Assembly (NCBI GenBank): GCA_001604385.1
Contig: LVBK01000011.1
Coordinates: forward strand, 1-64,000
Direction of reading: 5' to 3'
Origin: Spirochaetales bacterium Spiro_09
GTDB taxonomy: Bacteria > Spirochaetota > Spirochaetia > Treponematales > Treponemataceae
Length of the DNA: 64,000 bases
The notes under the pieces were generated by a model. The model saw only the letters and a list, made by a program, of their open reading frames with translations, ran no database searches and had not been told where the DNA came from. A program made the position numbers and the translations under genes. Of the stretch, positions 1-64,000 are shown one piece after another; the stretch's first letter is position 1; each line of letters begins with the position of its first letter.

Positions 1-38
1 TTAAATTATCTGCAGATTATTTCGACCCTGCATGGGCA

Positions 39-107
39 GGCCGGTCCCCTGAAAGGGGATCCGGCCATGAACGCGGCGGCTCCGCGCGATGCACTGTCGC
101 GCATCGC
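39..107. terminator. Two inverted repeats after the acetyltransferase cluster
   Basis: The first hairpin (39-66) pairs GGCCGGTCCCC with GGGGATCCGGCC, with one bulged base and a TGAAA loop. The second (86-107) pairs GCGATGC with GCATCGC around an 8-nt loop. Both lie directly downstream of the minus-strand gene ending at 121. Neither is followed by a T tract on the minus strand, so a factor-independent terminator is not proven; mRNA 3'-end protection is an alternative. Bases 1-38 hold nothing I recognise. Confidence 0.35.
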
Positions 108-120
108 AAGGCCGTCTGCC

Positions 121-2166
121 TCAATCTGTCTTACCGCTCGCTTGCGGGACTTTTCCCCACAGTTCAACCGGTTGCGTCTTTTGGAGCATCAGGGAAATAC
201 CGCGCGAACGCAGGCGAACAAAACGCGCGGGATGAGGACCGTCGAGGGTAACCAGCACTGTCAACTCGGGAGCGGCGGACAGCCTGATCCTTCCGGGAGA
301 AAACCAGTGAATCCCGTCAAGGGAGGTTTCCAGGCGAATGTCGGACGGCGCGGTAATGGCGCGCGTGTGCAGTTTAAGCCGCTCGATAACCGAATCGGCT
401 TCCAGCTCACAGATAAGGGTTTCAGCATCCGTAAACGCATGACGGTGGGTCAGGGAAACGGGAAGCGGACTGGAGTCCTGAAGGCGCGCGTGCGCAAAAA
501 AGACCTCGTTTTCAAAGTCCCCCAAATCATCGACCAGCTGAATGGTCGCAATCTGTGGTGTGTTTCGGGTAGCGCCCAGCCAGGGTTCGAGATATACCCG
601 GACCCGGTCTCCCGCCTTGACTACGGCAGAGGCGTCCGCGACAAAACCGCTCATGAAACGGCTATATACGACCACAGTACTTCCGGCCGGATTGTCAGGT
701 CCTGCCGCAGTATCAAGGCGGAGATGCCAGGCATAGAGGGCGTCGGGATAATCGAGTGTGGCTACATCCGGAATGGCCGAAACGGCAATCACTTCCCCGG
801 ATACCAGATAGAGGTGTTGGTCGGACACGAAGTTCTGAGCGGAGGAAGAAGTTGCTGCACGGGAATCGGCGGGTTTATCGCCGCCCGCTGTACGTTCGCC
901 CTTCGCCATTGGCGGGGGCAAGCTCACCACATGCCAGTTATTCAAATTGGTGATCTCGTTCATGGCTGAACCGTATATTTGCCAGATAACCACTTCCGGT
1001 TCCTTACCCTTGCCTGCCACATATTGTTTGAAAAAATCGGGAGGAGCTGCTGCTCCGGCATCCCGCGAATAAGCGGCCGGCACAATTCCGGTGGAATAGG
1101 CAAAATGGGCATAAATGCCCGAGGAGGTTTCCTCTGCATGGGGAATGAAACTGTCGCCCATTATGAGTACCGGGCTGTCCTCGTGAGAATCGACCTTGTC
1201 GATGGGCGCACCCTTGTACAAAATCTGGTCACGCCGGTATTTGGGATTAAAGGGCATACGCGCGGCAAGGTAGCTTACGTCTATTTTATCCCAATAGGGT
1301 ATGAGCGCGGGGGCGTTTACGGTTACCTGCCTTTTTGTAAAAAGGCTGCGGTCAAGATATGCAGCTTTGTCAAACGAGTACCGTTTAAGTCGCTCGGCCA
1401 GCTCCTCCCCGACTATCTCGAGACCCGCCTGGGCCCAGTGGTGGTCAATGTAATTCAATACCGTATTGTCCCCGTTATAGGTTTTATACAGGTCCAACAG
1501 GTCGATAACCTCGACGTCATGTTCCAGTAAGGTGACCAGCATGTGTGCCCATGGATGCCAGAGAGCTTGTTCAAGGAAAATATCCGGATGCAGCAAATGA
1601 GCGTAGACTTGCGCCGAATTGGGCACGGGAACGACAATGAGCTTTATTCCCCGCTCTTTCAGTTGGCGGTCAAACTGGATAATCGCGGTAAGTGCGTCAG
1701 TGCCCCTGCTTCCCCCCGCGCCGGGATTAACCGGTTCATAGCGAAAGGTTTCCGGATTCCGTGGCGTAAAGCTTTGGCTTGGGATCTTATCCACATCGTT
1801 CATGCGAAAAAGCTGCCCGGTGGGATTCGCCCCCATGTTTTTGGCGGTTGCCCGGATGACGGAACGAACCAGATCCGGGTCGGCCAGATGCTCCCGGCGG
1901 CGGCGGGCAACGAGCAGATCCCGTTCCATGATCAGACGGCGAAGCTCCGCCGGATCGGTGATACCGCTCATCAGTCGGGCATAGGTTGCGTGTATCTCGT
2001 TAAAGTAACGGTAATACGCGCTGTCGTGATGCACCTGCCAGACGCCATCATCCCGTTCAAGAGAAAAATTTCTGGGCTCGACGGGCGCCGAAGGAGGCGT
2101 CTCGCCTCCCGTTGTACAGGCGGTTAAAAAGGCAAGGAATACAAGCAATATCCGTTTAGTGAACAT
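121..2166 (-). CDS. AlgX/AlgJ-like SGNH O-acetyltransferase lipoprotein with C-terminal accessory domains
   Basis: 681 residues. The N-terminus is a lipoprotein signal (lipobox LTAC, Cys17). The SGNH-like catalytic domain spans about 150-380: Asp241 and His243 lie in a DHHW motif and the nucleophile Ser339 in GDSF, matching the Asp-x-His plus Ser triad known for AlgJ/AlgX alginate acetyltransferases. A module at about 455-550 resembles the C-terminus of the gene at 3245-4867. The last 100 residues (SLDG.HW ... ARFVRLR) resemble a discoidin/F5-8C-type carbohydrate-binding sandwich. A GGGGAG SD precedes the ATG. It is the last gene of an MBOAT-led operon, so I infer it transfers acetyl groups to an exported glycan. 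The polymer is unknown. Confidence 0.8.
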   Translation of the reverse strand: MFTKRILLVFLAFLTACTTGGETPPSAPVEPRNFSLERDDGVWQVHHDSAYYRYFNEIHATYARLMSGITDPAELRRLIMERDLLVARRRREHLADPDLVRSVIRATAKNMGANPTGQLFRMNDVDKIPSQSFTPRNPETFRYEPVNPGAGGSRGTDALTAIIQFDRQLKERGIKLIVVPVPNSAQVYAHLLHPDIFLEQALWHPWAHMLVTLLEHDVEVIDLLDLYKTYNGDNTVLNYIDHHWAQAGLEIVGEELAERLKRYSFDKAAYLDRSLFTKRQVTVNAPALIPYWDKIDVSYLAARMPFNPKYRRDQILYKGAPIDKVDSHEDSPVLIMGDSFIPHAEETSSGIYAHFAYSTGIVPAAYSRDAGAAAPPDFFKQYVAGKGKEPEVVIWQIYGSAMNEITNLNNWHVVSLPPPMAKGERTAGGDKPADSRAATSSSAQNFVSDQHLYLVSGEVIAVSAIPDVATLDYPDALYAWHLRLDTAAGPDNPAGSTVVVYSRFMSGFVADASAVVKAGDRVRVYLEPWLGATRNTPQIATIQLVDDLGDFENEVFFAHARLQDSSPLPVSLTHRHAFTDAETLICELEADSVIERLKLHTRAITAPSDIRLETSLDGIHWFSPGRIRLSAAPELTVLVTLDGPHPARFVRLRSRGISLMLQKTQPVELWGKVPQASGKTD

Positions 2167-2222
2167 ACAGTTTCTCCCCGTTCCGGAATATCCGGAACAC
2201 TATCCATACCAGTAGAGCGCCA

Positions 2223-3248
2223 TTACGGCGCAACAGGCACAATTTTCCAGCCGCCGGTACTTTCTGTCAATTCACGTACGCTAATGCACCAAACGACAGC
2301 TTTTTTCGCTTTCAGGTATCCCGAATCGGTTCGCGACTTTCGGAACAGATTGATGCGGCTTGCGGTGGAGCCCGAACCACGGACACCGATCAGGTCGACG
2401 GGAAAGCCCAGTTCGAAGGCAAGCTGATCGGCAAGCCCCGCCGAGGACGAGTGCATATCCCCGCCCTGATGAAAAATGAGCGTATGACTGTCACCGAGAA
2501 GTATAACCGGGCTATCCTCGGCAACGGCCCGGGAAGTCGACGAAGTAACGGTTGCCAGCCGTATTTCCTCTTTCAGACCCTCCGGCGCAAGATCACCCGA
2601 AAAAACAAGCGGTGTGTATGAGCGCGTAAAGACGTGACGAGGCACGGTGCCATACCAGCTTTTCTTCTTCAGTTCGGCCGCGATCCTGGACGCGGCAAGC
2701 TCGGTCGCGTACGAGGTCCAATGGGAGTCGGTGGAACAGTAAAGATTTTCTGCGCCGGAGCGCTTTTCCAGCATAAGCGGCATAAGATCGATAACGGCAA
2801 CCCCCTCCTTTTCCAGCAGCGAGAAGAACTGGCGGTGGAAGGGATCAAAGCGTTCGCCGGCAAGAGGTTTCAATGAGGCGTCCAGTTTCTCGGGATATAC
2901 GGCAGCCTTTGCCGGTACGGGTACAACAATAAGGTCGATGCCACGGGCGGCCAGTTGGCGATGAAAGTCGATTATAGCCGGAAGCGGGTCAGAACCGTCA
3001 GGCTTGTTGTACACTGCAACTTTTTGCGAATGTTCTCCCCAGAACGCGCGTTTAGCAAGGTGGGCGATTTCCGAAGAAAGAAAAAACCACGAATCGGTTC
3101 CGGGAACGACACGTGAAGAGCCCTGATTGCGGGACAGCATTTCCATTGTAGTAAGGAAGCTGTTTTGTCGGGATGTTTGACCGCTCAGGGGCATAAATCC
3201 GGATATTACCAGTACGCATACGCATATTCCAACATACGATTTTTTCAC
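2223..3248 (-). CDS. AlgJ-like SGNH acetyltransferase, short form
   Basis: 341 residues, with a signal peptide (residues 1 to about 23) and no lipobox, so probably periplasmic. The catalytic Asp174-x-His176 lies in TDSHW and Ser254 in GDSH, the same triad as its two neighbours. It is essentially the bare catalytic domain without the C-terminal modules of the other two. The start is GTG, overlapping the upstream stop as GTGA, with GAGGAG about 5 nt upstream, so translation is coupled to the preceding paralogue. Family assignment is by motif order. Its acceptor (polysaccharide, wall glycan or glycolipid) cannot be told from sequence. Confidence 0.8.
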   Translation of the reverse strand: MKKSYVGICVCVLVISGFMPLSGQTSRQNSFLTTMEMLSRNQGSSRVVPGTDSWFFLSSEIAHLAKRAFWGEHSQKVAVYNKPDGSDPLPAIIDFHRQLAARGIDLIVVPVPAKAAVYPEKLDASLKPLAGERFDPFHRQFFSLLEKEGVAVIDLMPLMLEKRSGAENLYCSTDSHWTSYATELAASRIAAELKKKSWYGTVPRHVFTRSYTPLVFSGDLAPEGLKEEIRLATVTSSTSRAVAEDSPVILLGDSHTLIFHQGGDMHSSSAGLADQLAFELGFPVDLIGVRGSGSTASRINLFRKSRTDSGYLKAKKAVVWCISVRELTESTGGWKIVPVAP

Positions 3249-4867
3249 GGCAGCTCCTCGCCCCAGCAGGGGTCTTCAAGCAAGAGGGTATCATCTGACA
3301 ATTCAGAACGATTTATACTGAAATAGCGATCCTCCACATCGTACCAGTTGTACAGCTGTACGTTAATGCGCTGCCCGATCATGGCGCGTCCGACCTGCGT
3401 CAGTTCATAATCGATCATGCTGTATGCATAGACCAGGGCTTCACTTCGCTCTGCTACCTCTCCGTCAATCTCCAGATCAACCAGGTGGAAGGCCATGATA
3501 TGATCCTTGTACGGAGTGGAACGGGGAGTCGGACGAGCAGACATAGACCGGATAAGGCCGCTTGCGGTTACCGTAGAACCGCTTTCGGGAACAAAAAAAC
3601 CGGCCGATGTGGCTATTCCCGCTTCAAGCGGCAGAACTTTCCAGTCACCAAGGGCAAGCTCGCGAAGCGCGAATTCCCAGACGACAACTTTTTTACCGGC
3701 AAGAACATCCCGTCCGCGGGAGAGCTCGTGCTGCAGGGCCTGTCTGCTGGCATAGGCGCCGTTATCGTTAAGCGCGATCCGGTCCACCGGACGCCCGGAT
3801 TCATGGGAAAGCTGCTCGGCCAAACCGGCTGAGTCCCCCCAGCCCATCGATGAATCAGAATAGATGGTCGTAAAACTGTCTCCCAAAAGGAGGATCTCTG
3901 CCTGACGGTCGACCTGCCATATGTCCTGCTCCTGGACGAGCACCCGCCTTATAACGGTTTGCTCGGTATCCTCCAGGGAGAGCATACGGGCAATATCCCC
4001 CGTATTCGTAACGGTTTGCGAAATGCCCGACGAGGTAACTGGCGAGCGCAGGGTCAGCTCCGCTTCGTTTTCCAGAAACCGTGCAAGTTCTGCGCCCGCG
4101 TATTGGACGGCATTGCCTGTCCAGTGCGTATCGGTTTTAAGGAATACCGGTTCCTGCGAGCTTGATGCGAACCGATACAACAGTTCGGGCGCGTCAAACA
4201 CTCGAACGGTACTTCCCTCAAGGTCCCTTTTAAGCTGCTCGAACAGGGGGTCCCGCAGATATCCGCCCTCCCCGGGGAGCGAGGAACCCAGGAGATCGGG
4301 ATGAAACATTGGTTTTACCGGGACCGGACAGAGAACCAGTACAATACCCCGCTCCGCCAGACGATCGGCAAAATCGAGGATTGCCGCGGTTGCAGGGGCA
4401 ATGACCGGAGGCATCCCGGCAAGGGCACGAATATCACGTTCATAAAACAGCCATCCATCCCGGGCGACAACGGCTTTTTCATTACCCTTTCGCAGGGTAC
4501 GCGCAAAAAAACGCTGTACGGGAGGCAGTATTGACGTACGGAACACAGAGGAATTCTCGAGATCTTTCTCGTAGGTCTGGATGGCGGCAAGAAGGCGGTC
4601 ATTGACGGCTATCACTCGGTTGAACAGACCGCGATCTTCCTCAACCTCTGCCTCAGGAAGCCCGCGAAGATTGCTTAATAGTCCGGTTACCGACGGCAGG
4701 GGAAGCATGTCCCCCTTTACCGGTTCGGACAATTCAACTACGCATTGAGAGAAAGGAACCAGCGCAAGGAAAAGCGCACAAACAACCGTTATTGTCCGCG
4801 CCCATGCATTACTGATGCGGGTAACACCGATTTCTTTTTTTGCCAGCTCCTCACGGTCGACACTCAC
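3245..4867 (-). CDS. AlgJ-like SGNH acetyltransferase with membrane anchor and C-terminal module
   Basis: 540 residues from a GTG at 4867, preceded by AAGGA at 7 nt. This start avoids a long overlap with the MBOAT gene, which ends at 4879. A short cytoplasmic tail is followed by a transmembrane segment at about 20-42. The SGNH domain carries Asp246-x-His248 (TDTHW) and Ser331 (GDSF). From about 420 to the end is a module similar to the middle of the gene at 121-2166 (a region of form V-A-S-G-L-I then an aromatic-rich H-L-x-D stretch). It lies 11 nt after the MBOAT gene and overlaps the next gene by 4 nt. By analogy with AlgI/AlgJ it probably receives acyl groups relayed by the MBOAT protein. 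Confidence 0.78.
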   Translation of the reverse strand: MSVDREELAKKEIGVTRISNAWARTITVVCALFLALVPFSQCVVELSEPVKGDMLPLPSVTGLLSNLRGLPEAEVEEDRGLFNRVIAVNDRLLAAIQTYEKDLENSSVFRTSILPPVQRFFARTLRKGNEKAVVARDGWLFYERDIRALAGMPPVIAPATAAILDFADRLAERGIVLVLCPVPVKPMFHPDLLGSSLPGEGGYLRDPLFEQLKRDLEGSTVRVFDAPELLYRFASSSQEPVFLKTDTHWTGNAVQYAGAELARFLENEAELTLRSPVTSSGISQTVTNTGDIARMLSLEDTEQTVIRRVLVQEQDIWQVDRQAEILLLGDSFTTIYSDSSMGWGDSAGLAEQLSHESGRPVDRIALNDNGAYASRQALQHELSRGRDVLAGKKVVVWEFALRELALGDWKVLPLEAGIATSAGFFVPESGSTVTASGLIRSMSARPTPRSTPYKDHIMAFHLVDLEIDGEVAERSEALVYAYSMIDYELTQVGRAMIGQRINVQLYNWYDVEDRYFSINRSELSDDTLLLEDPCWGEELP

Positions 4868-4878
4868 AATGCGTTCCT

Positions 4879-6336
4879 TCAAAAAATGAAATAGATAAAG
4901 GGATTGAAATCCTGCGTTGTCATTATGCAGACCGACACTATCATAAGAAGGACAACAACTACAGCCTTGATAGGCCCGATTGTCCGGGTCCAGTCCCAGG
5001 TTTGACGTCCTGCCCAGGTACATGCAATAGCGGCTCCAAAGCTTGCAAGGTAATAGGGGGAATACAACACGGCGTTGATCAGGGAGCCGGAGGCGGTACT
5101 AGTAGACAAGCCGAACATGGCCTGAAGATAGTGAAATGCTGCGCCCAGATCGGCTGCACGAAAAAAAACCCAGGTGACCAGAACCAGAAAAAAGGTTACG
5201 GGAAGGGAAAAAATACCCGGTACAGCCGGAAGGTGGCCGGGAAAGCGATGATTCAATTCATCCCGGAACCGTTCAAGTGCAAGAAGGCTTCCATGCAAAC
5301 CGCCCCAGACCAGGAAGTTCCAGGAGGCACCGTGCCATAACCCTCCAAGCAACATGACAATCATGAGATTGACGTATGTTCGCAGGGAGCCCTTTCGGTT
5401 TCCCCCAAGCGGGATATACAAATAGTCACGAAGCCAGCAGGACAGAGATAAATGCCATCTGCGCCAGAACTCGGTAATTGACCGCGACATATAGGGAGAA
5501 TCAAAGTTTTTCGGAAACACAAAACCCAGCATGAGACCGAGTCCAATCGCCATATCCGAATACCCGCTAAAATCGTAATAAATCTGAAAAGCATACGCCA
5601 CGATACCGTACCAGGCGGTATATACGGGAATACCCGCCGTACCGAAAGCAAGATCGGCTATCTTTCCACAGGCATTAGCCAGCAGTATCTTCTTGGCAAG
5701 ACCGAGCGACAAAAAGGCAAAACCGCGCGCAAATTTCTCAAAACTGTGCGTCCTGCTTCGCAACTGGTCGGCAACCTCGGAAAAACGGATAATGGGTCCA
5801 GCAACCAATTGGGGAAACAGGGATACATAACAGGCAAAATCCACAAAATTTCGCATGACGGAGACCTTTCTCCGGTACAAATCTATGGTATAGCTCATGG
5901 ACTGAAAGGTGTAAAAACTGATACCAAGGGGCAGCACCACGGTAAAGGCAACATTGACCGCAGCCGACGGAAAATGCAATACAGACACGAGTGCGTTCCA
6001 GCTTTCTACAAATAAATTGAAGTATTTGAAAAAAGCGAGCAGAGCCAGATTTGAACATACAGAAACAAGGAGTGCAACTTTTCGCATCAGGAGTGCTTTG
6101 GAGAAATTGATACCTTCGTCAAGGTGCCGTGTGTATCGGTCAAGGACAAGCCCGCAGGTGTAGTCAATCAGTGTGGATAAAAGCATGAGCAGCATGAACA
6201 GCGGATTCGCCCAGCCATAAAAAAAGTAGCTGAAAACGGTCAAACCGGCATGACGGATTTTTCGGGGAGCCACATAATAGAAAAGAAGTACGAGAGGCAA
6301 GAAATAAAACAAAAAAAGATGCGAGCTGAATACCAT
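4879..6336 (-). CDS. MBOAT family membrane O-acyltransferase (AlgI-like)
   Basis: 485 residues, strongly hydrophobic with about ten membrane segments. The MBOAT signatures are present: FWRRWHLSLSCWLRDY with His295, then LYIPLGGNRKG, then GGLWHGASWNF with the putative catalytic His335. In alginate and related systems this protein moves acetyl groups from a cytoplasmic donor across the membrane to AlgJ/AlgX-type enzymes, three of which follow in the same operon here. AlgI is the closest match because the AlgJ-like partners are present; DltB-type D-alanylation is less likely since no dltA, dltC or dltD is nearby. It lies 39 nt after the regulator at 6376-6987. Confidence 0.9.
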   Translation of the reverse strand: MVFSSHLFLFYFLPLVLLFYYVAPRKIRHAGLTVFSYFFYGWANPLFMLLMLLSTLIDYTCGLVLDRYTRHLDEGINFSKALLMRKVALLVSVCSNLALLAFFKYFNLFVESWNALVSVLHFPSAAVNVAFTVVLPLGISFYTFQSMSYTIDLYRRKVSVMRNFVDFACYVSLFPQLVAGPIIRFSEVADQLRSRTHSFEKFARGFAFLSLGLAKKILLANACGKIADLAFGTAGIPVYTAWYGIVAYAFQIYYDFSGYSDMAIGLGLMLGFVFPKNFDSPYMSRSITEFWRRWHLSLSCWLRDYLYIPLGGNRKGSLRTYVNLMIVMLLGGLWHGASWNFLVWGGLHGSLLALERFRDELNHRFPGHLPAVPGIFSLPVTFFLVLVTWVFFRAADLGAAFHYLQAMFGLSTSTASGSLINAVLYSPYYLASFGAAIACTWAGRQTWDWTRTIGPIKAVVVVLLMIVSVCIMTTQDFNPFIYFIF

Positions 6337-6375
6337 TACGGTTGACCCATTCCTTGTATGTACCGATGTGCTCTG

Positions 6376-6987
6376 TTAGTTTGCCTCGACGGCCTCGGTA
6401 ATGGCATCCAGGATATCATTCATTTTGACCGGCTTGCGGAAGAATTTATCGGCCCCGGATGCAAAAAGCTCATCCTCAAGGCCGGGATCTTCCAGTGCTG
6501 TTATCACAATGACATAGGGCTTTCCGAAAGAATCATCGTATTTTATGCGTCTGCATATTTCCTGACCGTTAATCCCCGGAAGCGACAGGTCCAGCAGGAC
6601 GAATCCAGGTTTTTTCTCGACCAGTTGCGCTCCGGCATCAAAACCGTCAAAGGACTGGAAAACAGAAAGATTCTGGAGATTCTTTTCCAGATATGCCCTG
6701 ATCGCATTATTGAGACTTTCATCATCGTCAATGATGATAAGTTTTTTCCAGTCTGCTGCGGGGCTTTCACTGTCGGCAATGATGGCAGGCACCCGCATAC
6801 CGCGTTTATTGATAAAATCGATCAAATCATCTTTATAGACACGATACTGACCGCCGGGTGTATTGAAAGCCTTCAAATAGCCACTTTTTATCCAGTTAAT
6901 TGCGGTTTGATTGACAACCCCGCACATATTTGCTACTTCAAGGGCAGAATATATTTGAATTCGTTTCGGTTTATCAATCTTTGCCAT
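6376..6987 (-). CDS. HTH-receiver response regulator (DNA-binding domain first)
   Basis: 203 residues. Residues 10-60 are an excisionase/MerR-type winged helix (SALEVANMCGVVNQTAINWI, then GGQYRVYKDDLIDFI). Residues 82-200 are a complete receiver domain: acidic pair Asp88-Asp89, phosphoacceptor Asp133 (LLDLS), Thr163 and Lys185 (RKP). The usual order is receiver then effector; here it is reversed. The start at 6987 has GAGGAA just upstream and begins MAKIDKPKR; a longer in-frame extension to 7032 is unsupported. It lies directly upstream of the MBOAT/SGNH cluster on the same strand, so it may control that cluster. No histidine kinase is in the window. Confidence 0.85.
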   Translation of the reverse strand: MAKIDKPKRIQIYSALEVANMCGVVNQTAINWIKSGYLKAFNTPGGQYRVYKDDLIDFINKRGMRVPAIIADSESPAADWKKLIIIDDDESLNNAIRAYLEKNLQNLSVFQSFDGFDAGAQLVEKKPGFVLLDLSLPGINGQEICRRIKYDDSFGKPYVIVITALEDPGLEDELFASGADKFFRKPVKMNDILDAITEAVEAN

Positions 6988-7003
6988 AATTCCTCGCACA
7001 GAA

Positions 7004-7032
7004 ATAATATCCCATCGCTGATGATAACTCAA
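7004..7032 (-). promoter_or_regulatory. Promoter of the HTH-receiver gene
   Basis: On the minus strand, TTGAGT (7027-7032), a 17-nt spacer and TATTAT (7004-7009). The predicted start lies about 10 nt upstream of the ATG at 6987, giving a very short leader that still contains the GAGGAA SD. Confidence 0.6.
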
Positions 7033-7042
7033 CCATTTTATC

Positions 7043-7705
7043 CTACTGGTTCCCGGATTTCAGCTTTTTCCGTATACTATCGGAGGAAAAACCGCGTCGA
7101 AGCAGGGCCTGTATCAGGGACATACCGGTTTTTCCCCCTCTTTGCAGTTTTTCAATTGCACGGGACAGGAGTTCATCCTCGCTTGTGACCTCCAGCTGAA
7201 GCCGTATAGTTTCAAGCGCAACATCACGGCTCACACCACGCGACATCAATCCCGCAAGAAGTACTGCCGGCCCTTCACCCCTCCGGGAAAGACGGGTTCG
7301 AAGCCAGACTTCGGCAAAACGGCGGTCATCAAGCAAACGCAGGGATTCCAGGTATCCGAGCGCCGCATTGATTTCATCCTCCCGAAAGCCCTTGCGATAC
7401 AGCTTCATGCTTAATTGTGACCGGGTATGTTCACGGCTTGCAAGATAGCGCAGGGCTTGTTGTTCGGCAAGGAAAGCGCGCGAAGCGGTTATGAGCGCAC
7501 AGGCTTCATCGTCATCATAGCAAAGACCGGGTTCGGGAAGAGGCACCTGCAAGTCCTGCAGCACAGAAGGACGGAGAAAAAAAGAAGGGCCTTCTTCCGG
7601 GGAAATCTTCAGGATTCCGGGAGAGGCCCATTCCGTATGTAGAATTGTAAGAACAGTATTAGCGCTTGCTGAACTGGAATCTTCTGCGGGCACCGCGCTG
7701 TCCAT
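7043..7705 (-). CDS. recX: RecX family regulatory protein
   Basis: About 220 residues from the ATG at 7705. The RecX three-helix repeats are visible: [47 protein letters not shown] and later [11 protein letters not shown]. RecX proteins bind RecA filaments and limit recombinase activity. The start is uncertain: the ATG at 7705 has a weak AAGAAG upstream and overlaps rpsI by 47 nt; no good ATG, GTG or TTG lies between the rpsI stop and the conserved part; an upstream in-frame start at 7783 overlaps rpsI further. Third gene after rplM and rpsI. No recA is in the window. Confidence 0.8.
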
Positions 7706-8057
7706 ACTTCTTGCGTTCAACCATGCGGCTGTCGCGGGTAAGAAGTCCGTTTGACTTGAGAGAACCGCGGTTCTCGACATCAATCTGGGTCAGTGCACGG
7801 GAAATTCCGTGACTGCATGCGCCGGCCTGGCCATTGAGTCCGCCGCCCACAACAGTAATGACAATGTCAAACTTGGTGTCACTGGCGGTAATCATCAGTG
7901 GTTGCCGAACAATCTGAACCTGCTCTGCGGTGGCAAAGTACGCATCAACGTCCTTGTCATTCACAAGAAGCTTTCCGTTTCCTTCACGGACATATACGCG
8001 GGCAACCGCAGTTTTGCGTCGACCTGTTCCCATTCCGATATTTTTGATCACGTTCAA
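7659..8057 (-). CDS. rpsI: 30S ribosomal protein S9
   Basis: 132 residues, full length, with the conserved [14 protein letters not shown] start region, [19 protein letters not shown] in the middle and the basic C-terminal tail [11 protein letters not shown] that reaches the ribosomal P site. It follows rplM with a 9-nt gap, the conserved bacterial order, so the two are co-transcribed from the promoter near 8618-8647. Confidence 0.98.
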
Positions 8058-8066
8058 TACTCCTCG

Positions 8067-8495
8067 TTATACTTCTACGGGTTTCGGGTTTTGTGCGGCA
8101 TGCGGATGTACATCATCGGCATACACTTTCACATTGGTAATAAGCTTGCGGCCCAGGCGTCCCTTCGGAAGCATTCCCTTGATCGCAAGAAGGATAGGAT
8201 CAGCAGGATGTCGTTCCAAAAGTTTTGCATAGTTAACGGAACGCAAACCGCCAACAAAACCGGTGTAATGATAATACAGCTTGTCCTCGGTTTTTGTACC
8301 GGTAAGAACAGCCTTCTTGGCATTGATAATGACAATGTAATCACCGGTCTCCTGATTCGGAGCATACGTTACCTTGTGTTTTCCCCGGAGCATGTAGGCC
8401 GCTTTGGCGGCAATACGTCCGATGCTCTTGTCGGTCGCATCGATAACAAACCAGGAGCGGGGAGCCTCATGTTCTTTAACAAAAAGTGTCTTCAT
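8067..8495 (-). CDS. rplM: 50S ribosomal protein L13
   Basis: 142 residues, full length. Hallmarks are WFVIDATDKSIGRIAAKAAY near the N-terminus, YYHTGFVGGLRS (seen as HYTGFVGGLRSVNY) and AIKGMLPKGRLGRKLI. L13 is an early-assembly protein of the large subunit. AAGG lies upstream of the ATG. It is the first gene of the operon and has a leader of roughly 110 nt (see 8496-8647). Confidence 0.98.
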   Translation of the reverse strand: MKTLFVKEHEAPRSWFVIDATDKSIGRIAAKAAYMLRGKHKVTYAPNQETGDYIVIINAKKAVLTGTKTEDKLYYHYTGFVGGLRSVNYAKLLERHPADPILLAIKGMLPKGRLGRKLITNVKVYADDVHPHAAQNPKPVEV

Positions 8496-8617
8496 GTAGA
8501 TACCTTACTTAATAAAACTGTTGATACCGTCATGGAAGCAGACCGGACAGCATCATACGCGCATGCGTTGTACAATATTACAAAATATCATACTACGCAG
8601 ATAATGTGGGTTTGAAT

Positions 8618-8647
8618 ACTATATAGAAAAGCGGGGAAATGTGTCAA
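8618..8647 (-). promoter_or_regulatory. rplM-rpsI promoter
   Basis: On the minus strand, perfect TTGACA (8642-8647) followed by TATATA at 16 nt or TATAGT (8618-8623) at 18 nt. The transcript would start near 8611, leaving about 115 nt of leader before rplM. In that leader TGCGT and ACGCA flank an inner ATATT-TTGT-AATAT hairpin, a possible autoregulatory structure. Confidence 0.7.
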
Positions 8648-8692
8648 GCGGCGAAACGACAGCTCATGAAAAAGAGCATGGTGATCGAACTG

Positions 8693-8947
8693 TCAGGAAG
8701 GCTTGTCCTTGCCGGATACAGCCTGAGCCCTGGCTTCAGCTTCCTCTTTTTTTGCCTCGGCTTTATCTTTCAAGTCGGCAATCCCGATAAAAACCGAGAC
8801 CAAACCGATAAAGGCCGCAAAAACGGGCATGCCGCCGCGAAGGAACAAAAGAATATCAGCGCCCCAACCCAGTCCGAACGCGGAAGCAGGGAGTGCCGAA
8901 AATACCATGAAACCTATTAACAGAATGCCGACAATCAAAGCTACCAT
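8693..8947 (-). CDS. Small two-helix membrane protein, unknown function
   Basis: 84 residues from an ATG at 8947 with a GGAGG SD at 7 nt; the in-frame upstream extension to 9013 is not supported. Two membrane segments (about 2-22 and 34-56) are followed by a charged Ala/Lys/Glu-rich cytoplasmic tail (DLKDKAEAKKEEAEARAQA). I do not recognise the family. It is monocistronic, ending 197 nt upstream of rplM's start and divergent from azlC. Confidence 0.65.
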   Translation of the reverse strand: MVALIVGILLIGFMVFSALPASAFGLGWGADILLFLRGGMPVFAAFIGLVSVFIGIADLKDKAEAKKEEAEARAQAVSGKDKPS

Positions 8948-9006
8948 TGTTGAACCTCCGGAAGAAAACAAGTTGACACCCGGTATTTTCTCACAAATTA
9001 TACCTC

Positions 9007-9035
9007 TGGTCAACTAAACCCTTTTTTGGTACACT
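9007..9035 (+). promoter_or_regulatory. azlC promoter, predicted leaderless start
   Basis: TGGTCA (9007-9012, weak -35), a 17-nt spacer and TACACT (9030-9035) with an extended TGG just before it. The azlC ATG is only 6 nt downstream of the -10 box and no SD is present. Confidence 0.45.
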
Positions 9036-9041
9036 TTTCCC

Positions 9042-9725
9042 ATGCAATCCAGTTCATCGGCGCTGCGCTCCGCCTTTCCCGTCACACTGCCCGTTTTGTT
9101 CGGCTATCTGGCAATCGGCATTCCATTCGGCCTTTTGTTGGTAAAAGCAGGATATCCCTGGTGGCTCGCTCCGATTATGAGCACTCTCATGTACGCGGGC
9201 GCAGGTCAATATATCACCATTGGCCTTTTCGCCTCGAATGCCCCCCTGGGAGCTATGCTGGTAACCATTCTCCTTGTCAATATCAGGCATATTGTCTATG
9301 GCCTTTCGCTCATCGAACCGTTCAGAAATACGGGCAGGTGGAAATCCTATCTCATTTTTGCACTCACCGATGAAACTTACGCACTACTAACCGGTGTCAA
9401 ACCGCCGCAGCATATTGACCGTGGCCGTTTTTTTGGGTATATCGCATTGCTCAACCAGATGTACTGGGTGTGCGGCAGTTTGATTGGCGCGCTTGCGGGA
9501 AAACTGATACCCTTTTCCTTCAGGGGTATCGACTTCGCACTGACCGCTCTCTTCCTGGTCTTGCTTATCGATCAATTGCGAAGAACCCGGGATGCGGTTC
9601 CGGCAGTCATCGGCGCAATTTCGGCCGTAGCTGCTGTTATATTCATACGCCCGTCCAACATGCTCATTGCAGCCCTGGCGGTATCACTTGCCGCCCTTAT
9701 CCTGGTCAGGGGACGGAACACATGA
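9042..9725 (+). CDS. azlC: AzlC family branched-chain amino acid exporter, large subunit
   Basis: 227 residues, all-helical inner-membrane protein. The family signature near the N-terminus (GYLAIGIPFGLLLVKAG, then MSTLMYAGAGQY) and NIRHIVYGLSL are present. AzlC with AzlD (YgaZH in Escherichia) exports valine, leucine and related compounds. azlD follows with an ATGA overlap, as usual. The length fits the family. Confidence 0.92.
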   Translation: MQSSSSALRSAFPVTLPVLFGYLAIGIPFGLLLVKAGYPWWLAPIMSTLMYAGAGQYITIGLFASNAPLGAMLVTILLVNIRHIVYGLSLIEPFRNTGRWKSYLIFALTDETYALLTGVKPPQHIDRGRFFGYIALLNQMYWVCGSLIGALAGKLIPFSFRGIDFALTALFLVLLIDQLRRTRDAVPAVIGAISAVAAVIFIRPSNMLIAALAVSLAALILVRGRNT

Positions 9726-10048
9726 CTTCATTACACAATGCGTTAATTGCCATTCCCCTGCTCTCTCTGGTCATTTTCGCAACTCGGCTTTTTCCGTTTC
9801 TTCTTTTTTCAAGAAGGGATCCACCGAAGATGATCCGCTTTATTGAACGGTTTATCCCGCCGATGGTCATGGCGGTTCTGGTTGTTTACTGCCTGAAAGA
9901 TATCCGGTGGGCACAGTGGCCCTCCGGAATACGGGAAATACTATCGCTGGCTGCTGTGGCTGTCCTTCATATACGAAAAAAAAACGCGATGCTTTCCATT
10001 TTCGGTGGCACCGCGTTCTATATGCTTTTACTTGCGCTTATCCATTGA
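9722..10048 (+). CDS. azlD: AzlD family branched-chain amino acid exporter, small subunit
   Basis: 108 residues with about four membrane helices. The family pattern is visible: an N-terminal ATRLFPFLLF segment, then a conserved RFIPPMVMAVLVVYCL stretch. The ATG overlaps the azlC stop by 4 nt (ATGA), indicating translational coupling and a two-subunit transporter. Confidence 0.9.
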   Translation: MTSLHNALIAIPLLSLVIFATRLFPFLLFSRRDPPKMIRFIERFIPPMVMAVLVVYCLKDIRWAQWPSGIREILSLAAVAVLHIRKKNAMLSIFGGTAFYMLLLALIH

Positions 10049-10064
10049 ACCGGTACACGGTAAC

Positions 10065-10493
10065 CTAGTTAAATTTCTTCGCGACAAGAATCAGGGCACC
10101 AAGCACCATCAAATGGCTCGAAAGCACACTCAAGTAGCGCAGAACGCTCGAAACGGAGCCAAACACGGTACCGCCTCCGATTGCCGCGATAAAATCGACC
10201 AGCACAATATTTACTATCCATAAGATAATCAGGATGAACAGTATCATATCGGTGATACGCAGATCGGTGGTAAATATCTCCATCAACAAAAACAAGCCAC
10301 CTACAATCTCGCAAATACTGAGCGTGATAATCATGATGGTCACTACCGAGGAGCTTTTAAAAAGCCCGTTTAAAAACTCGATAACCGGAGCCAGATCCCC
10401 GGCACTTGATTTCAACAATCCGTTCAGTCCGCTTACCAGCAAAAAAAGAGCCACACCGATTTGCAGCAGAATAAGGCCCAATCCACGTTTCAT
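10065..10493 (-). CDS. Four-helix membrane protein, unknown function
   Basis: 142 residues from an ATG at 10493 preceded by GGAGGAGA. Four hydrophobic segments are seen: about 3-22, a second at 50-75, a third at 80-105 and the C-terminal 118-138. It has a DoxX-like or SdpI-like feel but no motif decisive enough to name. It converges with azlD (17 nt apart) and is divergent from the aldo/keto-reductase-like gene, 35 nt away. Confidence 0.65.
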   Translation of the reverse strand: MKRGLGLILLQIGVALFLLVSGLNGLLKSSAGDLAPVIEFLNGLFKSSSVVTIMIITLSICEIVGGLFLLMEIFTTDLRITDMILFILIILWIVNIVLVDFIAAIGGGTVFGSVSSVLRYLSVLSSHLMVLGALILVAKKFN

Positions 10494-10522
10494 TTGAATC
10501 TCCTCCATCTTTTGTGTACTAT
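10494..10522 (+). promoter_or_regulatory. Promoter of the AKR-like gene, predicted leaderless start
   Basis: TTGAAT (10494-10499), a 17-nt spacer and TACTAT (10517-10522). The ATG at 10529 follows after 6 nt with no SD. It overlaps the SD and leader region of the divergent gene starting at 10493. Confidence 0.6.
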
Positions 10523-10528
10523 CATGAT

Positions 10529-11350
10529 ATGTTATACCGGCATTTACCCAAATTGGCAAACACGGAAATTTCCGTATTCACGCTCTCGGTTGAAGAAAGA
10601 GCACAAGACGAAGTCACCACCGCCTTGATTGACAGTGCAATCGAAGCGCTCTGCACCCATATTTTTACCGGAACGGACAGTGCGGCTTTCCTGTACACAC
10701 GCTCCCACCTCCGCACTTCACCACTCCCGGACAATAGGCAAGTTACCCTTATCGCACAATTTCCCGGCGACACCGCAGAGGAACTTGTCCAGTTCCTGGA
10801 TACCCTGAAACCGGTCCCGGGAGACATCCTGCTGCTACCGGCACTTTCCTCTCCGGATATTCACCTTATGCGTTCGGCAAGTATATTGCGCCTGGTGGAA
10901 GAAGCTGCAACACAGGGAATCATCTGGGGGTTCAGCTGTGGAGGTTCTGCAGAATTGGCCAGTGCAGCCCTGAACACAGGACTACCTTTCTGCTGCTGGT
11001 ATGGACAGTTCAATTATCTGCGAACTGAACTTCTTCCCGTTCTGGAACAGGCCGGAGAACAGGGAGTTGTATTGCTTGCGGCAGACCCCTTCGCGGGAGG
11101 TCTCCTCGAAAATCCGCCAGCCGCCGTACACGAGATATTCAGCAACGCCCCGGTGCCGCGCAGCAAGGATGAATGGGCATTACGCGCAATTCTCGAACAC
11201 CAGGAAGTTGCCTCGGTAGTCTGGAAGGCTCCCAATGTGCCGCAGCTGCAACGCAAAATCATCTTTCTGGAGGCGGCCCGGGCGAACAGTCTTCCCCGGC
11301 GTGAACTGGATGTTATAGAAGCAGCGTCGAAGGCCATACAAGAAGTCTGA
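10529..11350 (+). CDS. Aldo/keto reductase-like protein lacking the usual catalytic tetrad
   Basis: 273 residues. The first 20 (MLYRHLPKLANTEISVFTLS) align by eye with the AKR opening M-x-Y-R-x-L-G-x-T-G-x-x-I-S, which supports the ATG at 10529 over a GTG 15 nt upstream. Later features also fit AKR: a GFSCGGSAELASAAL stretch, CCWYGQFNYL (in place of the QxxYN strand), then LLAADPFAGGLL and the C-terminal VASVVWKAPNVPQLQ. The DTAxxYG segment carrying catalytic Asp and Tyr, and the expected Lys and His, are not recognisable. Either a pseudo-enzyme or a strongly diverged reductase. Alternative: another TIM-barrel protein. Confidence 0.6.
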   Translation: MLYRHLPKLANTEISVFTLSVEERAQDEVTTALIDSAIEALCTHIFTGTDSAAFLYTRSHLRTSPLPDNRQVTLIAQFPGDTAEELVQFLDTLKPVPGDILLLPALSSPDIHLMRSASILRLVEEAATQGIIWGFSCGGSAELASAALNTGLPFCCWYGQFNYLRTELLPVLEQAGEQGVVLLAADPFAGGLLENPPAAVHEIFSNAPVPRSKDEWALRAILEHQEVASVVWKAPNVPQLQRKIIFLEAARANSLPRRELDVIEAASKAIQEV

Positions 11351-11515
11351 CAGGCCCCGGGCACTCAGGTGTGAGTTTGGTCTTTCAAACTCTTGACACA
11401 ATAGGGTAAATGCAACACATTCAGCAGTATAGACAAGAACAGGGGAGATGCGGATACACCGGAGACGGCCTTCCGCCTTACCATGTAAAAGCCGACAGGG
11501 GGGCAGGGAAACAGA

Positions 11516-12643
11516 TTGAAAGGGTGCGACGTTTCGATTGAAAACGTGTCCAAGTCCTTCGGGACTTTCCACGCTCTTGATGATGCAAACATCAAGATAC
11601 AGAAGGGCGAGTTCTTCTCGCTGCTCGGGCCGTCCGGTTGCGGCAAAACCACATTGCTCCGCATTATCGCAGGCTTTGAATTACCGGATACGGGAATCGT
11701 CGCTTTTGACGGAAAAAACGTAATAGGCATAGATCCCAACAAGCGCCAGTCAAATACCGTTTTCCAGAATTACGCGCTGTTTCCGCATTTGTCGGTATTC
11801 GAGAATGTTGCGTTTCCCCTCAGACTTCGCAAGGAATCCCCGCGAGAAATAGACAGAAAGGTAATGGAATACCTCCATCTGGTTCAACTGGACGCCCATG
11901 TCCATAAAAAACCGAACCAGCTGTCCGGTGGCCAGAAACAGCGGGTGGCGATTGCCCGCGCGCTGATAAACGAGCCGAGTGTGCTCCTGCTCGATGAACC
12001 CCTTTCCGCCCTGGATGCGAAATTGAGATCGAATCTCCTGGTAGAGCTTGATACCATCCATGACCAGATCGGTATCACCTTTATCTATGTTACCCACGAC
12101 CAGAGCGAGGCGCTGTCCGTTTCCGACCGCATAGCGGTCATGAACCAGGGAAAGGTTCTTCAAATTGGCACTCCCTATGAAATTTATGAAAGCCCCGCCA
12201 CCGAATTCGTCGCGCAATTTATCGGCGAAACCAACATCTTTGACGCCCGCGTTGTCGAATGCGTGCCGTATAAAGACGATGACTATATGGTCACCCTTGA
12301 TATTCCCGAGCTGGGCAAGCAGATAAAGGTAACTGACTACGATAAAACCGAAAACGGGCAGCAGGTCAGTTTTACCGTTCGCCCGGAAAAGGTGCGTATT
12401 ACCCTCGAAGAGCCAAAAACGGTCTCCCGCGAGATTAACGTCTTCCGGGGAACCGTCAACGAGCCGGTATATTCAGGGTTCCAGTCAAAGTTCTATGTGG
12501 AGCTTGATAACGGAACGATGATGAAGGTCTTCAAACAGCACCAGAATTATCTTGAGGACGGACCTGAAATAAGCTGGAAAGATACCGTCTATGTATCCTG
12601 GGCTGCGAACGACGGATATATCGTCGAGGTATTGAATCAATGA
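11516..12643 (+). CDS. potA: Spermidine/putrescine ABC transporter, ATP-binding protein
   Basis: 375 residues. Walker [10 protein letters not shown] near residue 40, signature LSGGQKQR, Walker [13 protein letters not shown] and the H-loop THDQSEAL are all intact. The C-terminal 120 residues form the TOBE regulatory region. The start appears to be TTG at 11516 with a weak AGGGAAACAG upstream; start confidence is low. First gene of potABCD; the permeases follow with ATGA overlaps. The 165 nt before it contain a TTGACA (11393-11398), but no well-spaced -10 box. Confidence 0.93.
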
Positions 12644-13533
12644 GCCGGCCGTCACTCTCTGCCGGGCGAAATTATGGCCCGATGTACGGATATCCGATGG
12701 GAGTGTGGTTCAGCCTCTTTTTCCTGCTGCCCATACTGATTATCGTGACCTACAGTTTTCTCCGCAAAGGCGTGCATGGCGGGGTTGTGGCTGAATTCTC
12801 GCTCGATGCGTACCGCCAGATGATGAACGCAAGTTACGGCAAGCTCCTGGTGCGAACGCTGTGGATTTCATTCATATCAACCGTCATCTCGATCGTTGTC
12901 GCTCTTCCCTGCGGCTATGCCATGGCGCGCAGCAAACATCAAACCTTTCTCCTTTTCCTGATTATCATCCCCTTCTGGACAAACTCCCTTATCCGCATCA
13001 ACGCCTGGATTGCGATCCTTGGCAACGAGGGGTTCATCAATGAAATACTCAAGAAAGCGGGTTTTATAGAGGACAGCATACGGTTCCTGTACAATCAGAA
13101 CGCAGTCATCCTGGTCATGATTTATATGTACCTGCCCTATGCCATTTTGCCGATTTTCACGGCCATGGACAAATTCGATTTTTCTCTCCTTGAAGCCGCG
13201 CGCGATCTTGGGGCGACAAAATCACAGTCAATGTTCAAGGTATTGTTGCCCAATGTGCGTGCAGGCATCGTGACCGCGATCATTTTTACGTTTATTCCCA
13301 TATTCGGCGCGTACACCGTCCCCCTGCTTGTTGGCGGCATGGACTCGTACATGATCGGAAATGTCATTGTCGATCAGGTGACCAAGGTCAGAAACTGGCC
13401 GCTGGCCTCCGCCTTTTCCATGCTCATCACCGTGGTCAGCACGGCGGGCGTACTGTGGATGATGGGAACGAGCGCCCGCGAGGCAGCGCGCACCCGCGGC
13501 AGTAAAACCGTCAAGCAGGAGAGCGGACTATGA
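12640..13533 (+). CDS. potB: Spermidine/putrescine ABC transporter permease
   Basis: 297 residues with six membrane helices. The permease EAA loop is visible as LLEAARDLGATKSQSMFKVLLP, which docks on the PotA ATPase. The start overlaps potA by ATGA. Order and similarity to the following permease identify it as PotB. Confidence 0.93.
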   Translation: MSRPSLSAGRNYGPMYGYPMGVWFSLFFLLPILIIVTYSFLRKGVHGGVVAEFSLDAYRQMMNASYGKLLVRTLWISFISTVISIVVALPCGYAMARSKHQTFLLFLIIIPFWTNSLIRINAWIAILGNEGFINEILKKAGFIEDSIRFLYNQNAVILVMIYMYLPYAILPIFTAMDKFDFSLLEAARDLGATKSQSMFKVLLPNVRAGIVTAIIFTFIPIFGAYTVPLLVGGMDSYMIGNVIVDQVTKVRNWPLASAFSMLITVVSTAGVLWMMGTSAREAARTRGSKTVKQESGL

Positions 13534-14417
13534 GCAGACAAAATCCGGCCAACGTCTACCAGCATGTCCTGTCGCGGTTTTCCCGGAAAAGGCCCCTGTC
13601 TGAACCAGCGCGGCACGCACGACGAGCGTACCAGAACAAACAGCCCCTTTCCCTGTCGAATACGGTCATGGCCTTGTCGGTTGTGTTTCTCTTCCTTCCT
13701 CTTGCGGTCATTGTCTTTTATTCATTCAATTCCGCAAAGGGAATGGTTTGGACCGGTTTTTCGCTCCATTGGTACGAACGCCTCTTTTTCGGGTCGTCGA
13801 AATTGTGGTCATCATTCCTTAACAGCTTCATCATCGCACTCTCATCTGCCTTTTTGGCGACCGTGATCGGTACCCTCGCCTCGATCGGTGTACACTGGTA
13901 TCGCTTCAAGGGCAGAATGTATATTCAGACAATCAGCTTTCTTCCCATGGTGTTGCCGGAGGTTATCCTGGGCATTTCCACCCTCATTTTCTTTTCAGCA
14001 GTAAACATACCGCTCGGCATGCTTACCATCTTCATAGCCCACACAACCTTCTGTCTTCCCTTTGTTTTTTTGATGGTTCTGGCGCGTCTTGATGAATTCG
14101 ACTACTCGATCATTGAAGCATCGCGGGATCTGGGCGCAACCGAGCGCCAGACCCTGTTCAAGGTCATCCTTCCGGCAATTCTGCCGGGAATACTTTCAGC
14201 CTTTTTGATGTCGGTAACCATTTCGCTCGAAGACTTTGTCATTACATTCTTTGTCTCGGGGCCAGGGTCGACAACCCTTCCGCTGTACGTGTTCTCGATG
14301 GTTCGCTACGGCATTTCTCCGGTTATCAACGCACTTTCATTTGTCATGATACTGGGCACTATGGCCATAGCGTTTTCGCTCAGAAATTTCCTGAAAACAA
14401 TTGCCGCATCCAAATAA
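13530..14417 (+). CDS. potC: Spermidine/putrescine ABC transporter permease
   Basis: 295 residues. An unusually long basic cytoplasmic N-terminus (about 40 residues) precedes the first membrane helix; an internal ATG around residue 46 is possible, but the ATGA overlap with potB favours the long form. Six helices, EAA loop IIEASRDLGATERQTLFKVILP, and SLEDFVITFFVSGPGSTTLP, typical of PotC. Confidence 0.92.
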   Translation: MSRQNPANVYQHVLSRFSRKRPLSEPARHARRAYQNKQPLSLSNTVMALSVVFLFLPLAVIVFYSFNSAKGMVWTGFSLHWYERLFFGSSKLWSSFLNSFIIALSSAFLATVIGTLASIGVHWYRFKGRMYIQTISFLPMVLPEVILGISTLIFFSAVNIPLGMLTIFIAHTTFCLPFVFLMVLARLDEFDYSIIEASRDLGATERQTLFKVILPAILPGILSAFLMSVTISLEDFVITFFVSGPGSTTLPLYVFSMVRYGISPVINALSFVMILGTMAIAFSLRNFLKTIAASK

Positions 14418-14460
14418 GGCAGAAGATTGCAGGCAAATAAAGCACAAGGAGGCATATGCC

Positions 14461-15516
14461 ATGAAACACATTTCACGCGTTTTAACGGTTTTACTTGCAG
14501 GAACAATGGTGTTACTTGCATCCGGATTGACCGGCTGCTCGCAAAACTCGGGCAAAAAACTGTATCTGTATAACTGGACGTATTATACGCCCGATTCTGT
14601 GATCGAAAAATTCGAGAAAGAATTCGGTGTTAAGGTCATTTATGACGACTACGCCTCCAACGAGGATATGTACGCCAAACTTAAAGCAGGCGGTTCCGGC
14701 TACGATATTGTCATCCCGTCCGGTGATTATGTATCCATCATGCAAAAGCAGGGTATGCTTGAGCGCATCGATCTGTCGAAGATACCGAACGCAAAGTATA
14801 TCCGCCAGTCAACCCTCCAGAAAGCAACCTATGATCCTGAAATGGCCTGGTCTGTTCCCTACTATATGGGTGCAGCCGGTGTCGCTGTAAACCTGGACAA
14901 GGTTCCCCAGTACGAGGAAAGCTGGAGCATTTTTGCCCGCAAGGATCTTGCAGGACGCATGTCCATGCTCGATGACATGAGAGAGGTCATCGGAGATGCC
15001 CTCGCCTATCTGGGATACTCGGTAAACAGCGTCAATCCCGATGAATTGAACAAGGCCTATGAACTGATCAACACTCAGTGGAAACCGAATCTGGTAAAAT
15101 TCGACGCAGAAGGCTTTGCCAAATCCTTTGCTACCGGCGAATTCTGGGTAGTACAGGGATATGCCGAATCGGTATACGAGGAAGTCCCGGAAGAAATGCA
15201 CGACCGTATCGCGTTTTTTATCCCCAAGACCGAGGGTGGTCCCATGTACATCGACAGTTTCTGCATTCCCACCGGAGCACGTAACGTCGAGCTTGCCCAC
15301 CAGTTCATCAATTTTTTCCTGCGTCCGGATATTTACGCGGAATTCCTTGACGCCTTCGGTTTCCCTGCCACAATACACACCGATTCTGGTGCGTTAATGC
15401 AGACAAAACCGATGTACGAGGCAGATGATCTTGAAAACTGCGAACTGAAAGAAGATTTGGGAGAAAACCTCGAACTCTATAATCAAATTTGGCAGAAGAT
15501 ACGTTTCGCTAACTGA
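14461..15516 (+). CDS. potD: Spermidine/putrescine-binding lipoprotein
   Basis: 351 residues. Lipoprotein signal with lipobox LTGC, then the PotD/PotF opening KLYLYNWTYYTPDSVIEKFE and YDIVIPSGDYVSIM. Anchored outside the inner membrane, it feeds polyamines to PotBC. The ATG at 14461 has AAGGAGG about 7 nt upstream; in-frame extension to 14401 would run into potC. Which polyamine is bound cannot be told without aligning the pocket residues. Confidence 0.93.
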   Translation: MKHISRVLTVLLAGTMVLLASGLTGCSQNSGKKLYLYNWTYYTPDSVIEKFEKEFGVKVIYDDYASNEDMYAKLKAGGSGYDIVIPSGDYVSIMQKQGMLERIDLSKIPNAKYIRQSTLQKATYDPEMAWSVPYYMGAAGVAVNLDKVPQYEESWSIFARKDLAGRMSMLDDMREVIGDALAYLGYSVNSVNPDELNKAYELINTQWKPNLVKFDAEGFAKSFATGEFWVVQGYAESVYEEVPEEMHDRIAFFIPKTEGGPMYIDSFCIPTGARNVELAHQFINFFLRPDIYAEFLDAFGFPATIHTDSGALMQTKPMYEADDLENCELKEDLGENLELYNQIWQKIRFAN

Positions 15517-15526
15517 TATTCTTTGG

Positions 15527-15532
15527 TATAAT
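15527..15532 (+). promoter_or_regulatory. Extended -10 box of the GGDEF-EAL gene, predicted leaderless start
   Basis: A perfect TATAAT preceded by TGG (extended -10), with only a weak -35 (TTTCGC at 15504-15509). The ATG at 15544 follows after 11 nt with no SD, so the mRNA would start within a few bases of the start codon. Confidence 0.6.
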
Positions 15533-15543
15533 GGGCTTTCAAC

Positions 15544-17361
15544 ATGAAAAGTGACACAGCGATTTCGATACTTGAAAGCCTTCCCCATGTAGTTCTTTTA
15601 GCGGTTCACAAGCATGACCCGGTCACGGGTCATGCCGATTTCTATATTGAATATGTCAACCAGGAATGGGAACGTCTTGCGGGCTCTGAACGCTCCACCA
15701 TCATCGGTAAATATATTTCTCAGACAATCTATAAAAACTCCGGGGTTTCCTGGACCGAGCTTGGCGAGGAAGCAATCCGGCTGTCCCGCACGGTCAACAG
15801 GACATTTTACAGCGACTTGCTGAATAAATGGCTCGAAGTCACCATCAGCAGTCTGGAATATCCCGAGTGCTGTATTTATATCAGGGATATCAGCGAATCA
15901 TGGAATAACGAACAGCGGCTGAAAGAACAGAATCGCCGGCTTTCGTCACTTTCACATGAATTGACCTCGTCAAAAACCAATTTACGCACAAAACTGGGCA
16001 AGATTGAAGCGCTCAACAGCGAGCTGGAAAAAATGGCCTATTATGATCCACTGACCGATCTGCCAAACCGGGCCAGATTTTCGGTAATAGTGCGGGACGA
16101 GCTTGAGAGCGCACGGCGTGCGGAAAAATGGATGGTCCTTGCCCTGCTCGACATCGACAACCTGAAACACATAAACGACTCTCTCGGGCATGACGTTGGC
16201 GATGAACTGATACGACAAATGGCAGGCCGGCTGAAGAATTACGAGCAATATAAAATCTCCGCCGGGCGTTTTGGCGGTGACGAATTTCTGCTTATCCTGA
16301 AAGATTGCGACCAGCACCTGTATTTGACCCAGCTGGTGCGCTCGCTTCAGGAACTTCTGAGCGCGCCATACAAAATAAACGACACAGACTTGCATGCCAC
16401 TGTTTCAATGGGAGTGTCCTGTTACCCCGATGACGCAGATAATCCGGCAGATCTTATAAAATATGCGGACATTGCCTCCTCGGAGGCAAAAAAGCGCGGA
16501 AAGAATACCATTGTCCTTTTCCACTCGACTATGCGCGAAAAACTGTTTCAGCATGTACTGCTTGAAAAGAAACTCATCGGGGCGCTGCAGGATCAATTAT
16601 TCACCCTTGCCTATCAGCCCCAAATTGATCTTTCAAGCGGTTCCATTCGGGGCTTTGAGGCGCTTATTCGCTGGACAGACCTTGAGATTGGCAAGATCAA
16701 CCCGGAACGATTTATTCCGCTTGCCGAAGAAAACCGGATGATCATTCCCATAGGACGCTGGATTATGCAGGAGGCCTGCAAAACGCTCCGCCAATGGACC
16801 GACGAGTACGGTTTTAACGGTATGATGTCAATCAACGTATCGCCGGTGCAATTGCGGCATCCACGTTTTATCGAGGATCTTTTTTCCGCCATCACAACCG
16901 CGGGCGTCCATCCGTCATGTGTAGAGATTGAAATTACCGAAGGTGTGCTGATCCAGGACTTTGATGATTCCATCCGCATTTTGAACGAAATAACGCAGCT
17001 CGGAATCGGAATCGCCCTGGACGACTTTGGAACCGGCTATTCCTCGCTCAGTTATCTGCATCATCTGCCGCTGACGACCCTGAAAATTGACCGCTCCTTT
17101 ATTGCGAATATGGCGGATAACCAGGGTATTGAATATGACATTATCGAAGCGATCGTGTCGCTGGTAAACAAACTCGGAATTGACACCATCGCCGAAGGCG
17201 TTGAAACCGCAGAACAGCTTGAGTCTATCCGGAAATTGCAATGTAAAATTGTCCAGGGTTTTTATACCGGGCGGCCGCTTACCCCGCAGTCAGCGGAAAA
17301 ACTTCTCGCCGAGCAGCTTCCCGCCACACAAACCGCGCTATCATTTGGTGACGGCCAATAA
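15544..17361 (+). CDS. PAS-GGDEF-EAL cyclic-di-GMP signalling protein
   Basis: 605 residues, no membrane segment, so cytoplasmic. A PAS-like sensor (about 10-115) is followed by a coiled coil (122-165), a diguanylate cyclase domain with an intact GGDEF (244-248) and a phosphodiesterase domain with an intact EAL (372-374) plus DDFGTGYSSL and KIDRSFI. Both enzyme sites look complete, so it could make or break cyclic-di-GMP depending on input. It follows potD by 27 nt but has its own strong -10 box. Confidence 0.93.
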   Translation: MKSDTAISILESLPHVVLLAVHKHDPVTGHADFYIEYVNQEWERLAGSERSTIIGKYISQTIYKNSGVSWTELGEEAIRLSRTVNRTFYSDLLNKWLEVTISSLEYPECCIYIRDISESWNNEQRLKEQNRRLSSLSHELTSSKTNLRTKLGKIEALNSELEKMAYYDPLTDLPNRARFSVIVRDELESARRAEKWMVLALLDIDNLKHINDSLGHDVGDELIRQMAGRLKNYEQYKISAGRFGGDEFLLILKDCDQHLYLTQLVRSLQELLSAPYKINDTDLHATVSMGVSCYPDDADNPADLIKYADIASSEAKKRGKNTIVLFHSTMREKLFQHVLLEKKLIGALQDQLFTLAYQPQIDLSSGSIRGFEALIRWTDLEIGKINPERFIPLAEENRMIIPIGRWIMQEACKTLRQWTDEYGFNGMMSINVSPVQLRHPRFIEDLFSAITTAGVHPSCVEIEITEGVLIQDFDDSIRILNEITQLGIGIALDDFGTGYSSLSYLHHLPLTTLKIDRSFIANMADNQGIEYDIIEAIVSLVNKLGIDTIAEGVETAEQLESIRKLQCKIVQGFYTGRPLTPQSAEKLLAEQLPATQTALSFGDGQ

Positions 17362-17368
17362 AGGGTTT

Positions 17369-18265
17369 TTACAAACCTGAATAACCCCATTCCCGCAAAA
17401 CGAGCAACTCTGGCCGGTATTCAAAGTGCATGGTATCCCATAAAATCCACTTTCCCCCCCAGATAAAGCCTTCACTCTCGAAAACGCGAATCACGGACAA
17501 GGGCGGCATCCACCGGCGATCGGGTGGAATGAGCATCCACTTGTCATTCCAGTAACTTATCCAATTCCAGTAAATGTTTTTTTTGCCCCAGTTCCTGGGC
17601 AGCATATCTATGGCAATACCCCAACTGTGATTGCTCCGATTCGCACTATCGCGGATATCGCGCCAGTTATATCCTTCAATGCTGATAAGGCTGTCCAGAA
17701 AGTTCTGTACCTCCGCATCCGTGGAGGCCATTTCAGTCAGCCGCGTTTCTATTTTCTGTAGTTTCTCTACCAGGTCCCGGTGTACCGAAACGCGCAGGCC
17801 CAGATAGTCGAAACGTCGGATATGCTCCTCTATATGCCGACGGCTAGTCCCGCCGTAGAGCAAACCGTAAAAAAAAGGATGATATACCGTGGCATTTTTT
17901 CTGCGCTCGGCAAGCACCTTGTGCGAGAGCCGCTCGATCAATTCCGGCGAGAACGTTGAAGGATCCGGAATATCATGGGGATACAAATAGTCAACATAGG
18001 CGCGCCATCCGGACCAGGAGTCAACCAGATCCCGGGGTAATAGACGTCCCTCAGCCCAATAGACAGCGGTCCCGGACACCATCAAATACCATTGTTGTAT
18101 CTCGTTATCATATTCGAGAGCGGTAATTTTATCCGGATACGCCGTCATGAACGAGCGAAGTATTATCCAGGGATTCCGCACGACCCGCTCCGGTGTATCA
18201 ATAGCAAACAAAGCAGATGCAAAAAAGGCAAGTGAAAACAGTACCGCACAATAGAACCGCTTCAT
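17369..18265 (-). CDS. Secreted M15 family peptidase (D-Ala-D-Ala carboxypeptidase/VanY-like)
   Basis: 298 residues with a signal peptide (1 to about 22). The zinc-site pattern of M15 peptidases is present: SNHSWGIAIDM with His213 and Asp220, and later WDTMHFE with His280. It probably trims peptidoglycan stem peptides in the periplasm. The ATG at 18265 overlaps the NFACT stop by ATGA, with GGGAGG upstream. It converges with the GGDEF-EAL gene, 7 nt between stops, with no visible terminator. Exact bond specificity is unknown. Confidence 0.82.
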   Translation of the reverse strand: MKRFYCAVLFSLAFFASALFAIDTPERVVRNPWIILRSFMTAYPDKITALEYDNEIQQWYLMVSGTAVYWAEGRLLPRDLVDSWSGWRAYVDYLYPHDIPDPSTFSPELIERLSHKVLAERRKNATVYHPFFYGLLYGGTSRRHIEEHIRRFDYLGLRVSVHRDLVEKLQKIETRLTEMASTDAEVQNFLDSLISIEGYNWRDIRDSANRSNHSWGIAIDMLPRNWGKKNIYWNWISYWNDKWMLIPPDRRWMPPLSVIRVFESEGFIWGGKWILWDTMHFEYRPELLVLREWGYSGL

Positions 18266-19683
18266 TCTGCCTCCCTGCATGCTTCAAGCCGTTTCAGGCG
18301 CGCTTCATCGAGCGACACCGTCAGATTTTTCTCGTTTGACGGAAGCACCGTTCCTTTCGGTGCATTTTTCGCCCGCCGTAAATATTTGACCTTCGTATAA
18401 TAAAGGTCGGCGGTATGAGCCTTTCGCCCTTTCGAGTAAAACAGGGCGAGGGTTCCGGCATCCACCAGGATGTCAAGAGGAACCGATTTACCCGGCCTGT
18501 TCTTTATAAACACATATCCTCCCGGCCAGTCACGGGTATGAAGCCACATATCATGACCGCGAACATGGTGACGCAACAGTTCATCATTCTCCGCGGAGGT
18601 GCGTCCGACCAGAAAGAGCCAATCCCGGTTCCTGAATACCAGTCCTGGATACTTTTTCTTTTGGAGTTGACGGGGGACCGCCTGCCGCCTGAGCAACTTG
18701 TGTATGACATGCGGGTTCGGTTCAGCTTCGATTGCCGCGAGCTCGGCGTCAAGGCTTTCGATGGTGTTCCGGTTCTGCGTAATATCATCTTCCAGATCTG
18801 AAAGACCGGATACCGCCTTTTTATAGGTTTCGTAATAACGGAGCGCATTTTCCTGGGGTTTGAGCATGGGGTCAAGCGGAATCAGAATCGGTGCATTACC
18901 GTTTTCATAATCCTCAAGTTCAATACTCTTCATGCCGCTCTGTATTTTCCACAAATTCGCGGTCAATAAATCCCCCTGATGCCTCCAGCGATCGGCTTCC
19001 AGAAAGTCCGACCGCTTTTTTTCAAGTCGGGAAAGGGCACTTTCAAGGCGCGCGCGTCGCAGGGCGTGGCGTTTACGGGCTTCCGCAATCAGCGCCTCCC
19101 GTGACAGGGCAGTCGCGTATTCGGCATACCAGCGGTCAATATTCTCGTTAAACGACCGCCCGGAGCTGCCTTCGACATCATCAAAGGAGCGGCATAGCCA
19201 TTCATTCGTTGTACCGCCCTTTGGAGCAGGCAATTCCCAGCGTTCTCCGGTAACCTCAAGGCGCCTGGGTCGGCGGTAAAATACATCAAGCACCACATGG
19301 TCGCGGTCGGTGACCACAATATTCGCGGCTCCGCTCCACAGCCGGATATACATATAGAAAAGCTCATCCCCATGACCCAGCACAAGGCGGACAATTCGGT
19401 TTGAATCGGGTTGGGAGACTTCGTTTATCCGGGAACCCTTTATTCGCGAACGCAAAAACTCCATAAAACGGAGAGGACGGTCATTTTTCGGGATTGAACG
19501 CCGTGTCTCGTGGATCCGGCACACACCTGCAGCAAGACACACCAGGAGGGTTTTTGAACAGCCTTCCTTGTAGGTATAAAAAGCTATCGTATCGTAGGAC
19601 GGCTGAATAATATTCTGTATAAATGCGCCTTCAAGCGACAATTCCTGAAGGACTCGATCTATTTCTGCACAATTCAATGACAT
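18262..19683 (-). CDS. NFACT family protein (RqcH/fibronectin-binding-like)
   Basis: 473 residues. It opens MSLNCAEIDRVLQELSLEG, the typical NFACT-N start, which selects the ATG at 19683. A coiled-coil middle (about 220-330) precedes an NFACT-R domain with GHDMWLHTRDWPGGYV and KVKYLRRAKNAPKGTV near the C-terminus. Family members such as RqcH rescue stalled large subunits by adding alanine tails; others were named fibronectin-binding proteins. It is shorter than the roughly 560 residues of Bacillus RqcH. The activity here is inferred from the family only. Confidence 0.85.
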   Translation of the reverse strand: MSLNCAEIDRVLQELSLEGAFIQNIIQPSYDTIAFYTYKEGCSKTLLVCLAAGVCRIHETRRSIPKNDRPLRFMEFLRSRIKGSRINEVSQPDSNRIVRLVLGHGDELFYMYIRLWSGAANIVVTDRDHVVLDVFYRRPRRLEVTGERWELPAPKGGTTNEWLCRSFDDVEGSSGRSFNENIDRWYAEYATALSREALIAEARKRHALRRARLESALSRLEKKRSDFLEADRWRHQGDLLTANLWKIQSGMKSIELEDYENGNAPILIPLDPMLKPQENALRYYETYKKAVSGLSDLEDDITQNRNTIESLDAELAAIEAEPNPHVIHKLLRRQAVPRQLQKKKYPGLVFRNRDWLFLVGRTSAENDELLRHHVRGHDMWLHTRDWPGGYVFIKNRPGKSVPLDILVDAGTLALFYSKGRKAHTADLYYTKVKYLRRAKNAPKGTVLPSNEKNLTVSLDEARLKRLEACREAE

Positions 19684-19692
19684 GGGATATAC

Positions 19693-19698
19693 ACTATA
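19693..19698 (-). promoter_or_regulatory. -10 box of the NFACT gene, predicted leaderless start
   Basis: TATAGT on the minus strand, 9 nt upstream of the ATG at 19683. The -35 is poor (TTATCG at 17 nt) and there is no SD. Confidence 0.4.
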
Positions 19699-19712
19699 CA
19701 CTGTAAAAGAGC

Positions 19713-19741
19713 TTGCGATAAGAGGTAATTTTGGTCATAAT
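19713..19741 (+). promoter_or_regulatory. metF promoter
   Basis: TTGCGA (19713-19718), a 17-nt spacer and CATAAT (19736-19741). This gives a leader of about 45 nt carrying the AAGGAG SD. It overlaps the divergent NFACT promoter region. Confidence 0.5.
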
Positions 19742-19791
19742 CTGACTACCATGCGAAACTGTTGTCCAGTTCACACAAGGAGCCGCCACCG

Positions 19792-20664
19792 TTGAAAATC
19801 AGCGAAATACTTGCACACCGAAAACTGACCATATCTTTCGAGATTTTTCCGCCAAAACAGGATTCAGCCTTTGATTCCGTTATCGGCTGTACAGAAGAAC
19901 TTGCAACCTATAAGCCCGATTTTATCAGCGTAACCTACGGTGCCGGAGGCGGAACGTCCGCGAATACCGTCAGGATAGCATCCCACTTGCAGAACATCGG
20001 GGTAACCCCGCTCGCGCATCTGACCTGTCTTTCATCGACCAGAAAGGAAGTTCACCATATTGTTGACGAACTTGCCGAACGCGGCATAGAGAACGTACTT
20101 GCGCTTCGGGGCGACCGACCGAAAGACCCCTCGTTTGTCCCGCCTGGAGAGTACTCGTGGGCCTCTGATCTGGTAAGAGACATCCGCTCGCGCGGCGACT
20201 TTTGCATCGGAGGCGCCTGTTATCCGGAAGGACATCCCGAAACCGCCCACAAAGACCAGGATATTGAAAACCTGAAAATCAAAACAGACGCGGGCTGTTC
20301 CTTTTTAACTACCCAGATGTTTTTTGACAATAATATGCTCTACAGCTTTCTCTATCGGGCGCAGGCAAAGGGCATTCATGTACCGGTCCTTGCAGGTATA
20401 ATGCCGGTAACCAATGGAGCCCAGCTCAAGCGCATGGTAGAACTTTCAAACGCCTATCTGCCGCCTAAGTTCCTGTCCCTGATTGACCGTTTCGGCGATA
20501 ACAATGACGCAATGAAACAGGCAGGCATAGCCTACGCTACCGAGCAAATTATTGACCTTATAACAAACGGGGTGCGGGGCATTCATATATATGCCATGAA
20601 CAAGCCCGAGGTTGTGCGAAAAATCATGGATAATATTTCCGATATCATCAGGGTGGCACAATGA
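19792..20664 (+). CDS. metF: Methylenetetrahydrofolate reductase
   Basis: 290 residues from a TTG start preceded by AAGGAG at 9 nt; the usual family length is about 290. Reads KLTISFEIFPPKQD, then FISVTYGAGGG, LAHLTCLSST, NVLALRGDRP and FLTTQMFFDN, all MetF signatures. It reduces 5,10-methylene-THF to 5-methyl-THF for methionine synthesis. A membrane protein gene overlaps its stop by ATGA. Confidence 0.95.
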   Translation: MKISEILAHRKLTISFEIFPPKQDSAFDSVIGCTEELATYKPDFISVTYGAGGGTSANTVRIASHLQNIGVTPLAHLTCLSSTRKEVHHIVDELAERGIENVLALRGDRPKDPSFVPPGEYSWASDLVRDIRSRGDFCIGGACYPEGHPETAHKDQDIENLKIKTDAGCSFLTTQMFFDNNMLYSFLYRAQAKGIHVPVLAGIMPVTNGAQLKRMVELSNAYLPPKFLSLIDRFGDNNDAMKQAGIAYATEQIIDLITNGVRGIHIYAMNKPEVVRKIMDNISDIIRVAQ

Positions 20665-21521
20665 CCGGCTCTTCGCTTCTGAAAGCACATCCCTTGTCAA
20701 TTGCCCTGCTCTTTGTCCGGACTTTTTTTTCTCCCTCTACCCACCGTGCCCTGGCACGATATCTGGGAACAGTCATGCGGGACTTCTTTTTTCTGCAGTT
20801 TGCCGTCAAATTCGGCCTGAAGACAATACCGGTCCTGCCGGTCGATCACGAACTTGATCGCAGGGTTCCCTTTACCCCGTCGAAGGTACACCTCTATCTC
20901 GATTTTGTCGCGTTCTGGATTCGGCCAGCCCTGTTTGTCATTCGAAGATTCGGATGGAAGCGGTCAGCCCCCATACTCCGTTCTTTCCTGGAAACGATTG
21001 AGGACTGTTACCGGAGCGCAGCCAGCATATACCGTTTCCGGATGACGACAACAAAGCGGCCCGCATACTACAAGGGTCCCTTCCTTACCATTCACCTCTT
21101 CGATCCCCATTATCTGTGCGTTCCCAGCCTGCATGTCATAGTGGTAGTTCTGGCATACACCTTTTACCGGAGAATATTTGAAGAACTCAAGCTTGATGAG
21201 GAAGAACGAAAGGAACTGGGAAGACAGCTATATGAAGGTGCGGTTGCCATTACTGAAACGGTATTGCTCATCAAACAGCACAGTGTAAACTGCATTCCGG
21301 CAGCACTCTACACAATCGGATGTATTACCCCGAAAGACGTATATCCAATGGAATGCGTCCGGTTTATCGAGGATTTATTCCGCCACAGTACGGAGGTGCT
21401 GCCTGAAGACGCGAAACAGATCCGTCAGCACATTGAAGATATGTATGAACAACTTTTACTGGAAGGTTGTCACGACAGTGACTGGAGAAGCCCGCTTTAC
21501 CGCTGGCTTGCTTCCCGCTGA
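20661..21521 (+). CDS. PAP2-like membrane protein, function unknown
   Basis: 286 residues. Residues 153-170 (CVPSLHVIVVVLAYTFYR) match the PSxH core of PAP2/inositol-phosphotransferase-type enzymes, and IKQHSVNCIPAALYTIG (His207) resembles their last motif, in which the aspartate is replaced by Cys or Asn. The first PAP2 motif is not clear. Hydrophobic stretches occur at about 40-50, 80-96 and 155-170. The ATGA overlap with metF suggests translational coupling rather than functional linkage. It could be a lipid phosphatase or phosphotransferase, possibly inactive. Confidence 0.55.
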   Translation: MTGSSLLKAHPLSIALLFVRTFFSPSTHRALARYLGTVMRDFFFLQFAVKFGLKTIPVLPVDHELDRRVPFTPSKVHLYLDFVAFWIRPALFVIRRFGWKRSAPILRSFLETIEDCYRSAASIYRFRMTTTKRPAYYKGPFLTIHLFDPHYLCVPSLHVIVVVLAYTFYRRIFEELKLDEEERKELGRQLYEGAVAITETVLLIKQHSVNCIPAALYTIGCITPKDVYPMECVRFIEDLFRHSTEVLPEDAKQIRQHIEDMYEQLLLEGCHDSDWRSPLYRWLASR

Positions 21522-21576
21522 CCGTACAAGGCGCGGTCAGCAGAAAACGGAATGCTACGATAACGCGTTCCCCAAC

Positions 21577-21635
21577 GGGAGCGCACTCCCTTGAGGGAGC
21601 GCACTCCCTTGAGGGAGCGCACTCCCGTTTGGGAG
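21577..21635. repeat. Tandem 18-bp repeat of hairpin units between convergent genes
   Basis: Three exact copies of GGGAGCGCACTCCC (21577-21590, 21595-21608, 21613-21626) are separated by TTGA, and a final GTTTGGGAG closes the array. Each copy is a GGGAG-CGCA-CTCCC hairpin, and the junctions are CTCCC-TTGA-GGGAG hairpins. The array sits between the stop of the PAP2-like gene (21521) and the stop of the DEAD helicase (21645), so it may act as a terminator or 3'-end element for both. Confidence 0.85.
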
Positions 21636-21644
21636 TGGCATCAA

Positions 21645-23513
21645 TCAGGGACGGGGGCCCCTGCTGTACGTCCGGTTGGACCTGGGCGCTGAATCGCCCG
21701 AGTATGGTCGATCCTGGCGTGGTGCAGAAGGGTCAAAACGCCGTCCGGGACCGCTCTTTCGCCCGTCCCGGCCCCCTTCCTGACCGAAGCGACGACCATC
21801 GGGTCCGGGGCGATTCCCCCTGAACCCGCCGCCATTTCCGCGGAAACCGCCTTCCCGCCGCGGCCCTGCATTGAAATCACCGCCACCATCTTTGACATCT
21901 ATGTGCATATGCGGCAAATTTCTCCGCTGCTTTGAAAGCTCGAGCGCTTCGCGCGCGGCCTCCGCAGGCAGGGTTGCAAGCGAGAACGCATCCATTACCT
22001 CAATACGATCAACCAGTCGCTCCGGTATACGGATAAGGTCACGGAAAAACTGGGCTATGCCGCGTCTGGTCATCCCGTCACGGCGGCCCAGCTGGATATA
22101 CAGGCGAACATGAGAGCGGTCTGGACCGCTCTTCATAGTTCGAATTTCGTTATAGTGATCGGCAGACAATTCCGATCCGTATTGAAGGGCAAGAACTGCG
22201 GCAAGAACCTCTTTCGGTTCGCAACGTTCGGTAAGGGTTTCCGCGAAAGCGCTGAATTCGGGAGCAAGCGACAAGGCTTCAGTTTCGCTGCCTTCGGCAG
22301 GAAAATAACGCTCGAGCTCCTTTACGGTGGCCTTCATAAGACGTTCGCGCTTGATGGCAAGCACTTCTTTCACGGAGGGCACATTCCCTTCCTTCAATTC
22401 ACCTCTTCCATGCATGCGCAAATAGCCGAGCCGCCGGCGTTCCTCCGGTCGGACAAAGGTAATGGCTATACCGCTCGCTCCGGCACGTCCGGTCCGGCCG
22501 ATACGGTGCGTATAGGTCGGGCCGTCAAACGGCAGGGCATAATTTACCACATGGGTAAGGCCTTCAATATCAATTCCCCGCGCGGCCACATCGGTCGCAA
22601 CAAGGATCCGGGTTTTTTTGCTTCTGAATCTTCCAAGAATCTTTTCTCGCTGACTTTGCGCAATATCTCCATGAAGGGCCGCTGCCTGGTAATGGCGCTC
22701 ATCGAGCTCCTTGGCAACCGCGTCGGCATCGGCCTTTGTCTGGCAAAAAACCAGTCCATAGAAATCGGGCGAAGAGTCGATAAGACGCACCAGGGCTTCT
22801 GTTTTGTCGTCCTCCCTGACCATCCACCAATACTGGTCAGTAAGAATCGGTTCCTCGGCAGGGGTTTCCTCTTCCACAATTTCGTAATCGCCCATGAAAT
22901 TCTGGGCAATAGAAAGTATCTGGGGCGGCATTGTCGCCGAAAACATCAGTACACGGGCTTCCGGATTGGCACGACCAAAGATAGCCTCGATATCTTCGAC
23001 AAAGCCCATATTAAGCATTTCATCTGCTTCATCAAGAATAAAGTACTCGATTTTGGCAAGATCAAGAGAGCCCCGTTCAAGGTGGTCAATAACCCGTCCG
23101 GGAGTTCCAACGACGATTTCAACACCGCCGCGTAATTTTTTCAGCTGTTCGTAGATCGGCGCGCCGCCATAGACAGTGACAGTCCGGGGCCAGCGTTCCG
23201 TACGGAATGACTCTATTTCTGCAGCAACCTGTAACGCAAGTTCGCGGGTCGGCACCAGGACAAGCGCACGGGGATGTCCATTATCGGCGCGAAGTTCCTG
23301 CACCAGGGGAAGGCCGAAGGCCGCAGTTTTACCGGTTCCGGTACGCGCTTTCGCGATGACGTTTGCGTCACCGTCGAGCAGGCGGGGAATAGCCAGAACC
23401 TGAATCGGGGTGGGTTCGGTAAAACCTTTCGCTACAATGGCCTTGAGCACAATGTCGTCAAGACCGAGATCGGCGAAAGAAAATTCTTTCGCTTCCTGGG
23501 GGGTAATTTCCAT
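21645..23513 (-). CDS. DEAD-box ATP-dependent RNA helicase (CsdA/DeaD type)
   Basis: 622 residues from an ATG at 23513 with AAGGAA upstream. Q motif FTEPTPIQ, Walker A ARTGTGKT (56-63), DEAD (161-164), SAT (192-194) and HRIGRTGR are intact. A DbpA-like RNA-binding domain lies at about 470-545 (RLYIQLGRRDGMTRRGIAQF). The C-terminal 80 residues are Arg/Gly-rich. It remodels structured RNA in ribosome assembly and cold adaptation. The in-frame upstream extension to 23684 lies in the leader and is not supported. The leader is about 170 nt from a TATAGT at about 23687-23692, as in cold-shock helicase genes. Confidence 0.93.
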   Translation of the reverse strand: MEITPQEAKEFSFADLGLDDIVLKAIVAKGFTEPTPIQVLAIPRLLDGDANVIAKARTGTGKTAAFGLPLVQELRADNGHPRALVLVPTRELALQVAAEIESFRTERWPRTVTVYGGAPIYEQLKKLRGGVEIVVGTPGRVIDHLERGSLDLAKIEYFILDEADEMLNMGFVEDIEAIFGRANPEARVLMFSATMPPQILSIAQNFMGDYEIVEEETPAEEPILTDQYWWMVREDDKTEALVRLIDSSPDFYGLVFCQTKADADAVAKELDERHYQAAALHGDIAQSQREKILGRFRSKKTRILVATDVAARGIDIEGLTHVVNYALPFDGPTYTHRIGRTGRAGASGIAITFVRPEERRRLGYLRMHGRGELKEGNVPSVKEVLAIKRERLMKATVKELERYFPAEGSETEALSLAPEFSAFAETLTERCEPKEVLAAVLALQYGSELSADHYNEIRTMKSGPDRSHVRLYIQLGRRDGMTRRGIAQFFRDLIRIPERLVDRIEVMDAFSLATLPAEAAREALELSKQRRNLPHMHIDVKDGGGDFNAGPRREGGFRGNGGGFRGNRPGPDGRRFGQEGGRDGRKSGPGRRFDPSAPRQDRPYSGDSAPRSNRTYSRGPRP

Positions 23514-23838
23514 CTGTGTTTCCTTATATGCACGTGGACGTATGCCGGCCGGACTACGTGAACGCGCGTAAACACAGGGCGTTTTGTGTAATTCGAAAGC
23601 CGGACTGAAAGATAACCGCTGCCGGCAGTATGTTGCGGCAGCTCCTCGAATGCCGGGGGTCCGGCAATACAACTCATCTGACAAAAAAGACTATACCCAA
23701 AATAACGCGGTATGAATAGTACCAAATCAAGTCGTTCTAATGAAATATGTGTAATTATCCGCAAATAATTGAAAATAATGCAATAAAACGCTTGTAATCC
23801 CCACTTGAAAGAAATACGTACGCCGAATATCATACAGC
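23514..23838. other. 325-bp intergenic region between divergent helicase and glnA
   Basis: No gene is seen. The helicase-proximal half is GC-rich and would be its leader; on the minus strand it holds TGCCGG-ACCC-CCGGCA and a GCTGCCG/CGGCAGC hairpin. The glnA-proximal half is AT-rich and carries the promoters. I see no NtrC or GlnR-type site that I can defend. Confidence 0.6.
23805..23833 (+). promoter_or_regulatory. glnA promoter, predicted leaderless start
   Basis: TTGAAA (23805-23810), a 17-nt spacer and TATCAT (23828-23833). The glnA ATG is 5 nt downstream and has no SD. Confidence 0.6.
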
Positions 23839-25170
23839 ATGCACAATTATACCAAGGACGATATCCTCAAATTGGTTGCGGAACATGACGTCCGCTTTAT
23901 CAGGTTACAGTTCACGGACATCTTCGGAACACTGAAAAACGTTGCGATTACTACCAGCCAGCTGGACAAGGCGCTGAACAACCAGTGCATGTTTGACGGT
24001 TCTTCAATAGAAGGCTTTGTCCGCATCGAAGAATCCGACATGATACTGAGACCGGATCTGAATACCTTCTGTCTGTTCCCCTGGAGAGCCGCGCCGAATC
24101 GCGTTGCCCGGCTTATTTGCGATGTATACACCACAGACGGACAGCCGTTCAATGGTTCTCCCCGGCAAATACTGAAGAACGTTCTGGCCCGGTATGCCAA
24201 ACTGGGATACAGCGTGAACGTCGGGCCCGAGCTCGAATTCTTCCTTTTTCATACCGATGGGGAAGGCGGAGCAACCCTGAAAACCCTCGATCAGGGCGGC
24301 TATTTTGACATGGGCCCCATCGATCTGGGAGAAAATGCCCGCCGTGATATGGTGCTCACCCTTGAAGACATGGGATTCGAAATCGAAGCTTCCCATCATG
24401 AATGCGCCCCGGGACAACATGAGATAGATTTCAAATACTGCGAGGCGCTCGAGGCGGCCGACCGCATGATGACGTTCAAACTGGCAGTCAAGACAATTGC
24501 TCATCGTCATGGTCTCCATGCCACCTTCATGCCAAAACCCATTTACGGCATTGCCGGTTCGGGAATGCACCTCAATATGTCCCTGAGCAAGAACGGTCAA
24601 AACGCATTTGCGGATGAATCTGATCCGGTCGGACTTTCCCCGGTTGCCTATCACTTCATCGGCGGAATAATGAAGCATATCAAGGGCATAACCGCGGTGA
24701 CCAACCCGCTGGTAAATTCATACAAACGACTGGTTCCCGAATATGAAGCGCCGGTGTATATAGCCTGGTCCGCCCAAAACAGAAGTCCCCTTATCCGGGT
24801 CCCCGCTGCGAACGGGCATGCGAGCCGCATTGAGCTTCGAAGCCCTGACCCCTCGGCAAATCCCTACCTCTCGCTCGCTCTCGCGCTTGCGGCAGGACTG
24901 GATGGCATAGAAAACACCATCGATCCTCCCGCACCGATAAACGGCAACATTTATGAAATGACGGCAGCTATGCGGAAAAAGCACAGGGTAGAGGCGCTTC
25001 CCGGCGATCTGGATGAAGCAATAACCGAAATGAAGAAGGATTCCCTGGTGAAAGAGGTATTCGGGGAACATATGTTCGAAAAATATATAGAAGCAAAAGA
25101 ACTTGAGTGGACTGAATACAAAACCAGGGTTTCACACTGGGAAATTGACAATTACCTGATGAAATACTGA
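23839..25170 (+). CDS. glnA: Glutamine synthetase, type I
   Basis: 443 residues, the length of the GSI-alpha class. Signatures: [53 protein letters not shown] and [10 protein letters not shown]. It joins ammonia to glutamate using ATP, supplying glutamine to carA and asnB nearby. I see no clear adenylylation-loop Tyr in the usual C-terminal position, consistent with the feedback-inhibited class rather than the adenylylated one; this needs an alignment. A GCCGGAGTC hairpin follows the stop. Confidence 0.96.
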
Positions 25171-25177
25171 CGCTCAG

Positions 25178-25200
25178 GCCGGAGTCAACGGGACTCCGGC
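25178..25200. terminator. Bidirectional hairpin between glnA and ybaK
   Basis: A perfect 9-bp stem, GCCGGAGTC (25178-25186) with GACTCCGGC (25192-25200), around a 5-nt loop. It lies between convergent stops at 25170 and 25205. No T tract on either strand, so termination is inferred from position. Confidence 0.5.
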
Positions 25201-25204
25201 AGTC

Positions 25205-25684
25205 CTACAGTGAAAGATCGCATAGCCGGGCCCCGGTAATGCGTATCAGGTCTTCCCAGGCAATTACCAACTGCACCCCCCGCACCCCGGCACTGACATG
25301 TATTGAAGGATACAGTATCGCGGATTCGTCGATATATGTCGGGAACTGATGCTTCATGCCGATTGGCGAACAACCTCCGCGAAGGTATCCCGTCAAGGGC
25401 ATAAGCTCCTGGGGCCGCACTGGCTGTACCGTTTTCGCGCCGCACACCAAGCGGGCCTTTTTCAAATTGACTTCGACGCACGAGGGCACGCAAAACACAC
25501 AGAGCATATTCGCATCTGTCCGCATGACGATTGTTTTAAACACTTTTCCACATTCCACACCCATAGCCTCTGCGGCGGTCATGGCATCCAGTTGATCTTC
25601 GCGGTACTCGTATGTCTGTATTTCGTATGAAATGCCCGCAGAGTCGAGAATCCGCATGGCATTGGTTTTTTTGTGGGAAGTCAT
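25205..25684 (-). CDS. ybaK: YbaK/EbsC family Cys-tRNA(Pro) deacylase
   Basis: 159 residues, full length. Conserved family features: KTNAMRILDSAGISYEIQTYEY at the start, CGKVFKTIVMRTD, the lysine-containing VEVNLKKARLVCGAK, and GYLRGGCSPIGMKHQFPTYIDES. It clears proline tRNA mischarged with cysteine. The ATG at 25684 has no SD; TATACT lies 6 nt upstream, a leaderless pattern. A 5-residue upstream extension is possible. Confidence 0.9.
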   Translation of the reverse strand: MTSHKKTNAMRILDSAGISYEIQTYEYREDQLDAMTAAEAMGVECGKVFKTIVMRTDANMLCVFCVPSCVEVNLKKARLVCGAKTVQPVRPQELMPLTGYLRGGCSPIGMKHQFPTYIDESAILYPSIHVSAGVRGVQLVIAWEDLIRITGARLCDLSL

Positions 25685-25690
25685 GAAAAC

Positions 25691-25726
25691 AGTATACAAA
25701 AAAAGAAAAAAAACTGAACCGGTTCA
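25691..25726 (-). promoter_or_regulatory. ybaK -10 box and adjacent 12-bp palindrome
   Basis: TATACT on the minus strand (25691-25696) lies 6 nt before the ATG. A T-rich tract precedes it, and a perfect palindrome TGAACCGGTTCA (25715-25726) overlaps the expected -35 position. The palindrome could be an operator; no regulator can be named. Confidence 0.4.
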
Positions 25727-25989
25727 ACTTCACGAAAAGAAGGTAATGCTCTATTTTCCCGTTCCCGATGTGAGATTTACCAAAAAATACCACTCATAAA
25801 ACCGAATTATGAAAATAAATCTGCATCAACCATAATAAATATCAAAAATACATATTCATCAGTATATCATACAGATTTTTTTACTGCTATAAATCTATTT
25901 TTACTTTATTACCATATTTTCTTTATTTTTTTTCCATTTTATTGCACAACATATCCTGGATATGATACGCTCCATCAACGAGGCATACG
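25727..25989. other. AT-rich intergenic region upstream of carA
   Basis: Markedly more AT-rich than its surroundings, with poly-T and poly-A tracts at 25790-25940. No gene seen. A possible carA promoter (TTGCAC at 25942 with TATGAT at 25961) has a spacer too short (13 nt) to trust. GAGG lies just before the carA ATG. No arginine or pyrimidine control site is convincing. Confidence 0.5.
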
Positions 25990-27072
25990 ATGAAAGGATA
26001 TTTAATTCTTGCAGACGGTTCGGTTTTCGAAGGCACGTATCATGGAGAAGAGAAAGAAACATTCTGTGAACTTGTCTTTACAACCGGTATGACCGGCTAT
26101 CAGGAAACAGTCACCGACCCCTCCTTTGAAGGACAGGCTGTTGTTCTGACCTATCCCATGATCGGTAACTATGGAGTCAACGGCGATGACATGGAATCCC
26201 GGCAACCCTGGATTTCCGCACTCATTGTCCGCGAGCTGGCAGCATTCCCCAGCAATTTTCGTACCACGGGAAGTTTTACCGATTTTTTGCTCGACCGGGG
26301 CATACCCGTCCTTTCCGGGGTCGACACGAGAGCGCTCACCCGCAAGCTCCGCGACGCGGGAACCATGAACGGACTGATTACCTGGCAACGTCCAGCAGAC
26401 ATACGCTTGCGTCTGGAAGAAATAAAAGCATATACCGTCCGTCACAGCGTCATCAGAGTGAGCCGCAAGCATCCGGAAGTATTCGGGAACGGAAAGCGAA
26501 AAGTCAGTCTCATTGATTTCGGAGCAAAGCAGAATATTATCCGCTCGCTGACCGACCGGGACTGTACGGTAACCGTCTGGCCCTGGGACACTCCTGCCTA
26601 TATCATTCTAGACAGTCTGCCGGACGGCATTATGCTTTCGAACGGTCCGGGTAATCCCAAGGATTGCGCGCCGGTCTTGCGCCATATTCGGGAACTCATA
26701 GAATCGAATATCCCTCTTTTTTCAATTTGCCTCGGGCATCAATTATTGGCGCTTGCATCCGGTTTTGATACCGGGCGGCTCAAGTTCGGACACCGGGGTG
26801 CAAATCATCCGATAATGGACCTCAGCACCCGGCGCGTGTACATGTCGAGCCAGAACCACGGATACTGCGTGCTGGCCGAATCGGTCGACCCCACCATTGC
26901 GGAAGTAAGCCACATCAATGTCAACGACGGTTCCGTCGAAGGCTTGCGATTCAAAAACAAACCGGTTTCTTCCGTGCAGTTTCACCCGGAAGCAAGTCCG
27001 GGTCCCCGGGAAACCTCATACCTCTTTGAAGAGTTTATGAGCCTGATCGACAGCTATAAAGGAGGGCACTGA
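25990..27072 (+). CDS. carA: Carbamoyl-phosphate synthase small subunit (glutaminase)
   Basis: 360 residues. The N-terminal CarA domain opens KGYLILADGSVFEGTYHG. The C-terminal class I glutamine amidotransferase has the nucleophile Cys247 in FSICLGHQ, with His332 and Glu334 in QFHPEASPGP. It releases ammonia from glutamine for CarB. Starts with ATG after GAGG; carB begins 2 nt after its stop. Confidence 0.97.
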   Translation: MKGYLILADGSVFEGTYHGEEKETFCELVFTTGMTGYQETVTDPSFEGQAVVLTYPMIGNYGVNGDDMESRQPWISALIVRELAAFPSNFRTTGSFTDFLLDRGIPVLSGVDTRALTRKLRDAGTMNGLITWQRPADIRLRLEEIKAYTVRHSVIRVSRKHPEVFGNGKRKVSLIDFGAKQNIIRSLTDRDCTVTVWPWDTPAYIILDSLPDGIMLSNGPGNPKDCAPVLRHIRELIESNIPLFSICLGHQLLALASGFDTGRLKFGHRGANHPIMDLSTRRVYMSSQNHGYCVLAESVDPTIAEVSHINVNDGSVEGLRFKNKPVSSVQFHPEASPGPRETSYLFEEFMSLIDSYKGGH

Positions 27073-27074
27073 AC

Positions 27075-30000
27075 ATGCCGCTCAATCAATCAATACACAA
27101 GGTTCTGGTTATCGGATCGGGCCCCATCATTATCGGCCAGGCCGCAGAATTTGACTATGCCGGAACCCAGGCCTGCCGAACCCTGAAGGAAGAAGGTCTT
27201 GAAGTCGTGCTGGTTAACTCGAATCCGGCAACCATCATGACTGACCGCGATATTGCGGACAAGGTATACATAGAACCGCTTACGGTAGACACCGTCAAAC
27301 GGATTATTGAAATTGAAAAACCCGACTCAATTCTCCCCACTCTCGGAGGGCAAACCGGACTCAACCTTGCCATGGAACTGGCCGGCGAGGGATGGCTCGA
27401 AGCGCATGGGGTAAAGCTCCTGGGTACCAACGCGGAAACCATCCGCAAGGCGGAAGACCGCCAGGCATTCAAGGATACCATGGAATCAATCGGGGAGCCG
27501 TGCATTCTGTCCAAGGTGGTCACAACCTATCCGGACGCGCGCGACTTTGCCCGGGAAATCGGCTTTCCGGTCATTGTCCGCCCTGCCTACACCCTGGGCG
27601 GCTCGGGGGGAGGCATTGCCCTGAACGAGGGCGAGCTGGAAGAAATAGCGCCGAATGGCCTTGCCCTTTCGCGCGTCGGTCAGGTACTGATCGAAAAATG
27701 CATCTCCGGATGGAAAGAAATAGAGTATGAGGTTATCCGCGATTCACGGGGAAACTGCATTATTGTCTGCAATATGGAGAACTTTGACCCGGTCGGCGTT
27801 CACACCGGCGATTCCATCGTTGTCGCCCCGAGTCAAACCCTGACGGACAAGGATCATCAAATGCTCCGGTCAAGCGCGCTCAATATCATCAACGCGCTGG
27901 GGGTCGAAGGCGGATGCAACGTGCAATACGCCCTCCATCCCGATTCCTTCGAGTATGCGGTCATCGAAGTGAATCCCCGCGTCAGCCGTTCCTCGGCTCT
28001 TGCCTCGAAGGCAACCGGGTATCCCATCGCAAAGGTTGCAGCAAAGATCGCGCTCGGATATACCCTGGATGAAATAAAAAATGCCGTTACCGGAAAAACC
28101 TATGCCGCCTTCGAACCGGCACTGGACTACTGCGTCGTGAAAATTCCGCGGTGGCCCTTCGACAAATTCGTCAATGCCAAGCGAAAACTGGGAACCCAGA
28201 TGCAGGCAACCGGCGAGGTCATGGCTATAAGCTGGAATTTCGAGGGAGCCCTGATGAAGGCGGTACGGTCGCTTGAACAGAACGTCTGGTCGCTGTGGCA
28301 CCGGAAGTTCGCGGCAATGACGAGCGAAGAACTGATGAAACGCATTACCGAAAAAATTTCGGACGAGCGGCTGTGGGAAATCAGCGAGCTGATGCGGCGC
28401 GGAACGCCTTCCTCGACAATTCACGAAATAACCATGATCGACATGTGGTTTTTGAAGCGTATCGAGCACATTCTGGATATTGAAAAGCGGCTTTCGCTCG
28501 GGGAAAAGGATTATGACACCATTCTCGAGGCAAAAACCGCAGGGTTTCCCGATCGTGAAATTGCCCGACTGCTCGGTATTGCGGAGAAAGAGGTACGATA
28601 CCTCAGGAAGCGCATGAAGATCGTTCCCGGTTACAATATGGTCGACACCTGTGCAGGCGAATTCGAGGCGCTGACCCCCTATTTCTACTCTGCCTACTCC
28701 ACCACAAACGAAGCGGTCGATGAAGAGTTCATGCATCATGTCACCGCGGATACACACGGGTCGTCATCGCTCGAAAAGGGCAAGGTACTGGTTCTTGGTT
28801 CCGGTCCCATCAGGATCGGACAGGGTATCGAATTCGATTATTGCTCGGTTCATTCCGTATGGGCACTCAAGGAGCTTGGGTATGAAACCATCATTGTAAA
28901 TAACAACCCGGAAACGGTATCGACGGACTTCGATATTTCCGACCGCCTCTATTTTGAACCGCTGACACCCGAGGATGTTGAACACATCATAGAAAACGAG
29001 CGCCCCATCGGGGCCGTTGTCCAGTTTGGCGGACAAACGGCAATAAAGCTCACCAAGGCTATTGCCGCGATGGGCGTTCCGATTCTGGGCACCTCGGCCC
29101 AGAACGTTGACCGTGCCGAAGACCGGGAACTGTTCGACAAGGTACTCGAAACGACCGGCATTCCCCGCGCTCCCGGTAAAACGGTCTACACCGCCGAAGA
29201 AGCGATTTCCTGCGCCGCACAAATCGGCTACCCCGTGCTGGTACGGCCCTCCTATGTCCTGGGTGGCCAGGGCATGGAAATTGCCTACAGCGACTCGGAT
29301 ATCCGGGAATTCATGGAGATCATTCATCAAGTCGAACAGGAAAACCCGATTCTGATCGATAAATACATCGAAGGCACGGAAGCGGAGGTTGACGCAGTAT
29401 GCGACGGAACGGACATCCTGATTCCCGGAATAATGGAGCATGTCGAGAGAACCGGCATACACTCTGGCGACTCTATTTCCGTGTATCCCTCGCCGCATTT
29501 GACGACCGAGCAAAAAGAGAAGATGGCGGAGTATTCCCGCCTGCTTGCGAAGGAGCTTCATGTCATCGGGCTGATCAACATACAGTTTATCGCTAAGGGC
29601 AATGACATCTATGTCATCGAGGTGAATCCCCGATCAAGCCGGACCGTCCCCTACATCAGCAAGGTGACCGGCGTCCCGATCGTCGACCTCGCAACCCGCT
29701 GCATGTTCGGCGAAAAACTGGCTGCAATGGGCTGGGGAACCGGCCTGTATCCGGAATCCCCCTACTACGCGGTCAAAATGCCTGTCTTCAGTTTTGAAAA
29801 ACTGTATGGAGTGGAAACCGCTCTCGGGCCGGAGATGAAATCGACCGGGGAAGCCCTGGGAATTGCGAAAAACTGGGAAGATGCCCTGTACAAGGGTTTT
29901 CGGGGCTCCAATATCAAAATACGGACGGACGCACGGGGCAAGGGAACCATTGCGGTATCCCTGCGTGAACGGGACTGGAAAGAAGCGTTGCCGGTCATAC

Positions 30001-30338
30001 GGCGCTATGCCCGATCGGGATTCCGTATTGTCGCCACCGAGGGCACCTGGAAGTATTTGATGGAGAACGGGGTCGACGCGAAGCGCATCGGACGCATCGG
30101 GGAACCAAGCCCGAATATTCTGGAAATGCTGCAAAAAGGCGAGCTTACCCTGGTGGTCAATACCCCGACGAGGGGACGCGACAAAACGCGCAGCGGTTTC
30201 AGACTGCGACGGGCGGCCGTTGAACATAACTGCGCCTGCCTGACGTCGATTGACACCGCGGAAGCCTTTGCCGCCTCCCTTGAACGGGGACTCAACCAGG
30301 TTCTTGAACCCCACGACATTGTCGCGCTGTTCAAATAA
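27075..30338 (+). CDS. carB: Carbamoyl-phosphate synthase large subunit
   Basis: 1,087 residues, full length, with the two homologous ATP-grasp halves: the first begins KVLVIGSGPIIIGQAAEFDY, the second KVLVLGSGPIRIGQGIEFDY near residue 570. NPRVSRSSALASKATGYP and NPRSSRTVPYISKVTGVP mark the equivalent sites. The C-terminal MGS-like regulatory domain starts at about 960. It makes carbamoyl phosphate for arginine and pyrimidine synthesis. A GGAGGG SD is present. Confidence 0.98.
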   Translation: MPLNQSIHKVLVIGSGPIIIGQAAEFDYAGTQACRTLKEEGLEVVLVNSNPATIMTDRDIADKVYIEPLTVDTVKRIIEIEKPDSILPTLGGQTGLNLAMELAGEGWLEAHGVKLLGTNAETIRKAEDRQAFKDTMESIGEPCILSKVVTTYPDARDFAREIGFPVIVRPAYTLGGSGGGIALNEGELEEIAPNGLALSRVGQVLIEKCISGWKEIEYEVIRDSRGNCIIVCNMENFDPVGVHTGDSIVVAPSQTLTDKDHQMLRSSALNIINALGVEGGCNVQYALHPDSFEYAVIEVNPRVSRSSALASKATGYPIAKVAAKIALGYTLDEIKNAVTGKTYAAFEPALDYCVVKIPRWPFDKFVNAKRKLGTQMQATGEVMAISWNFEGALMKAVRSLEQNVWSLWHRKFAAMTSEELMKRITEKISDERLWEISELMRRGTPSSTIHEITMIDMWFLKRIEHILDIEKRLSLGEKDYDTILEAKTAGFPDREIARLLGIAEKEVRYLRKRMKIVPGYNMVDTCAGEFEALTPYFYSAYSTTNEAVDEEFMHHVTADTHGSSSLEKGKVLVLGSGPIRIGQGIEFDYCSVHSVWALKELGYETIIVNNNPETVSTDFDISDRLYFEPLTPEDVEHIIENERPIGAVVQFGGQTAIKLTKAIAAMGVPILGTSAQNVDRAEDRELFDKVLETTGIPRAPGKTVYTAEEAISCAAQIGYPVLVRPSYVLGGQGMEIAYSDSDIREFMEIIHQVEQENPILIDKYIEGTEAEVDAVCDGTDILIPGIMEHVERTGIHSGDSISVYPSPHLTTEQKEKMAEYSRLLAKELHVIGLINIQFIAKGNDIYVIEVNPRSSRTVPYISKVTGVPIVDLATRCMFGEKLAAMGWGTGLYPESPYYAVKMPVFSFEKLYGVETALGPEMKSTGEALGIAKNWEDALYKGFRGSNIKIRTDARGKGTIAVSLRERDWKEALPVIRRYARSGFRIVATEGTWKYLMENGVDAKRIGRIGEPSPNILEMLQKGELTLVVNTPTRGRDKTRSGFRLRRAAVEHNCACLTSIDTAEAFAASLERGLNQVLEPHDIVALFK

Positions 30339-30362
30339 CCGGAAGGCATACGCGCTTTCCGG
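30339..30362. terminator. Hairpin between convergent carB and chemoreceptor genes
   Basis: CCGGAAGGC (30339-30347) pairs with GCTTTCCGG (30354-30362), 9 bp including one G-T wobble, loop of 6 nt. No T tract; likely shared 3'-end hairpin. Confidence 0.45.
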
Positions 30363-30369
30363 CGCCCGG

Positions 30370-32202
30370 TTACACGGTATACAGCGATACTATTTCTTCG
30401 AGCCCGGTTACCGCGCTGTCGGTACCGGCGTTCTCTTCCTGCAGGGCGTCGCTCGCCTGGGCAACCCGGGCGATCCCCTCCACAAGCTCGTTCATCGACT
30501 CCGCGATGGACACGCTCAAATCCCTCAGGCGACTGACCGCTTCCACCATTTCCGCATTCCCCTGCCGCATTTCGCGGGAACTGTCAAACACCGATGACGT
30601 TATTTTCTCGATACTGGACAGGGTAGCGGCCACATCGGAACCCCGGCGGGCGCTTTCCGCGGTAAATTCCCGCATGGAGGTATTCATGTCATGCACCCTG
30701 GCGGTCGCATCCCGAATATCGGAAAAGGCAGACTCGACGCTTGCCGAATCGCCCGCAATACGTGAAATGGAGCGTAAGACCTTGCCCTGGTTTTCGGAAA
30801 TTGTCTTGGACTGCTCGGCAGACAGTTCGGCAAGTTTGCGTATCTCGTCCGCGACGACACTGAAGCCCCGGCCGGCATCCCCGGCATGGGCAGCCTCAAT
30901 GGCGGCATTCATGGCAAGAAGGTTCGTTTGTCCGGAAATATTCGCGATCAGCTCATTCGCCTCGGAAAGATGGGTAGAATTTTTCGAGATCAGGGCAATT
31001 TCCTCGGCCATACCGGACAGGAGCGAACGGTTTTTTTCGACCAGTACAACCAGGGACTCTGTCATCGCGGCGTTTGATTCGGTTAATTTATTCATCCGTT
31101 CATTCGCTTCCACCAGGTCGAGAATCACCGTTCGGGAGCTGACCACCTGCTCTTTCTGTATCGTTATCTGCTGGCCGAGGGAATCTATGTTCCGCGTCAA
31201 CTGCTCGATGGCCGCCGCGGTTTCCGCAACATTCGAGCTTTGATCCTGTATTCTGGTTTTTACCCCGTCCGCATTCGCGTCCATCTGACTGACCGCAGTG
31301 ACAGTTTCATGAACCTGGCTTGTCAGACTGTCCTTCAAATGGGTCAAGGATTCAAGAAGCTGCTTGAGGGACCGGACATTATCGCGCAAACCGGTAAAAA
31401 AACCGTCGGCTGCAAGCAGGGAGGCTCCAATTTCATCGGTAGTAGTAGGCCGTGAACGGGCGCGAAGGTCCCCCGAAGCACCGACCGAAAACCCGCGAAC
31501 CAGGGCATTCAGCGGTTTAATGATGTAACTTGAAAGCTGAAAAATAAGCACCACCACCATGGCAAGCGCCACCAGACAGGCGATCAGGTTCAGATACATA
31601 ATATTGAGCGGGAGCATGCGCCCGGTAAGCGGCACAAGGTTCGCCGTAATATTGGTCATGTACAGAAACAAACTGGTACCGGTGAATATACCCCCGACAT
31701 AGAAGACCAGCTTGGCCCGGACGGAAAACCACAGGTAACCGGAGGGAAAGCGACGTTTCAGGTAGCCCTCCATACGGTTTATCAAAAGGGCCACGAAGGG
31801 AATCATGATCATCAATTCAAAGGCGACAATAAAGCCGGCAGTTATTACCAGGACATGGGGAAACGAAGAACCGACCCTGGCGACAACCAGGATACTACAT
31901 ATTGCAATGACCAGGACAAGAGAGCATAACGCACAGGCGAACACCAGATGAAAGCGCCGCCTGACAGACCGCTCGTCCTGCAAGCGGTCAATGGAACGAA
32001 GCAACAGGTGGCATACCGTCAGGAAGGCGGCGGTCTCGGCAAGCAAGAAAAGGTAACTTTCAGGCAACGAAAGCAAAAAAACAAGCTCCGGCAGGGCAAA
32101 AAAACCGGTCAACACCGCAAAAGGAGCCAGAAGTCCCAGCGGGAAAAAAGCTATTCCCAAACCGACAAAGAGTGCTGCTGCCTCGATGTGTAGTCTTTTC
32201 AT
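30370..32202 (-). CDS. Methyl-accepting chemotaxis protein with polytopic membrane sensor region
   Basis: 610 residues from an ATG at 32202 (GGAAGGGA SD). The first 240 residues contain about six membrane helices and no large periplasmic domain. A HAMP-like region at about 240-290 follows, then the signalling domain with the hairpin tip [28 protein letters not shown] (positions about 445-472; core [13 protein letters not shown]). It should couple to CheA/CheW. Sensing is probably intramembrane or through a membrane partner. The ATG overlaps the upstream acyltransferase-like gene by ATGA. Confidence 0.9.
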
Positions 32203-33239
32203 GATGATGTCCCTTCCTTCTTCCCGCGTATGTGCAGGAGAATTTCGTCTTTCCATGCACCAACCCATTCACGCGTTACGGCCGGGTCGGTCGACAATTC
32301 GGGGTGCAGCTGCATGCACAGGCTTAATCGACCTCTCCAGGTCACACAGCCAGACGCGATTTTGAAAAACAGCATGGGAGGCGGCGCAAACAACCAGTCG
32401 CCGTCAATATCGGTTCCTTTGAATGCCCCCTCATCGTCCCACACGCCGATATTCGAAAAGACCCCGGCCATCCATTGCGAGGTAACCCGGTCTATTTTAA
32501 TGATGTGCCGTTTGACCGAACGGGAAACGGCCCGAAGCGCGGTGTAGGCAAGCCAGTTTGCCCACTGCTCGCCGCGGGACAGGGCCCGGTATACCCGTTC
32601 GTGGACGCCTTCGGGAGACATACCCTTTTCCACGACTACCCGCACATAGGTGGTATGGTTTTCGGTATCGCACGTGCGGACAACCTTGCCCCGGACATTG
32701 ACGGGTACCATCCAGGGAATGAAGGGCGTCTTGTCGCTGACGCGTCGTTGCACTACCGTACTCAGGGCCGAGAGCAGGAGCGAATTGACCGTAACACGGT
32801 TACGCCGGCACCAGAGCCTGATATTGATAGTTGTCATTTCATCGAATACATGCCAGGCGACCGTTTCGGAAGGACGGTCGGAGCGGGAGGGAACACCATC
32901 CGTAAACGGCGGGTCCCAGACAATTCGCCTGCGCGGCATGGCATACAGGGGCAGGCTTTTAAAAAAAGGACCCCACGAGATCTCTTTCTCGTGGGGCATC
33001 AGGGGAAGAGAGTCCAGACACACGCCTCTCGAGCGCAAGATGTCGGCAAACCCGCCAATTCCATCATAGTCGGCGTGCGATTTATACACCCATTCCACCT
33101 CGGAGGAATCAGGCGGAATACGGCCAAACCGGATGCCGATATGATCCCCAAGATCTTCCGAAGCCTCGAACCATGGCCTGATCGGATCGCGGGAGCCCTT
33201 CATCGGGCCCTGGCCAGACTGCGCGTGTGTCGGTTTCAT
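32199..33239 (-). CDS. Acyltransferase of the CoA-dependent (condensation/WS-DGAT-like) superfamily
   Basis: 346 residues, no signal peptide or membrane segment. [10 protein letters not shown] (about residues 54-63) matches the H-x-x-x-D-G catalytic motif of condensation, wax-ester synthase and chloramphenicol-acetyltransferase-like enzymes. Further fits: [21 protein letters not shown] and [11 protein letters not shown] near the C-terminal half. The ATG at 33239 has AGGGA upstream. Translationally coupled to the following chemoreceptor. Substrates unknown. Confidence 0.65.
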
Positions 33240-33374
33240 GTGTTTCCCTGCATCAATTCAACGTAATGATCGGATTATCTCACGGATAACCGTTTCAGGG
33301 TAACACCTGATAATCTGGCAGTCAAGTTAAAAATTACACATTTATACAACCGCACGCTCCGTCCGGCCCCCTGT

Positions 33375-33692
33375 TCACCCGTTTATATATGAACAACAGT
33401 AATCCGCAATCTCGGGAACCCGAATATCAAATGAGGACTGTGCAGGAACGGTAAAACTCTCCCCGGCACCATAGGTTTTAAACGACGCTTCCCCGGCAAG
33501 TTTTACCTCGGCGGAACCGGCAAGAATTTCCATAATCTCGGCGGAACCCGTAGAAAATGTATATTCTCCGGCAAGCATAATGCCCAGGGTCTTTTTGACG
33601 CCATTGCCAAATAGCACCGTGCGGCTGGTGACCTTCCCGTCAAAATACACATTGGCCTTCTTGACTACCGTCACCTGTTGAAACTCATCCAT
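33375..33692 (-). CDS. ppnP: Pyrimidine/purine nucleoside phosphorylase, PpnP family
   Basis: 105 residues, one cupin domain. Very clear family pattern: [45 protein letters not shown], and the ending [16 protein letters not shown]...DYCCSY. Escherichia PpnP (about 94 residues) splits several nucleosides with phosphate. The ATG at 33692 has GGGAGAA upstream; the in-frame extension to 33893 is leader sequence. Confidence 0.93.
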
Positions 33693-33706
33693 AACATTTC
33701 TCCCAT

Positions 33707-33759
33707 GGCGGAAAGCTTCCGCCAGAGGCACTATACACAAGAGAGGCAGAAACCGGCAA
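33707..33759 (-). promoter_or_regulatory. ppnP promoter and 5'-UTR hairpin
   Basis: On the minus strand TTGCCG (33754-33759), 18-nt spacer, TATAGT (33730-33735). Immediately downstream GGCGGAA-GCT-TTCCGCC (33707-33723) forms a 7-bp hairpin just upstream of the SD and could protect the mRNA or modulate translation. Confidence 0.5.
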
Positions 33760-33934
33760 GAGGACAGGATGAGGCAGAGCGGGCGACGTTCGTTGAAGCG
33801 GGATCGGAACGAACCCGCCGCGAACTGCGGAGCCGCCGCACAGACAGAGGGACAAAGCGCGATCTGGCCAAAGGCAGACAAAACAGCATCCACCGAAGAA
33901 ACCTGTATATTTTTTGAATAATCAGGGATTATTC

Positions 33935-33948
33935 TGCATAATTATGCA
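33935..33948 (+). promoter_or_regulatory. Palindromic operator candidate upstream of asnB
   Basis: Perfect 14-bp palindrome TGCATAATTATGCA, 8 nt upstream of the asnB -35 box. It fits the shape of ArgR-type boxes (TGnATWWWWATnCA) and could equally be an AsnC/Lrp-type site. The regulator is not identified. Confidence 0.45.
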
Positions 33949-33956
33949 TAAACCCC

Positions 33957-33985
33957 TTGCACAAGAATTCAGTTTTCGCTATTAT
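33957..33985 (+). promoter_or_regulatory. asnB promoter
   Basis: TTGCAC (33957-33962), a 17-nt spacer and TATTAT (33980-33985). Transcription would begin near 33992, about 160 nt before asnB, and run straight into the terminator at 34008-34071. Confidence 0.7.
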
Positions 33986-33992
33986 CCAGGAT

Positions 33993-34217
33993 ATGCAGAG
34001 AAGCAACGGGGCTTCCCGCGCATGGTTATTGACCTCAAACGTCCGTAACCGTACGCGGGAAGCCCCTTTTTACTGGTTTCCTGCATCGGGAGTCACGGGA
34101 AAAGCGACAGAAGGTGGCTACCCGGATACCTATACGAGGAGGAATGAGCAATGTGTGGAATCGTCGGCGCGTTTGACATCAGGACAAGTACGGAGCCATT
34201 CCGTAATCAGGTATTGA
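33993..34217 (+). other. Possible leaderless leader ORF overlapping the asnB start
   Basis: An ATG at 33993 lies 7 nt after the -10 box, the same spacing as the predicted leaderless genes of this window. It opens MQRSNGASRAWLLTSNVRNR, with Asn at positions 5, 16 and 19; codon 5 (34005-34007) abuts the terminator's first arm. The frame stays open through the terminator and past the asnB start to 34217 (74 codons). It may be translated as a leader peptide or be chance; no protein family is recognised. Confidence 0.3.
34008..34071 (+). terminator. Intrinsic terminator in the asnB leader (attenuator candidate)
   Basis: GGGGCTTCCCGCG (34008-34020) pairs perfectly with CGCGGGAAGCCCC (34054-34066), 13 bp, followed by TTTTT (34067-34071). 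A weaker inner stem, GGTTA with TAACC, extends it. The only gene reading in this direction is asnB, 80 nt downstream, and the upstream neighbour is on the other strand, so this sits inside the asnB leader. Confidence 0.8.
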
Positions 34218-35851
34218 AAATGGCAAAAACACTCAGGCACCGCGGTCCGGACTGGTCCGGGATCTATTCGGGAGAGCGGGCAATTCTTGCCCACGAACGC
34301 CTCGCAATCGTAGATCCCCTGTCAGGCGGGCAACCCCTGTTCAGCAAGGACGGGAAGCTCGTTCTGGCGGTAAACGGTGAAATATACAACCACATGGAAA
34401 TTCGGGAACGGTATAAGGATTCCTACGAATTTTTAACCATGAGCGACTGCGAGGTAATCCTGGCGCTCTACCGGGACAAGGGTCCCGACTTTCTCGAAGA
34501 CCTTAACGGCATATTTGCCTTTGCCCTCTACGATATCGAAAAGGACCAGTATCTGGTCGGACGCGACCATATCGGCATCATTCCCCTGTATCAGGGTTGG
34601 GATACCGAAGGCCGCTACTATGTCGCCTCGGAATTGAAGGCCCTCGAGGGCGTGTGCACCGAAATTCGGGAATTTCTGCCGGGTACGGTGTATTCGAGCG
34701 CGACGGGAGAGACACGCACCTGGTACACCCGTGACTGGATGGAATACGGGGCAGTAAAGGATTCCAGGACGGATATTGCGGAGCTCCGCGCAGCCCTCGA
34801 GGCGGCGGTCAAACGACAGCTCATGAGCGATGTTCCGTACGGAGTCCTGCTTTCAGGCGGACTCGATTCCTCGGTCATCGCGGCTGTTACCCAGAAATTC
34901 GCGGCAAAACGCATTGAATCGAACGACACGCAGGAGGCCTGGTGGCCACGATTGCATTCCTTCGCAGTCGGGCTCGCCGGATCTCCGGACCTCAAGGCGG
35001 CGCGCGAGGCGGCAGACTTCATCGGAACCGTGCACCACGAAATTCACTTCACGGTGCAGGAAGGCCTCGATGCAATCCGGGATGTCATCTATCACCTGGA
35101 AACCTACGATATAACCACCGTGCGCGCCTCAACGCCCATGTACCTGCTCTCCCGTGCCATCAAAAGCATGGGAATCAAGATGGTCCTGTCAGGCGAAGGC
35201 TCGGACGAGCTTTTTGGTGGCTACCTTTATTTCCATAAGGCGCCGGATGACCGCGAGCTGCACGAGGAAACGGTACGCAAGCTCTCCAAACTGCATTTAT
35301 ACGACTGCCTCCGGGCGAACAAGTCTCTGGCTGCCTGGGGAGTCGAGGGCCGGGTTCCCTTCCTGGACAAGGAGTTTATCGATGTGGCAATGCGCCAGAA
35401 CCCCCGGGACAAGCTGTCCGGCCGCGCGAGCGAGGCAATATCGGCGGACGGGAAACCGCGCATAGAAAAATGGATGCTCCGGGAAGCCTTCAAGGATATT
35501 CTGCCGCCCTCGATCGCATGGCGGCAAAAGGAACAGTTCTCTGACGGTGTGGGCTACAGCTGGATTGATTCCATCAAGGCGCTGTGTGCGGAAAAAGTTT
35601 CGGACGAACAATTCGCCCGCGCCGCCGACCGCTTTCCGATCAACCCGCCCATGACCAAGGAACAGTACTATTACCGCACCATTTTCGAGGAGTTCTTTCC
35701 CTCCTCGAGCGCGGCGAAAACCGTCGCCTATGAGGCGAGCGTGGCCTGTTCAACGGCAAAGGCCCTCGAGTGGGACGCTGCCTGGAAAAACATGAACGAT
35801 CCGTCGGGACGCGCGGTGTCCGGCGTGCATGACATGGCCTACGGAAAATAA
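34151..35851 (+). CDS. asnB: Asparagine synthase (glutamine-hydrolysing), AsnB type
   Basis: 566 residues, close to the 554 of Escherichia AsnB. Starts MCGIVGAF with the glutaminase nucleophile Cys2. The amidotransferase domain runs to about 205 (FAVNGEIYNH-like stretch LAVNGEIYNH, LEDLNGIFAFAL). The synthetase domain has the PP-loop VLLSGGLDSSV, then VLSGEGSDELFGGYLYF and EGRVPFLDKEF. GAGGAGGA SD. It converts aspartate and glutamine to asparagine. Expression is probably controlled by the leader upstream. Confidence 0.97.
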   Translation: MCGIVGAFDIRTSTEPFRNQVLKMAKTLRHRGPDWSGIYSGERAILAHERLAIVDPLSGGQPLFSKDGKLVLAVNGEIYNHMEIRERYKDSYEFLTMSDCEVILALYRDKGPDFLEDLNGIFAFALYDIEKDQYLVGRDHIGIIPLYQGWDTEGRYYVASELKALEGVCTEIREFLPGTVYSSATGETRTWYTRDWMEYGAVKDSRTDIAELRAALEAAVKRQLMSDVPYGVLLSGGLDSSVIAAVTQKFAAKRIESNDTQEAWWPRLHSFAVGLAGSPDLKAAREAADFIGTVHHEIHFTVQEGLDAIRDVIYHLETYDITTVRASTPMYLLSRAIKSMGIKMVLSGEGSDELFGGYLYFHKAPDDRELHEETVRKLSKLHLYDCLRANKSLAAWGVEGRVPFLDKEFIDVAMRQNPRDKLSGRASEAISADGKPRIEKWMLREAFKDILPPSIAWRQKEQFSDGVGYSWIDSIKALCAEKVSDEQFARAADRFPINPPMTKEQYYYRTIFEEFFPSSSAAKTVAYEASVACSTAKALEWDAAWKNMNDPSGRAVSGVHDMAYGK

Positions 35852-35968
35852 TGATTCAGGGGCTGACCGCACCCGGTCGGGAATGACGACAGCACAGCTG
35901 CATTTCCTTCCGGACGGCCGGCTGGCCGCCTTGCACGCTCGCCCACCCACATCTTTCTGCCTCTTTTT

Positions 35969-35998
35969 TTGATTCACTCCCTGTTTGTGTGCTACCAT
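35969..35998 (+). promoter_or_regulatory. Promoter of the GH13 gene, predicted leaderless start
   Basis: TTGATT (35969-35974), an 18-nt spacer and TACCAT (35993-35998) with an extended TGC just before it. The ATG at 36006 follows 7 nt later with no SD. Confidence 0.5.
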
Positions 35999-36005
35999 TG
36001 AGTAC

Positions 36006-37730
36006 ATGAATACACATGTTAAACCCGATTTCAGGAATATGCAGGTCTACCAGGTGTGGCCCCGGTCCTTCAAGGACTCGAACGGCGACGGCATCGGTGA
36101 CCTTGGTGGCGTTATCGAAAAACTGGATTATATCAAGTCGCTCGGCACCGACATGCTGTGGCTGTCGCCCGTGTATGCGAGCGGTAACCGCGACTACGGC
36201 TACGATATTGACGATTATTACACAATACACAGCGAGTTTGGCACCATGGAAGACATGGAACGTCTCATCGCCGAGGCCCGAGAGCGCGGCATGGGTATCA
36301 TGATGGATCTGGTGGCAAATCACACCTCGGACCGCCACGAATGGTTCCGGAAGGCCCTGGAATCGCCTGATTCCCCCTACCGCGATTACTACATCTTCGA
36401 AAAGGGGAGCATGGACGCGAAGGGAAGGAGGCAACCGCCCAATAACTGGCTCAGCGCCTTCGGCGGTCCGGCCTGGCAGTATCATGAGGCGTCCGATTCC
36501 TGGTATTTGACCGTGTTCACACCCAATCAGTGCGACCTGAACTGGGACAATCCCGCGGTTCGGGAAGGCATCTACGACATTATGCGCTTCTGGCTCGACA
36601 AGGGTATAGCAGGCTACCGTATGGACGTCATCAACACCATCAGCAAGACACCGGGACTGCCGAACGCAGGCAAGCGGGCGGACGTACTCGACTTCCCCTT
36701 TGAACACATCGTCAGTTTGCCGAAAAGCCATGACTACATCCGGGAGATGTACGACAGGGTGCTTTCCCGCTACCCGCACTGCGTGACGGTTGGAGAAGGT
36801 ATGGTAACCGATCCGGAGAGCCTGAACCTGTATACCCGCAGCGACCGCAAGGAACTGGACATGATGTTCCACTTCGACATTCAGCTTTTGGGATGCGGAG
36901 CGCTGGGAAAGTTCGATTTCCGGAAACTGTACCGGTGGTCCGTACGAGACCTCAAAACAGTTATCTTCCGCTGGATGAGGGAAACCGAAGCAGGAGGCGG
37001 CTGGATCGGCAATTTTATGTCAAACCACGACTGGCCGCGCCAGGTTAGCCGGTTCGGAGACGACAGGAAATACCGCCGGGACTCGGCAAAGGCCATAGCC
37101 TTGCTTAATTTTACGTTGCGGGGAACACCCTATGTGTATCAGGGCGAGGAAATAGGCATGACCTGTATTGACCTGCCGCGCGAGGACTGGCGCGATTACG
37201 AGGCGATGAACGCCTTTACCGCGCTGCAAAACATGCTTCATGCCCCGGCCTGGATTGCCGAGCGCATTGTCCGGAAAATGAGCCGGGACAACTCGCGAAC
37301 CCCCATGCAGTGGACGGCCGGAAAGAATGCGGGGTTCACCGACGGAGAGAGCTGGATACGCATAAATCCGAATTACACGGACATCAATGTTGAAGACGAC
37401 CTCGCTCATGAGGATTCGATTATCGCCTTTTACCGCCGGCTCTCCGGCCTTCGCCGGGAACGCGCGGAACTGCGCGAAGGACGGTTTATTCCTGTTCTGG
37501 AAAAGCATCCGTCAATTGTCGCCTTTATCCGCGACGACGGCAGCGCGCGGTCCCTGGTGGTCATAAACTGGTCATCACAGCATGTCGTGTTGCCTGCAAT
37601 TCCCGAAATCGCGGGGCAGGCTATTTCAAGAAACGGCGCGCCCCTTTTTGCAACCGGAGCGGTAACAGCCTTCGGTACGCCGATGAGCCTTGATCCCTGG
37701 GAGGGACTCGTTTACGACTTTTCGCGCTGA
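36006..37730 (+). CDS. GH13 alpha-glucosidase (oligo-1,6-glucosidase-like)
   Basis: 574 residues, no signal peptide, so cytoplasmic. Nucleophile Asp207 in GYRMDVI, acid/base Glu264 in VGEGM, and stabiliser Asp342 in NHDWPR; the oligoglucosidase group normally has NHDQPR, so Trp343 is unusual. Opens VYQVWPRSFKDSNGDGIGDL, and GHDRRW-like elements are absent. Likely hydrolyses isomalto-oligosaccharides, trehalose-type or sucrose-type glucosides. Its stop overlaps the convergent transporter gene by 19 nt, and together they suggest disaccharide use. Confidence 0.9.
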   Translation: MNTHVKPDFRNMQVYQVWPRSFKDSNGDGIGDLGGVIEKLDYIKSLGTDMLWLSPVYASGNRDYGYDIDDYYTIHSEFGTMEDMERLIAEARERGMGIMMDLVANHTSDRHEWFRKALESPDSPYRDYYIFEKGSMDAKGRRQPPNNWLSAFGGPAWQYHEASDSWYLTVFTPNQCDLNWDNPAVREGIYDIMRFWLDKGIAGYRMDVINTISKTPGLPNAGKRADVLDFPFEHIVSLPKSHDYIREMYDRVLSRYPHCVTVGEGMVTDPESLNLYTRSDRKELDMMFHFDIQLLGCGALGKFDFRKLYRWSVRDLKTVIFRWMRETEAGGGWIGNFMSNHDWPRQVSRFGDDRKYRRDSAKAIALLNFTLRGTPYVYQGEEIGMTCIDLPREDWRDYEAMNAFTALQNMLHAPAWIAERIVRKMSRDNSRTPMQWTAGKNAGFTDGESWIRINPNYTDINVEDDLAHEDSIIAFYRRLSGLRRERAELREGRFIPVLEKHPSIVAFIRDDGSARSLVVINWSSQHVVLPAIPEIAGQAISRNGAPLFATGAVTAFGTPMSLDPWEGLVYDFSR

Positions 37731-39085
37731 ACCAGTTCGTCCAGAATCCGTTCGTAGGTTTCCTTGTCCAGGATATACTTCGAACGGTGGATCAGATAAC
37801 TGGCGACAATAAGTACAAGGGGTATGATCATCATGGAAAACTTCATGATGGTGATTCCCCCTGCGGTTGCGTGCCCACCTTCAGGTATGGAGTTAATCCC
37901 GGACACCACCAGCGTAACACCGAGTACGCCGCTCCCCACAGCCCCGCCGATTTTATTGATAAAGGGCTGAATGGAAAAGGTTACGCTCTCGTTGCGGCGG
38001 CCCAGCTTCCAGTGTCCGTATTCAATGGTGTCCGCAAGATATACCAGCATTAAAAGCTGGATAAAGGCCTGACCCGAAAAAAGCATAATGCCGGCCGTAC
38101 CGATAAAGAGCATGTTCATGGGGCTGAAGAAGAACAGTATGTAGGCCACCACAATCAGAATCATCGCGCCGGCGTGCAGACGGGCCCTGCTGAAATGTTT
38201 GCTGAACAGGGGGAAAAGTGCGAGCGCGGTAATCTGGGATATACCGAGTACAATGGCAAACACCGGATACATACCCTCGTTTCCGTAGGCATATTTGAAA
38301 TAATGTACCCCGAAACTGGTAGTGGTCACATATCCGATCATGAACAGGGCCATTGCGATACCGGTGTACAGCAATTGGTCATTTCTGAAAATAGCGCGGA
38401 ACATTTCCCGCAGTCCGGTGGCACCGCCCTGTGACCGGCCAAGAACGGGAGGCTCGGTTACCCCGAAGAGAGTTGCACTCTGGCCCGCTGCCAGAACAAG
38501 ACTTGTAATTACCGCAAAGGCAAGATAGCCATACCGCAACCCGCCGAACAGGTTTCCCAAGAGGGCGGTAACCGGAATAATGGCGCCGACCACCACGAAC
38601 AGGCCGATGTTTGCCATGATGCGGGCAAAGGCCCCGATCTCTTCCCGCTCCTTCTGGTCATACGACAGAGAGGGCATCATGGACCAGTACGAAATATCGT
38701 TGGTCGTATAGGCGATGCCCCACAGCACATACACAATACCGAAGAAAAGTATGTACGCACTGTCGGAAAGCCCCGGATCACTGAATAGAACGATGGTCAG
38801 TATAACGCTCGCAAGGGCACCGAAGGCAATCCAGGGCTTATATTTGCCCCAGCGGCTGCGTGTGTTATCCACAATTATGCCCATGAAGGGATCGTTGAGT
38901 GCGTCGAAGACACGAGCTCCCAGTATAATCGCCGTAATCGAAAGGAGCTGCCGGTCGCTCACGCCTATCGCCTCGGTAATAAACACCATCAGATACATAC
39001 TGACCAGGCTGTACACCATGTCCCGTCCGACAGTTCCCAAACCAAAAAACAACTTGTTTCTATTGAATTGCTTTGCTGCTTCCAT
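37712..39085 (-). CDS. GPH-family glycoside:cation symporter (MFS)
   Basis: 457 residues with twelve membrane helices. The GPH family pattern is clear: FGLGTVGRDMVYSLVSMYLMVFITEA at the start (core GLGTVGRDMVYSL), DALNDPFMGIIVDNTRSRWGKYKPW, and ADTIEYGHWKLGRRNESVTFSIQPF (core EYGHWKLGRRNES). Imports a glycoside with a cation. It converges on the GH13 gene, overlapping its 3' end, a plausible uptake-hydrolysis pair. TATACT lies 10 nt before the ATG on the minus strand, extended by TGC, with no SD. Confidence 0.9.
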   Translation of the reverse strand: MEAAKQFNRNKLFFGLGTVGRDMVYSLVSMYLMVFITEAIGVSDRQLLSITAIILGARVFDALNDPFMGIIVDNTRSRWGKYKPWIAFGALASVILTIVLFSDPGLSDSAYILFFGIVYVLWGIAYTTNDISYWSMMPSLSYDQKEREEIGAFARIMANIGLFVVVGAIIPVTALLGNLFGGLRYGYLAFAVITSLVLAAGQSATLFGVTEPPVLGRSQGGATGLREMFRAIFRNDQLLYTGIAMALFMIGYVTTTSFGVHYFKYAYGNEGMYPVFAIVLGISQITALALFPLFSKHFSRARLHAGAMILIVVAYILFFFSPMNMLFIGTAGIMLFSGQAFIQLLMLVYLADTIEYGHWKLGRRNESVTFSIQPFINKIGGAVGSGVLGVTLVVSGINSIPEGGHATAGGITIMKFSMMIIPLVLIVASYLIHRSKYILDKETYERILDELVQREKS

Positions 39086-39095
39086 ATGTGATTAC

Positions 39096-39101
39096 AGTAT
39101 A
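39096..39101 (-). promoter_or_regulatory. Extended -10 box of the GPH symporter, predicted leaderless start
   Basis: TATACT preceded by TGC on the minus strand, 10 nt upstream of the ATG at 39085. The -35 region is poor. Confidence 0.45.
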
Positions 39102-39147
39102 GCACCGATGCAGTAAATGAACACGAAAGAACGGACTGCGGCCGAGA

Positions 39148-39176
39148 TTGACAGAGGGGAATGACGCCGGTATAGT
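39148..39176 (+). promoter_or_regulatory. lspA promoter, predicted leaderless start
   Basis: Perfect TTGACA (39148-39153), a 17-nt spacer and TATAGT (39171-39176). The lspA ATG is only 8 nt downstream and has no SD. The clearest leaderless case in the window. Confidence 0.75.
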
Positions 39177-39184
39177 CCATTTAT

Positions 39185-39700
39185 ATGACACAACACCCTG
39201 TTTCCGAGCGTCTGCGATTCATTCTGTGGGCAGTGGCGGTTTTTATCATCAATGTCGCCGTTGACCAGACAACAAAATTGCTTGCTGTACAGTATCTGAA
39301 GGATATTCCGCCCATTTCCTTTTTTTCGGGAATCATGCTGTTAACCTATGCAGAAAATTCAGGGGCCTTTTTAAGTATGGGCGCGTCCTGGCATCCGGTT
39401 TTCAAACATGCGGTCCTGCTCTACCTGCCGCTGGCAGTCTGTCTCTATGGTGTGTACTGGTGCCTGTGCAAGGAGCGGTCCCTTTTCCGGTTGATTCTCC
39501 TCATGACCATTATCGGCGGGGGCTTGAGCAATCTGGTTGACCGTATTTTCAACGATTTCCGGGTTATAGACTTTCTGAATTTCGGTATTGGACGGCTCAG
39601 AACGGGCATACTGAATGTTGCGGATCTTTCGGTTACCTTCGGTGCCATCATTCTGGTGCTGTGGGAGATACGGGAAGACAAAAAACGCGTATCACCATGA
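39185..39700 (+). CDS. lspA: Lipoprotein signal peptidase (signal peptidase II)
   Basis: 171 residues, four membrane helices. Family motifs: NVAVDQTTKLLA near residue 20, YAENSGAFLSMG, then the two catalytic aspartates in GGGLSNLVDRIFNDFRVIDFLNF (core NLVDRI and VIDFLNF). It cleaves prolipoproteins at the lipobox Cys; several such lipoproteins are encoded in this window. Divergent from the GPH symporter, 99 nt apart. Confidence 0.95.
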   Translation: MTQHPVSERLRFILWAVAVFIINVAVDQTTKLLAVQYLKDIPPISFFSGIMLLTYAENSGAFLSMGASWHPVFKHAVLLYLPLAVCLYGVYWCLCKERSLFRLILLMTIIGGGLSNLVDRIFNDFRVIDFLNFGIGRLRTGILNVADLSVTFGAIILVLWEIREDKKRVSP

Positions 39701-39735
39701 CCGCAACGGTGGCGGACAAGGCTGCCCGCCCCTGT

Positions 39736-40764
39736 TTAACCGGTTATTGCCGAGAAAAAATGTATCCGGGCAGCTTCCTGCGCGGTAATGATCTTTTCGC
39801 AAAACAGCTCGAATTCCGGGTCCCCTGCCTGCAGGGCAGGATTTGACAAGAGATAATTCACGCATCGCCGGGCTCCTTCCTGGAAGGATATCTCTCCGGT
39901 AAAACCGCTGACCACCCGCTGGATCTTGGTGTTGTCAAATACCACCGAATGGGCCTTGTCGCCCAACAGGGTGCCCGTGTATTCGGGATCACAGGCAGCT
40001 AGAAAATCCGAACTGACATGATATTTGATGACCTCTTTTCCCACAGCCGCGCCGATACAGTCGTATATCTGATTCCAGGAAAGGGTTTCCCCTCCCGTAA
40101 TATGAAAGATCTCTCCAATGACCGACCGGTTCCCCAAAAGGCCACAAAAGGCCCGGGCAAAGTCTTCGGCATGGGTAACAGTCCACAGGGACGTACCGTC
40201 ACCGGGAACCAGAACCGGTTTATCCCGGACAATTCGGTCAACCACCTGCCAGGCGCCCCGCTTTCCGTGTATGGCGACCGGAAGATACTGATCGTCGTAG
40301 GTGTGACTCGGGCGGACAATCGTAACGGGAAAGGCCCTTCTTCGCCATTCATGGACAAGGTATTCCTCACAGGCGATTTTGTTCCGGGAATATTCCCACA
40401 GGGGATTGCACAGCGGTGTTGACTCGCTCACCATATAGTGGGAAAGGGGTTTTTGATATGCGCTTGCCGAACTGATAAAGATAAATTGGGCTGTCCGCCC
40501 GGCAAACAGGCGTACATCGCGTTCCAGCTGTTCCGGTACAAAGGCGATAAAGTCGACAACCACGTCAAACCGGTGTTCGCCAAGGAGTCCGGAAAGTGTC
40601 GCCTCATCCCCGTTGATATCGGCCGTGATGGTGCGTACGCCGGGACATTCCCTGCATGCGCGGGTGCCACGATTCAACAGCCACACCTCCCAGCCAAGGG
40701 ACAATGCGCGCCGGGTAATGGCAGTACTGATAGTCCCGGTACCGCCAATGAACAATGCTTTCAT
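39736..40764 (-). CDS. NAD-dependent epimerase/dehydratase family protein (short-chain reductase)
   Basis: 342 residues. Rossmann start MKALFIGGTGTISTAITRRAL with the GGTGTIS dinucleotide-binding turn, a FIFISSASAYQKP strand with the catalytic Ser, and YSRNKIACEEYLV with the Tyr-x-x-x-Lys pair. GGGAGG SD at 6 nt. Closest in feel to SDR-a37/atypical epimerases that act on sugar nucleotides or sugar-like substrates; the substrate cannot be assigned. It ends 35 nt from lspA's stop, convergent. Confidence 0.85.
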   Translation of the reverse strand: MKALFIGGTGTISTAITRRALSLGWEVWLLNRGTRACRECPGVRTITADINGDEATLSGLLGEHRFDVVVDFIAFVPEQLERDVRLFAGRTAQFIFISSASAYQKPLSHYMVSESTPLCNPLWEYSRNKIACEEYLVHEWRRRAFPVTIVRPSHTYDDQYLPVAIHGKRGAWQVVDRIVRDKPVLVPGDGTSLWTVTHAEDFARAFCGLLGNRSVIGEIFHITGGETLSWNQIYDCIGAAVGKEVIKYHVSSDFLAACDPEYTGTLLGDKAHSVVFDNTKIQRVVSGFTGEISFQEGARRCVNYLLSNPALQAGDPEFELFCEKIITAQEAARIHFFSAITG

Positions 40765-40870
40765 GGGTAACCTCCCGGAAATACTCCCCTTATATTGTAA
40801 GCCTCTTTAGGGCCAAATGGAACCGGAAAAGCACGGGCAAACCCGACAAACTGCGGATATAAGAGAGGGT

Positions 40871-41719
40871 ATGAAAGTATATTTGTACGGCGCTCTGTGG
40901 ATGGCCATGGCGTTCTGCGGATGTCGCCATCCCTTTTTCTCCGGGACCGACTCGTCATTACTGTCCCCGACGGTCGATCTCTTCATCTCCTTCAATCCCC
41001 TTCCCGTTCACCCGTCAATTCCCGTACCCTCCGATGGCCGCTGGCGCATCCAGTGGTTCGATCCGGACGGAAACCTCCGTGAAACCTTTTGCGGTAATAA
41101 AGGGACCGTTATTGTACTACGCAGGGGACAGACGACGCCGGTGACCGCAGTACACACCGGTGGAATTACGCATAGTATTCACCCGCGGGGAGCCTTTTAT
41201 CCGCAGGAAGCGTATATCAAGGCCGGAAAGAATATCCTGCATCTGGACAGTGCGGGAGGAATCCTGGCCGAAGAGGCTCGAGTGGCTATCGACAGCGCGC
41301 GCGCTTCGTCCCGGGAAGTTCTGCTGCTCGTCTCGATTTTTAACTGGAAACGGGCACGAGACCGCCTTGCAACACTGAAGGCCCCCTGGCAGCTCGATCG
41401 CGATCGATTCCGCACCGCCTTCCTTTCAGGACGAATGAGCGTGCATGACATCCGTGAGCTCCCGTCAGTGGTGGTAAACCTTTCAGCGGTCACGCACGGA
41501 ACGATCCCGCCAGGTGCCTATGTACACCCGTTCGACGGCAGGGCCATTATGTATTCCGGAAACGGCGAACCCTTTGAAGCAGAACTTTCAGCGGGTTTCC
41601 ACCGCTTGTTCACACAGGAAGGATACCTGTCAATCCAGATGGCGGCAAACAAGAGCGAGTGTGTTTTTTTTATTCCCTACAGCTTGCAAGATCGCCATGG
41701 CTCGGATACTGTGGAATAA
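40871..41719 (+). CDS. Putative lipoprotein, unknown function
   Basis: 282 residues from an ATG at 40871 preceded by GAGAGGG; the in-frame upstream extension to 40817 would hide the signal peptide. N-terminus MKVYLYGALWMAMAFCGCRHP is a spirochaete-style lipoprotein signal, probable acylated Cys in FCGC. The remainder shows no domain I recognise; a stretch of alternating hydrophobics suggests beta structure. First of three consecutive envelope genes (2-nt gap to the next). Confidence 0.7.
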   Translation: MKVYLYGALWMAMAFCGCRHPFFSGTDSSLLSPTVDLFISFNPLPVHPSIPVPSDGRWRIQWFDPDGNLRETFCGNKGTVIVLRRGQTTPVTAVHTGGITHSIHPRGAFYPQEAYIKAGKNILHLDSAGGILAEEARVAIDSARASSREVLLLVSIFNWKRARDRLATLKAPWQLDRDRFRTAFLSGRMSVHDIRELPSVVVNLSAVTHGTIPPGAYVHPFDGRAIMYSGNGEPFEAELSAGFHRLFTQEGYLSIQMAANKSECVFFIPYSLQDRHGSDTVE

Positions 41720-41721
41720 CC

Positions 41722-42834
41722 ATGAAAAATCTTCTTGCATGTCTCCTTTTTGCCTCGTGTCTGGTCGTCACCTCCTGTGCCGCCAAATCCGGAGAAACGC
41801 TGCCGGTCACTCAGGACCATCGGTCGGCAACTCCCGCACCCGAATCAGCCAACCAACCGGTATGGTACTGGTTTTCCGCACAGGGAATACACAGTACCCG
41901 CACTCCGTCCGATATTCCCTTCAGACCCTTCCAGCCCTGGACCGAAGCGATCCGGGTGTCCGACAGCGCACAGGTCGACGGAAACCCTGTCCTGCTGATA
42001 AACCGGCTGGGTATCCTCTCCGGAAACCCGCAGTCACCTGCCCTTCACCGGGAGCCCGAGCTCTTTGCCCGGGGTACCGCGGCAGCCCTGTACCGGCTTG
42101 ATACTGGCACTGCGGTCCGTCTCTATTCCCAGAGCATTTTTTCCCGGTCACAGCAGTCTTCTGTGGTGCTGGCCCGGTATGCGCCGGACACCGGACGTAT
42201 CACCGAATGGATTTCTGCTGCCGACTTCGGTTTGAGCGAACAGGCACAATGCGTTGCGATGGATCGCATTGGATCGATGTGGTATGCGGCTTTCAAGGAA
42301 GATATCGGAGGCAGGGTTGAATTTACCTATTTGGAATTCGAAAGATTTCCGACATCTGATACGGAGGACGGTAACAAGAATGCTCTTCCCTCCCCATCAT
42401 ACAGGCGAATAGAAGCACAGGTCTACCAACAGGCGGTCAGCCCCTTTTCATGGAGTCAAATGCCATCCGTTTTACGCGATTTACTTTCTGAAATACCCGA
42501 TACAATGCCACTGTCGGTCAGAGTCAGGTCAGAGGACCGTAGTTCGGCTCAAACCTATGTCCGTGACGGCGAGGGAACACCCCTGGAGGCAAGCGCCTGG
42601 ATAACGGATGCTCGCATTTCAGCCCTCTTTGCTGATGGAACCCTTATGACCCGGGAGGGCTCCTCCGGGGCACGCACCGCGAGGGTCAAATTGCCTCCCC
42701 TTTCTGACGGGTATGTGTATACAAACTTTGTGCTCTCGGGAAAAACCCTCCTTGCATCCTGGGAAGAACAGCGTTTTTTTGAGACCGGTCGGGCAGGATT
42801 ATTGGAAATCCACCTCCCCGATACGGTATACTGA
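41722..42834 (+). CDS. Putative lipoprotein, unknown function
   Basis: 370 residues. MKNLLACLLFASCLVVTSCAAK is a lipoprotein signal with lipobox VTSC (core LVVTSC). The body has possible beta-propeller-like repeats (ALYRLDTGTAVRLY, WISAADFGLSEQAQCVAMDRIGSMW: residues of form variable-D-R-x-G-x-x-W), typical of folded periplasmic proteins, but no named family. Starts 2 nt after the preceding stop, so co-translated with it. Confidence 0.7.
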   Translation: MKNLLACLLFASCLVVTSCAAKSGETLPVTQDHRSATPAPESANQPVWYWFSAQGIHSTRTPSDIPFRPFQPWTEAIRVSDSAQVDGNPVLLINRLGILSGNPQSPALHREPELFARGTAAALYRLDTGTAVRLYSQSIFSRSQQSSVVLARYAPDTGRITEWISAADFGLSEQAQCVAMDRIGSMWYAAFKEDIGGRVEFTYLEFERFPTSDTEDGNKNALPSPSYRRIEAQVYQQAVSPFSWSQMPSVLRDLLSEIPDTMPLSVRVRSEDRSSAQTYVRDGEGTPLEASAWITDARISALFADGTLMTREGSSGARTARVKLPPLSDGYVYTNFVLSGKTLLASWEEQRFFETGRAGLLEIHLPDTVY

Positions 42835-42839
42835 GGAAC

Positions 42840-43598
42840 ATGATGAACGGTATACGATTCCGCCTTGCCGCGCTCCTGGTATCCTTTTGCGCGCTTCCCC
42901 TCTGTGCCGAATATGCGCCCTGGAGCATACTCGGCGGGCTGAATCTGATACACAACGCCGATGCAAGCGATCTGGGCGATACAGCCGAGGTTGGAGATCC
43001 TCAGGGACTGGCAAGCGCACCGAGTCCCATCGAACCATTTTTCGGACTTGAGTATCGCTATCCCCTCGACCGGCAGCTCGTCCTCGCCCCGTCAGCCTCC
43101 CTCTACGTCGTCAGATATCTGTGGGCATCCGATCGGGCACTGCCAGCAGAACTGGAGAACAGGACAGCCTTGGTTCCGACACTCATGATTGATGTACCCG
43201 TTTTGTATACAATACAAAGAAATAAATTTCTTTTTTCGCTGGGCGGCGGCTTGTCCTTTCTTCTTCGGTATGCCTTTCTTGAACCCGGAGTACCTCCTGA
43301 TGCCCAAAATCCCGGAGAATTGACTGCTGCGGAACAGGTTTCCAACATAAATTCGTACCTCTGGGGATCGCTGCGCTGGCTCTACCCCAGCTTGCAAGCG
43401 GGTATCCGCTACGAGCTTGAAACGGGATGGGGCGGAGGCCTCATACTTAGGGCGGGGCTCCCGGTCTTTAACCTCTGGTCCCGTCCCCGTTCATCCATTA
43501 CAGACTCGTTCATTCTCAGTGCGGCTCTTACCATTACCCCCCCTGCACCCGTACCGGAACAAAAGGACGCCGAACAGGCCGAAGAACAGCAGGAGTGA
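42840..43598 (+). CDS. Putative outer-membrane or periplasmic protein, unknown function
   Basis: 252 residues; signal peptide ending LPLCAE (about residue 24). TGAGGAAC precedes the ATG at 42840, 5 nt after the previous stop; an adjacent ATG at 42843 is an alternative. The body has many short amphipathic strands with Gly and aromatic residues (FLFSLGGGLSFLLRYAF, WGGGLILRAGLPVF), consistent with a small beta-barrel. The C-terminus is an acidic Glu/Gln tail, unusual for a barrel end. Confidence 0.65.
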   Translation: MMNGIRFRLAALLVSFCALPLCAEYAPWSILGGLNLIHNADASDLGDTAEVGDPQGLASAPSPIEPFFGLEYRYPLDRQLVLAPSASLYVVRYLWASDRALPAELENRTALVPTLMIDVPVLYTIQRNKFLFSLGGGLSFLLRYAFLEPGVPPDAQNPGELTAAEQVSNINSYLWGSLRWLYPSLQAGIRYELETGWGGGLILRAGLPVFNLWSRPRSSITDSFILSAALTITPPAPVPEQKDAEQAEEQQE

Positions 43599-43617
43599 CA
43601 CAAGAGTGCGACCGCAC

Positions 43618-43646
43618 TTGCCGTTTCGCCCTTTTTCGCCGATACT
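43618..43646 (+). promoter_or_regulatory. Promoter of the gene at 43655, predicted leaderless start
   Basis: TTGCCG (43618-43623), a 17-nt spacer and GATACT (43641-43646). The ATG at 43655 is 8 nt downstream; no SD. The GATACT box is only a moderate match. Confidence 0.45.
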
Positions 43647-43654
43647 ATATCATT

Positions 43655-45073
43655 ATGGATCAATCACCTGCATTCACTGATGCCCTGTTTCAGGCAATCA
43701 TGGAACGCCAGCAATATTTCGATCTCTTTTTGCTGCCAAAATTACAGGAAGAATACCGCATTGCACAGGGAGCCGCCAAAACGGTCCGGACGGTTCTGGT
43801 AAAGAAAGGTATTCTACGGGACAATCCCTACAAATACGACAGCAAGGTTGAAACTATCGAACTTCCGCCCGATGAAAACTTTACGGAAAGCGAACGGCAA
43901 GCGGTCATAGGAGAACGCATGGCCCAATACGAGGCGATGCTGGACTATGTAAACAACTATTTCACCTTTTCCTGCGATTTTCTTACCACCGAGCGCATCA
44001 ACAAGCTCGCATCGCTTAACCGGACATTCTATTGGGAAGCGTTCTCGCATACATCAAACCGGCCAAACACGCGCGGTCTTGCGGAACTGATAAATACGCT
44101 CAGAACAGGAGCTGACCCCCTTTCAACCAGTATTATCAGCGACGCCCTGACGCAATTGAGCAAGACATCGATCGGCATCACCAAAACACTCAAAGGCCTG
44201 TCCGATTTTCACCGTGAACGATACAAGGTGGCGGTCAGAAAACTTGTTATGCCCGGAGCGGTATTCAATCCGGACCTGGTCAATTCCGGGGGCATGGGCA
44301 TTGTTATCAAGGAAATTAAGAAAGCCTTTGCAGCAAGCATGAGAGATCAACCGTTTTACACGGAACTTATTGAGGAAATTCTGCGCGAGGATTTCTCGCC
44401 CGATCACGCGGTGTTGCAGCAAGACTTGATACAGAAACTGGCAGTGAACAAAACGGATCCTAAAAAGAACGTCTCTGCCGAAAGCCTGAAACCGGTCCTG
44501 ATGGACGGAGTGCGTACTATTGGAGCCACGGCGTCCCAGCTCGGCACAATCGCATCAAAAATAGCGGATAACAAACATACGCTTGACAGCCTTGAAAAAA
44601 GCTTCTTTGAACGTCTTTCAGAATTGTTCAGGAAAGCCTTCAATCTTCCCCAGGAGGAAGAGGAGGTGACGATAACTACCATTGACCCGGTTACACAGGC
44701 CGGCAAACGTGAAAGTATTAAAATATCAACCTTTGTTGAAGACCTGAACAAACGGTCCCGAATATATACCGCATACTCGATAAAAACGTCACCCGCCCAT
44801 CAAAAAATAGAAGCGATGGACGAACCTCAAATACTGGATATGCTGACACGGACAATAGCCGAGCTTCATACCATTCTGAAACAGAGCGCAGGCCTTGACG
44901 ATTATTTCAAATCCACCGCCCCATCCTCCGAACGGGAACGGATACGGGGTATCAAGGTCGAGATTTCAGCAGTGCGGAACAGTATCGTAAAGGCCAATCA
45001 ATGCCGGGCTGAATATGCCGCACAGCTTGAAGAGCAACAACAACTTAAAAAACTGGGGATTCTTGATGCATAA
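43655..45073 (+). CDS. Cytoplasmic protein of unknown function
   Basis: 472 residues, soluble, helical, charged. I do not recognise a family. Residues 60-330 are mostly amphipathic helices; the last 60 residues form a likely coiled coil (AQLEEQQQLKKLGILDA). A GTG-started extension to 43595 overlaps the previous gene and is less likely than the ATG at 43655. The next gene, an oligopeptide-binding protein, starts inside its last codons (8-nt overlap), so the two are co-translated. Confidence 0.75.
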   Translation: MDQSPAFTDALFQAIMERQQYFDLFLLPKLQEEYRIAQGAAKTVRTVLVKKGILRDNPYKYDSKVETIELPPDENFTESERQAVIGERMAQYEAMLDYVNNYFTFSCDFLTTERINKLASLNRTFYWEAFSHTSNRPNTRGLAELINTLRTGADPLSTSIISDALTQLSKTSIGITKTLKGLSDFHRERYKVAVRKLVMPGAVFNPDLVNSGGMGIVIKEIKKAFAASMRDQPFYTELIEEILREDFSPDHAVLQQDLIQKLAVNKTDPKKNVSAESLKPVLMDGVRTIGATASQLGTIASKIADNKHTLDSLEKSFFERLSELFRKAFNLPQEEEEVTITTIDPVTQAGKRESIKISTFVEDLNKRSRIYTAYSIKTSPAHQKIEAMDEPQILDMLTRTIAELHTILKQSAGLDDYFKSTAPSSERERIRGIKVEISAVRNSIVKANQCRAEYAAQLEEQQQLKKLGILDA

Positions 45074-46655
45074 ACACACCGTTTTATTTTCTCTTTTTCT
45101 TACCGTACTGATTGCCTCGGCAGCGGTTGCCGATGAATCGTACCCGCAATCGGTTTTTGTGGCCAGTATATCCGGTTCTCAACCGGATTTGCGGCCTCAT
45201 CGGGCATATAATGCGGATGAAGCGCAAATCATGACCGCCCTCTACGAGGGCTTGTTTGTCTACGATCCCTATACCCTTGAGCCAATGCCGGGTATTGCGG
45301 AATCATGGACAGTTTCCAAAGACGGTCTTGAATGGAAATTCACCCTGCGCACGAATGCGCGTTTTGAAACCGGCGAAACAATAACCGCCGAACAGGTTGC
45401 ACGGTCATGGAGAGCGCTGCTTGATCCTGCGGTTCAAGCCCCGTATGCCTCGCTTCTTGACAGTATCTCGGGTGCATTTGCCTACCGCACCGGACAAACG
45501 ACAGATACGGACACAATAGGAATCAGCGCGCTCGATGAGCGAACCCTGCAGGTTCGGCTGGAACGTCCCACAGAACACCTGAGCAGGATTCTCTGCCATC
45601 ATGCGTTCAGTATCATTCACCCGAAGGATATGGCCAGAGGCGCCCGAAACGAAGCGGAAGCCACACTGAAGCCCCTGTCATCCGGACCTTTTAAATTAGT
45701 GTCCCGTGATGAAAATTCTCTTGTATTCGAGAAGAACGAACATTACTGGGATGCTGCCCGCGTTTCCCTCCCCGGCCTGGTCATTGTCATTTCAGATGAT
45801 CCTGAAGTTCTGACCGCCCGTTTCAACCGCGGTGAAATTCACTGGCTGGCCGGCGAAATGAATTTATCAAAACTGGCGGATACCTCGCTCGTCAGGGTGT
45901 CACCCATGTTCGCAACAGAGTTTTTCTTTTTCAGATCGGTAACCGGACCCTGGAGCGACATGCGTCTGCGCAATGCATATCTTCTGACAATCCCCTATGC
46001 CGAACTGAGGGCGGAACGGCTGATACCGGCCAAAACCCTGGTATTCCCCATCTCCGGTTATCCTGAACTGGAGGGACTTGAAAAAACCGATCCAGCCCGC
46101 GCACGCGAGCTGGTTGCCGAAGCCGGCATCGGTGACCCGTCCCTCATTCCGCCCCTCGTTGTCAGGATTCCAGATTCTGCCTCCTACAGGAAGATTGCAG
46201 ACATATTGGTAGCTGCATGGACGAAGGAGGGGTTTCCCGCAACGCTGGAGGTTGTTCCCTTTCAGGGATATTACGCCTCGCTGAGGAAAAATGATTACGG
46301 ACTGGGCATTACATCATGGATTGGTGATTTTGCCGACCCCCTCGCGTTTCTGGAGATGTTCAGGCCGACGTCAACCCTGAATGATTCAGGATGGTCAAAC
46401 GAAACCTTTGAAAACTTGATACGGGAAGCTTCGGCAGAAAAATCGACCGAAAAGCGCTATGGCAAACTAGCCGATGCCGAACGACTGCTCCTGTCAGAGG
46501 GAGTCATCATACCGGTAGGACACAATCCCTCGCTGAACGTCATTGACACATCCGCCCTGACCGGCTGGTATGTCAACGCGCTTGATATTCATCCGTTCAA
46601 GTTCATCAAATTTATCCCGGGCTCGATTCTCCCCGGCGTCGTCATGGCCCGGTAA
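45066..46655 (+). CDS. Periplasmic oligopeptide-binding protein (SBP family 5, OppA-like)
   Basis: 529 residues. Signal peptide (cleavage near AVADE) with no lipobox Cys, so soluble periplasmic. SBP_5 pattern: ALYEGLFVYDPYTLEPMPGIAESW, then WKFTLRTNARFETGETITAEQVARSW (cores LYEGLFVYDP and WKFTLR). The ATG overlaps the previous stop by 8 nt. No Opp permease or ATPase is nearby, so its partner transporter is elsewhere. Confidence 0.88.
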   Translation: MHKHTVLFSLFLTVLIASAAVADESYPQSVFVASISGSQPDLRPHRAYNADEAQIMTALYEGLFVYDPYTLEPMPGIAESWTVSKDGLEWKFTLRTNARFETGETITAEQVARSWRALLDPAVQAPYASLLDSISGAFAYRTGQTTDTDTIGISALDERTLQVRLERPTEHLSRILCHHAFSIIHPKDMARGARNEAEATLKPLSSGPFKLVSRDENSLVFEKNEHYWDAARVSLPGLVIVISDDPEVLTARFNRGEIHWLAGEMNLSKLADTSLVRVSPMFATEFFFFRSVTGPWSDMRLRNAYLLTIPYAELRAERLIPAKTLVFPISGYPELEGLEKTDPARARELVAEAGIGDPSLIPPLVVRIPDSASYRKIADILVAAWTKEGFPATLEVVPFQGYYASLRKNDYGLGITSWIGDFADPLAFLEMFRPTSTLNDSGWSNETFENLIREASAEKSTEKRYGKLADAERLLLSEGVIIPVGHNPSLNVIDTSALTGWYVNALDIHPFKFIKFIPGSILPGVVMAR

Positions 46656-46692
46656 ACACGTGAAATGGAGCCCTGACTATCGGGACACAGGC

Positions 46693-46721
46693 TTGGCCAG
46701 ACGGTTTTTTTGTGCTATAAT
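46693..46721 (+). promoter_or_regulatory. carD promoter, predicted leaderless start
   Basis: TTGGCC (46693-46698), a 17-nt spacer and TATAAT (46716-46721), extended by TGC. The carD ATG at 46730 is 8 nt downstream with no SD. Confidence 0.7.
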
Positions 46722-46729
46722 TGATCGGT

Positions 46730-47347
46730 ATGAGTCAAACTACCACTTTTTCTGTCGAGCAGAAGATCGTATACCCCAGTCAGGGTGTCGGAAAAATTAC
46801 CGAAATTAAAGAGAAACTCTTCAAGAATGAATCGGTTTTGTATTATGTCATTTATCTTGATGTTTCCGATATGACGGTCATGGTTCCCGTCAATAAGGCT
46901 GAAGATCTTGGAATTCGTGCCATTGTGTCACCGGAAGAGGCCCAAAAGGCACTGGATCTTATCTCCCAGGAATTTGAGCCCATTCCCTCTGACTGGAAAC
47001 TGCGGTATCAAATTAACCTTGATCTTCTTAAAAAAGGCAGTGTTATCGACATTGCGACCATAGTACGTTCGTTGTACCACCGCAGCAAGGTAAAAGAGTT
47101 GCCCATACTTGAACGAAAACTCTACGATTCTGCACGCAAGCTGCTTGAAGACGAAATCACCTATGCGCTGGAAAAACCCCGCGATGAGGTTGAAGCGCTC
47201 ATACATACGCATCTCGAACCGTTCGGAGAGGCCCTTCCCAAGGCACCGAAAGAAGTCACACCGGTTCTTGAGGACGACGATGACTTTATCGATGATGATC
47301 TTGAACAGGAAGATGAAACAGATGACGGGGATGAATCGGACGAATAA
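46730..47347 (+). CDS. carD: CarD/CdnL family RNA polymerase-binding regulator
   Basis: 205 residues. The N-terminal RNAP-interaction domain reads KIVYPSQGVGKITEI with later MTVMVPVNKAED. A helical C-terminal domain binds DNA upstream of -10. The C-terminus has an acidic tail (about 20 Asp/Glu). CarD stabilises open promoter complexes and often controls rRNA transcription. ispD and ispF follow (3-nt gap, then ATGA overlap). Confidence 0.92.
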   Translation: MSQTTTFSVEQKIVYPSQGVGKITEIKEKLFKNESVLYYVIYLDVSDMTVMVPVNKAEDLGIRAIVSPEEAQKALDLISQEFEPIPSDWKLRYQINLDLLKKGSVIDIATIVRSLYHRSKVKELPILERKLYDSARKLLEDEITYALEKPRDEVEALIHTHLEPFGEALPKAPKEVTPVLEDDDDFIDDDLEQEDETDDGDESDE

Positions 47348-47350
47348 GCG

Positions 47351-48049
47351 ATGACATTCGCGCTGATTATAACGGCTGCAGGAAGTTCACAGCGTATGGG
47401 CGGTACGCTCAAAAAAGAGTATCTGCCCCTTGACCCGCATGGAGACGGATCCGTCAGTGTGTTGTCACAGGTTCTGTATTCCTTTTTATCGGCGGGAACC
47501 TTTCAACCCGTTGTCATCACAATACCACCCGGGGGCGCTGAAGAGGCGGCAACAGTTCTTGCGCGCGATCACCGCCTCCATGAATTCGATATTTTCCCCC
47601 GGGGTATTCACTTCACCGAAGGAGGCGCCAGCCGTCAGGCTTCCGTCCTCAGGGGGATGGAAGCTGTTTCGGTTCATGGCAGCCCGGATGCGGTCCTGAT
47701 CCATGACGGCGCCCGCCCCTGGATTACCCCCCGACTGATCCGCCTTGTCTGCGATGACTGCATCGCCCACGGCGCATCCGTTCCCGGCATGACACCCGTC
47801 GACACGCAGAAGGAAATTGACGGGACCGGCACCATTGTGCGCCATTTGCAGCGGGATCGCCTGGTGTCGGTACAAACCCCGCAGGCTTTTTTGTTTCTCC
47901 CCTTGCTTGATGCGCACAGGAAGGCGGCAACGGATGGCGAAGCATACACCGATGACACGGCAATATGGTCCCGTTATGCGGGATCAGTCCATGTCTGCAG
48001 CGGCGAGCACTCGAACAAGAAAATAACCTGGCCAGGAGATATCGGATGA
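47351..48049 (+). CDS. ispD: 2-C-methyl-D-erythritol 4-phosphate cytidylyltransferase
   Basis: 232 residues. CTP-binding AAGSSQRMGG then KKEYLPL; later GGASRQASVLRG and VLIHDGARPW, VSVQTPQAF. Catalyses the third step of the non-mevalonate isoprenoid pathway. No SD before the ATG, but it starts 3 nt after carD's stop. ispF overlaps its stop by ATGA. Confidence 0.95.
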   Translation: MTFALIITAAGSSQRMGGTLKKEYLPLDPHGDGSVSVLSQVLYSFLSAGTFQPVVITIPPGGAEEAATVLARDHRLHEFDIFPRGIHFTEGGASRQASVLRGMEAVSVHGSPDAVLIHDGARPWITPRLIRLVCDDCIAHGASVPGMTPVDTQKEIDGTGTIVRHLQRDRLVSVQTPQAFLFLPLLDAHRKAATDGEAYTDDTAIWSRYAGSVHVCSGEHSNKKITWPGDIG

Positions 48050-48519
48050 TTCGCATAGGACTCGGATACGACCTTCACCGGCTCGTCGAGGGTAGAAGAC
48101 TCATGCTCGGCGGCGTACAAATTCCCCACGACAAGGGTGAAGACGCTCATTCCGACGGTGATGTCCTCCTGCACGCCATTACTGACGCCCTGCTCGGAGC
48201 GGCTGCACTGGGAGATATCGGAGAACTGTTTCCGCCCTCCGATATGCGCTGGAAAAATGCGGACTCGGCGGCGCTTTTAGGTACGGCCTACGAGCGTGTC
48301 CTCCGTGAAGGCTGGAAGATAGTCAATCTGGACTGCGTTATCGCCATTGAAAAGCCGAAACTCCTGCCCTACCGAACCAGTATACGCGAATCAATTTCTT
48401 CCATATTGCACATCCCGCTTGACGCGGTCTTCATCAAGGCAAAAACCGGCGAGCAGCTGGGACCCATTGGCGAACAACAGGCTGTCGAAGTATGGGCAAA
48501 TTGTTTACTGGAACGCTGA
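48046..48519 (+). CDS. ispF: 2-C-methyl-D-erythritol 2,4-cyclodiphosphate synthase
   Basis: 157 residues, full length. Zinc ligands in GYDLHRL and DAHSDGDVLLHAITDALLGA (cores DLH and LHA), with GDIGELFPPSD and later KAKTGEQLGPIG. Forms the cyclodiphosphate after IspE. AGGAG SD. The in-frame extension to 47965 is inside ispD and not a real start. Confidence 0.96.
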   Translation: MIRIGLGYDLHRLVEGRRLMLGGVQIPHDKGEDAHSDGDVLLHAITDALLGAAALGDIGELFPPSDMRWKNADSAALLGTAYERVLREGWKIVNLDCVIAIEKPKLLPYRTSIRESISSILHIPLDAVFIKAKTGEQLGPIGEQQAVEVWANCLLER

Positions 48520-48538
48520 ATTCCGGTTTCAGTGCCAC

Positions 48539-51500
48539 TTACCGCTGGGGTAATTCAAGTATAAGCTCGACCTCGCCCCGCGAGAGCTTCAGGGCGCGGG
48601 CAATTTCATCGGTCTTCCATCCCTGGTGTGCAAGTTTCACGACATTCTCGCGTATGCCCGGCGACGGCGCACCGCTCGTTTTTTTGGCCGGGGACTCATC
48701 CTTGAGCAAGTCGGACAATAGTTTAAGCTGATCCTGGGATTGCCGGGAAATTTCCTCAAGACGGGTTTCGGTACGGGCAAGCCATTCACGGGCAGTTTGC
48801 ATCTTTTCGGTACGCTTTTCGACCTCTTCAAGAATTCCGTCAAGGTCCGACAGTTTTTCGACCAGTGATGAAGCCTTGTCCCGGTTTTCAAGCACCAGTG
48901 CAATATTGGTGCGAACCTCTTCCAGTTCGGCGGGTACCGACGAAACCGCCTGACGGTACGTAGCAACTTCTTTTTCCAGGGATTTTAAATCCTCGAAGGC
49001 CCGGTCTATTCCTTCCACCGTCTGGTCCAGCACAAGAGACTTTTTATCAAGACGCTCATATCGGCCGTTGACCTCGGCAATAATCTCCTCAAAGCGTCGT
49101 ATCTGTACCTGGAATTGCTGGAGGTCATCGTTTGTTACGGTAAACTCGCTCAACTTGCGGTCTATCGAATCGGAGAGAGCCAACAGCTTGTTAAAGTCAC
49201 TTTCAAGAATGTCAACCCGCTTTTTCTCGGTCAGGAACCGGGTAATTTTCTGCGAGGACTCCTCTTCCAGCTTGCGAACCTTTTGATACTGCTGTTCCAG
49301 ATTTTTCATGGTTTCACGGTACACATCAAGGCGTGACAGTTCACCCTTCAGGTTGTCGATGCCAGTTTCAAGGGAGGTCCGTAATTCCTCTGCCCGATCG
49401 AATACCCGTGTCTGGGCAATAAAGGCCTTTTGTTTACGGTCAATTTCTTCAAGGGTTTGACCGAGCACTGAGGTATCCGCCTCAAGTTTTTGTACAAGAC
49501 CCGCGCGCGTTTTATCCAGATTGTCCCGCATGTCCTGAATGGACTGCCGGACGAGCTTGATGGTCTGATCGGTTTCAACCGATGTTTCCCGGATACGGCG
49601 GGCTGTTTCCCCTGCCATTTCGTCATAGGCCCGAGTGAAGGACTCGAGTGCCTCGGTTGTCTTCCGGTTGAATTCCTGTTCGGTACGGACCATATCGCTT
49701 TTCAATTCGTCAAGGGAACGTTGCAGGGCATCCTGTTCGGTACGGGTTTCAGTCATAAAGGCTCGATACTGATCGTCATATCCGTCCTTCAAGGACGCTA
49801 TTGCGGAATCGGTCGCCCCCGACAAACCTTCGAGGCGCTCGGATAGCTGGGCTTGCGAGGAGGAAAACAGTTGTTCGTTCCGGGCTTGCCAGGCAGCAAA
49901 GGCGCCTTTCATTTCTTCAAGCGTACCGGCTGCGTCGGTACGCGCGCCCTCGATGATTTCGGCAAAACCGCGTGTCTTAAGCTCAATGTCCCGTTCCTGG
50001 TTACGCAAGAGCTCCAAAAGATTAATATGATGAGAGTCAAATTCGTTGCGGGCATGCTGTTCGGCCGCCTTGCGCGCTTCGGCGAAATCAGTACGGAATT
50101 GCTCGACAAAGGCATGGATTGACGTATCGCTTTCGGTAATCTTCCCCCGCAACTCCGCCTCAACGGAGGCAATATGGGACTCAAGCCGGTCAGTGTGCTG
50201 GCGATATTGATCCGAGATGGCAGCAAGACGTTCCTTGAGGTCTGCGGCATATATGGCCTCAAGATCGGACCGGGAGGCCTCGGCCTCAGCGGACAGATTT
50301 TCAAGGCGGCTGTCGACATTCTCTTTCCAGCCGTCAAGCGCCGCGGTGATAGCATCGCTTCGTTTGGAAAGATCCGCGAAAAAGTCGTCTTCAAACATCT
50401 TGAGTTTGGCTGACACATTGTCGTACGCACGGGACTTCAATTCATTCAGCCCGCTCTCCAGGGTGTTCATACGGTCAGACAGAACAAGCGCATCCTGCTC
50501 GAATTTGGCGACAAAGCCATTCTGCCGGTTTTGCTGCTCCGCAGTCCACTGCGTAAAGCCGGAAAGAACCCGTTTTTCGGTTTCGCCCAGGGCGATATGC
50601 AGCTGGGCGTCCAGCTGCTCCGCATCGGTCACCAGGCGTTCAAAACCGGCAATGCGGCTCTCGATATCAACGTTGAATACGTCGAGTTTTCCGGTAAGGT
50701 TTTCGACAGACTGATTGACGCCGGCTTCCGCTTTGCGTAGTTCCGTTTGCATCCGCTGTTCGAGTCCGGCCAGATCGCCCTGCAGGTTGCGTTCTGCGTC
50801 CTCAAGGAGGCGGGCAACCTCGCTCCGTATGCGCGAAACAGAGGCTTCAGTGCCCTGGCGAGATTCCGTAACTGTGTTTTCAACCACACGACTGTGTTCC
50901 TCGAGGCGGTCCGAGAGAGCGGCGAGTCGCTCCTCGAGAGTATCCTGTACAGTTTTCAGGCGTAAAAGAGCTTCCTCCCTGCTCTTTCCCAGCTGCAATG
51001 CAAATTGAGCTTCACCCGAAGCGATGGTCTCGCCGATACCGGCTATGTGAGCCGAAACGTTCTGATCCACACGGGCAAGCTGCTCTTCATACAGACCTCG
51101 CTGTTCGGCAAGACGATGTTCATACTCGGTTCGCAGTGCTTCAAGCCGATCTGCAAGAGTGTCCCGGCTTTTTTGCAAATTGACCGCCAATTCGGAATCT
51201 CCCGCGGTAATAGCGCGTTCAAGATTCTGCACATGCTGTGAAAGGCGGCTGTCAAGTTCCGAAAAGACCTGTTCGAAACGCGAGCGGTTTTCCGCAAGTG
51301 CACGCGAGGTGGTTGAAACATCTGATTCAAGCTGGTTGCCGAGTGAAGAAATACCCTCGCTCAACCGGAGAGACAGGGATTCGGTTTCCTGCACAAGGGC
51401 TTCTGAAAGTTCCGCAAGAAGGGAACGGGAAAGTTCCTCCTGCCGGGAAAGATCCGCAGTCAAGGACTCGAGCCGGGATTGTGATTCTCCCTGAATGCGG

Positions 51501-52597
51501 CTGACAGTGGCAGAAAAGTTTTTTTCCAGCTCATCGGTTTCAGCGCGGGAACGTTCAAGAGCCAAAGAAACGGTCTGTTCGGCACTGCTTTCAATACGAT
51601 GCAATTCCGCCTCGATCTGCTCAATCCGCGATTGCACGAGAGACTCGGAAGAGCGCACATGGTCTTCAATACGCGAAACGGCCGATTCCGTATCGCTTTC
51701 AAGCCGGCGTACCTCGGAACGGGTACTTTCAAGGTATTCGTCAGCCTCGGCCTGCCAGGTAGTCTTGAAAGATTTGACCAGAGCCTGGACTTCATGGATA
51801 CGTTCCTTTGTCTGCTCATGAAGGGTGGCTGTTTTCTCTTCGACCGCTTCACGGTATTTTGCGAGCCGTTCCGTTGCCTGCTCCTTCAATTTTGAGAAGG
51901 CAGAATCCTCAAGAGCATCAGCCTTTTTGGCAGCTTCTGTAAATGCTTTTTGATAGAGTTCCTTCAAGCGGTTGGTGCCCTGTTCAAGCAGAATGGCCCC
52001 TTCCGATTCGGCCCGGACAACACGTTGTTCCAGGGCCGACATGGTGCCGGACAGGCGTTCCAGGGTTTCGGCATGAATCGAAGAAAGCATGACCCGGTTG
52101 TCCTCGGCGCATTGAGCGCGCAGTTCGGGCAGGCCCTTCGCAATATCTTCCAGCTGTTTGCGCGAAGCAAGTATTTTTTTTGCAAGAGAATCCGCAAAAT
52201 CGGATTCATCCCGGACAGCGGCGAGATTTTTTTCCGCGAGAGCGGTCATCTCGAGCAATTGGGACAGTGTTGCGTCGTAGCCGTCAATGCGCTTGCCGAA
52301 ATTCTCGACCGACTGAACGCGCTCAAGCAAGGCATTTTCGCGTTCCGCAATGTCGGCCCGGATGCTCTCAAGCCGATTAACGGCGGCCACCGCTTTTGAC
52401 TGCTGGACATCAAGCGCAATCGACGACTCTTCAAGACGGTTCATGCGTTCTTTCATGAACAGTTCAAGCTCTTCTTTCAGTTTGTCCGAGAATTTTTTTA
52501 TTTTTTCCAGGGACCGGTTGTTTTTGTCAAGCTGTCGGAAAACAATAACCATTGCGAGACAAATAATGAGGGTTATAATATTTCCGGGAGTAATCAT
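48539..52597 (-). CDS. Giant spirochaete coiled-coil protein (SpiroCoCo type)
   Basis: 1,352 residues. A short N-terminal membrane anchor (about 5-23, ITLIICLAMVIVFR) is followed by about 1,250 residues of continuous alpha-helical coiled coil with heptad-like Glu/Leu/Ala/Arg pattern and few Gly or Pro. The last 40 residues (GWKTDEIARALKLSRGEVELILEL) form a helix-turn-helix-like end. Spirochaete genomes carry such long coiled-coil proteins. It probably is a filament or scaffold anchored at the inner membrane. Converges on ispF. AGGGCGG near the ATG is a weak SD. Confidence 0.88.
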   Translation of the reverse strand: MITPGNIITLIICLAMVIVFRQLDKNNRSLEKIKKFSDKLKEELELFMKERMNRLEESSIALDVQQSKAVAAVNRLESIRADIAERENALLERVQSVENFGKRIDGYDATLSQLLEMTALAEKNLAAVRDESDFADSLAKKILASRKQLEDIAKGLPELRAQCAEDNRVMLSSIHAETLERLSGTMSALEQRVVRAESEGAILLEQGTNRLKELYQKAFTEAAKKADALEDSAFSKLKEQATERLAKYREAVEEKTATLHEQTKERIHEVQALVKSFKTTWQAEADEYLESTRSEVRRLESDTESAVSRIEDHVRSSESLVQSRIEQIEAELHRIESSAEQTVSLALERSRAETDELEKNFSATVSRIQGESQSRLESLTADLSRQEELSRSLLAELSEALVQETESLSLRLSEGISSLGNQLESDVSTTSRALAENRSRFEQVFSELDSRLSQHVQNLERAITAGDSELAVNLQKSRDTLADRLEALRTEYEHRLAEQRGLYEEQLARVDQNVSAHIAGIGETIASGEAQFALQLGKSREEALLRLKTVQDTLEERLAALSDRLEEHSRVVENTVTESRQGTEASVSRIRSEVARLLEDAERNLQGDLAGLEQRMQTELRKAEAGVNQSVENLTGKLDVFNVDIESRIAGFERLVTDAEQLDAQLHIALGETEKRVLSGFTQWTAEQQNRQNGFVAKFEQDALVLSDRMNTLESGLNELKSRAYDNVSAKLKMFEDDFFADLSKRSDAITAALDGWKENVDSRLENLSAEAEASRSDLEAIYAADLKERLAAISDQYRQHTDRLESHIASVEAELRGKITESDTSIHAFVEQFRTDFAEARKAAEQHARNEFDSHHINLLELLRNQERDIELKTRGFAEIIEGARTDAAGTLEEMKGAFAAWQARNEQLFSSSQAQLSERLEGLSGATDSAIASLKDGYDDQYRAFMTETRTEQDALQRSLDELKSDMVRTEQEFNRKTTEALESFTRAYDEMAGETARRIRETSVETDQTIKLVRQSIQDMRDNLDKTRAGLVQKLEADTSVLGQTLEEIDRKQKAFIAQTRVFDRAEELRTSLETGIDNLKGELSRLDVYRETMKNLEQQYQKVRKLEEESSQKITRFLTEKKRVDILESDFNKLLALSDSIDRKLSEFTVTNDDLQQFQVQIRRFEEIIAEVNGRYERLDKKSLVLDQTVEGIDRAFEDLKSLEKEVATYRQAVSSVPAELEEVRTNIALVLENRDKASSLVEKLSDLDGILEEVEKRTEKMQTAREWLARTETRLEEISRQSQDQLKLLSDLLKDESPAKKTSGAPSPGIRENVVKLAHQGWKTDEIARALKLSRGEVELILELPQR

Positions 52598-52665
52598 CGT
52601 CGTCCGCCCTTTTTTTTTCCAGATTAGCAGATTGCTTATAAAACCGGAAACACAGTTTCAATGAG

Positions 52666-53355
52666 TTATTTTAGCACATCACCGGTCAATTGGCGATAGG
52701 AAGTAAATGAAATGTCGGCGTCGGGAATCCGCTTTCCGAGCGCCCGGGCAAACGGATGGACAATACATGCGGTTTTCATGCCGACACCCGAAGCTCCCAC
52801 TACATCCGAGGCTTGGCTGTTTCCGACATACAACACCCGGGAGGGCTCGACTCCAAGAGTAGAAGCCAGATCAAGGAAGGGAACCGGCGACGGCTTGAGG
52901 GCTCCGCATTCCTCGGAGCCGAGGATACAGTCACACAGAGGCGCAAGTCCCCATATATCCTCTTTTTGGGAGGGTAAAAAATCGGAAAGTATCCCGATTT
53001 TCAGGCCGGACTCACGGAATGCGGTAAAGGTTTCAAGCAGGTGGGGAAAGGGCCGAACCCGGCGAAAAAGGGGTTTCCAACCCTCATAGATGAGGTCGTC
53101 GATGTATTCCATCATGGACTCGACATCACCGCCCCTGCGTTCGGCCATCAGGGATGCCTGCCAGCGAAAAAAATCGTCATGACGCTGGGCGGGGTGGGCT
53201 TCCTGCCACAGACGGATCTGCTTTCTGACCCCGCCAAAATCAATCATGAACGACAGATTGCGTACGATAAAGGGAATGATAATACGATGTAGGGCTGCAT
53301 CGGGATACAGGGTGCCGTCAATATCGAAGGCAACGGCATCAATTTCTGATCTCAT
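52666..53355 (-). CDS. HAD-superfamily hydrolase (phosphatase)
   Basis: 229 residues. HAD motif I AFDIDGTLYP with nucleophile Asp and DxDGT; motif II LSDF; a Lys in LKPSPVPF (motif III-type) and motif IV GNSQASDVVGASGVG. Phosphatase of an unknown small substrate. The ATG overlaps the TonB-like stop by ATGA, with no separate promoter. Confidence 0.9.
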   Translation of the reverse strand: MRSEIDAVAFDIDGTLYPDAALHRIIIPFIVRNLSFMIDFGGVRKQIRLWQEAHPAQRHDDFFRWQASLMAERRGGDVESMMEYIDDLIYEGWKPLFRRVRPFPHLLETFTAFRESGLKIGILSDFLPSQKEDIWGLAPLCDCILGSEECGALKPSPVPFLDLASTLGVEPSRVLYVGNSQASDVVGASGVGMKTACIVHPFARALGKRIPDADISFTSYRQLTGDVLK

Positions 53356-54347
53356 TGTACTTTTATACTATACGAAAACCTGGCCTGTCCATCCTGAAGT
53401 CCGCTTTCAAAGCGCCACCGGGCAAATTCATTTCTGAGCCACTCACGAACGTCCGGTGGAAGGAGCGCCGACGGGGTAAAGATGACAAGGGATCCGGGAA
53501 CTGAACCGTCGGCCCGCACGGTAAATTGAACTGTAATGGTTCGATCTGAATCAATTTGGCGTGCAAGATTGTCGGGCAAGTGTATCTCTGCCCGAACCGG
53601 GCTTATGAGCCTGCGGGTGCCACCCTCAAAGCTGATGCCCCCAAGCGTTGAGGTACGCTCACCCGCTGATCCGCTTTCCCGGCTCGCCGGCGCGGCGGTT
53701 TCCCCGGAAGCGACAACAGTACGGGCACCCGCTATCTGCGACAGAGCCTCACCGGTAGCAGCGGAGGCAGCGGTGCTTTTTCGTGCAGAGGAGGCGTCGC
53801 TTCGCACCGGTCCGTCCTGTTCGGTACCCACAAGGGCAGCGCTGCCTTCAAGTTCGGCAGAAGGGTTTCCCCGGGGCGGCGCTGTAGTCTGTGTCGGACG
53901 ATCCGAGGTTCGGCTGCTCGAGAAATCAAGGAATTCTGCTTCGCCGACAGTATTGTTCGAGGATATAACCGGTTGGGGAAAATCCGGAATACCGAGTCCC
54001 TCCGAGCTGGAAGTCGCGGGTTTTACAGTTTGCCCGCCCCGCGCCGGAGAGGTCGGCTGACGGGCAGTCGGGCGCGGGGGAGAGACTGCGGGAGCCGCGG
54101 GAGCCGTGGGTGCAGACGGTGAAGGTGCCGCCGGTTCGGGCGCAGGAGATTGCTCCGACCGGGAAACGGCTTCCGGATAAGAAGGAGGAGAAAGGGTGAT
54201 ACTGACAACCGGAAAGTCGGGTGTCTTTATATCCGAGCGCTCGAGGGGAACAAGAGCGATCACTACCAGAAAGGCCGCCCATAAGCCGAGGCTTCCGAGA
54301 GAACTGTGCAGCAGTCTTTTCCGGTCCTGATAGGTCAATTCTGTCAT
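53352..54347 (-). CDS. TonB-like energy transducer
   Basis: 331 residues. One membrane helix at about 15-32, then a long Pro/Ala-rich linker (about 65-260) and a C-terminal domain resembling TonB_C (TVQFTVRADGSVPGSLVIF, WRFESGLQDGQARFSYSIKV). With ExbB and ExbD directly upstream it would span the periplasm and energise an outer-membrane protein. Starts 3 nt after exbD's stop. TolA-like use is the alternative. Confidence 0.75.
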   Translation of the reverse strand: MTELTYQDRKRLLHSSLGSLGLWAAFLVVIALVPLERSDIKTPDFPVVSITLSPPSYPEAVSRSEQSPAPEPAAPSPSAPTAPAAPAVSPPRPTARQPTSPARGGQTVKPATSSSEGLGIPDFPQPVISSNNTVGEAEFLDFSSSRTSDRPTQTTAPPRGNPSAELEGSAALVGTEQDGPVRSDASSARKSTAASAATGEALSQIAGARTVVASGETAAPASRESGSAGERTSTLGGISFEGGTRRLISPVRAEIHLPDNLARQIDSDRTITVQFTVRADGSVPGSLVIFTPSALLPPDVREWLRNEFARWRFESGLQDGQARFSYSIKVQ

Positions 54348-54350
54348 CGC

Positions 54351-54758
54351 TCAGTCCTGATTCCGTGCCCGTAAATTCACACCGGTATAGCCAGTGCGTC
54401 GCAATGAATCCAGTATGCGTACAATCATTCCGTTTGGAACGACCGCATCGGCCTCAAGACTGACCGGAACCGCGTCACGCCCGTCAGCTGCAGCCAAAAC
54501 ATTCAACGCGTCCTCGAGACTTTCGAGCTCGACGGCTTCACTGTTTACAAATATCTCCCCGCCGGCAGAAACGGTTATGGTTATTCCCGATGTACGGATG
54601 CCCTCTGCGGTTGAAGACTGCGGCAGATCAAGCGATATACCGGGCAAGACCGCAAACGTTGTCGATACCAGAAAGAAGAGTATAAGCTGGAATACGACAT
54701 CTATCATGGGCACCAGGTCAACGACAGCCCTGGTTTCCAGTTTGCGTTTAAATTTCAT
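54351..54758 (-). CDS. exbD: ExbD/TolR family proton-channel subunit
   Basis: 135 residues from the ATG at 54758 (a TTG start 21 nt upstream is less likely). A single membrane helix with the essential Asp: VDLVPMIDVVFQLILFFLVS (Asp at about 23). Periplasmic domain follows. Overlaps exbB by 11 nt, so tightly coupled. Confidence 0.9.
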   Translation of the reverse strand: MKFKRKLETRAVVDLVPMIDVVFQLILFFLVSTTFAVLPGISLDLPQSSTAEGIRTSGITITVSAGGEIFVNSEAVELESLEDALNVLAAADGRDAVPVSLEADAVVPNGMIVRILDSLRRTGYTGVNLRARNQD

Positions 54759-55371
54759 GCTTCTTCTTCTCCGAGACAAGCAATAAGACCAGGTCGCTCA
54801 CCGCAGATTCCATCTCGGTTACCATGCGTCCAACCTCGGCGATGAAGTAATTATAGAAAATTATCGCCGGTATGGAAACGATCAAACCGGCGGCTGTTGT
54901 GACCAGGGCGGTCGCGATGGAACCGGCAAGCACCGAGGGATTTCCCATGGTACCCATGTCGCCAAGAACGCCAAATGCAGTGATGTTTCCGGTAACTGTA
55001 CCCAGAAGACCCAGCAGGGTGGCAATATTGGCGATAGTGCCCAAAGTGGACAAGTAGCGTTCCAGGCGGGGAATTTCCCGGTTGGACTGATTCATGACCG
55101 CCTCTTTAATGGCCGCCTCGCTATATTCACGGTATGCGATGCCGGTCTTCAGAAGACGGGCGACAGGGCCTTCAATGGTATCGCAAATTGCGGCGGCTTC
55201 GTCATAATGACCCTTGTCAATCGTTGACCGGATGCGGGGCAAGAGATCCTTCTCCCCTTTTCTGATCGTCCGGTAATAGGATAGACGCTCGAATATGATA
55301 ACAGTGGCAATGATGGCACACAAGGCAATGGGAATCATCACCGGGCCGCCGGATACCAGAATTGAAAACAT
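54748..55371 (-). CDS. exbB: ExbB/TolQ/MotA-family proton-channel subunit
   Basis: 207 residues, three membrane helices. Family core present: LSTLGTIANIATLLGLLGTVTGNI (core LLGLLGTVTGNI) and GSIATALVTTAAGLIVSIPA (core ALVTTAAGL). GGAGGTG SD. With ExbD forms the inner-membrane motor that powers the TonB-like protein. Confidence 0.92.
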   Translation of the reverse strand: MFSILVSGGPVMIPIALCAIIATVIIFERLSYYRTIRKGEKDLLPRIRSTIDKGHYDEAAAICDTIEGPVARLLKTGIAYREYSEAAIKEAVMNQSNREIPRLERYLSTLGTIANIATLLGLLGTVTGNITAFGVLGDMGTMGNPSVLAGSIATALVTTAAGLIVSIPAIIFYNYFIAEVGRMVTEMESAVSDLVLLLVSEKKKHEI

Positions 55372-55426
55372 GAATACACCTCCAGAACTTACATGAACAT
55401 GCGGTTATCTGCCGAAAGGCAGAAAG

Positions 55427-57037
55427 TTAAAAATCAAAACGGCCGCCAATCGAAATTGCGCCGGAATGTCGGGTGAACACATCGTTGACCATCCTCGGTT
55501 CATTGAACCACAGCGAGAGAATATCATCAATGCGAAGATTCAGGGAAAAATGGGCAAAGGGCCTGACCATAGCGAAGAGGTTCCAGTAGGGCACCTCTGC
55601 CTGTCCAGCTTCCCATTCAATATCAGTTCCCGATTCCCAGCGGCGCGCTGGCGAGCGGTCAAACACAAGAAAGCCTGCAGAAATAGTCTGGGCCGAGCTT
55701 CCGTCAACACGATCAAGCCAGGAAGAGTTCCAGCCAAAGGAAAGTTCCGTGTCAGTTCCGGTGCAGACAAGACCGAGCGAGGTTTCAAGGAGCGTTCGGT
55801 CAAGCCATACCGTATCTGTCCGGAACGACACAGGGTCTGTCTCCCCTGCATACACCGAGGTTCGATTGAAAGCCGTTTTCAAAAAGCGCGCATCGGCCGA
55901 AAGACGGTACGCATCGGCAGGTTGCATGGAAGCGGACAAAGAAGCATTCCAGTCCGCGGCTGTCCGGGAAAGGCCGGTACGGTCAATATACGGATCCTCG
56001 GCCACAAGAAGAGACGCAGAAAGGGGAACGGCTGACAGACCACCATCGAGCGTAAAGCTGAACATGCGCGGCGAGACGCCTTCGCGGGAGAGCGCAAGAT
56101 TGAACGGAACGAGGACGACGGAGCGGGAGTCTGCAACTACACTGGCTGTGGCGGTAAAGGACCAGTCACGGTGTATATAACGAGCCGAAAGGTCGCCCCT
56201 GCCGAAAAGAAATTCGCCCTCGCCGGCTTGGGTCTCGTAGCGGAAACGACCGGTCAGGTCCGCCTCAAAATCCGTATATGACCAGCGGAGTCCGACACCG
56301 GGCAACAGGCGGTATCCTGCGATGGTGTTTTCCTGACCGGCAGGACCGGCAGGTATATGGGAAACAATATCTCCGTCAAAGAAGCCAAGTAACGTAAATG
56401 GACCGGAACGAAGAGCCCTTTCAGCACGACTGGTCCAATAGACCTGCCGGTCGGTCAATGAATACAGAGTCGGGGATGTACCCTGCAATCCATCTGCGTT
56501 TTCCGTAAGACCCGCAGACAAAAACCATGAACCGCCCCGGGGAAATACAGTCACATCGATTGCAGTCGAGCGGTCAAAGAAACCGTTACCCGGACGTTCA
56601 CCGGAAAAGCCGTCTACCGAGTCATGGGAAAAAAGCACACTGAAACCGGGAAGCACGGACTCTTCCCTGCGTAAATACAGTGAGCCCGCCAATAAACCGG
56701 GATAGCCTGACCGGAAAGCCAAATAGCCGGAAAAAGGAGATACCGGATGAGCTTCTTCCGGAATTGAAGTGACAGGAGTCGCCTCTTCGGGCACAGGCTT
56801 GTTCTGCGCGACTGCGCTCACGACTTCTTCGGTTCCGCCTTCGTTTTCGGCAGGAGGCGGCAAATTTGCCGGAAGCGGAGGGCGCTGAGGGGGCAGCGCT
56901 ATTGACGGGACGGTGTTTTCTCCGGAACGGATACGCGATTCAACATCGGGTATTTCGACCGCCTGGGCGGACAGGGAAAACGCTGACATACACACTATGG
57001 ATATACCAAGTACATACTTAACAATATCTGTTTTCAT
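55427..57037 (-). CDS. Putative outer-membrane beta-barrel protein
   Basis: 536 residues from an ATG at 57037 (AGGAAGGAA SD). Signal peptide ending near LSAQAVE. A Pro-rich N-terminal region (PPQRPPLPANLPPP and following, about 50-75) follows EIPDVES, which could be a TonB-contact region. The remaining 430 residues show alternating aromatic/polar strands and end GGRFDF, the C-terminal Phe typical of barrel proteins. Directly upstream of exbBD-tonB, so a probable client of that system. Not a recognised TonB-dependent receptor family. Confidence 0.7.
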   Translation of the reverse strand: MKTDIVKYVLGISIVCMSAFSLSAQAVEIPDVESRIRSGENTVPSIALPPQRPPLPANLPPPAENEGGTEEVVSAVAQNKPVPEEATPVTSIPEEAHPVSPFSGYLAFRSGYPGLLAGSLYLRREESVLPGFSVLFSHDSVDGFSGERPGNGFFDRSTAIDVTVFPRGGSWFLSAGLTENADGLQGTSPTLYSLTDRQVYWTSRAERALRSGPFTLLGFFDGDIVSHIPAGPAGQENTIAGYRLLPGVGLRWSYTDFEADLTGRFRYETQAGEGEFLFGRGDLSARYIHRDWSFTATASVVADSRSVVLVPFNLALSREGVSPRMFSFTLDGGLSAVPLSASLLVAEDPYIDRTGLSRTAADWNASLSASMQPADAYRLSADARFLKTAFNRTSVYAGETDPVSFRTDTVWLDRTLLETSLGLVCTGTDTELSFGWNSSWLDRVDGSSAQTISAGFLVFDRSPARRWESGTDIEWEAGQAEVPYWNLFAMVRPFAHFSLNLRIDDILSLWFNEPRMVNDVFTRHSGAISIGGRFDF

Positions 57038-57077
57038 GGTTCCTTCCTCGCGGAGAGCCGGCACGGGTCATACCCTC

Positions 57078-59012
57078 TCACTGCACACCTGAGAGAAAAA
57101 TTGCCGCCCGTTTTGCCCATACGGAATCCTTCCAGGTAGCGCGTATGGTTTCGGCGGTTTGCCGCGCGTCACCCCGTTTACCCGCCAACAAAAAACTGTC
57201 CGCAGCACCGTACAGGGCTTCTGCGGATCGCTCTCCGTCCAGACCGGCAAAATATCTGCCCGCTGACAGAAAATACCGGGCAGACTGCTCATAATCGCCG
57301 TCATCCCGGGCAACATTGGCCAGGAGGCTAAGCGCGGAAGCCCTTGTTATGCGGTCCTGGACCGGCAGGGCGTCTGGCACTTCCGGTGACCGCGCGACCA
57401 CTTCTTCGAGAATGCTTTTTGCCTCTGATCGGGTACTGAAGTCCGCCAGGAGTGATCGGGCAAGGCGCAAACCTGCCGTCCGGCCCTCTGCAGTCGCAGC
57501 CTTTCCCGCCCGGTTCCAGGCAGAGCGCAAGGCAGCGCTGTCAGGATTCTGGCCATTCCGGATCAACTTCAATTCCGCTATGTGATCGTCGATATTTTCA
57601 TACGATGCTTCCCGAGGAAGCCGCGCCTTCCAGGCTTCGGCTATGCGGAGCGCGGCGGTCCACTCGGACTTGTCCCGATAGGCTGACAGAAGGCCGCTGT
57701 ACGCCCGCGATAGCGCAGAAGCAGCGGGGAAGCGCCGCACATACTCTTCCCACCAGAGAATTGCCATATCGCGGTCACCCTGACGGTACCAGGCATCGGC
57801 TCCCGACAGCAGTGCGGAATCGATAAAACGGCCAGAGGGCCACACCTGGCGATAGCGTACATATGCGGAGGTTGCACGGTTCCATTCACCGGCTACATGC
57901 CACTGCTCGGCAATGCGATACTGAGCTTCCTCTGCAAGCTGATCGCGGGGATACCGGTCGATTATGCGCCGCCAGCGGGATTCAGCTTCATCCAGCCTGT
58001 TTGTGCGGAACGAGATATCTGCAAGCATGAACAGGGCCCGCGGGGCGGCAGCGCCAGGTGTGGAGGAGCCTGTTCCGTCGGCAACCGCAAGTAACAGGTT
58101 CGAAGCCTCGTCAAAACGGTTCCGGTCAATGAGCAAAGAGGCCTTGAGCAGCCGGGATTCGTCCCGGTCTGCGGCAGTCGGTGCAAGGCGTATGGCACGG
58201 TCCGCATGTACGAAGGGATCGGATGACGATTGCACAGCAGCAAGGACGGAGGCTGTTGCAGCCTGCCAGGTACGTTCGTGGCCCGGCCACCCATCAATAT
58301 ACACAGAAAAAGCCCGTATTGCCTCGGTATACCGGTTCAGCCGGTATAGAGTCCACCCCCGGTACCAGGATGCCCAGGGTCGCAAGGATGTCCATGAGTC
58401 CGAAGGGACGGTAGCTGACAGTTCAAGAAAGCGGGCGAACATCGATTCGGCGAACACCCAGTTGCCTTCGCGGACTGCGCTCAAACCGGCGAGGTAGCGT
58501 GAATTGATAAAGCCCTCAGGATCGGAATGGCGATAGAGGGGGAAGGCCGCATCGAGAGCGGTAATGACGCCTTCAGCGCCGGTAGAAGCGATGCGGAGAT
58601 AGCCTGTGTAGGCAAAGGGTTCACTCGCGCGTTTTGAGTCTATCCGGGTTTTATACAGGATGAGGGCGCGATCAGGGAGACCCTCTTCTTCGAGAGCACG
58701 ACCGTACCAATACATATAGTGATCCCGAATTTCTTCAGGAAGACTATCCGTATCCTGCAATTCGCTCCAGGAACGGGATTTTTTCCAGTTACCGGACAAA
58801 CCCTCGGTGCGTGCAAGTTCGAGCAAAAACCACGGCCGAAGAGAGCCGCTCGCCGGAAGGGCTTCTTCAAGAAGTCTGATTGTCTCGGATGGACGGCTGG
58901 CCGAACGGGCTCGCAAAAAAATGTCTCGCGGGACTTCCTGCGATACGAGGGGGGAAAGAGCCGCACAGCATACTATGCACACTATGATAAACCGGTGTCT
59001 GTTTGTACTCAT
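57078..59012 (-). CDS. Secreted tetratricopeptide-repeat protein
   Basis: 644 residues, signal peptide ending LVSQEVP (about residue 25). Many 34-residue helical repeats (WASWYRGWTLYRLNRYTEAI, AQYRIAEQWHVAGEWNRA, SLLANVARDDGDYEQSARYFL) place it as periplasmic TPR, possibly outer-membrane associated. Its ATG has AAGGAA upstream, and it lies 40 nt from the barrel gene, likely in one operon. TPR proteins accompany ExbBD-TonB and Tol-Pal systems in other bacteria; a BamD/YbgF-like role is an alternative. Confidence 0.85.
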   Translation of the reverse strand: MSTNRHRFIIVCIVCCAALSPLVSQEVPRDIFLRARSASRPSETIRLLEEALPASGSLRPWFLLELARTEGLSGNWKKSRSWSELQDTDSLPEEIRDHYMYWYGRALEEEGLPDRALILYKTRIDSKRASEPFAYTGYLRIASTGAEGVITALDAAFPLYRHSDPEGFINSRYLAGLSAVREGNWVFAESMFARFLELSATVPSDSWTSLRPWASWYRGWTLYRLNRYTEAIRAFSVYIDGWPGHERTWQAATASVLAAVQSSSDPFVHADRAIRLAPTAADRDESRLLKASLLIDRNRFDEASNLLLAVADGTGSSTPGAAAPRALFMLADISFRTNRLDEAESRWRRIIDRYPRDQLAEEAQYRIAEQWHVAGEWNRATSAYVRYRQVWPSGRFIDSALLSGADAWYRQGDRDMAILWWEEYVRRFPAASALSRAYSGLLSAYRDKSEWTAALRIAEAWKARLPREASYENIDDHIAELKLIRNGQNPDSAALRSAWNRAGKAATAEGRTAGLRLARSLLADFSTRSEAKSILEEVVARSPEVPDALPVQDRITRASALSLLANVARDDGDYEQSARYFLSAGRYFAGLDGERSAEALYGAADSFLLAGKRGDARQTAETIRATWKDSVWAKRAAIFLSGVQ

Positions 59013-59080
59013 TCTGTAATTCCTTGCCGGTAAAACGAACCGGTACCATACAATGTAACACTTTTTTTTATCACATTGCG

Positions 59081-60436
59081 TCAGGGTTCGAAGAGACCGT
59101 CACCGGGCAGACGGAGCCGTACAAGATGAATCCATGCATCGGCATTGGATGATACGAAGGTGTCCATGGCGGTTTCACGGGCGCTTTCGAAGACAGCAAG
59201 ATGAAAACGTCCTGTGTCATCGAACCAGGGAAAGAAGGCAGCTATATGATGATATTCCCTGAGCCGGGGTTCACCCCGTTCCCGGCTGATCGCTCCCAGA
59301 TACAGGTGGCCGCCCTCATGAACGGCAAGCCAGTATAAAAGAGGGAGAAGTTCGGTCGCGGTGTATCCGACATCCTTTTGATAGCCTCTTACACCGGCAA
59401 GCGGACTGACAGTGACATCTGTTCCCGATTCGGAGGGAAGTATGGTCAGCTTTCGTCGCTGGCTGACAACTGCCGAGGAAAGATTGCGGGTCCAGTCCAG
59501 CGCGAAAAAAATGTCACGCCGCTCGATCCAGTGTTCGGTAAACCCGGTTTCAGGCGAACTGGTGCGGGTATTCAGCGCATTGATAAAAAGACGGCTTCCG
59601 GCTGCGGGCCAGATTATGCCATCAACGAGCCATTTGGCAAAACCGGCACAATTGACACCGCCAGCAAGTTCTGCGCGATTGATGGCCTCCATACAGGCTT
59701 GTTCCGCGTTACAGGCAGCACGGAGTTCCTCGAGCGTTTGCGGACTACCGTCGGATATGTGTACAGGATTCCCCTTGTCGTCAAAGGCCCCATCCTCAAG
59801 ATACACCAGGGTGGCGAGCAAGGACCGAACCCGATCGGCAGCAGAACTGACCGGCATCGAAAGATCGGTATCGGGATAAAAGACACGCCAGGGAACGGCC
59901 GTCCTGCTGACCGTGATGAGCGCTTCAAGGGAAGCGGTCAGACAGTGTGAAAAGGACAACGCGATCGGTATGGATGCGGCAAAACGGGAATTCCAGGCTA
60001 CGATATCCAGCCGGCTTCTGCTGCCCGAGCCGTCACGGTTTTCCGGTCTGATACGGACATAGACGGCGGGATTATCCAGGGGATACAGGGTAATGGACAG
60101 GTAGGCGCCGTCCTCGAGCGAACGTGAGAGTATCCAGTGTCCCTGCACGCCGGCGGATCCGAGCGGTTCAATGCGTATGTCCACCAGCTGATCAAGTCTG
60201 CGCGCATCGATTCGGGCGCGATTACCCGAGCCGTCGATGACTTCAACCGGCTCGCGAAGCACAATCGACACCGGATCGCCGGTCAGCCAGTCGTCAGAAA
60301 TGCGGGAGCGGATACCGGCGGTTTCTATATACCCGTCGGGAACCCGCGCGGCAGCGGGCTCCACCCGGGCAAAGCCGGATGGAACAATCGCGAAAAGGAG
60401 AACCAGGATCACAAAATTGCGGGGTGAATACTTCAT
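59081..60436 (-). CDS. Secreted protein with a possible Cys-His (NlpC/P60-like) active site
   Basis: 451 residues from the ATG at 60436, which gives a good signal peptide (cleavage near SGFA). An in-frame ATG at 60463 with AAGAAGGG upstream is an alternative. Residues 260-270 (GGVNCAGFAKW) resemble the nucleophile segment of NlpC/P60 peptidases, and AVHEGGHLYLGAI (His373/His377) resembles the catalytic His segment; the same HEGGH also fits a zinc metalloprotease HEXXH. The function is uncertain. Upstream of the TPR gene. Confidence 0.55.
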   Translation of the reverse strand: MKYSPRNFVILVLLFAIVPSGFARVEPAAARVPDGYIETAGIRSRISDDWLTGDPVSIVLREPVEVIDGSGNRARIDARRLDQLVDIRIEPLGSAGVQGHWILSRSLEDGAYLSITLYPLDNPAVYVRIRPENRDGSGSRSRLDIVAWNSRFAASIPIALSFSHCLTASLEALITVSRTAVPWRVFYPDTDLSMPVSSAADRVRSLLATLVYLEDGAFDDKGNPVHISDGSPQTLEELRAACNAEQACMEAINRAELAGGVNCAGFAKWLVDGIIWPAAGSRLFINALNTRTSSPETGFTEHWIERRDIFFALDWTRNLSSAVVSQRRKLTILPSESGTDVTVSPLAGVRGYQKDVGYTATELLPLLYWLAVHEGGHLYLGAISRERGEPRLREYHHIAAFFPWFDDTGRFHLAVFESARETAMDTFVSSNADAWIHLVRLRLPGDGLFEP

Positions 60437-60510
60437 ACCGCTTCCGTTATCGGCATATTTCATGCCCTTCTTGACGTTGTATTGCCCCGACACTGCCCTG
60501 AAACCGCCCG

Positions 60511-63500
60511 TCAGCGGGATTTTCCCGTTTCCTTTGTCTCGTCGGGATGTGATCCCTTCGGCGCGTTTGCAAGCAACAATTTAAGACGGTTCAGCTGGTT
60601 TACCTCGCTCGCACCGGGATCAAAGTCAATCGCCGCGATATTGGAGCCGGGGAACCGCCGACGCAGTTCCTTTATCATGCCCTTGCCGGTAACATGGTTG
60701 GGCAAACAGGCAAAGGGCTGAACGCAGGCAATACTCGGCACACCGGTGTGAATCAGTTCGATCATTTCGGCGGTCAGGAACCAGCCCTCGCCCGTCATAT
60801 TGCCGAGCTGTACGATGTCGTCAACGCCGTCCTGCAGGCGGTAAATCGATTCGGGTGCGGTGAAGCGCCTGCTTTTCCCCAGGCTCTTTTTCATCTGGAC
60901 GCGGTAGCGCTCAAGAAACCACACCAGGAGGTGTGCAATGATTTCGGACGAGCTGGGGAAGGCAAGCTTCCGGTGTTTGTATACCCCGTTAATGAACGAA
61001 TAGAACAGGAAATCGGCAAGATCGGGTACCACACACTCGGCACCTTCCTGCTCGATAGTGCCAAAGATGTCGTTGTTGGCTGTCGGATGAAACTTGACCA
61101 GAATCTCGCCGACAACGCCCACCCGAGGTTTGTGAATCTGACGGAGGGGCAAGGCGTCAAAGGCCGTAACAATGTCGCGGATCAACCGGTTGTAGCCCGA
61201 CATTGAGAGTGACTTGATCTGGGCCACAGAGCGGGTATTAAACGTTTCATAGAGGGCGTTCGCCGAACCCGGTTCCAGTTCATAGGGGCGGGTGCGATAG
61301 AGCACACGCATCAAGAGATCTCCGAGCATAATCGCCATCATTGCGCGATGAAGGAGGGGGAAAGACGGCTTGAAGCCGGGATTCTTTTCTATGGACTGGG
61401 CGCTCAGCGAAATGACCGGAATATGTCCCCATCCGATGTCGGAAAGCGCACGGCGGATAAACCCGATATAATTGGTAGCACGGCAACCGCCACCGGTCTG
61501 TGTAATCAGCAGAGCGACCGCATCAAGGTCATATAAACCCGACTTCAGGGCCGAAATCATTTGCCCCGCAACAATGATTGCCGGATAACAGGCGTCATTA
61601 TTGACGTACTGCAGGCCGGTATCCACCGCCTTCGGATCTACATCGGGGAGAATGACCATATTATACCCCGAATATTCGAAGGCCGGTTGCAGGATGCGGA
61701 AGTGTATCGGGGACATTTGGGGCGCAAGAATGGTGTAACGCTTCTTCATGTCGCGGGTAAATACCACACGCCGATGGCTTGACGACCGAACCTTCTGTTC
61801 TGTTGCGTGCCGATCCCGTTCCTTGATTGCCGCGATAAGACTGCGCATACGAATACGCACGGCGCCAAGATTTGACCCCTCGTCAATTTTAACCAGGGTA
61901 TACATTCGCCCTTTTGCTTCAAGTATGTCCTGTACCTGATCGGAGGTTACCGCATCCAGTCCGCAGCCAAAGCTGGTCAGCTGTACCAGCTCGAGGTCCG
62001 GATTTCCGGTAACATACTGTGCCGCGCGATACAGACGGTTGTGATAGGTCCACTGATCCACGATGCGCAGGGGGCGTTCAACCGCGCCGAGATGTGCCAC
62101 CGAATCCTCCGTCAGGACCGCAAGGCCGAGACCGGTCAAAAGCTCGGGAATTCCGTGGTGAATCTCGGGATCAAGATGGTACGGGCGTCCGGCAAGCACA
62201 ATGCCCTTGAGGCCCCGTTCATGGATTTCGGCAATGGTTTCCTCACCCTTTCGGGCAGTTTCATCGCGGAACGCTTCCTGCTCAAGCCAGGCTGCATGGC
62301 AGGCGGCTGTAATATCCTGGGAAGAAATGCCGAATTCCGGTCCGAGCTCCTCGAACAGGCGTTCGGCAAGCCGCTTTTCATCATCGAGCGGCAGGAATGG
62401 ATTCATGTACAGGATTGAGTCATCCTGACGCAGGGCATCGATGTTGTTCTTGAGCACTTCCGGATAACTCGTGACAATCGGACAGTTGAAATGGTTCCCG
62501 ACACCCGGATCCTCGATTTGCTCGTAGGGGGCACAGGGGTAGAAGATAAAACGGATGCCCGCCTTCAGAAGGCTTTCGATATGACCGTGACTGATCTTTC
62601 CGGGGTAACATACGGATTCTGACGGGATCGATTCCAGTCCCTGCTCGTAAATATGACGGCTCGACCGGGGCGAAAGCCGGACACGGAAACCGAGACGGGT
62701 AAAAAACGTAAACCAGAAAGGATAGTTCTCGTACATGTTCAATACGCGCGGGATACCGACATCGCCACGGGTCGCCTGTTCGTGGGATAAGGGCTTGTAC
62801 GCAAAGAGCCGCTTGTATTTCCAGGCAAAAAGATTTGGCACCGGTTTCTTTTCAGGTTTCGGCAAGCCCTCCCCTTCGGGAACTGAACCCTCGGGAGCAT
62901 CTATCTCCAGGCCACGTTCACAGCGGTTACCGGTGACAAAACGGCGGGGAGGCGCAACCATCGTATCCACTGGTCCGTCGGTCGCGACACCGGCGGAAAA
63001 GGTGTTGATCGTCAAAAGACAGTTATTCGAGCATTTCCCGCACCGGCGTAATTCGAGGTCAACCGAGAAATTATCCAGCTGTTCGGGAGTTGCCAGTCCG
63101 GTGCGCGCATCGAGAGGGCCGCCCGCGTCGCGCCACTGGTCTCGCGCTATCAGGGCGGCACCATAGGCTCCCATCAGGCCCGCGACATCGGGACGGAACA
63201 CGTCTCGACCGGAAATTTTCTCGAAGGCACGGAGTACCGCGTCGTTATTGAAGGTTCCCCCCTGTACCACCACCTTTTCACCTATGGCGGAGGCATCACG
63301 AAGCTTGATAACCTTGAACAGGGCATTTTTGATGACCGAATAGGAAAGTCCGGCCGAAATGTCGCCGACCGAGGCTCCCTCCTTTTGAGCTTGCTTGACC
63401 CGGCTGTTCATAAACACGGTACATCGGCTTCCCAGATCTACCGGTTTGTCTGCAAGCAGGGCCTTGTTTGAAAAGGTATGTATGTCCATGCCGAGGGAAC

Positions 63501-64000
63501 GGGCAAAGTTGTCAAGAAAACTGCCGCAGCCTGACGAGCAGGCCTCGTTCAACAAAATAGAGGTGATCGCCCCGTTTTTCATGCGGAGGGCCTTCATGTC
63601 CTGACCGCCGATATCGAGGATAAAGTCAACGCCGGGAACAAAGAAATCGGCAGCCCGGTAGTGGGCTATGGTTTCAACCTCTCCGGTATCTACGCCAAGT
63701 GCAGCCTGAAAGAGCGCCTCACCGTAGCCGGTGGAACAGGAGCGCATTATGCGTACGCCCTCGGGAAGACGCTTGTACAGATCCTTCAACACCCGGACGG
63801 CAAGATCGACGGGATTGCCTCCGTTCACGTCATAAAAGCGCCAGAGAATACGGCCCAGTTCATCGACAAGAACAGCCTTGGTCGTGGTGGAACCCGCATC
63901 GAGTCCCAGAAATACCGGTCCTTTGGCGGTATCGAGGTCGGCTGAAGCCGCCATCTCCGAGGCATGGCGTATACGAAATTCTTCCAGCTCGCGTTCATTG
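60511..64000 (-). CDS. 2-hydroxyacyl-CoA dehydratase activase-like protein, 5' end beyond the window
   Basis: At least 1,162 residues. An ATG at 63952-63954 exists, but the frame is open to the window edge with protein-like sequence ([15 protein letters not shown]), so the gene probably continues and this ATPase domain is the second of two. The ASKHA domain reads [18 protein letters not shown], the iron-sulphur helix [11 protein letters not shown], and a GGQDMKAL phosphate loop. A CoA-enzyme-activase domain (DUF2229-like, [28 protein letters not shown]) and a dehydratase-subunit-like C-terminal part follow. The double-ASKHA proteins of this type are of unknown physiological role. Confidence 0.88.

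Follow-up and report, generated by a model that had tools for sequence, protein, structure and literature searches.

In one genus of uncultivated spirochaetes, a chemoreceptor gene and a gene for a compact acyltransferase-like enzyme are conserved side by side and passed on together. They lie in the stretch of 64 kb that we analysed (the window), which comes from a 2.7-Mb spirochaete draft genome. We judge the chances to be about even that the two genes form a unit for acyl-lipid signalling, in which the membrane kinase that partners the enzyme in other phyla would have been replaced in spirochaetes by an unrelated chemoreceptor. The pair may make the swimming of these spirochaetes responsive to a lipid signal.

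Two adjacent genes conserved within a spirochaete genus

The list of open reading frames and the sequence place both genes on the minus strand at positions 30370–33239, with the enzyme gene 5′ of the chemoreceptor gene. The enzyme gene (32199–33239, minus strand) encodes 346 residues plus the stop codon, and from the reading frame, alignment, an AF2 model and fold matches its product is predicted to be a condensation-fold (PapA/WS-DGAT-like) protein. The chemoreceptor (MCP) gene (30370–32202, minus strand; 610 residues plus stop) was identified by PF00015 and by orthologues in four other genomes. Its true start is at 32202, and a longer frame of 632 residues is the same open reading frame with a start further upstream, inside the enzyme gene. 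The TGA of the enzyme and the ATG of the chemoreceptor (32202–32200) share an ATGA at 32199–32202 (minus strand), in the context CATCATC-ATGA-AAAG. Putative Shine-Dalgarno sequences, assigned by their resemblance, are AGGAAGGGA (32210–32218, minus strand) for the chemoreceptor, within the end of the enzyme gene, and AGGGA (33245–33249, minus strand) ahead of the enzyme start. Compared with their relatives, both genes have changed more at the third codon position than at the first and second, as is expected of translated genes.

A scan for promoters and terminators gave counts within the range expected from shuffled sequence. Within the enzyme coding sequence, an 11-pair hairpin followed by CCTTTTTTTA is present at 32970–32997 (minus strand), one of only two in the window with at least 10 pairs and a T-rich tail. 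Comparison with four homologues of the gene (G001, G002, G008 and L028) did not show this hairpin there, and it may be a chance feature or a local attenuator.

The enzyme and the sensor part of the receptor were each searched in the same 59 genomes (the source genome and 58 relatives), of which 12 belong to the genus and 47 to the wider family and order. The enzyme is present in five of the 12 genus genomes (G000, G001, G002, G004 and G008) and the sensor in the same five, where the two genes are adjacent in every case; conserved adjacency, which the original prediction had proposed as a check, is thus seen within the genus and reaches beyond the source organism. Neither was found in the other seven genus genomes or in the 47 genomes of the family and order. 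Absence from the seven is less sure, because these assemblies are 72–99% complete, with three below 80%. Across the 12 genus genomes, the co-occurrence of the two genes has a Fisher probability of 0.0013, calculated with kinship ignored. Named relatives carrying the pair are ‘Spirochaetales bacterium’ SZUA-475, SZUA-416 and SZUA-438.

Of the translational coupling that had been proposed, the ATGA overlap in the window is real, but coupling as a conserved trait is not supported: the gaps in the four relatives are 10, 12, 13 and 23 nt, so the overlap is local to the source genome. The surroundings of the pair vary as well. It adjoins asnB in the window, G008, G004 and G002, and is flanked on the other side by carB wherever that gene is also visible (the window and G008, and G004 via a carB-like end); in the window, the orientation of the pair relative to these two genes is reversed. 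In G001, the corresponding interval reads carB-kinase-marC-asnB, with the pair on another contig, and carB-asnB intervals lacking the pair are also found in G005, G006 and G011. Its relocation in G001 and inversion in the window indicate that the pair behaves as a unit.

These arrangements bear on whether the two genes, with unrelated functions, have merely come together by chance or under a shared promoter. The variable junction, with its ATGA not conserved, and the confinement of the pair to one genus among the genomes searched would fit such an incidental operon, but adjacency in five of five enzyme-bearing genus genomes, at enzyme identities down to 45%, and a pairing that survives relocation and inversion make it very unlikely.

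The receptor sensor and the predicted enzyme fold

The receptor occupies one of 28 MCPsignal places in the source genome. Its signalling domain (30601–31026, minus strand) matches PF00015 with an E-value of 8.9e-26 and 91.2 bits (cut-off 34.6), and is preceded by a HAMP-like stretch (31423–31533, minus strand) that scores below the cut-off (PF00672, 16.6 bits against 25). The sensor part, residues 1–240 (31483–32202, minus strand), is predicted from hydropathy and the AF2 model to form six transmembrane helices with short loops. Hydropathy, examined in six proteins, gave six hydrophobic segments, and the AF2 model of the sensor, at low confidence (pLDDT 69.6), has six long helices ahead of the HAMP-like stretch; with only short loops between them, a periplasmic domain is not predicted. 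The description of this protein as a chemoreceptor with a six-helix membrane sensor and no periplasmic domain therefore holds. The orthologues in the four other genomes are full-length and 51–56% identical; in this receptor, the sensor (52–53%) and the rest (52–58%) are conserved to about the same degree.

A profile search with the N-terminal region, again as proposed in the original prediction, returned no known ligand-binding family in Pfam, and no Pfam family of any kind at E ≤ 0.1 for residues 1–248. A fold search with the sensor model gave no match at E ≤ 0.001, a result that says little because that model is of low confidence. Across 392 genomes of the spirochaete phylum, ten sensor matches reached E ≤ 0.001, of which only those in G000 and G008 were counted. 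The other eight were weak (E-values from 9e-4 to 6e-6); seven of them covered no more than the last helix with the beginning of HAMP, and the eighth covered the first helices. The CheA dimerisation domain (PF02895) is over its cut-off in all five pair-bearing genomes, making a chemotactic output plausible.

G002 contains a second receptor (L024:758-2611) with a related six-helix sensor, 26–30% identical (26% over residues 8–232), and no enzyme beside it. Its neighbour is presumably a katG-like gene, judging from a look at the sequence.

Our confident prediction is that the enzyme adopts a compact fold of the condensation/CoA-dependent-acyltransferase type, in which the H-x-x-x-D-G motif is intact. 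The codons for this putative catalytic motif (His55, Asp59 and Gly60; 33060–33077, minus strand), located by alignment and model, read SHADYDG in the window enzyme. An alignment of 18 homologues (the five genus members and 13 others) has His55, Asp59 and Gly60 invariant in all 18, with the first histidine of HHxxxDG replaced throughout by serine, arginine, proline or aspartate. Two further motifs, F-S-N-x-G-x-W and W-M-x-P-V-N-x-R-G, run across the same 18. The genus enzymes are 45–55% identical to the window enzyme and keep all three motif residues.

The AF2 model of the enzyme (pLDDT 89.1, pTM 0.88) places the motif between a strand at residues 49–54 and a helix at residues 60–70. Its top structural match is AzeD (8s6l), with a Z-score of 25.7 over 308 aligned residues, and further matches include NRPS C and Cy domains (Z 16–21), WS/DGAT (6chj, Z 17.6; 7nxg, Z 16.7), PapA5 (1q9j, Z 15.8) and the trichothecene acetyltransferase TRI3. 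PapA5, WS/DGAT and C domains are aligned over model residues ∼12–343 with Z-scores of 15.7–25.7, spanning two CAT-like halves, and the enzyme is 6–16% identical to the matched solved structures. As in the superfamily, the fold covers nearly the whole enzyme and the motif sits at a strand–helix loop. Full-length relatives carry the motif well beyond residue 100; the window enzyme differs in having only 346 residues, with the motif at residue 55 and a short part before it. We infer acyl-transfer activity from this model and motif, although AzeD is annotated as a dehydratase and acyl transfer by the enzyme is accordingly not certain. Our literature search found no passage on AzeD itself.

Family assignment is less definite. 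The window enzyme matches no Pfam family over cut-off; PapA_C scores 15.5 bits (cut-off 30), and is the only Pfam family seen among the homologues, matched by 16 of the 18 at E ≤ 0.1 (best E-value 6.3e-6). When the sequences of the enzyme family were compared with those of solved structures, the best hits were 7xgt (E-value 0.065) and 4rv9 (0.72), in short, motif-centred stretches that we find unconvincing. No WS/DGAT family in Pfam reached E ≤ 0.1 in any of the 18, and the window enzyme has no WS/DGAT match in NCBIfam. Of the original assignment to a condensation/WS-DGAT type, the motif and the common fold thus stand, but membership of the WS/DGAT family does not.

The same evidence bears on whether the enzyme alters membrane or storage lipids while the receptor senses a property of the bilayer or the energy state, with no dedicated ligand. 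A sensor wholly embedded in the membrane and a fold common to wax-ester and diacylglycerol synthases would suit this explanation; the missing WS/DGAT Pfam match in the 18 members and the PhcB/PhcS-like neighbours described below, which point to a signal, argue against it, and we consider it unlikely.

Relatives and neighbours of the enzyme in other phyla

Among the 392 spirochaete-phylum genomes, the enzyme was found in three, one of them distant (G349), and among 387 Verrucomicrobiota genomes there were three convincing matches; two weak ones at ∼19 bits (G571 and G636), of which one contains two stops, were put down to chance and left out. A scan with the single window enzyme recovered no relatives. 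A pattern scan built from the alignment of five enzymes and run over 84,980 species recovered 14 loci, comprising three spirochaetes (with the pair), ten Verrucomicrobiota and one Omnitrophota; these last two phyla hold the closest kin of the enzyme outside the spirochaetes. Plasmid records gave no enzyme match. The enzymes of the five spirochaetes cluster together in a tree (support 89/99, and a single cluster in 88% of 200 bootstrap trees), a result that suggests a single transfer of the enzyme between phyla, in one direction or the other.

In G349, a member of the same class, a relative ∼28% identical to the enzyme by tblastn lies between two sulfatase-like genes (L062:1939-6179), one of them checked against Pfam, and no MCP gene is beside it.

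We examined the neighbours of the enzyme at 12 non-spirochaete loci, 11 from the pattern scan plus G731. At six of these (G731, G417, G416, G415, G418 and G420), the enzyme occurs within ∼13 kb of a FadL-type porin, a methyltransferase and a membrane kinase. A response regulator is also present in five of the six; the contig of G420 ends inside the kinase. FadL was identified by PF03349 over its cut-off in the three loci tested and by 46–61% identity in the rest. In G419, the enzyme and an adjacent FadL are on one contig and the cassette is on another, and in G424, FadL and the cassette are together with the enzyme elsewhere. At the remaining four loci (L034, L035, L036 and L038), of which two have little flanking sequence, the enzyme stands alone, and the methyltransferase was not found in their genomes.

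The methyltransferase is present in 22 of the 387 Verrucomicrobiota genomes, including all three that have the enzyme, an overlap with a hypergeometric probability of 1.6e-4, or 0.0028 without the genome on which the sample was centred. The other 19 methyltransferase-bearing genomes gave no convincing enzyme match, and none nearby. FadL lies near the methyltransferase in five of the 19 enzyme-less loci, at 28–39% identity. A PhcBSQ-like cassette is fairly widespread in Verrucomicrobiota.

At these 19 enzyme-less loci (L112–L130), a homologous kinase stands beside the PhcB-like methyltransferase in 18, most of them with a regulator. In Coraliomargarita sp. SDUM461004 (L055:6267-12539), a highly reducing polyketide synthase (KS-AT-DH-ER-KR-ACP) lies between FadL and the PhcB-like methyltransferase. 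We found no thioesterase match in this synthase, and in such a setting release or transfer of the acyl chain would be a possible role for a condensation-fold enzyme.

Judged through a Paraburkholderia cluster, the Verrucomicrobiota methyltransferase-kinase-regulator cassette is PhcBSQ-like. The Verrucomicrobiota methyltransferase is 36.9% identical to that of Paraburkholderia graminis over 97% of its length. In P. graminis, the gene order is methyltransferase, a 445-residue kinase and two response regulators; the kinases of the two groups align from the membrane part onward (E-values from 1e-23 to 1e-33). The regulators can likewise be aligned. The phospho-acceptor-type histidine of H-E-V-N-N-P in the P. 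graminis kinase is residue 233, close to the His230 given for PhcS in a passage of PMC11960443. PMC11960443 and PMC8578825 describe the PhcB product as methyl 3-hydroxymyristate or methyl 3-hydroxypalmitate, sensed by PhcS. By this comparison via P. graminis, the Verrucomicrobiota loci appear to share with PhcBSRQ of Ralstonia (3-OH MAME/PAME) the methyltransferase, a six-helix-type kinase and regulators, but their kinase has an additional REC-HisKA-HATPase half, and they also contain FadL and the acyltransferase-like enzyme. In contrast to PhcBSRQ, the spirochaetes with the pair gave no PhcB-like or FadL match: the methyltransferase was found in none of the five pair-bearing genomes and FadL in none of the 12 genomes of the genus.

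At one threshold, six membrane segments are predicted in the spirochaete receptors and the Paraburkholderia kinase, and three to five in the Verrucomicrobiota kinases. Homology of the receptor sensor to the membrane part of the kinases was considered and rejected, at an hhalign probability of 0.2% (five receptor sensors against eight kinase parts).

Among the neighbours at the examined loci, chemoreceptors are not partners of the Verrucomicrobiota kin of the enzyme. This counts against acylation of the receptor, or of a different Che protein, by the enzyme, as does the general observation that known condensation-fold enzymes use carrier-bound or small-molecule acyl substrates. Such acylation has the adjacency in its favour, and would explain a tight pair that does without FadL or the methyltransferase; we regard it as highly improbable.

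A candidate lipid-signalling unit

For the substrate, product, ligand and behaviour of the pair, we infer the following scheme. The enzyme would transfer an acyl chain, with CoA or an acyl carrier as donor and an alcohol as acceptor, or would process an acyl compound in some other way, and would thereby make, modify or clear a membrane-soluble lipid signal. The six-helix bundle of the receptor would detect the lipid inside the bilayer, and the change would pass via the HAMP-like and signalling domains to CheA, with swimming responding. In the other phyla, the same step would act on gene regulation by way of a histidine kinase in the membrane. What the two settings have in common is that the linked partner of the enzyme, receptor or kinase, has a multi-helix membrane input part.

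The FadL and PhcB-like neighbours indicate a long-chain acyl compound, and the absence of FadL from the 12 genus genomes and of a PhcB-like protein from the five with the pair means that in spirochaetes the lipid chemistry or its source must differ. The lipid or acyl theme put forward in the original prediction has gained support from beyond the window, through the FadL and PhcB/PhcS/PhcQ-like neighbours in Verrucomicrobiota; that the receptor senses the substrate or product of the enzyme is our interpretation of this context. Against the signalling unit, we counted the failure to find the methyltransferase and FadL in the spirochaetes, the unrelated membrane parts of receptor and kinase, the second G002 sensor that stands without an enzyme, the four solitary loci of 12, the 19 of 22 methyltransferase-bearing genomes without a convincing enzyme match, and the dehydratase annotation of the top structural match. 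A more specific version, in which the spirochaete makes or edits a fatty-acyl autoinducer, a six-helix chemoreceptor of a new family detects it in the bilayer, and the enzyme is a portable module joined elsewhere to a kinase, is tentative, and we would lean against it.

The pair could instead serve nutrition, with the enzyme processing an environmental hydrophobic compound (a fatty alcohol, a hydroxy acid or a lipid signal from a neighbour) and the receptor steering the cell there, without any self-made signal. Receptors are commonly paired with enzymes that act on their ligands, no methyltransferase to finish the synthesis of a signal was found in the pair-bearing spirochaetes, and FadL, the Verrucomicrobiota neighbour, belongs to a family of uptake porins. 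However, no other catabolic gene is kept with the pair, whose neighbours are housekeeping genes (carB and asnB) and differ in G001, and FadL was not found in the 12 genomes of the genus. We hold this explanation to be doubtful.

Returning to the signalling unit, chemotaxis of Escherichia coli to AI-2 runs via LsrB and Tsr, and to our knowledge the known chemoreceptors for cell-to-cell signals detect small polar compounds via periplasmic domains. The unit proposed here would likewise involve a chemoreceptor that detects a cell-to-cell signal, but where AI-2 and the Pseudomonas dCACHE receptors involve small polar signals and a periplasmic protein or domain, here a membrane bundle lies beside an acyl-transfer-type enzyme. 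PMC5056481 and PMC7584622 describe chemotaxis to a quorum signal, AI-2. For rhizobia, PMC9938287 describes FadL as taking up long-chain AHL signals, with a link to motility. The likeness lies in a FadL porin tied to the uptake of a hydrophobic signal, and is relevant to the Verrucomicrobiota loci only, as opposed to the spirochaete genus, where FadL was not found in 12 genomes.

None of the receptor type, the fold or PhcBSQ-type signalling is new in kind. On limited evidence, what appears to be new is the pairing with a chemoreceptor, together with the association of the enzyme, FadL and a PhcBSQ-like cassette. The open-licence papers searched yielded no description of a chemoreceptor paired with such an enzyme or of that association, and nothing on Verrucomicrobia together with the 3-OH PAME signal. 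A membrane-bundle receptor tied genetically to an acyl-transfer-type enzyme would offer a concrete candidate for swimming guided by a lipid signal, and the link to Verrucomicrobiota suggests a class of compound, long-chain hydroxy-acyl esters and their acylated forms. Luteolibacter marinus NBU1238, recovered by the pattern scan, is a named strain that carries the enzyme.
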